DNA from: Nitrospinota bacterium | GTDB lineage: Bacteria > JADFOP01 | NCBI GenBank assembly: GCA_022562795.1 | Contig: JADFOP010000018.1 | Span: 3,167-35,966, forward strand | Length of the DNA stretch: 32,800 bases | Direction of reading: 5' to 3' | Shown: piece after piece, positions 1 to 32,800 of the stretch | How positions within the stretch are numbered: position 1 is the stretch's first letter | Layout of the letters: each line of letters begins with the position of its first letter | Translations under genes and position numbers: made by a program | The notes under the pieces: generated by a model | What the model saw: the letters and a program-made list of their open reading frames with translations, nothing else | The model's database searches: none | Told to the model about the DNA's origin: nothing

Positions 1-127
1 TTCCCACCGGCACCGAACCCGTCTGCGGTCAGCTCCATCGAGATTTTAGATCAAAGCCCGATCATCAGATCGACCACGATACGACCACGACCACGACCAC
101 GACTATCAAGGTCCGATGTTCCTCTCG
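1..127. other. Left edge, no gene assigned
   Basis: This stretch lies downstream of the minus-strand gene that ends at 128. It holds a short ACGACC simple repeat and no convincing gene. On the minus strand an ATG at 38-36 opens a frame (M-E-L-T-A-D-G-F-G-A) that runs off the left edge, but no ribosome binding site precedes it and only 12 codons are visible, so I do not call it. Confidence 0.4.
81..103. repeat. ACGACC simple tandem repeat
   Basis: Nearly four perfect copies of the 6-mer ACGACC follow each other, preceded by a degenerate unit from about 71. Such runs are prone to slippage and to misassembly. It lies about 25 bp beyond the stop codon of a gene that itself looks chimeric. Confidence 0.7.
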
Positions 128-1297
128 CTAGCCTTCACGCGCGAGACGCTCGCGCAACGCATCGGGCTCGACGGAGTACTTAAATGCCTTGCGACCGTTG
201 ACGAACAACACTGGGATCTGCTCGCCGTAGGCTTTGGTGTACATCGGGACGGCCGCCTTGAGGTCCGGGGCGGCCAGCAGCCGTGAGCCGAGCAGAAGCG
301 ACAGCGCTGCGTGGTTGTTGCACATGACGAAGGCCTGGTGGGGCTCACAGGTTAGGGCGTGCCAGGGGTTGGTACGAAACTGATGGGCGAGCCGCTCCAA
401 CAGGGACCTGTAGGAATAAGCGGCCACGGGTTGGTCGTCCTTGACGAACGCCAGGCGCTCGCCGCTTTGGTAAAGGGGGCGCCCTTCCAGGAGGCCGGCC
501 AGCCCTGCCATTGAGGCGAGATGACCTGAGTACATCACATTGCCCTCGGCCACAGGGTCTTCCGTCCATCGACCGAAGTTCGCCAGCGACTCCCACTTCC
601 AGTAGCCCCAGACGTCGGGGTGGAGCATCTTCTCGACGAGGTCCTGGAGCGCCTGGGGGATGGGGCTTCGGTAGGCCGGGAGCTTCGCAACTTGGGCTTG
701 AGCAAGGGCGTAGGCGGCAAAGGCGAGCTGGTAGCGCAACGCCGTCTGGCCGAACTGCTCAAGGCGGTAGAAGCCCTCCCACTCCCCTAGGGGTTGGGTT
801 GCTATTGCCATCCACCACCGGAGGTGTCCGAGTTCGTTGATGCCAAGCCTCGGAGCGGCGGCCGGGTCGATGGTGCGGGGACCCGCTGGCTCGTTCCACC
901 TTACAACTTCCAGGGGCGGCCCGGCCGGTGGCCCGGCCCGGGGTCTAAGGGCGGTGCCAGGAGCCTCGGGGACTGACCAGGCGAGGTGAAAGACGACGAG
1001 GCCCGCCGCGGCAATGCTCAATAAACCCATCATCCACCGAAGGCGCCGTCTGGGCCACGGCGGCCGACGCCTGGCCCGTCGCCGGGCGCCGATCGCCGCT
1101 AGCAACAGCCCTAGACACCATAATAGTGGTGTAGTCACGTACCCGTAGAAGACCATTGTTGCCAGCAGCGAAGCTACCGTTGCGATGATTAAGGTGAGGC
1201 CCAGAAGGGGTTGGCCTACGATGAGGCTTCCCAGGCCCGGCCAGAGAGCCGACAGGAATAGAGCGACACCCAGGCGTGATGCTCTTTGAGGCGACAT
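128..1297 (-). CDS. Membrane-anchored linalool dehydratase/isomerase-like protein with foreign glutaredoxin-like tail
   Basis: This is a 389-residue ORF. The start at 1297 is chosen because GGAG lies 7 nt upstream and the hydrophobic segments begin at once. Residues about 8-107 hold three to four membrane segments, split by an Arg-rich cytoplasmic patch at 71-88. Residues about 140-345 resemble the linalool dehydratase/isomerase (Ldi) alpha/alpha-barrel family: a W-rich stretch (WGYWKWES), MYSGHL with His259, and CEPHQAFVMC, whose Cys317 and Cys326 match in spacing the two catalytic cysteines of Castellaniella Ldi. Known Ldi continues well over 100 residues past this motif. Here the sequence instead turns at about residue 352 into YGEQIPVLFVNGRKAFKY, which looks like the C-terminus of a glutaredoxin-family (DUF836-type) protein, and stops. 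The ORF is therefore probably truncated and fused, by rearrangement or misassembly. Substrate is unknown; terpene alcohol chemistry is only suggested by the family. Confidence 0.6.
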   Translation of the reverse strand: MSPQRASRLGVALFLSALWPGLGSLIVGQPLLGLTLIIATVASLLATMVFYGYVTTPLLWCLGLLLAAIGARRRARRRPPWPRRRLRWMMGLLSIAAAGLVVFHLAWSVPEAPGTALRPRAGPPAGPPLEVVRWNEPAGPRTIDPAAAPRLGINELGHLRWWMAIATQPLGEWEGFYRLEQFGQTALRYQLAFAAYALAQAQVAKLPAYRSPIPQALQDLVEKMLHPDVWGYWKWESLANFGRWTEDPVAEGNVMYSGHLASMAGLAGLLEGRPLYQSGERLAFVKDDQPVAAYSYRSLLERLAHQFRTNPWHALTCEPHQAFVMCNNHAALSLLLGSRLLAAPDLKAAVPMYTKAYGEQIPVLFVNGRKAFKYSVEPDALRERLAREG

Positions 1298-1412
1298 GGA
1301 ACATCTCCGGGAAGAGGGCAAAAGCCGTAGCGGCAGGCCCCCATTATGGTATGGCCCCGCCGGAGGGTCAATATTAAGAAATTCCCGGAAAAGGCAAGAG
1401 TCGGCATCATCC

Positions 1413-1441
1413 TTGACCACCTCCAAGCCCTCTGCTAGAAT
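1413..1441 (+). promoter_or_regulatory. Sigma-70 promoter of ntrBC
   Basis: TTGACC at 1413-1418 and TAGAAT at 1436-1441 are separated by exactly 17 nt, each one base off consensus. Transcription would begin near 1448, about 58 nt before the ntrB start. Correct orientation and intergenic position support it. Confidence 0.7.
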
Positions 1442-1443
1442 GC

Positions 1444-1464
1444 ACTGCCTATTTTTGAGGCAGT
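1444..1464 (+). promoter_or_regulatory. Leader hairpin at the ntrBC transcript start
   Basis: ACTGCCT and AGGCAGT form a perfect 7-bp stem around the loop ATTTTTG. It sits at or just after the predicted +1, so it would be a 5'-terminal stem-loop or a symmetric binding site. It is not followed by a U-tract and so is not an obvious terminator. Confidence 0.45.
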
Positions 1465-1505
1465 CTCCGTATCTGGCAGCCTCTCCAGGGGGTTACAGAC
1501 ACCCT

Positions 1506-2617
1506 ATGAGCCCTGAAGCCCACCGGCCCGAGCTTTCAGCGGAAGACATCCTCGCGACGATGCCAGATGGGATGGCCCTCGTGGATGTGAACCTAACTCT
1601 CCTCGAAGTAAACCCCGCTATGGAGGTCATGGTGGGCCTCTCCCGCTCCCGCCTGGTGGGCCAACCCCTCAAGAAGCTCTTCCCGCTGGACGAGCGCCTC
1701 CCGGCCCTGGCGGAACGTTGCCTCTCGACGGGCCGGACGGCCAACGACTTCGAGCGCCCGCTGGCCCGGTCTGGCCACCCCCCTGAGACCGTCTGGGTCA
1801 CTGCCACCCCCTTGCTCGACAAAGCCGGCTCGCCGGAGGGGGTTCTCCTCGTGGTGCGGGACTTCGGCAAGCTCCACTCCTTTCAAGAGCAGATGCGCAG
1901 GGCCGACCGGCTCTCCTCTTTGGGGGTCCTGGCGGCCGGCCTGGCCCACGAGATTCGAAACCCCTTGGGAGGTATTAAGGGGGCCGCCCAGCTATTGGCC
2001 CAGGAAAACCCTTCCGCCCGCGAGTACGTCGACATCGTTGTCCGGGAGGCTGAGCGGATCGACGACCTCATGAGCCAGCTCCTTGCTCTTGCCCGCCCAA
2101 CGACCCTCTCTTTGACTCGCATCAACATCCACCAGCTACTGGACGACGTCCTCACCCTCCAGCGGGAGACAGTCGGGGGGGGGGAGGTTCGCTTCGAGCA
2201 GCTCTACGACCCAAGCATCCCCCCCCTAGAGGCCGACCCTGACCAACTCACCCAGGTCCTACTCAACCTGATGAAGAACGCCATGGAGGTCTCTCCTTCT
2301 GGGGGAACGGTCAAGATCACCACTCGGATGGCAACGGAGCTTGCAATTCCCGCCTCGACCCCCGGTGGCCGGGCCATCCCGTTTGTCTGCATCGAGGTGG
2401 CCGACACGGGCCCCGGCATCGCGCCGGACGTCAAGGAGCGCATCTTCACCCCATTCTTCACGACCAAAACCGACGGGTCGGGTCTCGGCCTCAGTGTGGC
2501 AAACGGCATCGTTGAGCTACACGGGGGCAGGTTGGAGCTTACCAACGGTCCCGAGGGCGGCGCCGTGGCCCGATGCTATCTGCCCATTGAGCAGCCCACT
2601 CCGATGAGGGAAGCGCC

Positions 2618-2621
<4 letters not shown>
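1506..2621 (+). CDS. ntrB: Nitrogen regulation sensor histidine kinase NtrB (GlnL)
   Basis: NtrB is the soluble kinase/phosphatase that sets the phosphorylation state of NtrC according to nitrogen (glutamine/PII) status. The 371-residue protein has no membrane segment. It has a PAS domain at about 12-120, the dimerisation/phosphoacceptor H-box AHEIRNPLGG with His148, and an HATPase domain with the N-box NLMKNAME (254-261), DTGPGIAP (300-307) and GSGLGL (324-329). The H-box followed by GAAQLL is the NtrB signature rather than that of AtoS or ZraS. The ATG at 1506 is preferred because it precedes the PAS domain and follows the sigma-70 promoter; its ribosome site is poor (AGGGGG, 13 nt away). 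The end overlaps ntrC by four bases, so the two are translationally coupled. Confidence 0.88.
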
Positions 2622-4072
<1,451 letters not shown>

Positions 4073-4092
4073 CCGCCTTCGTGGGGCGGCCC

Positions 4093-4108
4093 TGGCACAG
4101 GTCTTGCA
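4093..4108 (+). promoter_or_regulatory. Sigma-54 (-24/-12) promoter of glmUS
   Basis: TGGCAC at 4093-4098, five bases, then TTGCA at 4104-4108 match the sigma-54 consensus, with the invariant GG and GC spaced by the canonical 10 bp. Transcription would start near 4119-4120, about 120 nt upstream of glmU. It faces glmU-glmS and lies right behind the gene for a sigma-54 activator. I did not recognise an NtrC enhancer pair nearby. Confidence 0.8.
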
Positions 4109-4240
4109 CAAGTATCCGGGTTATGAGACTATCGGATTCGACAATAATGATCTGGCAGGAAACGCGGCCCATCAGGTCATTGTTGCCGCAATATATATAT
4201 ACGGTGCCTATTTGCTACCCCTCGGCCAGGAGCGTGTAGG

Positions 4241-5668
4241 ATGCCACGAACCGCAGTTGTAATTCTCGCCGCCGGAAAAGGGACCCGGTTGCGCTCTGAG
4301 CGCCCCAAGGTGCTCTTCCCGCTCTGCGGCCGGCCCATGCTGACATACGTGCTCCAGACAGCGGCGGCCCTGGAGCCGGCCGAGACGGTGGTCGTCATCA
4401 GCCCCGATGCCGACGATGTCGCCGCCCTCTGCGAGGGCTGGCCGGCCACCACTACCGTCGTCCAGGAGCGCCAGCTCGGGACGGGCCACGCCGTGCTTCA
4501 GGCGCGACAGCGGCTTGAGCGCTTCGGCGGAGACCTTGTCATCCTCTCCGGCGACACGCCGCTGCTTGGGGACGAGACGGCCCGCGCGCTGCTGGAGGCC
4601 CACCGCCGGGAGGGGGCGGCCCTCACCTGTCTCACCATGACGCCCCCCGATCCCGCCGGCTACGGTCGCATCAAAAGAGACGGGAACGGTAGAATGGTTG
4701 GAATCGTCGAGGAGCGGGACGCCGGAGAGGCCGAGCAGGCCCTCACCGAAGTCAACGGCGGGATCTACTGCGCCGACCCCGCGGTCCTCTTCCCGGCCCT
4801 TGAGGAGCTCCGGCCCGACAACGTCCAGGGCGAGTACTACCTCACGGACGTCGTCGGCGCTGTGGTGGCCAAGGGGTTGACCGTGGTCGGCCACCGGGCC
4901 CCCAGATGGCCCGAGGCCCTGGGGATCAACAGCCGGGCCGAGCTCGCCCAGGTGACCCGCTTCATGCGGGAGCGGATCAACGCCCGGCACATGGAGGCCG
5001 GCGTGACCTTCATCGATCCTGGGGCGGCCTACGTCGACGACACGGTGGCCATTGGCCCGGATACGGTCATCCACCCCCAGGTTCATTTATGGGGGGAGAC
5101 GACGCTGGGGCGAGCCTGCGAGCTGTGGCCCGGCGTCCACATAATCGACAGCCGTCTCGGCGATGAGGTCCTCGTCAAAGACAGCTCCCTTATAACCGAC
5201 AGCGAGGTCGGCTCGCAGGTCCAGATCGGCCCGTGCGCCCATCTGAGGCCCGAGGTCATCTTGCGCGACGGCGTGAAGATAGGCAACTTCGTGGAGCTTA
5301 AGAAGACCGAGATGGGAGCCGGCAGCAAGGCCAACCACCTGGCCTACATCGGCGACGCCACCGTCGGGGAAGGGGCCAACATCGGGGCCGGGACCATCAC
5401 CTGCAACTACGACGGCATCCAAAAGCACCGAACCATCATCGAGGACGGGGCCTTCATCGGCTCCGATACACAGCTGGTGGCGCCCGTCCGAGTGGGCCGG
5501 GGCGCCATCGTGGCCGCAGGCTCCACCGTGACCGAGGACGTCCCGCCGTACGCCCTGGCCATCTCCCGCGCCCCCCAAACCAATAAGGAGGAGTGGGCCC
5601 ACAAGCACTGGGCCAAGCGGGACGAACTCAAGGCCAAGACCAAGAAGTCGCCGCAAGAGGAGGACTAG
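4241..5668 (+). CDS. glmU: Bifunctional GlmU: GlcN-1-P acetyltransferase / GlcNAc-1-P uridylyltransferase
   Basis: GlmU carries out the last two steps to UDP-GlcNAc, the precursor of peptidoglycan and LPS: acetylation of glucosamine-1-phosphate, then uridylyl transfer from UTP. The protein has 475 residues, the usual length. The N-terminal pyrophosphorylase domain has the nucleotide loop [15 protein letters not shown] (about 9-23) and conserved LSGDTPLL and EVNGGIY motifs. The C-terminal part is a left-handed beta-helix of hexapeptide repeats with the acetyltransferase segment NHLAYIGD and [11 protein letters not shown]. An AGGAG ribosome site lies 9 nt before the ATG. It is followed after 4 nt by glmS in an operon, behind the sigma-54 promoter at 4093. 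Confidence 0.96.
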
Positions 5669-5672
5669 GTCC

Positions 5673-7496
5673 GTGTGCGGGATTATCGGCTATGTCGGCC
5701 ATCGGGAGGCGGTCCCCGTGCTGGTCGAGGGACTGAAGCGTCTCGAGTACCGGGGGTACGACTCGGCGGGGATCGCGATGCTCTCCAACGGCGCCCTGGC
5801 CGTCCGCCGATGCAAGGGCAAGGTCCGGCAGCTCGAAGAGCTCCTCGAGGGCGAGACCATCTCCGGGACCGTCGGCATCGGCCACACCCGCTGGGCCACG
5901 CACGGGCGGCCATCGGAGGAGAACGCCCACCCCCACCGGGCCGGCGGCATCGTCGTGGTCCACAACGGCATCATCGAGAACTACCTCACCCTGAAGCACG
6001 CCCTGGAGGCCGAGGGGCGCCTCTTCACGTCTGAGACCGACACCGAGGTAATCGCCCACCTGATTGATCGGGCGTTTACCGGAAACCTCGAAACGGCCGT
6101 TCGCCAGGCCCTGAAAGAGGTCCAGGGGGCCTACTCCATTGCGGTCATAGCCGAGGGGGACCCGGACAAGACCGTGGTCGCCCGAATGGCGAGCCCTCTA
6201 GTGGTCGGCCTCGGCGAGGGCGAGTACTTCATGGCCAGCGACATACCCGCCATCCTACACCACACCAGGGAGGTCCTCTTTTTAGACGACGGCGAGGTGG
6301 CCACTGCCACCCGCGATGGAGTGACCATCACCACCCTCGACGGGACCCCCGTCACCAAAGAAGTGAAGCAGATTCTCTGGAACCCCATCATGGCCGAGAA
6401 GGGTGGCTACAAGCACTTCATGCTCAAGGAGATATTCGAGCAGCCACGGGCCATTTGGGACACCTTTGGGAGCCGGCTCTCCCAGGAGACCGGCTCGGTT
6501 GTGCTCCACGAACTCAATCTCCCTGTCGAGGAGGTGGCCCGAATACGGAAGGTCGTCATCGTGGCCTGCGGGACGAGCTACCACGCCGCGTTAGTGGGTA
6601 AGTATTTGCTGGAGAGGGTCTGCGGTCTTCCGGTAGAGGCGGACATCGCCAGTGAATTCCGCTACCGGGACCCCCTGGCGGACGAGACGACCCTGGGGAT
6701 CTTCATCTCTCAGTCGGGCGAGACGGCCGATACGCTGGCCGCCGTGCGCGAGGCCAAGGGGAAGGGCACCCGCGTGATCTCGATTTGCAACGTTATGGAG
6801 AGCTCCATACCCCGCGAGAGCGACGGCGTTCTCTACACCCACGCCGGGCCTGAGATCGGCGTGGCATCGTCCAAGGCCTTCACCTCCCAGCTTACGGCCC
6901 TTTACCTGCTGAGCATCTATCTGGGACGGGCCCTGGGGCGGCTGAGCGAGGAGGCGGGACGCGAGATGATTCAGGCCCTTGTGAAGGTGCCGAAGCAGGT
7001 CGAGGAGATATTGGAGCAGGACGTTCTCTACCAGGTGCTCGCCCGTCACTACGCCGACCGCTCAGACTTCCTCTACCTGGGCCGGGGGATCAACTACCCC
7101 ATAGCCCTGGAAGGGGCACTGAAGCTCAAGGAGATATCCTACATCCACGCCGAGGGCTACCCGGCAGGGGAGATGAAGCACGGCCCCATCGCGCTCATTG
7201 ATGAGTCTATGCCGGTGGTGGTGCTCGCCCCGCAGGACGCGGTCTACGAGAAGATGCTCGGCAACATCGAAGAGGTCAAGACCCGAGACGGCATCGTCAT
7301 CGCCTTCACCAACGCGGGCAATAAGGAGCTGGCGGCCGTGGTCGATCACATCTTCACCGTCCCCGACACCACGCCGCTTCTGATGCCCATCCTGCTCAGC
7401 GTCCCCATGCAGCTCATCGCCTACCACATCGGGGTCCGCCGCGGCTGCGACGTGGACCAGCCCCGCAACCTCGCCAAGAGCGTGACGGTGGAGTAG
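5673..7496 (+). CDS. glmS: Glutamine--fructose-6-phosphate aminotransferase (isomerizing)
   Basis: GlmS makes glucosamine-6-phosphate from fructose-6-phosphate using the amide nitrogen of glutamine, the committing step to amino sugars. At 607 residues it is close to the E. coli enzyme. It begins CGIIGYVG, so Cys2 is the N-terminal nucleophile of the class II amidotransferase domain once Met is removed. Glutaminase motifs [11 protein letters not shown] and HNGIIENY follow. Two SIS sugar-isomerase domains fill about 285-600, with [19 protein letters not shown] and the C-terminal [11 protein letters not shown]. The start is GTG with a strong AGAGGAGG site lying in the end of glmU. The 4-bp gap leaves no room for a glmS ribozyme, so control is probably at the sigma-54 promoter upstream of glmU. 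Confidence 0.96.
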
Positions 7497-7511
7497 CAAC
7501 TCCCGTCATCG

Positions 7512-8438
7512 CTAAGACCGCTCAATTTCCGCAATCGCCGCCGGAATGCCTTCTCGATAGGTTGGATATTTCGGTCTCCAGCCAAGGAGCTCTTTCGCCT
7601 TCCTGTTTCTAACTTTGCAGTTCATCGTCAGGGCCTCGGAAACGACGCTTCCCGCAACTGTGGCCGCGACCCATTTAGGAAGGGACTTGACGGGCGGCCT
7701 ACCCATTTGCTCCGCTACAAAGTTGGCAAAATCCACGGTTTTCGTCGGTTCGTCATCGACGAGGGCAATGGCTTCGCCAACCGGGAGTCTCTCCGCCGCG
7801 AGCCGGTAGGCTTCCGCGACATCGTCCACGTGGACGTAGGACAAGACATTCTGGCCGTCTCCGAATACCCGAAACCACCCACGTTTCACGAGGCGGTAGA
7901 CACTTTCCTTGAACCAACTGCCGGCGCCGTAGACTCCGCCAGGAAGCATCCTGATAAGGCGGAGGTTCTTCTCCTCCGCGGCTCTTATCGCGAACTCCGT
8001 GGCCGGGCTCCCGATTCTGGCAAAGCCCTTCGGGTCGTAAGGCGCGGTCTCATCGACCCACTCGGGGCCCGATTCGCCAAAGACGAGAATCCCCTCGGAA
8101 AGAATGATAGGAATGTCGCCCGCCTCCGCAACCGCCTCCAAGAGATTCTTGGTCTGTTGGAGTTTCTGATGACTCAGGGTTCGAAGTCGCCGCTCGCCGA
8201 TCCGTCCCAAAAAGGACGGGGTCGCAAGGTTGACAACCACATCTGAGCCCACGACAGCTTCGCGTAACGTCTCCGGCCGGGCTAAGTCCCCGGACGTGGC
8301 CGAAGCCCCAAGCTGCTTCAGATAGGCGGATGTGTCTGGAGTCCGGGCGGGAGCGGAGACTTCGTGGCCTGCTCTCACCAGACTTTTCACCACGCGAGAG
8401 CCTATGAAACCCGTTCCGCCAAAGACGAATACTTTCAT
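7512..8438 (-). CDS. NAD-dependent epimerase/dehydratase-like (atypical extended SDR)
   Basis: This 308-residue protein has the extended short-chain dehydrogenase fold: the Rossmann loop GGTGFIG at 7-13, a VVNLATP strand end, and late PGGVYG and YVHVDDVAEA motifs as in NAD(P)-binding sugar epimerases and similar proteins. The catalytic YxxxK is not visible. The expected site reads GFARIGSPATE, without Tyr or Lys, so catalysis by the usual mechanism is doubtful and it may be a binding or chaperone-type atypical SDR. The substrate cannot be named. It converges with glmS with only 15 bp between stops, and lies 91 bp downstream of fumC on the same strand. A moderate ribosome site (GAGAAG) precedes the ATG. 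Confidence 0.75.
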   Translation of the reverse strand: MKVFVFGGTGFIGSRVVKSLVRAGHEVSAPARTPDTSAYLKQLGASATSGDLARPETLREAVVGSDVVVNLATPSFLGRIGERRLRTLSHQKLQQTKNLLEAVAEAGDIPIILSEGILVFGESGPEWVDETAPYDPKGFARIGSPATEFAIRAAEEKNLRLIRMLPGGVYGAGSWFKESVYRLVKRGWFRVFGDGQNVLSYVHVDDVAEAYRLAAERLPVGEAIALVDDEPTKTVDFANFVAEQMGRPPVKSLPKWVAATVAGSVVSEALTMNCKVRNRKAKELLGWRPKYPTYREGIPAAIAEIERS

Positions 8439-8529
8439 GGGATGCTTCTCACTCTTGCGGAGAAGTGGGGGGGGAGAAAGGTTTCATGAGGCCCCGAAGC
8501 CTTACTGGACTAGCTCGCTCAACGGGCGC

Positions 8530-9933
8530 TCACTCGTCGGGGCCCGTCATCTTGTGAGGCTGGACCCAGGCGTCGAACTCTTCGGCGCTGGTCAGGCCAA
8601 GCGAGAGGGCGGCCTCGCGCAGCGTCGTCCCCTCCTCATGCGCCTTCTTGGCGACCTTGGCGGCGTTGTCGTAGCCGATGTGTGGGCTGAGGGCGGTAAC
8701 CAGCATGAGGGAATTTTCCATAAGCTCGGCGATGCGCGGCTCGTTGGCCTCGATGCCTACGACACAGTTGTCCGTAAAGCTCATCGAGGCGTCGGCGAGG
8801 AGCCGGATGGACTGAAGGAGGTTGGCTATCATAACCGGCTTGAAGACGTTCAGTTCGAAGTGCCCGTTCGAGGCGGCAATGCTAATCGTTACGTGATTGC
8901 CCATGACCTGGGCGCAGACCATGGTGATGGCTTCGCACTGGGTGGGATTGACCTTGCCGGGCATTATCGACGAGCCGGGCTCGTTCTCCGGCAGGAGGAG
9001 CTCCCCGAGCCCGCCTCGTGGGCCGGAAGCCAGAAACCGGATGTCGTTGGCGATCTTCATGAGGCTCGTGGCGACGACGTTTAGGGCTCCCGAGGCCTCA
9101 ACCATCGCGTCGTTCGCCGCGAGAGCTTCGAACTTGTTCTCCGCCGTGATGAACGGAAGCCCGGTCAGCGCCGCGACCTTCTCCGCAAAAAGCGTATCGA
9201 AGCCCTTCTTCGCGCTTAGACCCGTGCCGACGGCGGTCCCTCCCTGGGCCAACTGGTAGAGGCGTGGGAGTGTGGCCTCGACCCTAGAGACCCCGTACCT
9301 CGCTTGCGTCGCGTAGCCTGAGAATTCCTGCCCCAGTGTCAGGGGTGTGGCGTCTTGGGTGTGTGTGCGGCCGCACTTGATGATGTGGTCGAAGGCCTTC
9401 GCTTTCGCCTCAAGGGCGGCCTGGAGATGTAATAACGCCGGCAACAAGGAGTGATGAATCTCTTCGCACGCGGCAATGTGCATCGCGGACGGGAAGGTAT
9501 CGTTTGAGGACTGGCCCATGTTGACGTGGTCGTTGGGATGGACCGGATGTTTGGCCCCGCGCTCGCCGCCGAGCAGCTCGCTGGCCCGGTTGGCAATCAC
9601 CTCGTTCGCGTTCATATTGGTTTGCGTCCCGGAGCCGGTTTGCCATACGACGAGGGGGAACTCTTCGGCAAGCGTCCCATCGATGATTTCCCCGGCCGCC
9701 TTGACGATGGCCTCTCCAAGGGTGCGGTCCAAGACGCCGAGCTCCATGTTCGTCTCGGCCGCCGCCTTCTTCACGATCCCAAATCCCCGGATCATGGGTT
9801 GTGGCATCCGTTCGCTGCCGATGCGAAAATTCTGCAGAGAACGCTGTGTTTGAGCCCCCCAGTAGCGATCGGCGGGGACCTCAAGAGAACCCATGGAATC
9901 GGTCTCGATCCGTTTCGTGGTCTTCTCTGACAT
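8530..9933 (-). CDS. fumC: Class II fumarate hydratase
   Basis: FumC reversibly hydrates fumarate to malate in the TCA cycle, as an iron-independent homotetramer. Its 467 residues equal the length of E. coli FumC. Visible family signatures are the N-terminal [33 protein letters not shown], the substrate-site segment [17 protein letters not shown], and the mobile catalytic loop [11 protein letters not shown] with its second serine as general acid/base. It starts with ATG and GAGG five bases upstream. Aspartase is the nearest alternative, but the [14 protein letters not shown] and loop sequences fit fumarase better. Confidence 0.95.
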
Positions 9934-9980
9934 GGCAACCTCAAGGATAGATAAACGTACTCGTTAGGCGAGGCATAAGA

Positions 9981-10009
9981 ATATCAAATCTCCGCTGGAA
10001 AAGAAACTC
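9981..10009 (-). promoter_or_regulatory. Promoter-like motif shared by fumC and gspD
   Basis: On the minus strand this reads TTTCTTTTCCAG, five variable bases, then ATTTGATAT, about 50 bp before the fumC ATG. A 29-nt copy with 23 matches lies at 26896-26924 upstream of gspD in the same orientation. Both place a TATNTT-like -10 17 nt after TTTCTT. It could be a shared promoter class or regulator site. Confidence 0.35.
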
Positions 10010-10063
10010 TTCCCCAGGTATCTACATCATGGATTATTCCTAAGAGGCTGGTGGGCGGGGGGA

Positions 10064-10318
10064 CTAAGGTGGGGTGGAGGTGGCCTTCCTTTTTACCCTC
10101 ATCTTCTTACGCTCAAACAAAAGACAGGGCGCGCCTGAGGCTCTCTTCACAAGTCGCGACGGAATCTCCAGGCTCATGAATCCCATCGCGCGGCACCCGT
10201 GCGGATATTTCTTCCTCCAGGTGACGTAGTAGTGCCTGCATTTGCGACAGTTGATCATCGCTTCGCGCCCCGCTGGCAACGTCGCTCCCTCGAAAGAGAA
10301 TGCGCTCATCTCGCGCAC
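10064..10318 (-). CDS. Small Cys-containing protein (often labelled uracil-DNA glycosylase)
   Basis: This protein of up to 84 residues has the pattern NCRKCRHYYVTW, then CRAMGF, then SGAPCLLFE. The same arrangement is found in a widespread short family in deltaproteobacteria and relatives, which databases frequently mislabel as uracil-DNA glycosylase. Four cysteines are conserved, so metal binding is plausible but unproven. The GTG at 10318 has GAGGAG about 7 nt upstream. The ATG at 10258 would give the family's usual start just before INCRKC but lacks a ribosome site, so the start is uncertain. It has no recognisable enzymatic motif and its function is unknown. It lies between fumC and the DUF255 gene on the same strand. 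Confidence 0.6.
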   Translation of the reverse strand: MREMSAFSFEGATLPAGREAMINCRKCRHYYVTWRKKYPHGCRAMGFMSLEIPSRLVKRASGAPCLLFERKKMRVKRKATSTPP

Positions 10319-10429
10319 TCGCTCTCCTCGTCTTCGGATATAAATTAAGCAAGTTTAGTGCCAGCGCCCCCACGAGACCCCACGAGCCGTTGCGAATCCA
10401 TCACGTAGAGACGAGCATCCAATGAAAAC

Positions 10430-12775
10430 TCATTGAGGAACCTGATCTGATACCAGCGAATACTTCTTTACGTTGGATACGAGCCGTTTGACCTCCTCCA
10501 GGTCCCCGGTCGGCAGCCTGCAGATGTTGTTTTCGCACACGTAAACTGTAGTCTGCTTATCAATCATTGGCTTTCGCTCGAGCAACGCGATGGTGTCGCC
10601 TTCCTCGGGCAGTCCTACCCCCAGGGTCTTATTCGGCAGAAAACTGCCCCAGAGCCATGCCACCAGCGCCTTGGTGCGGGTATCGTCGGCGGGTCCAATT
10701 ACCGCGATCTCCTTGGAACGGTCGAGGTAGTAGTCGAGCGCGATCAAGGTCTGGGCAAACGCCGCCGGATACCGAGTCAGCTGCTTGCCGTTGGCCAACA
10801 GCAGCGCAGCGGCTTTATCCTTGTACGGGGTGTGAAAGGTGAGATCGTGGAGCTTGAGGAGGTTCAACGCGGAGACGGCGTTGCTGTTGGGGCGGGCCCC
10901 GTCTGAAAAATCTACGGAGCGTCGAATCAGGTGGGGGTCGTTCGCCTTGGAAAAATAATAGGCCCCGATCCCCCCGTCCCAAAGTATCTCGTCTTGCTTT
11001 GCCTGAAGCGCCCGCGCCCAGGCAATCCACGACCGGTCGAAGTCGGCTTCATACAAGCTCAAAAGGCCGGATATGAGGTAGGCGTAGTCATCGAGGTACG
11101 CGTCGTAAGCTGCCTGGCCGTCCCGGTAGCGGCGGACCAGGGAGCCGTTCTTAACCAGGCGGCTTTTGATGAAACGAGCCGCCCGCTGCGCCGCTCTAAG
11201 ATACCGCTCTTCGCCGAGGACCTGATACGCCTTGGACATGGAGGCGATCATGAGCCCGTTCCACGCGGTCAGGACTTTATCGTCCTTTAGGGGAGGGACC
11301 CTCTGTTGCCGGACCGCCAGGAGCTTCTCGTGGGCCGACCTCAACAGGGGGCGCGACTTGACCTCCCATCCGTAAGAGGCCTGAAGATTGAGAATGTTGT
11401 GGCCGTGCTCGAAGTTCCCGGCATCCGTCGCCCCGTAAACCTTCTTAAGGAGCGCGAGCTCGGCAGAGTCCAAGTGGCCCTCCAACTCCGAGGCCGTCCA
11501 GATATAGAACGCTCCTTCTTTGCCTACGTCGCCCGCGTCCTGGGCCGAATAAAATCCCCCTTCTGGGTGGGTCATCTCCCGCAACACGTAATCCAGCGTC
11601 TCACGCGCCACGGCGGCGTACATCGGGTTGCCGGTGATCTGATAGGCCTCCAGGTATATCCAGGCGAGCGAAGCGTTGTCGTAGAGCATTTTTTCAAAAT
11701 GGGGCGCCAGCCATTTCTGATCGGTGGAGTAGCGGTGAAACCCCCCTCCGAGATGATCGTAGATGCCTCCACGGGCCATTCGATCGAGGGTCGTCTCCAC
11801 CATCTCAAGCGCCCTCGCCTCTCCAGCTCGATGGGCCATCCGAAGGAGCATCTGCAACCGCATGGTCGGCGGGAATTTGGGGGCCTTTCCGAAACCGCCA
11901 AACTTCTCGTCGAAGCTCGTGGCGAAGGCGTCGTAGGCGGCCTGGAGGACGCTCTCGTCGAGCTCCAGGGGGCCCTTTGCCAGCTTGTTGCGCTCCCGCA
12001 GATACAGGGTCAGCCGTTGCCCGGAGTCTTGAATTTTTGAGGGCTCCTTCTCCCAGGAGGCGCTGATTTGCCCCAGGACGTGTAGAAACTGGGCCCTCGG
12101 AAAGTAGGTCGCGCCCCAGAAGGGTTTTAAGTCGGGCGTCAGAAATACGTTCAAGGGCCATCCCCCGCTGCCCCGAATCGCCGAGACCGCGGCCATGTGA
12201 ATCTTGTCCACGTCCGGACGCTCTTCCCGGTCCACCTTGATGCTGATGAAGTTGCGGTTCAGCACCTCGGCGACACCTTCGTTCTCATAGGAATCTTTCT
12301 CCATCACGTGGCACCAGTAACAGGTGGAATAGCCTATGGAGAGCAGGATGATTTTGTTTTCAGCCCGGGCGGCCTCAAAGGCTTCGGGGCCCCAGGAATA
12401 CCAGTTGACCGGATTGTGCGCGTGTTGGAGAAGATAGGGGCTGGCCTCGAAGATGAGCCGGTTGATGAAACGCGGGGCGCCGCTTGAGTGAAGATGGTGC
12501 GTGCGGGGCTTATAGTCCGGACCCTTGGCCTGGTAGGCTTTCTGGAGCTTCTCATCCAACCGTTCATGGAACGGCGCTAATCCGGGCAGGTGGATACGCT
12601 CGGGAGCTGATGGGACCATCGTCATCAGAGGGCCTCGATGCTCCGCCTCTGATTGAGCGTAGGCCCCGCCAGAATGGATGGCCCACCCGATAGCGAGCAC
12701 GAAAAAGAGGGGAACGTATAGGAGTATTCGATTAGGAAGCAAGGGCGGCCGCGGGCGATACCAACGCCGACGCAT
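10430..12775 (-). CDS. Exported thioredoxin-domain protein of the DUF255/YyaL (SSP411) family
   Basis: The 781-residue protein begins with Arg-rich residues, a hydrophobic run at about 17-33 and AYAQ, so it is probably exported or anchored in the periplasm. Residues about 103-260 form the DsbH/DUF255 thioredoxin-like domain: [17 protein letters not shown], then [10 protein letters not shown] with redox pair Cys152/Cys155, then [10 protein letters not shown]. The rest is an alpha/alpha-barrel glycosidase or epimerase-like region containing [20 protein letters not shown] and TAWNGLMI. Family members are usually about 600-700 residues and often cytosolic; the signal segment and ~100-residue N-terminal extension make this one longer. 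Biochemical role is not established for the family. AAGGAG lies 8 nt before the ATG. Confidence 0.85.
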
Positions 12776-12997
12776 CAGGTCTCTCCTTCGCCAGACGCCA
12801 CGAAAGTCGGGACATTCCTCGAAACTTTAACGATTGACTACTCTAGATTGTAGCGGGTTGGAATTCAAGCGTCCGGCAACGCAAGCTCGCCTTCCGGCTG
12901 AGGCGGACCTCAGGAGGAGTCCCTGTCCGGGAAAATTGCCCGCGCCATCCGCCTTAGGCGGACCTCAGGCGGACTACATGGTCTTGTGCCCCTGTAG

Positions 12998-13018
12998 GGA
13001 CAGGGTTTACCCCTGTCC
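12998..13018. repeat. Hairpin repeat GGACAGGG-TTTA-CCCCTGTCC
   Basis: An 8-bp stem around TTTAC. It sits in the longer unit TGTAGGGACAGGGTTTAC at 12993, which is repeated at 13076 with one base fewer in the loop. Confidence 0.75.
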
Positions 13019-13036
13019 GTATCCCCGGTAAAGGAC

Positions 13037-13056
13037 GGACAGCCTAAAGGCTGTCC
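13037..13056. repeat. Hairpin repeat GGACAGCC-TAAA-GGCTGTCC
   Basis: A perfect 8-bp stem with a 4-nt loop, followed by CTACA. In reverse it carries the same GGGACAG/CTGTCCC edge as its neighbours. Confidence 0.8.
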
Positions 13057-13080
13057 CTACACCGTCGTGTGCCTTTGTAG

Positions 13081-13100
13081 GGACAGGGTTTACCCTGTCC
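13081..13100. repeat. Hairpin repeat GGACAGGG-TTTA-CCCTGTCC
   Basis: A perfect 8-bp stem with loop TTTA, inside the second copy of the TGTAGGGACAGGG unit (13076-13102). Confidence 0.8.
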
Positions 13101-13266
13101 GTGGGTATGAAGGGCGGGTGGTGTATGCGGAGAGGGTTTATATATGGGTAGTCGGGCCGACCAAAGGTCGCTTGCGACACCCGGACCCCGACACCACCAG
13201 CCCGCCTTAGGCGGACTACATGGTCGTGTGTCCGTGGGCTAGAAGGGTTCCCTGTCCGAAAAAAAA

Positions 13267-13287
13267 GGACAGCCACAAGGGCTGTCC
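13267..13287. repeat. Hairpin repeat GGACAGCC-ACAAG-GGCTGTCC
   Basis: A perfect 8-bp stem with a 5-nt loop, preceded by a run of A and followed by CTACAG like the copy at 13037. Confidence 0.8.
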
Positions 13288-13310
13288 CTACAGAAAGGAT
13301 TGCTAAAAGG

Positions 13311-13336
13311 AGTCGGGGTCAGGGGCGACCCCGACT
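13311..13336. repeat. Long perfect hairpin AGTCGGGGTC/GACCCCGACT
   Basis: A perfect 10-bp inverted repeat with a 6-nt loop (AGGGGC). It is unrelated in sequence to the GGACAG family but lies in the same cluster. No U-tract follows, so it is not a classical terminator. Confidence 0.75.
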
Positions 13337-13466
13337 ACCCGGTAAAGGCCGGACGGCTACATTGGCCTAATCCCGTGTAGGGCCCCGCCTCAGGCGTAAC
13401 CCCGAAACCTTTTTTGGCGGACAGCCACAAGGGTTTCCCCCCTCCACCGGTCCGCAGGGGCGCGCG

Positions 13467-13495
13467 TTGACAATTGCGACCACTCTGCGTAAGCT
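13467..13495 (+). promoter_or_regulatory. Sigma-70 promoter for the operon at 13570
   Basis: A perfect TTGACA at 13467-13472 is followed after 17 nt by TAAGCT at 13490-13495, a weak -10. It faces the gene starting at 13570 and lies just outside the hairpin cluster. Confidence 0.5.
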
Positions 13496-13569
13496 TGCTC
13501 ACTGTACAAGAGGCCGGCTTCGGCACTGAAAGCGCTTCCGAACGGGCGACACTGGAGGGGGGAATACTC

Positions 13570-13902
13570 ATGAAATATCTCGTCATTATGAAGGCCGTGG
13601 AGGGTGGGCCGGCCGTGCCGCCGCAGACGATCGTCAAGCAGGTCGAAGGTCAGGTCTTCCCCAGCTTTGAAATCTTAAAAAGCCTGGAGGAGGAAGGCAA
13701 GATAATGGGCGGCGTGTGCGCCGGCGAGCGCAGGATCGCGTTCATCGCCAAGGCGGCGGACAACACCGAGGTGGACAACCTTATCAAGAGCCTGCCGCTG
13801 TGGGGGATGGCGACGACCGAGGTCACCCCGCTCAACGGGTTCGCCGAGCGTCACGAGGCCGACAGTAAATTCATCGCCCAACTGAAGAAGATGGAGAGCT
13901 GA
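13570..13902 (+). CDS. Muconolactone-isomerase-like small protein
   Basis: The 110-residue protein begins MKYLVIMKAVEGG and contains a late LPLWGMATTEVTPLNGFAERH segment. That pattern (a short beta-alpha-beta protein with LPL, a hydrophobic stretch and EVTPL) is typical of the muconolactone delta-isomerase/ferredoxin-like dimer family. No aromatic degradation genes lie nearby, so real muconolactone isomerase activity is doubtful. Members of this superfamily are often uncharacterised dimeric barrels. The ATG at 13570 has GGAGGGGGG just upstream; a longer frame from 13474 has no ribosome site. It is followed after 55 bp by the prepilin peptidase gene. Confidence 0.65.
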   Translation: MKYLVIMKAVEGGPAVPPQTIVKQVEGQVFPSFEILKSLEEEGKIMGGVCAGERRIAFIAKAADNTEVDNLIKSLPLWGMATTEVTPLNGFAERHEADSKFIAQLKKMES

Positions 13903-13957
13903 GACGGCGCGGGGATAGCTTGAATCCACGCTTTGGAGCGAAGGCCGGGAGACGTCT

Positions 13958-14722
13958 ATGACCCTCGTTGGAGAGCTCGGGGCGTTTGCCCTGGGCGCCT
14001 GTCTCGGGAGCTTCGCCAACGTCCTAATCGATCGACTCCCCAGGGGCTTATCGCCCATCCGCCCGCGCTCTTACTGCGAGGCGTGCGGTATCGCTATCCG
14101 TACCCTTCACTTAATCCCGGTGGCGGGATATTTCCTGACCCGGGGTCGGTGCGCTTCGTGCGCCCATCCCATCCCGATGCGGCTGCCCCTTGTGGAAGCC
14201 GCCGGCGGTATCTTGGCCGCAGCCAGCTTCGCCCTCTTCGGCCTCTCCTGGGAATTCCTCTCCAGCACCATCGTGCTTCTGGCCGCTTTAGCCGCGGGCG
14301 TCATTGACAGCCGGCACCAGGTGATCCCCGATGCCATCACCCTGCCGTGCCTGGCGGCGGGCCTGGCGTTGAGCCTACTGCCCGGCCGCCCAACTCCCCT
14401 CGAAGCGGTTCTTGGGGTGGCCGTCGCCGGCGGCCTGTTGGCCCTTGTCGCAATGGTCTATCCGAAGGGGATGGGGGGGGGTGACGTCAAGTTTATGGCC
14501 ATGACCGGAGCGTTCCTGGGTTGGGCGAAGGCTATTGTCGCCCTGTTCACGGCGTCACTGGCGGGAGCAGTGGTGGGCCTGGCTCTCATCGCTCTTGGCC
14601 GCCGAAGCCGCCAAGAGCCCATTTCCTTTGGACCATTTCTCGCTCTGGGGGTTGCGACGGCTGTCTTTGCGGGCCCCAAAATTACGGCACTCTACGTCGG
14701 GTGGGTGTGGGCGCTTCCTTGA
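13958..14722 (+). CDS. gspO: Prepilin peptidase / N-methyltransferase (type A24)
   Basis: This bifunctional inner-membrane aspartic protease cleaves leader peptides of type IV prepilins and T2SS pseudopilins and N-methylates the new N-terminus. The 254 residues show the N-terminal LGSFANVLIDRLPRG motif and two zinc-type pairs, CEAC (Cys40/43) and CASC (Cys65/68). They also show both catalytic aspartates, Asp117 in GVIDSRHQVIPD and Asp176 in GGGDVKFM, with about seven hydrophobic helices between and around. It is the only such gene in the window, and the operon at 15675-26790 encodes its expected substrates GspG-K; the symbol pilD would be equally fitting. ATG at 13958 follows GGAG by 7 nt. 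Confidence 0.93.
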   Translation: MTLVGELGAFALGACLGSFANVLIDRLPRGLSPIRPRSYCEACGIAIRTLHLIPVAGYFLTRGRCASCAHPIPMRLPLVEAAGGILAAASFALFGLSWEFLSSTIVLLAALAAGVIDSRHQVIPDAITLPCLAAGLALSLLPGRPTPLEAVLGVAVAGGLLALVAMVYPKGMGGGDVKFMAMTGAFLGWAKAIVALFTASLAGAVVGLALIALGRRSRQEPISFGPFLALGVATAVFAGPKITALYVGWVWALP

Positions 14723-14739
14723 TACGGTTATAAAACGGC

Positions 14740-14767
14740 TTGCGCCGGCCCGACATGTGGGTAGAAT
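14740..14767 (+). promoter_or_regulatory. Possible promoter of the TPR lipoprotein gene
   Basis: TTGCGC at 14740-14745 and TAGAAT at 14762-14767 are separated by 16 nt. The -10 is good and the -35 matches only in TTG. The implied start near 14774 leaves about 42 nt before the ATG at 14816. Confidence 0.4.
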
Positions 14768-14815
14768 AGGGAGATGGACTCTAAGATCATGAGCCAACTC
14801 CAGGGGAGACATCCC

Positions 14816-15556
14816 ATGAGACGCATCCTCATCCTCTGCGTCGCCCTTCTCCTTGTGGTCGGTTGCGCGTCGATGAAGACCAGTCGGCTCACGAAGCAGG
14901 CGGCCCAGGCGCCCACTTCGGAGAATTACCTCGCCCTCGGCATCCAACAGCTCAAGGCGAAGGATTACGAGGCGGCCGTCGAGTCGTTTCACCGGTCGCT
15001 GAGGCTCGACCCCTCCTCACCGAAAGCGCACCACAACCTCGGCGTGGCCTACGTGCGGCTTGGCCGAGACCAGAACGCCTTGAGGGAGTTTCGCCTCTCC
15101 CACAACCTCAAGCCGGATTATCAAAAGTTCCTCGTCCCCTTGAATTCGGTGGGGATCCCCACGGAGCCGCGCTCCCTCGGTGAGCTCAGGCAGGCCGCAG
15201 TTTCCAGGCCCAACGACATTCAGGCGGCCTTCGCCCTGGCCCAGGGCTACCAGCGGGCGGCCCTGCTCGAAGAAGCCGTCGTCCAGTACAGAAAGGTCGC
15301 GGCCCGCTCGCCCCGCCATGCCGGAGTACAATACGGCCTCGGCAGCACCCTCGCCCAGCTGGGCCGCTACGACGAGGCAAAAGGCCCCCTCCTGCAAGCT
15401 ATCCGCCTAAAACCCTCCTGGGCCACGCCTCACTTCACCCTGGGACTAATCCACCTCGTAAGCGGCGACGTAGAGGACGCCTTCGGCGAGTATCAAGTCC
15501 TGCAGCAGATTGACGTCAATCTCGCCGACAAACTCTTTGCAAGAATCTACGAATAG
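14816..15556 (+). CDS. TPR-repeat lipoprotein
   Basis: The 246-residue protein starts with a lipoprotein signal (RRILILCVALLLVVGC), putting the lipidated Cys at residue 17. At least four tetratricopeptide repeats follow, recognisable by spaced A/G-Y-x-x-A-L patterns such as NYLALGIQQLKAKDYEAAVE, HHNLGVAYVRLGRDQNALRE, and the later YGLGSTLAQLGRYDEA. TPR lipoproteins of this size (PilF/PilW-like) often act as pilotins or scaffolds for pilus or secretin assembly. With a T2SS operon next door, a pilotin-like role is reasonable inference but unproven. The ATG at 14816 has GGGGAG 7 nt upstream; ATGs at 14774 and 14789 lack a ribosome site and would spoil the signal peptide. It converges on gspC. 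Confidence 0.75.
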   Translation: MRRILILCVALLLVVGCASMKTSRLTKQAAQAPTSENYLALGIQQLKAKDYEAAVESFHRSLRLDPSSPKAHHNLGVAYVRLGRDQNALREFRLSHNLKPDYQKFLVPLNSVGIPTEPRSLGELRQAAVSRPNDIQAAFALAQGYQRAALLEEAVVQYRKVAARSPRHAGVQYGLGSTLAQLGRYDEAKGPLLQAIRLKPSWATPHFTLGLIHLVSGDVEDAFGEYQVLQQIDVNLADKLFARIYE

Positions 15557-15674
15557 AAGAGCTCCCTCCCCGGCACGGCGCGGTCCGGATCCAAACGCAC
15601 ATCGGTCCTTCCACCTTTGAGGAGACGTCTAACTGACTATTCGTTCCAACGGGGTCGGAGAGGTCGCGGGTATT

Positions 15675-16235
15675 TCAGCGGGACCGGGATGGAGGAGACG
15701 GGGTCGCTCTCCCTGCGGGGGGGGTGGGCTGCGCCGGCGTCCGTGGTCGAACCGCCCCGCGCGCTCCAGGACGCGCGGGTGACTTGGGAGTCTTTCTCGG
15801 CCTGTGAAGGATGACTTCGAATTTCTCGTTTCCCAAAGCCATGATGACCCTGTCGCTTTTAACCTCCTTTAACACGTAATCGCCAATCCTTCCACCTTTA
15901 GTGAGTGACTTGACCTTGCCCTCAGTCAATTTGGGCTCTTGGAGAAGCGCAATGGACTTGCCTTTCTCGAGGAGGATAACTCCCTGAAGCACGAAATTCG
16001 TTTTTGAGATATCGCCAGAGGGCGGCTCAGGCTCATCGGGGGAAGGCGGAGGCCTCTGAGGGATACGCTCGGGATGGAAGAGGTTTTTATCCTCAATGAC
16101 CGTAAAGTCTGAAAGCGGCGGGAGGGCCCGCCGGCCTTGCTGCGCGGCGGCGGGCCGGGCCATGAGCAATAAAACTGCCAGGCCGAGGAGCCCCACGGGA
16201 AGGAGCCCACACCAAGTTTTGGTGAGCCGAGTCAC
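15675..16235 (-). CDS. gspC: T2SS inner-membrane protein GspC (HR-domain, PilP-like)
   Basis: The 186-residue protein has a single N-terminal membrane segment (about 12-31). Its periplasmic homology region runs from FTVIEDKNLFHPERIP to about residue 145. That region includes FVLQGVILLEKGKSIALL and ends in a beta-rich stretch (VKSLTKGGRIGDYVLKEVKS). This is the GspC HR / PilP fold that contacts the N0 domain of the secretin. The last 40 residues are Pro/Arg/Ser-rich with no PDZ domain, so it is shorter than the E. coli-type GspC. It overlaps gspM by 4 bp and is the last gene of the operon, whereas gspC usually comes first. The assignment rests on position, topology and the HR-like pattern. Confidence 0.7.
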   Translation of the reverse strand: MTRLTKTWCGLLPVGLLGLAVLLLMARPAAAQQGRRALPPLSDFTVIEDKNLFHPERIPQRPPPSPDEPEPPSGDISKTNFVLQGVILLEKGKSIALLQEPKLTEGKVKSLTKGGRIGDYVLKEVKSDRVIMALGNEKFEVILHRPRKTPKSPARPGARGAVRPRTPAQPTPPAGRATPSPPSRSR

Positions 16236-16810
16236 GCCTCAACCTTCTTGATGAAGCCAGCAATGGTCATATTCACCTGAATCTCTTTAGGGTTCCGGTG
16301 GTTCGGCACCCGGATGGTCCACTTGGGGATGTTGAGCAGTTTCTGATGGCTCTCAATTCGGTAGAGGAAGTTCTTGAGCTCCCCGACGTTGCAGCGGAAG
16401 ACGACCTCCACAGGCACCTCCAGCACAGAAGGGTGCTCGATTGGTTTATCGATCTTCTGGCTAGTGATGTTTACGTTGGTCCGTCGGGCGATCTCCTCGA
16501 TAATCCGCTGGAGGCGTGCCGCTGCGACCGGGGGTTTGTCGCCCGGAAGCAGCCTCCGTTTGATGCGATCCATTTCCTTGCGGGTGGCGGCGAGCCGGCC
16601 TTTAAGCTTGGATTGGGCCTGGATTTTAAGCTTGGAGCGCTCGAGCTTGTTCCGCTCATGAAATATCTGGTCTCGGATTCTCTGCGGCCGATAGTACAAG
16701 AAGTCCGCCATGTAATCGTAGGAGAAGAAGAGAAAGACCGCTAGAATAGCTACCCCGATTAGGCGCTTCTCGCGGCGGGAGATTCTCAACTTTGGCAGTT
16801 GTCTGGCCAC
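16232..16810 (-). CDS. gspM: T2SS assembly protein GspM (PilO-like)
   Basis: The 192-residue protein has a short basic cytoplasmic N-terminus and one membrane helix (about 16-35). A coiled coil follows (about 45-90, rich in Lys/Arg/Glu), then a ferredoxin-like C-terminal domain ending NMTIAGFIKKVEA. This topology is that of GspM/PilO, which pairs with GspL in the inner-membrane platform. It starts with GTG, 10 bp after the gspL stop, and ends in a 4-bp overlap with gspC. Confidence 0.75.
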   Translation of the reverse strand: MARQLPKLRISRREKRLIGVAILAVFLFFSYDYMADFLYYRPQRIRDQIFHERNKLERSKLKIQAQSKLKGRLAATRKEMDRIKRRLLPGDKPPVAAARLQRIIEEIARRTNVNITSQKIDKPIEHPSVLEVPVEVVFRCNVGELKNFLYRIESHQKLLNIPKWTIRVPNHRNPKEIQVNMTIAGFIKKVEA

Positions 16811-16820
16811 AGCGTCGCCC

Positions 16821-18227
16821 TCACTCGATTTGCGCGGCGATCTTGAACCGCTCTTTGTCGTTACGTTTTGTGATCGTGCCCCGGAACTCTACATTGGAAA
16901 ACCGAGGCGATTCCTCCAACAGGCCGATAAGCTCCAGGGATGACTGGGCGTAGCCTCCGATCACAAGTTCGCGTCCATTGAAGTTGGTGTCCGTCAACCA
17001 GGCGGAGGTCGGGATGACGAGGGTCAGCTCTCTGAGCAGCTGTAAGATGCTGGGGTTGCGGGTTGACATTGACACGAGGGCATCCTTCTCGGTCCTCAGT
17101 TGGCTAGACTCGCGCTGAAGGAGGTTGACATTCTCCACCTTCGGCTGAAGGGCTGCAACGGCGTCCTCCAATCGGCGCAGCTCCCAACCGTCACGGACGG
17201 CGGTTGCTACGTAAAGGCCCAACGCCCCGACGAGAGCCACTCCCAGAGCCACGGCGCGCAGTGGCACGCGCCTGGCCGGCGGGGCCTCCGTGGGAGGAGG
17301 CACGAGGTTAATGGGAATCGTCTCGCCTCTGTGCCCCAAGAAGGCCAGTCCGGCAGCCGTGTGAAAAGGCCCTATATCGACTCCCTCCGGCGACTGTATT
17401 ATCGCTCGGTGGTCCACGGCCGTCGGCGAGGTCAACCCAAGGGTCTGCAACGCCTGGCGGACCACGCTCTCCAAAGGACCGAGGAAGAACCAGGGGAGGT
17501 CTGCGGGTGATTCGAGGCGACTCAGGATGGAGGAGAGCCCTTGATAGAGCTCCTGCTGCAGGCTGGCAATCGCTTCTGGGCCGTCTCGTCCTTCTAGTGA
17601 GAAGAGCTGGCTGCTGGCCAAACGGCCTTCTTCATAGATATCCACCCCCACGGCCTGCTCGTCCTCCTCGACCAGCAGGATATGGGGGGCGTGGGAGACC
17701 TCGGGTTGGCAGCGCGCAAGGAGCACACCGCTGGCGAATGGAGATGGGACCAGGGCCTCTGGCTCCAGTCCCTTGGCCCTCCATGCCGAGAGGATCGATT
17801 CGATAATGTCCCGACGCACAGCTCCCACGAGGAGGTCCATATCCGGCCCCGACTCTTCGCCCAAAATCATATGGTCGTATATCAGCGACTCAGGGGCCAC
17901 TGGCAGGTGCTTTTCGAGCTCGAAGGCCAGGGCGTTCCTCACGTCTTCTGCAGGCATCCTTGGCATGGTAAGGATCTTGAGAAAACACCATTGGCGGGGA
18001 AGGCCGACGATGATCCTCTCGGGGCGGATCCGCCGCCGCTCCAGGGACGCCTGAGCCGCTTCGGCCATCCGGAAAAACCCCTCGTCGGTGGAGTCGCCCT
18101 CCCAGTCGCCCTGGTGTATGAGGGTGATGCCGTGACGATCGCTCCGCACGCACGCGTAGCGCAGCCCCCCAGGTCGGATGTCGAGGCCAAGGATCACTTG
18201 ACGCCGGCCACCAAAGCGCTTAAACAC
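16821..18227 (-). CDS. gspL: T2SS inner-membrane protein GspL (PilM-PilN-like)
   Basis: GspL links the cytoplasmic ATPase GspE to the inner-membrane platform. Residues about 10-300 have the actin-like PilM/GspL fold: VILGLDIRPGGLRY at the start, GLPRQWCFLKILTMPR, and LAFELEKHLPVAPESLIYD. A single membrane segment lies at about 322-343, followed by a coiled region and a PilN-like periplasmic domain with LLRELTLVIPTSAWLTD. At 468 residues it resembles a natural PilM+PilN fusion, typical of the non-enterobacterial T2SS. It starts with GTG, 8 bp after the gspK stop. GGGAGG spans that stop. Confidence 0.82.
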   Translation of the reverse strand: MFKRFGGRRQVILGLDIRPGGLRYACVRSDRHGITLIHQGDWEGDSTDEGFFRMAEAAQASLERRRIRPERIIVGLPRQWCFLKILTMPRMPAEDVRNALAFELEKHLPVAPESLIYDHMILGEESGPDMDLLVGAVRRDIIESILSAWRAKGLEPEALVPSPFASGVLLARCQPEVSHAPHILLVEEDEQAVGVDIYEEGRLASSQLFSLEGRDGPEAIASLQQELYQGLSSILSRLESPADLPWFFLGPLESVVRQALQTLGLTSPTAVDHRAIIQSPEGVDIGPFHTAAGLAFLGHRGETIPINLVPPPTEAPPARRVPLRAVALGVALVGALGLYVATAVRDGWELRRLEDAVAALQPKVENVNLLQRESSQLRTEKDALVSMSTRNPSILQLLRELTLVIPTSAWLTDTNFNGRELVIGGYAQSSLELIGLLEESPRFSNVEFRGTITKRNDKERFKIAAQIE

Positions 18228-18235
18228 TGCGGGGT

Positions 18236-19201
18236 CTACCTCCCGATGTAATTGTCGTTCCAGTACTTGATGGTGATGGTCTCGTTCCCCCCTCCACCGG
18301 AAACGATGGCTTTAATGCTGCGGCGCACGGGGCTTCCGGGAACGCGGCCTGAGGCTACGATGGTAAAATTGCTCGAACTCTCGTTCTCGCTGTATACGCC
18401 CTCGTTGGCCTCTCGCTTGGCAAGAATGCTGTCGGCTCTCTCTTTGGAGTAGAGCGTGCGAAGCACCGTCTCGCTGGCAGTGTTATTATTCAACCTAGCT
18501 CCCGTGGTCGTCAAGAAGTCCACGAGCCCAGTGTATGTCTCACTTCCGTCTTGGCTCACCCCGCCGTAGAAGATGGTCGGCGTAACGCCCCGCACCAAGA
18601 TAAGCTCTTCAATGGTGTCGATGCGCCCGTCTTTGGCCTCGTAATTCAGACCCTCGTCCTCGTAGTAGTCGTCTTCCGCACCGTTGAGTTTGTGGAGTGG
18701 GTCGGGGTCGATCCAATCAAGGACGGAGTCTGCGATGATGGAGCGCTGTATTACATCTTCAACACCTGTTTGCTCCAGCAGGATCATGAGACGCGGGCGG
18801 GTGGTGACGTTGATGTTAATTTTGCTCTCCTCGTCGGTTATGTCGTAACTGAAAAGGCCGGCCCCGAAAACGAGGTCTGTCCGGTCGGGCGCCTCGTTGG
18901 GCTCCCCCTCAGTCGGGTTCCGCCTGGCGAAAACCAGCTGATTATCCTCTGGTTGCAGGTACGTGTATTCGTAGTCCTCAAGTATCTCGGCCAAAGCCGT
19001 GTGGAATGCTGCCTGAACCAGATAGTAGGACTGGGCCTCCTCGATGTAGTTGCGCACCACCGTGGTCTCCAGACGGGTGGAGAAGGCAAAGTCGACGACC
19101 AGGAGGGTCAGGAGCACTAGAATCCACAGCACCATTACCAGGGCGAACCCCCGCTCGCTCCGACAAAGCTCTTTTGGTCGATCCCTCAACGCCTCGCTCA
19201 C
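18236..19201 (-). CDS. gspK: T2SS minor pseudopilin GspK
   Basis: GspK caps the tip of the pseudopilus with GspI and GspJ. The 321 residues begin with a class III leader (ERG, then FALVMVLWILVLLTLL). The mature position 5 is Val, not Glu, in keeping with GspK being the one pseudopilin lacking Glu5. The large globular domain contains the SAM-like/alpha insert with DSVLDWIDPDPLHKLNGAEDDYY and the family segment YEAKDGRIDTIEELILVRGV. It starts with GTG overlapping the gspJ stop (GTGA). Confidence 0.9.
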   Translation of the reverse strand: MSEALRDRPKELCRSERGFALVMVLWILVLLTLLVVDFAFSTRLETTVVRNYIEEAQSYYLVQAAFHTALAEILEDYEYTYLQPEDNQLVFARRNPTEGEPNEAPDRTDLVFGAGLFSYDITDEESKININVTTRPRLMILLEQTGVEDVIQRSIIADSVLDWIDPDPLHKLNGAEDDYYEDEGLNYEAKDGRIDTIEELILVRGVTPTIFYGGVSQDGSETYTGLVDFLTTTGARLNNNTASETVLRTLYSKERADSILAKREANEGVYSENESSSNFTIVASGRVPGSPVRRSIKAIVSGGGGNETITIKYWNDNYIGR

Positions 19202-19884
19202 TTTCTTTTAGGCTCCATGGTCTGCACGATCGGCAACACCAGGGTAATGGGGGGAATTTCCATCACCCTGCCTTCTTCCGGTTTCTTGAAAGATAGAAGA
19301 AATTCGACGGCCGTTGGGGGAGTGTCGCTCTTCCAACTCTCCTCCCACCGGGGGGGAGGGGGAATCCCCCCTGTTGTCGGAGGGGGGCCAAAGTACCGAT
19401 ACTTAATAGCCTCCACCGTGGGGTCTAGCATAATCAGGTGGCCCTTGCCTTCCTCGAAGAGCTCGCCGTTGGGGATGATATCCTCCCTGAGGACGAGGCC
19501 CCGCTGGCCCGTGTCGGCGTCCTCTTCGACGCTGAGAGTTACCTCCTTCAGTCCGCTTTGCACGAAGCCCCGGGAGCGCATGGAGGCGGTGGTCACGAAG
19601 CTGAAGCGGTCGGCCTCACCACGGAAAGCGACGGACTCCACCGACGTCCCAACCTGGGATGGGGGATATGCGCTGCGGAGCTCCTGGGAAATCTGCTCAG
19701 TTATGACCCGGGCCCGGTGGGTCCGTTCTATGCTTCTTCCACCCGTAAGGATGGCATTTTGGCTGATTCGGAGCGCCGCACCCAAGATGGCTACAATGAG
19801 GCCGAGTATGGCCATGGCAATGACGAGCTCGAGCAACGTAAAACCACCCTGGCTGCGAAGGACTCTGAATAGACGGGCTCTCAC
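19198..19884 (-). CDS. gspJ: T2SS minor pseudopilin GspJ
   Basis: The 228-residue protein carries a prepilin leader and helix (QGG, then FTLLELVIAMAILGLIVAIL) with Glu5 of the mature form. A GspJ-type beta-rich domain follows, with QISQELRSAYPP and ALRISQNA. The middle has a Gly/Pro-rich loop (GPPPTTGGIPPPPRWEES). It starts with GTG overlapping the gspI stop and ends overlapping gspK, in the usual I-J-K order of tip pseudopilins. Confidence 0.88.
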   Translation of the reverse strand: MRARLFRVLRSQGGFTLLELVIAMAILGLIVAILGAALRISQNAILTGGRSIERTHRARVITEQISQELRSAYPPSQVGTSVESVAFRGEADRFSFVTTASMRSRGFVQSGLKEVTLSVEEDADTGQRGLVLREDIIPNGELFEEGKGHLIMLDPTVEAIKYRYFGPPPTTGGIPPPPRWEESWKSDTPPTAVEFLLSFKKPEEGRVMEIPPITLVLPIVQTMEPKRK

Positions 19885-20294
19885 AGGCCCACTCTCCTTT
19901 GCTCGGGGAGGAATCCAAGCCGCAGGGTCTCAAGGGCCACCCGCCTTCGCCGCGGCCCGTTCTCCCAGGAGACAATCACCTTAATGTGGAAGAGTCGTGT
20001 CTTTCGCTCTCGGAGCGTCTCGCGCTGCTGTGATGTATCGACGACCTTCCGACTCCATCTGTACCCGTCGGTGTATTCGCCCTCCTCTTCTCCCTCTACA
20101 AGCTCCTCGAGTAGGTCAACCTCGTTCATCTTGCTCTTGGCGAGGATGACCGCCTTCGAGTAGGCCCGGTCCACGTGGAGGGCCATCAGCCCCTGGGAAA
20201 AGATGGAGAAAATAAGGACGAGGCTCATCCCAAGAATGCTGATGGCCACGAGGACCTCCATGAGGGTGAAGCCCGCATCGCCACCGCGCATCAC
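19881..20294 (-). CDS. gspI: T2SS minor pseudopilin GspI
   Basis: The 137-residue protein has the short leader MMRGGDAG before FTLMEVLVAISILGMSLVLI (Glu5 present), then the typical AVILAKSKMNEVDLLE motif of GspI. GspI nucleates the tip complex with J and K. The start is GTG at 20294 or the next codon ATG at 20291; the two overlap the gspH stop. The last 20 residues are Arg-rich. Confidence 0.88.
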   Translation of the reverse strand: MMRGGDAGFTLMEVLVAISILGMSLVLIFSIFSQGLMALHVDRAYSKAVILAKSKMNEVDLLEELVEGEEEGEYTDGYRWSRKVVDTSQQRETLRERKTRLFHIKVIVSWENGPRRRRVALETLRLGFLPEQRRVGL

Positions 20295-20854
20295 GAAACC
20301 TCCCGAGAGATGGTTGGGGTGCCCGTTACCGGGTCTACGACAATCCGGTATACGGTGCCGAGGGTGTTGACGAGTTCGATGGCCTCACCTGTGGAATAGC
20401 CGGTGGGGTAAAAGAGCAGGTCCCGTTTGCCAGAGTCGATGACGACCGCTCCCTGGCGATCGATCAGACGCGGCCGAACCGTCGAGGGGAATTGGATAGT
20501 GATCAGAGCCCTCGGGGGGGGAGGAGGCACCCCTTCCTCGATCTCGGAACCCTTGGGCTCGACCCGCAAGAGCCGGGTGAAATGGCCGTCGAGGTCAATC
20601 CGCACGATCTGAATCTTTTTGGTAAGGATGGCCTGCTGGTGGGCGTAGCGGAGTAAGCTGGCCATACTCGTGGCGGCCCGCTTGCACTGGAGGTTAATCC
20701 ACCCTCGGTGGATAGCAGGCACAGATAGGGCCGCAACCACGCCGATAATGAGCAGGACGACGATGAGCTCCAGTAGGGAGAACCCCTTCTCGTCGCTCAG
20801 CGCCCCCCTAGAGGTTCTCCCAGGAGACAATATCTTTGTTCTCTCCGTCTCCAC
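20291..20854 (-). CDS. gspH: T2SS pseudopilin GspH
   Basis: The prepilin signature is KG before FSLLELIVVLLIIGVVAALS, with Glu5. It is followed by a GspH-type domain containing AATSMASLLRYAHQQAILTK and a final IVVDPVTGTPTISREV. The start is uncertain because the gene begins inside gspG. GTG at 20854 has GGAG 6 nt upstream and gives 187 residues with a 24-residue leader; TTG at 20830 and even CTG at 20800 (6-residue leader, AGGGGG just upstream) are possible. An ATG at 20875 has no ribosome site. GspH is the minor pseudopilin joining the tip to the GspG shaft. Confidence 0.8.
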   Translation of the reverse strand: METERTKILSPGRTSRGALSDEKGFSLLELIVVLLIIGVVAALSVPAIHRGWINLQCKRAATSMASLLRYAHQQAILTKKIQIVRIDLDGHFTRLLRVEPKGSEIEEGVPPPPPRALITIQFPSTVRPRLIDRQGAVVIDSGKRDLLFYPTGYSTGEAIELVNTLGTVYRIVVDPVTGTPTISREVS

Positions 20855-21233
20855 CTGGGGCTCCGTCGGCTCCATAGGAGATGAGGTCCATGTCGCCGTT
20901 CTCACCTGGAGAGCGGTATTTGTATGCATTGCCCCATGGGTCCTTTGGGACGGCCTTGACCAAGTAGGGACCAACCCATGAATCGAGTCCCGATGGTTGT
21001 TCATTCAGCGCCTCAAGACCCTCTGCGGTCGATGGATAACGGCCCACATCGAGCCGGTAGGTGTCGAGGGCCTGTCGAAAGAGCTCGATCTGCGCCGATG
21101 CGGCTTTCCGTTTGGCCTCGCCGACCTTACCAAAAAGCCGGGGGCCAACCAACGCCGCCAGGATGGCGATAATCACCACCACGACTAGAATTTCAATAAG
21201 CGTGAATCCTCGTTCATCCGCCAATCGGTGCAT
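20808..21233 (-). CDS. gspG: T2SS major pseudopilin GspG
   Basis: GspG is the main subunit of the pseudopilus that pushes substrates through the secretin. The 141 residues are canonical: a short leader MHRLADERG, then FTLIEILVVVVIIAILAALV, then VGRYPSTAEGLEAL and DPWGNAYKY. The calcium-site loop DLISYGADGAPGGDGENKDI is near the C-terminus. GAGGGAG precedes the ATG. The gene follows gspF after 15 bp and overlaps gspH. Confidence 0.96.
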   Translation of the reverse strand: MHRLADERGFTLIEILVVVVIIAILAALVGPRLFGKVGEAKRKAASAQIELFRQALDTYRLDVGRYPSTAEGLEALNEQPSGLDSWVGPYLVKAVPKDPWGNAYKYRSPGENGDMDLISYGADGAPGGDGENKDIVSWENL

Positions 21234-21248
21234 GGGTTTGGTTCTCCC

Positions 21249-22469
21249 TCAGATGGGGACGGCGGTGATGCTGAAGATGGCCATGAGGATCGAAAGCACA
21301 ATGAATCCCACCACAACCCCCATAACCAGGATAATGACCGGCTCGACGAGGGCTGTCAACCTCCGGACGGTCGTCTGGACATCCGCGTCGAAGATGTCGG
21401 CTACCTGAAGCAGCATCTCCTCCAATCGGCCCGATTCCTCGCCGATGGCAATCATCTGGGTGGCCAGCGGTGGAAAGTTCACTGAAGCCCGGAGGGGTAA
21501 AGCAAGCGGACGACCGGCGCGGACGGCCTCGGTTAGGTCGCCCACCAAGTCGGCCAACACTTGGTTCGTCATCGTCTCCTCGACGATGCTCATAGCCTCT
21601 AGAATAGGGACACCGCTGGTCAGTAGGGTTCCCAAGGTGCGGGTAAAGCGCCCGACATCAATCTTTTTAATGAGCTCTCCCACAATAGGCAGACGCAGCT
21701 TGAAACGGTCCCACAAGCGTCGGCCTTCGGTCCGCTTAATTACGCGGCGAAAGATCACCCAGGCCCCGATAATTCCACCGAGCAAAGCCCACCAGGCCTT
21801 TAGGAAGAAGCCGCTAAAAGCCAGAAGAATCTGTGTTGAAAGGGGTAGCGCCTGGCCGAGATCAGAAAATATTTCCGTAAATCGAGGGATGACGAAGATC
21901 AGCAGGACCATGACGGCCGCGCCGCCGGCCACGGTAAGAATAGTGGGGTAGACCAGCTGTGAGATGACTTGAGACCGGGTAGCGTGGGCGACTTCCATGA
22001 AATCCGCCAGTCGCTGGAGGATGGGGCCCAGAGCCCCGCTCGCCTCTCCGGCATGGACCATGCTGGCGTAGAGATTACCAAAGACCTTGGGGTGGCGTCC
22101 AAGGGCATTGGAGAGAGTAGAGCCCTCCTGCATCCGCGCCAGGAGGTCCTCGACCACGGCTCGCATACGGGCCTTCCTGGTCAAGGGGATGATAATCTGG
22201 AGGACTCGGTCTATTTCAAGTCCGGAGTTAAAGAGGGTTGCCATGTGCCGGGTAAAGGTCAAAACGTCGGTGCGGGTGACTCGATGGATGATCTGGCTGA
22301 CTTCCAGTCCCTGGTCGGCAGCCTCGTCGTCGATGCTTTCGGTCACCGCAATTGGCAGGTAATCCATGGATTGGAGATGATCTATGACGGCGCGGCGGTC
22401 TCTCCCCTCCATCGTGCCTTCGACAACGCTTCCCGCCTGGTCAACGACCTTGTAGGTGTATTGTGGCAT
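21249..22469 (-). CDS. gspF: T2SS inner-membrane platform protein GspF
   Basis: GspF is the polytopic platform protein that transmits GspE work to pseudopilus growth. The 406 residues have the standard length and order. The N-terminal region MPQYTYKVVDQAGSVVEGTM is followed by two copies of the cytoplasmic T2SF helical domain: FTRHMATLFNSGLEIDRVL in the first, FTRTLGTLLTSGVPILEAM in the second. Membrane segments lie near residues 175-200, 222-240 and 375-400. Conserved AGEASGAL and IGEESGRLEEML are present. It starts 35 bp after gspE. Confidence 0.94.
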   Translation of the reverse strand: MPQYTYKVVDQAGSVVEGTMEGRDRRAVIDHLQSMDYLPIAVTESIDDEAADQGLEVSQIIHRVTRTDVLTFTRHMATLFNSGLEIDRVLQIIIPLTRKARMRAVVEDLLARMQEGSTLSNALGRHPKVFGNLYASMVHAGEASGALGPILQRLADFMEVAHATRSQVISQLVYPTILTVAGGAAVMVLLIFVIPRFTEIFSDLGQALPLSTQILLAFSGFFLKAWWALLGGIIGAWVIFRRVIKRTEGRRLWDRFKLRLPIVGELIKKIDVGRFTRTLGTLLTSGVPILEAMSIVEETMTNQVLADLVGDLTEAVRAGRPLALPLRASVNFPPLATQMIAIGEESGRLEEMLLQVADIFDADVQTTVRRLTALVEPVIILVMGVVVGFIVLSILMAIFSITAVPI

Positions 22470-22504
22470 GTGCTACTCGTAGTCCGGCAGGCCGGGGGCA
22501 GGTC

Positions 22505-24235
22505 TCAAGCGCCGACCATGGTGGCTTCTTCGTCCTGCGTGACCCGCAGGACCTCGGCGATACTCGTTAGCCCCGCCCGGACTTTTTCGAGCCCATCGCC
22601 CCGGAGGGTCACCATGCCCTTGGAGACCGCTTGTTGTTTGATAATGGTCGATGAGGTTTTCTCCAGAATCGGGACCCGGATGTCCTCGTCTATGGGGAGG
22701 AGCTCGAATATTCCGATGCGGCCCCGGTAGCCCGTTTGGCCGCACGCCTCGCAACCTGTTCCTTCGTAAGCCACGAAGGGCTCTGTAGCCGGCAATCCGG
22801 CCTCCTGGAGCAATTCCGGAGAGGTCTGCTCTCCCCTCTTGCAGCTCTGGCAGTTGAGCCGAACCAGCCGCTGGGCAAGGATGCCCATAATTGAGGAAGC
22901 CAGCAGGTAATTTTCCATCCCCATATCTAAGAGTCGGGTGATCCCCCCTGCTGCGTCGTTGGTGTGAATGGTTGAGAAAACCAGGTGGCCCGTCAAGGCC
23001 GACTGGATGGCTATCTCGGCCGTCTCGGGGTCGCGAATCTCACCGATCATGATGATGTCCGGGTCCTGGCGAACGATGGAGCGTAGCCCGTTTGCGAAGG
23101 TGAGCCCAATGGCAGGCTTGACCTGAATCTGGTTGATCCCCCTCAGGTTGTACTCGACAGGGTCTTCGATGGTGATGATCTTCTTGTCCGGGGAGTTGAT
23201 TTTATCCAGTGCGGCATAGAGAGTGGTTGTTTTACCGCTGCCCGTAGGCCCGGTGACCAAGACGATGCCGTAAGGCCGGCGGACGAGAGACTCGAACTGC
23301 CGCAGAATTCCGGGCGAGAACCCGAGTTTCTCCAGGCTCAGGACCAGAGTGGCGCTGTCGAGGATTCGCATGACCACGCTCTCGCCGCTCAGGGTTGGGA
23401 TCGTCGAGACCCGCAGGTCAATATCTCGACCGGTGACCTTGAGCTTGATCCGACCGTCCTGAGGCAGACGCCGCTCGGCGATGTTGAGCTTGCTCATAAT
23501 CTTGACTCTAGAGATGATAGCGTCCTGGAGCCGCTTGGGGGGGCTCTCCACGTCGTGGAGGATGCCATCGATGCGGTAGCGGACCTTGAGAACCCCTTCG
23601 AAGGGCTCGATGTGAACGTCGCTGGCGCCCCGCTCGATTGCCTGGGAGATGAGGAGGTTGACGATCCGGATGACGGGGGCCTCAAGGGCCATGTCTCTCA
23701 GGTGGCTGATGTCATGGTCGTCCTCGAGCAGGTCCCACTCTTCGCCTTCGATGGGCACGCTTTCGACAATATCGCCGATTGTCGTCGAGCCCTCACCGTA
23801 ATAGCGATCGATGGCAGCGGCGATATCGCTCTCCGCACCGAGGTAGACCTCGATCTTCTTGTATCCGATGGCGGTCTTCAACTCATTGATAATTGACGTG
23901 TTGGAGGGGTCAGCCATGACGATCGTGAGGGTATTGTCTTCAGCCTTGAGGGGGGCGAAGCCATACTCCTTCATGTACTTGACAGGAAAGGCAACACCTT
24001 CCAAGGGCTTGTCGGGATAGAGACCGTCCGGCAGGAAAGGGACCCCGAAATGCTGGGCCAGGGCAGTGAGGAGTTGGATTTCCGTGAGAAAGCCCATCAC
24101 CACCAATGTGCGGCCCAGGGGCTGCTCCACAACCCGCTGCTCTTTGAGGGCCCGCTCGAGCTCCTCGGCGGAGATCAGCCCCTTTTTGATGAGAAGTTCG
24201 CCCAGGCGGAGCGCATTGAACGGGCTCCCGGCCAT
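22505..24235 (-). CDS. gspE: T2SS assembly ATPase GspE
   Basis: GspE is the cytoplasmic hexameric ATPase driving secretion. The 576 residues carry a type II/IV N-terminal domain (about 1-150, LGELLIKKGLISAEELERAL). An N2 domain with SDVHIEPF follows, then the RecA-like domain. Its motifs are Walker A GPTGSGKTT (329-337), the Asp box TIEDPVEYN, Walker B DPDIIMIGEIRD (391-402) and the His box GHLVFSTIHTNDA. A tetracysteine zinc site is formed by Cys462/465 and Cys495/498. PilB is the nearest alternative, but the gsp neighbours on both sides fix the assignment. Confidence 0.94.
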   Translation of the reverse strand: MAGSPFNALRLGELLIKKGLISAEELERALKEQRVVEQPLGRTLVVMGFLTEIQLLTALAQHFGVPFLPDGLYPDKPLEGVAFPVKYMKEYGFAPLKAEDNTLTIVMADPSNTSIINELKTAIGYKKIEVYLGAESDIAAAIDRYYGEGSTTIGDIVESVPIEGEEWDLLEDDHDISHLRDMALEAPVIRIVNLLISQAIERGASDVHIEPFEGVLKVRYRIDGILHDVESPPKRLQDAIISRVKIMSKLNIAERRLPQDGRIKLKVTGRDIDLRVSTIPTLSGESVVMRILDSATLVLSLEKLGFSPGILRQFESLVRRPYGIVLVTGPTGSGKTTTLYAALDKINSPDKKIITIEDPVEYNLRGINQIQVKPAIGLTFANGLRSIVRQDPDIIMIGEIRDPETAEIAIQSALTGHLVFSTIHTNDAAGGITRLLDMGMENYLLASSIMGILAQRLVRLNCQSCKRGEQTSPELLQEAGLPATEPFVAYEGTGCEACGQTGYRGRIGIFELLPIDEDIRVPILEKTSSTIIKQQAVSKGMVTLRGDGLEKVRAGLTSIAEVLRVTQDEEATMVGA

Positions 24236-24326
24236 GTAACCATCCCCCCTGTGTGAGCTTATAGCTACGCCTTATTGTAGCAGATGCGCGCCGGGGTTTG
24301 CAACGGGAAGGGGAAGGCGGGCGGGC

Positions 24327-26790
24327 CTAACGACGGCCAGCCTTATGTTTTTTGAGGAGCTTTTGGATGCTTTGGAGCCGCTCGTTGTACAGATCGGTGA
24401 CGGCGCGGGCGTCGGCTTCGTCGAAGACCACCCGGGGGGTCACCATGACGATGAGCTCGGTCTTTTCCTTCGTTATGACGGTGCGGCCGAAGATGCGCTT
24501 AAGTATGGGAATGCGGTTCAGGATGGGGATGCCGGTCAGCGTTTCTCTCCCGGTCTCAGAGATGAGCCCGCCGATGATGAGGGTCTGGTTGTCTTTTACC
24601 ACGACGCTGGTTTTCGCACTGCGGGTGAGGAAGCTGATTTCCCTATTACCATCTTCCGTTACAAAAATCTCGCCGATTTCGCTCAGCTCCTCCTCGATAT
24701 CCAGCGTCACATAGCCGTTCTCGTTGATTTTCGGCGTAATCTTGAGCTTCACCCCCACCTTTTTGAACTCGAAGCTGGTTGGTGATATCGGTGTTGGGGT
24801 CGGTTGTGGTCTTGGGAATGGGCACCTCCGTCACCACGTTTATCTCCGCCTCCTTGTTCTCGGAGGTGAGGATGCTCGGGCTCGATACGATGTTCAGATT
24901 GCCCTCCGAGGCTAGCATATCCAAGGTGGCGATGAACCGTTCGGGGTTGGTGACAAAGAGAGACAGCCCCCCAAGGTCTGTAACCGCTGTGCTCGTAGGA
25001 ATGGCGGGAGTCGCCACAGGGGAGCCCAGTTGGGCAGCGCTGGCGATTGGTAGCCCCCCTGACCTAACCTTTGATCCTCGGAAGGCGTACTCGAGGCCGA
25101 ACTCGAAGTCGCCGGTCAGGGTGACCTCCGCGATGAGGGTCTCGATGATGACCTGCTTGGGCTTTCGGTCGAGCTTCTTGATGACCGCCAGGACGTCAGG
25201 GTAGTTGACCGGCTTTGTTCGCAAAACTATGGCGTTGGACTCCGTATCGGCGACGACGAAGAGGGAAATCTCCTCAGAGGTGGCGTCGGAGACGACCCGC
25301 TCGGCCACCCTGAGCGACGGGGAGGCGCGCGGCGACGTGGCGGCGGCCGGCGGCGGGGCCTCAGCTTTTTTTTCGCCCGCCGTCTCGAGTTGGGCTATGC
25401 GCTCAAGCGGAGAGCCGCTCGGAGCCCTGCTCTCGCTTCTTTCGAACTCGGAAGTTGGCCTGGGAGTGGATGGCTGCGGCCTAGCAGGGACGCCCCCGCT
25501 CTCCGAAGGAAATAGGCCCTGGAGGATGCCGACGATGTTCTCAGCCGTCCCGTACTGGACGTAATAGACGAAAGTCTGCTCCTCGGCCCGCAGGGTGGGC
25601 TGGTCGAGCCGGGAGGTCCATAGATCGATGGCCGAAGCGAGGTCGGGCAGCCCGTTGACGACGAGAAGCGCGTTGAGGCGCGGGACAGGGATGAACTCCA
25701 GGGTCGCCGACGCGTCGTCGCCGTAGCCGAGGGCTACGAACATCATTCGGAGCTCAGCGGCCAGGGTCTCGGGGTCGACATAATCCAACGAGTAGAGTTT
25801 GGTCTGGATGCGGTCGAAGGCGTCGGTGTCGAGCATCTCAACCAACCGAAGCACCTTTTTGACGTTTCGGGCCGAATCTACGAGGATGAAGCTGTTGGTG
25901 CCCTTGATGGGAATCATGGCGGCCGCCTCAGAGATGACCGGCTTTACGACCTCCTGCATTGTGCCCGCCGGGATGAACCGGACTGGTATAACCTGAATAA
26001 TGAAGCGATCCTCGGCCGGAACGGGAAACGCCCGGCTGCCCATGCGGGTGGCGATTGGAAGCTGACGCGCCTGGGCCACGGGGACCACGCGGTAGAGGTC
26101 GCCCACCTGGACCATCGTGAAGCCGTTTACGGCGAGAATCTGCTCCAGCGTCGGCAGCAGCTCGCTTATGGAAATCTTGCCCGCCGTCTGAATGGTGACG
26201 GTCCCGCCGACGGCCGGATCTAAAACGTAATTAATGCCTACGAGATCCCCCACCACCCGGATGACGCTGCGGAGGTCCGCCTCGTCGAAGTTCAACACCA
26301 CCTTGCCCAGGGAGGAGGAGGGCTGGTTGGCCAAGACGATAGCCCCGGCGTGCGGGTCGACGCTCATCGAGGAATAGGTGGCCAGCCTCGAAGGATCGTA
26401 GGCGGGCCGGGCCTCAGCGAACGATGCGGCAGGAGGGCCGGAATAGGCGGCCGTCGACGGCCCGAAGTCAGGCAGCGGAGGCCTCAGCAGATCGGGGTAG
26501 AATGAACTGGGGACGAGGGGCCTGGACGATTCAAACGCCGGTGCGGGAGGTCTCAGAAGATCGGGGTAGTATGACCGAGGAATTGGAGCCGTAATCTCGC
26601 CCGGTGCGTTTGCCGCGAGCAGCGCGTACAGCGAATTGTCGGGCCCCGACCGCCAGGGCAACGGCCACCGACTGCACCCGACGACGAGGAGGGCTACGGC
26701 TGCCCACGCTAAAGGGCGGGACCACGCGCTAAGAGCGCCGCGGACCGGGAGACGCGCCCGTGGGAGAGTCTTCTTACTCACTCGTCCCAT
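24327..26790 (-). pseudogene. gspD: T2SS secretin GspD, interrupted by a frameshift
   Basis: GspD forms the outer-membrane secretion channel. The first frame (26790 to 24646) begins with a basic N-terminus and a lipobox LLVVGC (Cys39), so this secretin seems to be a lipoprotein. Two copies of an S-(Y/F)-YPDLLRPP motif (73-86, 96-109) follow. N0 is at about 163-235 (LNFDEADLRSVIRVVGDLVG), then N1-N3 with a Pro/Ser/Ala-rich insert, and the start of the secretin domain. At 24771-24789 the family sequence jumps frame: the expected SFEFKKVGVKLKITPKI, SVVVKDNQTLIIGGLI and GIPILNRIPILKRIFG continue in another frame to a stop at 24327. Joined, the protein would be about 820 residues. A single extra base (or two missing) near the site explains it. 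This may be a sequencing error, since all other gsp genes are intact. Confidence 0.85.
24771..24789 (-). other. Frameshift site in gspD
   Basis: The 5' frame is last family-like at D-I-T (24789-24781) and the 3' frame is first family-like at S-F-E-F (24776 downward). The minus-strand sequence between reads ATCACCAACCAGCTTC; removing one A from CCAACC restores DITTSFEF, a usual secretin sequence. The run is not a slippery heptamer. Confidence 0.75.
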
Positions 26791-26895
26791 ACCGTACCCC
26801 CAAGCCTATATGGGGACAGCCCAGTCATTAAAAGGCCCTGGCCGCCTTCCTTAACAGACATGGATAAACCCTGTCTCAGCAAAGAGCTTCTAAAT

Positions 26896-26924
26896 ATATC
26901 AAATCATTACTGAAAAAGAAACCC
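26896..26924 (-). promoter_or_regulatory. Promoter-like motif upstream of gspD
   Basis: On the minus strand this reads TTTCTTTTTCAG, five bases, then ATTTGATATATTT. It matches 23 of 29 positions with the motif upstream of fumC at 9981-10009. TTTCTT and TATATT are 17 nt apart, so it may be the promoter of the T2SS operon, about 100 bp before gspD. Confidence 0.35.
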
Positions 26925-26959
26925 CCCATGAAAAATTTATCAATGGTTATTTTGGCGTA

Positions 26960-26977
26960 TATATACTTGACGAAGGA
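26960..26977 (+). repeat. Left inverted repeat of the island
   Basis: TATATACTTGACGAAGGA, inverted partner of 28936-28953 with two mismatches. It contains a TTGACG -35-like hexamer pointing inward toward the DUF3800 gene. Confidence 0.6.
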
Positions 26978-27069
26978 GTGGGGCGTCGTGGTAGGATTGG
27001 GGGCGCGAGATGATTAGAAGGACACCTGTCCGCGCTCTTAGGTTTTTGAGTCGAGGAGAACACAAACTG

Positions 27070-27834
27070 ATGGTGATGTTGCGTGCCTATTGTGATGCCA
27101 GCGGAAAATCCGACAATCCCAATGATGTAATGGTTACTATTGGCGGCGTCGTTTCTTCTTTGGAGCAATGGGAGCAATTTGAACCTGAATGGTCAGCTAT
27201 GCTTGACAGTTTCGATGTTACAGAACTTCACATGAAGTATTTGGCCCATTGCAGGGGGGAATATGAAGGATGGGACGAAAGCAAAAGGCGGAGCTTTTTG
27301 GGACATGCTATCAAGATAATGGACAGACATTGTGAAGGCTATATGGGAGCCACAATGCCGATAGAGGTTTTTGATAGCCTTAAGGCTGAACACAAGGAAA
27401 AATTGGTTGACCCATATTTCCCTTGCTTCTTTGCAAACATCGGCGGTCTGATGATTTGCGCCGACCATCTGGGACCCGAAGAAAAGGTGGAAATGACCGT
27501 CGAGGGCGAACCTGGTTTTATGGGCAAAGCAACGGAATTTTGGGAGCGAGCCAGAAATGAAGGCCCACCTGGATTTAGGGAAAGACTTGGAACATTGACC
27601 GTGGGCGCATCTTCTAGAGAGGTTCTCCCTCTCCAGGTAGCGGATTTGGTGGCTTACGAAGTGAACAAATATCTCTCTTCTGAATATATGTACCGACAAC
27701 ATGGCAAAGCCCTACCAACAAAATGGCCCAGGTGGACATTTAAACAAATTAAAAAAGAGATGGATGGGCAAAAAAGGATGGTGCTTGTTGAGGTTTTTGA
27801 CCGCAGAACCGTAAAAAAGTGGTTTGGAATTTAG
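27070..27834 (+). CDS. DUF3800 domain protein
   Basis: The protein has 254 residues from the ATG at 27070 (GAGGAG 11 nt upstream); an in-frame ATG at 27010 would add 20 basic residues and is possible. It starts AYCDASG and ends with PLQVADLVAYEVNKYL, the two hallmarks of DUF3800: the acidic Y-x-D-x-S-G motif and the late Q-x-A-D-L motif. The fold is thought to be RNase H-like, with these acidic residues as the likely metal site, but activity has not been shown. DUF3800 genes are often found on mobile or defence-type islands; here it lies against a transposase in AT-richer DNA. Codon use is clearly more A/T-ending than in the gsp genes, indicating transfer. Confidence 0.8.
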   Translation: MVMLRAYCDASGKSDNPNDVMVTIGGVVSSLEQWEQFEPEWSAMLDSFDVTELHMKYLAHCRGEYEGWDESKRRSFLGHAIKIMDRHCEGYMGATMPIEVFDSLKAEHKEKLVDPYFPCFFANIGGLMICADHLGPEEKVEMTVEGEPGFMGKATEFWERARNEGPPGFRERLGTLTVGASSREVLPLQVADLVAYEVNKYLSSEYMYRQHGKALPTKWPRWTFKQIKKEMDGQKRMVLVEVFDRRTVKKWFGI

Positions 27835-27872
27835 AAGCTCGTTTCTAATACCCTATACTTTGGGAAAACTTA

Positions 27873-28760
27873 TCAACGGACTAAGCTCTGGTAAGAAAGA
27901 GCCTCTGAGCCAATGAGCTTACGAAGCGTATCCCGAAAGAGATATGGATTGTCTCGGTTGTTGAACCGCCATTCAAGCTCATCGAGGTAGGCGTCAAGAT
28001 GCTTTGCGCTGAGTTTATGGTAGGTGCCCGTTATGGACCGCTTCAAGAGGCTCCAGACGTTTTCGATGGTATTGGTGTGGGCATCTTTCACAACGTATTC
28101 ACCCTTGCGGTGGGTAACGGTCTTATGCTGAGTGTCATGGTCCCCTATGCCCCTATAAGAAGGCCAGTCGTCGGTGTAGATGGTCTCGGTCTTATCCTCG
28201 GTGTGCTTCTTAATGAACTCATGCAGGGTTTTTCTATCGAGTCCATGAACGACCTGGAGGCGAGTCTTACCACCACGCTGGACGACTCCAACAACGATAC
28301 TTTTATTCCCCCTGTAGCCATGGCCTACACCCTTCTTTTTGCCGCCCACCCACGTTTCGTCAACCTCTACCTTTCCGCTCAATTTCGGCGGATCGGTCTC
28401 GGTCATGGCATTACGGATGCGGTGGCAGAGATACCAAGCGGTCTTATACGAGACCCCAATGGTTCGCTTGATTTGATTGGCAGAGACACCCTTTTTGGAC
28501 TCCAACATCAGATAGATGGTGACGAACCACTTAGAAAGTGGAAGGTGGCTATCGTGGAAGATGGTTCCTGCCGTTACGGTGAACTGGTAGCGACATGAGT
28601 TGCAATCGAACCTCTTATACTTCTCGATTCGGGAGATGCTTTTTGACTCGCATCGTGGACACCCTACGCCGTCGGGCCAGCGTAATTCCTCTAGGATGGC
28701 GCGGCACTCATCCTCGTCGTTGTATTTTTCGATTAGCTCTATTAGGTTTATCTCTAACAT
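27873..28760 (-). CDS. IS1595-family (ISXO2-like) transposase
   Basis: The 295-residue protein has an N-terminal zinc ribbon of the IS1595 type (CPRCES then CNSCRYQFTVTAGTIFHDS), followed by a helix-turn-helix-like stretch (SANQIKRTIGVSYKTAWYLCHRIR). The ISXO2-like DDE domain follows: first Asp in VEVDETWVGGKKKG, second Asp in IYTDDWPSY, and the conserved AHTNTIENVWSLLKR with the final acidic residue. All key residues are present and the frame is intact, so the enzyme may be active. GGGAG lies 7 nt before the ATG, and a strong promoter lies about 160 bp upstream. Confidence 0.93.
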   Translation of the reverse strand: MLEINLIELIEKYNDEDECRAILEELRWPDGVGCPRCESKSISRIEKYKRFDCNSCRYQFTVTAGTIFHDSHLPLSKWFVTIYLMLESKKGVSANQIKRTIGVSYKTAWYLCHRIRNAMTETDPPKLSGKVEVDETWVGGKKKGVGHGYRGNKSIVVGVVQRGGKTRLQVVHGLDRKTLHEFIKKHTEDKTETIYTDDWPSYRGIGDHDTQHKTVTHRKGEYVVKDAHTNTIENVWSLLKRSITGTYHKLSAKHLDAYLDELEWRFNNRDNPYLFRDTLRKLIGSEALSYQSLVR

Positions 28761-28775
28761 CGTGAGGCTCCCTTA

Positions 28776-28928
28776 ATGAGCAAGAAAAAGAAGAAGAAAA
28801 AAGCCACCGACCAGACCACGGAGGAAATCATGGGGCGGGTCTTTCCCAAGCGAGTCGTCAAGAAGATTCGCAAGGCTATCGAGGATAAAGACCATCGCTC
28901 CAAGCCTCCTAAGAGATACAATAGGTGA
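28776..28928 (+). CDS. Small lysine-rich ORF beside the transposase
   Basis: This is a 50-residue ORF divergent from the transposase with 15 bp between starts. GAGG lies 8 nt before the ATG. It encodes an N-terminal Lys run (SKKKKKKKA) then a plausible helical domain (TTEEIMGRVFPKRVVKKIRKAI) and a basic tail. It is very basic and could bind nucleic acid. I do not recognise a family with certainty. The transposase promoter overlaps its 3' end on the opposite strand, so it could be a chance ORF, but the ribosome site and sensible composition favour a gene. Confidence 0.4.
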   Translation: MSKKKKKKKATDQTTEEIMGRVFPKRVVKKIRKAIEDKDHRSKPPKRYNR

Positions 28929-28946
28929 ATGGGAACCCTTTGTCAA
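28918..28946 (-). promoter_or_regulatory. Sigma-70 promoter of the transposase gene
   Basis: On the minus strand, a perfect TTGACA (28946-28941), 17 nt, then TATTGT (28923-28918). The -35 lies inside the right inverted repeat of the island, as is common for insertion elements. It would give a ~150-nt leader antisense to the small lysine-rich ORF. Confidence 0.65.
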
Positions 28947-28953
28947 GTATATA
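28936..28953 (-). repeat. Right inverted repeat of the island
   Basis: On the minus strand TATATACTTGACAAAGGG, matching the left copy at 26960-26977 at 16 of 18 positions. Confidence 0.6.
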
Positions 28954-29063
28954 ATCGCGGTTATTTTTATGGGGTTTTTTGGGATTATTTGGGGTTTTTA
29001 TGGGTAAAGGGAAGAATTCGAGCGCCTGCTGCCGCGGACGGTGGGGTCGGCGGCCTCGGTGAG

Positions 29064-29957
29064 CTAATCATCGACGAGGTCTTCGGCCTCGTCGGGGTCG
29101 ATCTTTTTGACCTCTTCTAGAGCCATCTGGCGCTCCTCAGTCGTCTTGGCCAAGTGATACCTCGTGACGGCCGCGTTCACAGTCGCGTCCTTGCGCTCCT
29201 CGGCAAGCTCCTCGGCGTCCATCTCCATGAGATCCTCGGCCTCGTCCTCGTCGAGCCTCTTCAGAATCGAGAGGGCCCGCTGCCGCTCTGCCTCCGTCGT
29301 CGCTAAAAGGAAATCCTGGCGGGCCTGCTCCAGCTCTGCCTCCTCTCGTTCCTCGGCCATGTCCTCCTCATCCAAATCCTCCAGGTCCTCGGCCTCGTCC
29401 TCGTCGAGCTCCCTAATCTCCTCCAGGATGGCCTGCCGCTCGGCGTCCGTCTTGGCCAGCAGGAACCTCCGTTGGGCGGCCTCCAGGGCCTCCTCCGACA
29501 CGTCTTCATCGTCACTATCTTCGTCGCGGTCCTTATCCCTCTTCTTCCGCCTTTCTCTCGACACGGTGGCCTTACGCTTCCTGGGCTGCGGCGTCCCGGT
29601 GGCGAGGACCGCCAGCTTGAGCGCTCCCGAGGAGACCTTGGCAAGCAGGGTGCTCGGAAGACCCGTAAGGCGGATGAGGGACTCGATGACCTCCTCCAGC
29701 GTAACCTTCTCGTAGGTGGCCGTCACGGGCTCATAGGGGATGTTCTCCCCGCCCTTAAGCAGAAGCCCGCACTTCTCCTCGAGGGCCCTAAAGACGTCCG
29801 GGGCCAGGGCTTCCCGCGCCTCGAGGCTCAGCAGCTTCCCCTCCTCGCAGCTAAGCTTGATCGTCCCTTTGGTCTCGGCGGCGAAGACGCCTGCGGCCAG
29901 CGCAAGCGCGATGGCCAGCGCGGCACAGGCAGTCAAATACCCCCTTGAAATTCCCAT
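29064..29957 (-). CDS. Exported protein with STN-like domain and three 51-residue acidic repeats
   Basis: The protein has 297 residues, with AGGAGGG before the ATG. A signal peptide (about 7-27, ending VFAAE) sends it across the inner membrane. Residues about 31-120 (GTIKLSCEEGKLLSLEAREA, VTATYEKVTLEEVIESLIRL) look like a short secretin/TonB N-terminal (STN)-type domain. A basic linker (RKRKATVSRERRKKRDK) follows, then DEDSDDED. Next come three repeats in perfect 51-residue register from about 157, 208 and 259. Each has an amphipathic helix (FLLAKTDAERQ, FLLATTEAERQ, YHLAKTTEERQ) and the acidic motif D-x-DEAEDL; the last is cut short. I know no family with this layout. It may be a periplasmic partner of a secretin or a cation-binding protein; both are guesses. 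Confidence 0.8.
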   Translation of the reverse strand: MGISRGYLTACAALAIALALAAGVFAAETKGTIKLSCEEGKLLSLEAREALAPDVFRALEEKCGLLLKGGENIPYEPVTATYEKVTLEEVIESLIRLTGLPSTLLAKVSSGALKLAVLATGTPQPRKRKATVSRERRKKRDKDRDEDSDDEDVSEEALEAAQRRFLLAKTDAERQAILEEIRELDEDEAEDLEDLDEEDMAEEREEAELEQARQDFLLATTEAERQRALSILKRLDEDEAEDLMEMDAEELAEERKDATVNAAVTRYHLAKTTEERQMALEEVKKIDPDEAEDLVDD

Positions 29958-30040
29958 CGTTCCCTCCTGCGCTGCGTAAAGGGATAATCCCGCGTGAGGC
30001 CCGTATGAGGCGTGTCCCTACGGGGCCGCTATCATTATAT

Positions 30041-30061
30041 GGACAGCCTTTATGGTTGTCC
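30041..30061. repeat. Hairpin repeat GGACAGCC-TTTAT-GGTTGTCC
   Basis: An 8-bp stem (one G-U pair) with a 5-nt loop. It belongs to the same family as the hairpins at 13037 and 13267. Confidence 0.7.
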
Positions 30062-30135
30062 AGCTAATATTGATGTCTGGGTTTCGCCTGAGTTTCGCCT
30101 GCGACGGACTGTCCGCTGATTTTAAGGCGTCGGGG

Positions 30136-30163
30136 TTCCGCCTGAGGCGGACCTAAGGCGGAA
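30136..30163. repeat. Nested palindrome TTCCGCC...GGCGGAA
   Basis: TTCCGCC at 30136-30142 pairs with GGCGGAA at 30157-30163. The inner CCGCCTGAGGCGG (30138-30150) is itself a near-perfect palindrome. The same CCTNAGGCGGAC module occurs in the 12.9-13.4 kb cluster. Confidence 0.7.
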
Positions 30164-30184
30164 CTACCCGGGATGGCTGTCCGC

Positions 30185-31588
30185 TCAAGGTAGCACCCGG
30201 CCGCGCATGTGGGCTGGCGCGGGCAGGCCCATGAGAGCCAGGAGGGTGGGCGCGACGTCGAGGTAGCTCATCTCCTCCGACTCCCCGACCGGCTCTCCCT
30301 TGGGGTGGCGCATGATGAAGAGCCCGTGGGTGGCGTGGTTGGCGTCGTCGGGGCCGGTGTCGTTCTCGAACCGGTGTATCTCGCCCCAGCCCAACGTCCC
30401 GATGGAGCGCCAAGCCAGGTCGCCGAAGTAGACGAAGAGGTCCGGGGGGATGCCCCGCACCGTATCGAAGACCTCCTCGGGGCGGTGGACGCGGGTATGG
30501 ATGGGGCGGCCCCGCTCGTCGCCCAGGGCCTCCAGCCTGGCCTTGAGCTCCGAGCGGACGACCTCGTAGGCGGCCGGGGCGACGACGCCCTCCGGCTCGC
30601 GCCCCTTCACATTGAGGCAGAGCCTCCCGTAGTATCCACCGTAGCCCCAGGCGGTCGTCTTAGACCACTCGACCATCTCATGGCTCAAGGGGGTCCCGGG
30701 AGGGTGATCCCCCTTGATCGTCAGGTAGCCCTCGCGCTGGAGCCACCCGTTTATGCAGATGCCGCCGAGCATCGCCTGGGCCCCGTGGTCCGAGCAGACG
30801 ACGACGGCGGTCTCGTCGTCGAAGCAGGCCATCAACTCTGCGATCTGCTCGTCGAGGAAGCGGTAGTAGTCGGGGATCGCGCGGGCCAGGCGGTGGCCGG
30901 GCTCGTGCTTGGGATGGGCCGGGTCGAAGTATTTCCAGAAGCCGTGGTGGAGCCTATCGAGCCCCATCTCCACCATCATGAAAAAGTCCCACGGACGGGT
31001 TGTAACCAGGTGCCGGGCCTGATCGAAGCGCTGACGGCCCATGGCGTAAATCCGCTGGAGCAGGCCGTCCTTGTCGTCGGTCCGAAAGTCCTCAACATCC
31101 ATAATGTGGGGGCCGGCGACCCGCTCCAGCTCTTCTTTGAGAGAGGCCGGATAGGTGAACTCGGACTCCCGGCTGGGCGTCAGGAAGCAGGAGACCAGCT
31201 CGCCGTTTACAGCCGTAGGGGGGTAGGTCTGGGGGACGCTGAGGACGATGACCCGCCTGCCTGCCTGGGAGGCGATGTCCCAGACCCGAGGGGCGGTGAC
31301 CGCTTTCGAAGAAGCGGTGGTCAGCTGGTCGTAGGAGTAGTCGGCCCGGATTCTAAAGCCGTAGAAGCCGAGCTCCCCCGGCGATAGGCTCGTGAGCATG
31401 GCGGTCCAGGCCGGTACGGTGATGGGCGGATCGGTGGAGCGCATACGGCTCGACCAGCCCTCCTGGGCGAGCCGGCGAAGGGTGGGCAGCTCGTCCCGCA
31501 ACGACTCGAAGACGAGCGATGGCTCGGCGCAGTCGAGGCCGATGACGGCGAGCCGCTTGGCGGGCTGGAGAGGGCGGGTGTCAGGCAT
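30185..31588 (-). CDS. Alkaline-phosphatase-superfamily phosphodiesterase/nucleotide pyrophosphatase-like hydrolase
   Basis: The 467-residue protein has the full metal-site pattern of the type I phosphodiesterase branch of the alkaline phosphatase superfamily: Asp19 in VIGLDCAEP, probable nucleophile Thr57 in PPITVPAWTAML, Asp211 and His215 in EMGLDRLHHGFW, Asp267-His268 in CSDHGA, and His421 in NHATHGLF. No signal peptide is seen, so it is probably cytoplasmic. The real substrate (nucleotide, phosphonate, sulfate or lipid-linked) cannot be told. The ATG at 31588 is preferred: AAGGA lies 7 nt upstream and the upstream extension is unlike the family. Confidence 0.85.
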   Translation of the reverse strand: MPDTRPLQPAKRLAVIGLDCAEPSLVFESLRDELPTLRRLAQEGWSSRMRSTDPPITVPAWTAMLTSLSPGELGFYGFRIRADYSYDQLTTASSKAVTAPRVWDIASQAGRRVIVLSVPQTYPPTAVNGELVSCFLTPSRESEFTYPASLKEELERVAGPHIMDVEDFRTDDKDGLLQRIYAMGRQRFDQARHLVTTRPWDFFMMVEMGLDRLHHGFWKYFDPAHPKHEPGHRLARAIPDYYRFLDEQIAELMACFDDETAVVVCSDHGAQAMLGGICINGWLQREGYLTIKGDHPPGTPLSHEMVEWSKTTAWGYGGYYGRLCLNVKGREPEGVVAPAAYEVVRSELKARLEALGDERGRPIHTRVHRPEEVFDTVRGIPPDLFVYFGDLAWRSIGTLGWGEIHRFENDTGPDDANHATHGLFIMRHPKGEPVGESEEMSYLDVAPTLLALMGLPAPAHMRGRVLP

Positions 31589-31617
31589 AGGTCTATCCTT
31601 ATATAAATAAGAGACAC

Positions 31618-31646
31618 CATATACCACACCGGAGGCGCCCCGGCAA
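31618..31646 (-). promoter_or_regulatory. Possible promoter of the phosphodiesterase gene
   Basis: On the minus strand, TTGCCG (31646-31641) and TATATG (31623-31618) are spaced by 17 nt, each matching four of six consensus bases. The implied start is about 20-25 nt before the ATG. Confidence 0.4.
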
Positions 31647-31657
31647 AGCCAGGAGGC

Positions 31658-32539
31658 TTAGACGTCTCTAAGCCGTCCAGATGCGGAATCCTCCGGCTGA
31701 GGGGTCGGAGCGAAGCCCCGGCGGATGGTGTTCTCGGAGATGGTGACGGGCTCCAGGAACTGGAGGAGGTAGTCGGGCCCGCCGGCCTTGCTTCCGACCC
31801 CGCTCATGCCGAAGCCGCCGAAGGGCTGGCGGCCCACGAGGGCCCCGGTGATGGGGCGGTTGATGTAGAGGTTGCCGACCCTGAACGAGCGGCGGGCCGC
31901 CTCCAGGTGGGCCGGGTCTCTCGAGTAGACCCCTCCTGTGAGCCTGTATGGGCTGGCGTTGGCGAGCTCCAGGGCTTCGTCGAAATCCCTGGCGCGAAAT
32001 AGGGTTAAGACGGGCCCGAAAATCTCCTCGGTGTGCAGGCGCATCGTGGGGGTGACATTCGCCACTACAGTCGGTGTGTAGAAGTATCCGCGTGGCATAT
32101 CCGCCGGGCGCGAACCCCCCACCAGCACCTCGGCCCCGGGTGGGTCGCTGCTCATCGTGATCGACGCCCAGTTCGGCGTTAGTTCGGCCACCAGATGCTG
32201 GCGCTCACCGCCGCCGATGACATCCAGCTCGCGAACTTCGGCCAGGAATCGTTCCGCGACGAACTCGATCATCGAAAACAGCGGCTGAATAATGGCCCAG
32301 CCGATGCCGATGGCCGACTGCGCGTAGCGGACCTTGATGCTTCGCCAGATGAGGAAGCGGAACAGGTCGCGATAGGCGTAGAGTTCTTTCAGATCAAGTA
32401 ACCGCCACCCGGAGCGCGCCTCGATGACGGTGATGGGGACGTCTGGCGAAGCCGCCACGATTTCAGCCGACGGAGAGAAACCCAACGCGTCAACCGTCGT
32501 AGCGGATTCGGTTCCTGAGTCTTCAACTGCGGTTTGCAT
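31658..32539 (-). CDS. Chimeric ORF: ABC-2 exporter N-terminus + PEGA-like piece + P5C/aldehyde dehydrogenase C-terminus
   Basis: One open frame of 293 residues joins parts of unrelated proteins. Residues about 1-91 match the N-terminus of Wzm-type ABC-2 polysaccharide exporters (WRLLDLKELYAYRDLFRFLI, then WRSIKVRYAQSAIGIGWAII and QPLFSM). Residues about 92-135 switch to ELTPNWASITMSSDPPGAEV, reminiscent of a PEGA domain. From about 135 it is the last third of a 1-pyrroline-5-carboxylate/aldehyde dehydrogenase: GYFYTPTVV, EEIFGPVLTLF, SPYRLTGGVYSR, VGNLYINRPITGALVGRQPF, GGFGMSGVGSKAGGPDYLLQ. The catalytic Cys and Glu of the dehydrogenase lie in the missing part, so it cannot be active. The second join falls in GAEVLVGG, which fits both partners (32137-32114). 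Either a genuine rearranged pseudogene or an assembly chimera. Confidence 0.75.
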   Translation of the reverse strand: MQTAVEDSGTESATTVDALGFSPSAEIVAASPDVPITVIEARSGWRLLDLKELYAYRDLFRFLIWRSIKVRYAQSAIGIGWAIIQPLFSMIEFVAERFLAEVRELDVIGGGERQHLVAELTPNWASITMSSDPPGAEVLVGGSRPADMPRGYFYTPTVVANVTPTMRLHTEEIFGPVLTLFRARDFDEALELANASPYRLTGGVYSRDPAHLEAARRSFRVGNLYINRPITGALVGRQPFGGFGMSGVGSKAGGPDYLLQFLEPVTISENTIRRGFAPTPQPEDSASGRLRDV

Positions 32540-32800
32540 GTTTCGCGTTCAATACAATAAGGAGAGGATGCCATGTTAAGACGATTTCAGCGGCCTTAGT
32601 GCGTTTTTCAAGGATTTTGCACAGTCGAAATCCGTCACGAACAAACTCACTCGGTTTCTCCCGAACGGCCTGGACTAACGGACCATCATACATCTTGAGT
32701 CGTGGAAGAATCTCCGGGGCATCCCATCGATGGGGGAACAGATTGAAGTGCTGGAACACCATCCCGACTTCCTGGCGCAGCCGGTTCAGGTCGGTCTTGG
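32523..32800 (-). CDS. Partial chimeric ORF: amino-acid ABC transporter ATPase fragment
   Basis: The frame enters from the right edge as KTDLNRLRQEVGMVFQHFNL then FPH. This is the Q-loop region of a GlnQ/HisP-type polar amino-acid ABC ATPase. At a palindrome CCCATCGATGGG (32723-32734) it changes to RWDAPEILPRLKMYDGPLVQ and on to a stop at 32523. I do not recognise that part, and it lacks the LSGGQ signature and Walker B expected next. It overlaps the start of the next chimeric ORF by 17 bp. It is probably a gene fragment or a misjoin at a contig edge. Confidence 0.5.
   Translation of the reverse strand, partial: KTDLNRLRQEVGMVFQHFNLFPHRWDAPEILPRLKMYDGPLVQAVREKPSEFVRDGFRLCKILEKRTKAAEIVLTWHPLLIVLNAKHANRS

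Follow-up and report, generated by a model that had tools for sequence, protein, structure and literature searches.

The gene under study occupies exactly positions 29064-29957 on the minus strand of the window (i.e., the whole stretch of 32,800 nucleotides that was analysed). Its open reading frame starts with ATG and encodes 297 amino acids. The product is a real bacterial protein, predicted to be exported, with an unusual pairing of domains, for which we demonstrate the architecture, a paralogous family and a pattern of conservation. The individual features are listed below, with the respective evidence in brackets.

29064..29957, minus strand: whole gene, 297 aa, with signal peptide, STN-like domain, linker and three acidic repeats (open reading frame; full-length paralogue of 54% identity; STN dN/dS of 0.20)
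29880..29957, minus strand: predicted Sec signal peptide, residues 1-26, likely cleaved between VFA and AE (sequence reading; paralogue alignment; model helix 5-27)
29598..29867, minus strand: STN/secretin-N0-like domain, residues ~31-120, with conserved C37 and C63 (secretin STN profile matches; hhalign 93.5%; 77% identity to the paralogue)
29493..29588, minus strand: linker, residues 124-155, basic then acidic, not conserved (paralogue alignment; charge; dN/dS)
29340..29492, minus strand: acidic helical repeat 1, residues 156-206 (DNA repeat spacing; self-identity; repeat alignment; structure model)
29187..29339, minus strand: acidic helical repeat 2, residues 207-257 (same evidence as repeat 1)
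29067..29186, minus strand: acidic helical repeat 3, residues 258-297, C-terminal and without the last linking stretch (same evidence as repeat 1)
30034..30062, minus strand: sigma-70-like promoter TGGACA-17-TATAAT, 76 nt upstream of the start codon (11/12 consensus match, which is not proof)

Upstream on the same strand lies a gene of the type I phosphodiesterase family (30185-31627). The ~230 bp between both genes hold a dispersed palindrome as well as the promoter-like site, which matches the consensus well; 3 such sites were found in the region vs. 0.3 expected in shuffles. Given this site, the gene is probably transcribed on its own. Downstream come an IS1595-type transposase and, on the opposite strand, a DUF3800 gene; further on lies gspD with the remainder of a T2SS cluster.

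Some properties of these flanks are of note in their own right. The palindrome just upstream of the gene (TTCCGCCTNAGG-N6-TNAGGCGGAA, 30136-30163) has another copy at 12947-12974 and, when up to 3 mismatches are allowed, occurs about 36 times across the 2.15-Mb genome (0 in the reversed-pattern control); it is a REP- or MITE-like element. Another dispersed palindrome of the GGACAACC..GGCTGTCC type (30038-30064, several genome copies) overlaps the promoter-like -35 box. Rfam provides only sub-threshold matches near the gene. Located between gspD and the gene under study, the DUF3800 gene (27010-27834, plus strand) adjoins the IS1595 transposase; this stretch is probably a mobile insertion that splits an older neighbourhood. 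Divergent from the transposase we find a small lysine-rich ORF (28776-28928, plus strand, 50 aa, MSKKKKKKKATDQ...) with a 72% identical DNA copy on contig C7; this ORF may be a passenger of either the insertion sequence or the DUF3800 gene. In gspD, the frame breaks at about 24770-24785 and the secretin domain is split over two frames, i.e., there is either an assembly error or a broken gene. Finally, ORF 31658-32539 matches only the C-terminal third of an aldehyde dehydrogenase model while its start reads like the N-terminus of an ABC-transporter permease, and the aldehyde dehydrogenase found here in a genus-mate is longer. The stretch 31658-32800 is single-copy in the genome, and a rearrangement or mis-join near the contig end is possible.

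The initial annotation considered the protein to be exported, and a signal peptide can indeed be read in the sequence of both full-length copies, i.e., the reported protein and its paralogue, for which the cleavage motif is AWA followed by GA. Since cysteine is absent at the cleavage site, the protein is probably not a lipoprotein. An alternative lipoprotein signal via LTAC (residues 8-11) was rejected, given that the hydrophobic core is mostly C-terminal of LTAC and that the motif is absent from the paralogue. That is, the sole cysteine of the signal peptide (C11) is located ahead of most hydrophobic residues and has no counterpart in the paralogue. We infer export from this predicted signal peptide.

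The STN/N0 fold consists of two helices between two beta sheets, and STN domains are usually described within secretins, TonB-dependent transducers or anti-sigma factors. For the reported protein, an STN-like domain had been proposed to follow the signal peptide. We searched 386 genomes with a profile of two rows (both full-length paralogues). The best three matches beyond the own genome are secretin STN domains (E-values 2.8e-6, 5.8e-4 and 6.2e-4), and three weaker N-terminal matches that we examined are also secretins, as judged by sequence. When compared to secretin STN, hhalign reports a probability of 93.5% with 32% identity over 59 columns; its E-value of 2.3e-7 refers to a single comparison with four secretin STN/N0 domains, the window's own GspD among them. 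On single sequences, the Pfam STN models remain below the reporting level, and across the own genome the Pfam STN model finds only a threonyl-tRNA-synthetase-like frame, which is a chance match. The single-sequence structure model of the STN part shows a strand-helix-strand-helix order at pLDDT < 50 over most of the domain. Despite this poor model, profile matches and hhalign together support the STN assignment. Both C37 and C63 are conserved in the paralogue and could pair in the periplasm. What usually surrounds an STN domain was not found: Pfam gives no match to the secretin channel domain (PF00263) on the protein, whose C-terminus is a helical array, and no TonB-dependent plug plus beta-barrel follows the STN domain, i.e., helical repeats extend to the last residue (297), without Pfam match.

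The three acidic repeats noticed at the outset are confirmed. They start at residues 156, 207 and 258, which corresponds to DNA spacings of 153 and 153 bp. At an offset of 51, the self-identity of the repeat part is 0.505 (50.5%), compared to a maximum of 0.302 among 3000 composition-preserving shuffles (best over all offsets 20-79). The register is thus far beyond chance, the D/E-rich composition notwithstanding. Within the own genome, the repeat profile recovers seven repeat copies at E < 1e-17 (search of 386 genomes). All these copies agree in unit positions T15, D30, A34 and L37, and they largely share the pattern A-x-x-x-F/Y-L-x-A-x-T-x-E-E-R/K-x-x-A-L-E-x-I-x-x-L-D-P-x-E-A-x-D-L. Outside the own genome, the same search yields only stretches of 17-33 positions in unrelated frames (best E-value 2.5e-4). 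We take these short matches as chance, such that the repeats are not convincingly found elsewhere in the 386 genomes.

For the repeat part alone, AlphaFold2 predicts a confident helical array (mean pLDDT 91.6, pTM 0.79) with three helices of ~22, 14 and 9 residues per repeat unit. Since this is a single-sequence model of a repetitive acidic protein, we consider the helices credible but the exact packing less certain. With the repeat model as query, Foldseek gives no significant PDB match (best E-value 0.17, mostly designed helical repeats with TM < 0.3) and none among viral structure models (best E-value 0.43). The isolated repeats show no TPR, HEAT or MgtE_N match in Pfam at E-values up to 10. 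A link to metal transport via MgtE-like repeats, as suggested initially, thus lacks Pfam support.

The repeat region carries a net charge of -34 across 142 residues (37% D/E), and the paralogue repeats are also strongly acidic (-21). For the whole protein this amounts to -11.8 per 100 residues vs. about -3 to +12 in 15 other window ORFs, i.e., the window's other proteins do not share this acidity, which does not reflect general halophily. These values would fit an exported cation-binding protein whose acidic array acts as a buffer or store for divalent cations (Ca, Mg, metal ions), either periplasmic or extracellular, with the STN domain only mediating oligomerisation. However, no EF-hand, dockerin or other metal-binding family is matched in Pfam, the repeats are without histidine or cysteine clusters, and the four invariant residues look like helix capping or packing positions rather than ligands. 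We regard a cation-binding protein of this kind as unlikely.

Next to the acidic repeats, the initial annotation had emphasised a strongly basic linker and thus a basic-then-acidic charge pattern. The basic stretch is real (residues ~124-143), but the linker as a whole has a net charge of only +1 because its end turns acidic, and the linker of the paralogue is acidic (net -8). Similarly, the exact 51-residue register holds for the reported protein but not for the family, since the paralogue repeats are spaced by 51 and then 47 residues. Basic linker and exact register are thus not conserved. Judged from the two aligned copies, the basic linker is a private feature of one of them, and with a paralogue lacking it the charge pattern cannot serve as a defining feature.

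To place the protein, its own genome was searched (2.15 Mb, 84 contigs, 97% complete). The full-length paralogue is encoded on contig C11 and retains signal peptide, STN domain and three repeats; it is 54% identical overall and 77% identical in the STN part. Of a third copy, only the C-terminal end is present at the first bases of contig C35, i.e., it is truncated by the contig; it retains the C-terminal repeat and terminates at the equivalent place. Given the paralogue and the third copy, the family is real. A genus-mate and a class-mate (one genome each) show no family member at E-values up to 10. This argues that the family is not part of a conserved core machine, though the genus-mate is only 85% complete. 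The genus-mate contig is named Nitrospinae bacterium AH_259_B05_G02_I21, and the genus-mate is listed under Nitrospinota in NCBI. Atlantis Massif sediment is the reported source of single-cell genomes carrying AH-259 names (PMC8406227), and its name suggests that the genus-mate may belong to this set. No relative was found in plasmids, nor in GTDB contigs and viral contigs when each was screened with two short family peptide patterns. In what was searched, we so far know a small family from one uncultured Nitrospinota-like genome.

Between both full copies, dN/dS (Nei-Gojobori) rises from 0.20 in the STN domain over 0.57 in the repeats to 1.16 in the linker. By these ratios, the STN domain is the constrained core under purifying selection, with weaker constraint on the repeats and none on the linker. 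Narrow distribution and the adjoining insertion sequence and dispersed repeats could also point to a functionless decaying or chance product, i.e., a secretin N-terminus left without its channel and extended by a low-complexity tail. But decay is at odds with the conserved repeats in all three copies, with two uninterrupted full-length frames (STN dN/dS of 0.20), and with a third copy that keeps C-terminal repeat and end point. The selection pattern already disfavours it, and we consider it very improbable. The fast change of linker and repeats, along with a predicted cleavable signal peptide in a soluble, acidic, lineage-restricted and multi-copy protein, would also suit a secreted or matrix-type protein with an extracellular role, perhaps released via the T2SS. 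Here, the best conserved part is the STN domain, known for uses within the envelope, and neither Pfam nor NCBIfam recognises any other binding or catalytic domain. Accordingly low is the probability we assign to secretion out of the cell.

The nearby T2SS genes raise the option of a dedicated part or regulator of this system, competing with or capping the N0 domain of GspD. The reported gene is on the same strand as gspD and ~2.3 kb upstream of it, the N0 domain of GspD is recognised by Pfam, the gene set after gspD reads as T2SS, and N0 is well documented as a docking site (PMC3169554). Yet the IS1595 transposase and the DUF3800 gene intervene, and the reported gene has a promoter-like site of its own. 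The copies on C11 and C35 are not near T2SS genes: the former is flanked by a DUF971-like gene and a ferredoxin-like/radical-SAM-like pair (sequence reading), the latter is near a nucleotidyltransferase-like gene, and no gene neighbourhood is common to all three copies. The genus-mate retains the aldehyde dehydrogenase and the preceding phosphodiesterase (80% identity), after which a different gene (a lipoprotein start) follows, and no family member is found in it. Taken together, these neighbourhoods leave the initially considered linkage with T2SS or metal transport unsupported, and a dedicated T2SS role appears quite doubtful.

No characterised family with matching architecture was found in Pfam, NCBIfam, PHROGs or PDB sequences, in agreement with the initial annotation. 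That is, the whole protein against Pfam, NCBIfam and PHROGs and its separate parts against Pfam yield no family above noise. A PDB sequence search with protein, STN profile and repeat profile provides nothing meaningful, and within the 7obi match no single stretch passes. Closest is the STN/secretin N0 superfamily (PF07660 STN, PF21305 type_II_gspD_N0), which shares the 59 columns and provides the best matches among the 386 genomes; in contrast to it, the reported protein is unmatched by the Pfam STN models, has no secretin channel and contains two cysteines that are conserved. The Legionella Dot/Icm protein DotD, likened here by description only, is also an exported non-secretin protein with N0-type fold (PMC2951367). 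But DotD is a lipoprotein while no lipobox cysteine can be read at either cleavage site of our family, acidic helical repeats are not described for DotD, and no Dot/Icm genes are found beside the reported gene. The signalling domain of TonB-dependent transducers and anti-sigma STN domains (FoxA/FoxR, PupR) likewise dock in the periplasm (PMC11637429), whereas the reported protein has no TonB-dependent barrel and its gene no anti-sigma or sigma factor beside it. Helical tandem repeats are shared with TPR and alpha-helical solenoids (designed TPR 7obi; designed repeats 5cwh and 8f6q), and the stretch A-L-E-x-I-x-x-L-D-P-x-x-A resembles the end of TPR helix B. However, the unit has 51 residues and three helices vs. 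34 residues and two helices in TPR, without significant structural match or Pfam repeat family. We could file the protein under no known family in the databases compared, i.e., it would represent an orphan architecture.

Given the analogies from STN/N0 domains, we tentatively favour a role as envelope adaptor or scaffold, i.e., a soluble Sec-exported protein combining an STN docking module with a charged arm; this is a possible function, to be held with less than even confidence. STN domains interact with each other as well as with periplasmic portions of inner-membrane proteins (PMC11637429), the HR domain of GspC is bound by N0 of GspD (PMC3169554), and the lipoprotein DotD is an N0-fold protein that acts outside any secretin (PMC2951367). 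In the proposed mechanism, the signal peptide would direct Sec export of a soluble envelope protein. Its N-terminal STN/N0-type domain, possibly stabilised by a C37-C63 disulphide, would act as protein-protein docking module and bind an envelope partner through an STN-STN or STN-HR type contact, as in secretins and TonB-dependent transducers. The C-terminal part, a predicted alpha-helical array of three strongly negative 51-residue three-helix units, would bind either divalent cations or a basic partner.

An adaptor is favoured by the architecture and export signal that both full-length paralogues share, by secretin STN domains as top matches, by the STN domain as most constrained part and by the confidently predicted repeat fold. 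Against it count that no partner was identified, that a common neighbourhood is missing, that the STN model is of low confidence with Pfam STN silent, and that the family was not found in genus- and class-mate. With at least three secretin loci, the own genome does hold candidates for an STN partner; one secretin is encoded on contig C10, and the window includes a GspC-like protein at 15675-16235. A further-reaching and rather unlikely version is that of a new envelope adaptor family that combines a free-standing STN domain with an undescribed 51-residue three-helix acidic repeat fold, with at least three copies in one Nitrospinota-like lineage that plug different charged partners into STN-based envelope complexes.

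Since the family is so far known from one genome, the reach of these findings is limited. The repeat may represent a helical array for which no close relative has been solved. A soluble protein family combining an STN domain with acidic helical arrays would illustrate a further use of such docking modules, and would offer a small target for learning what STN domains recognise in poorly known phyla.
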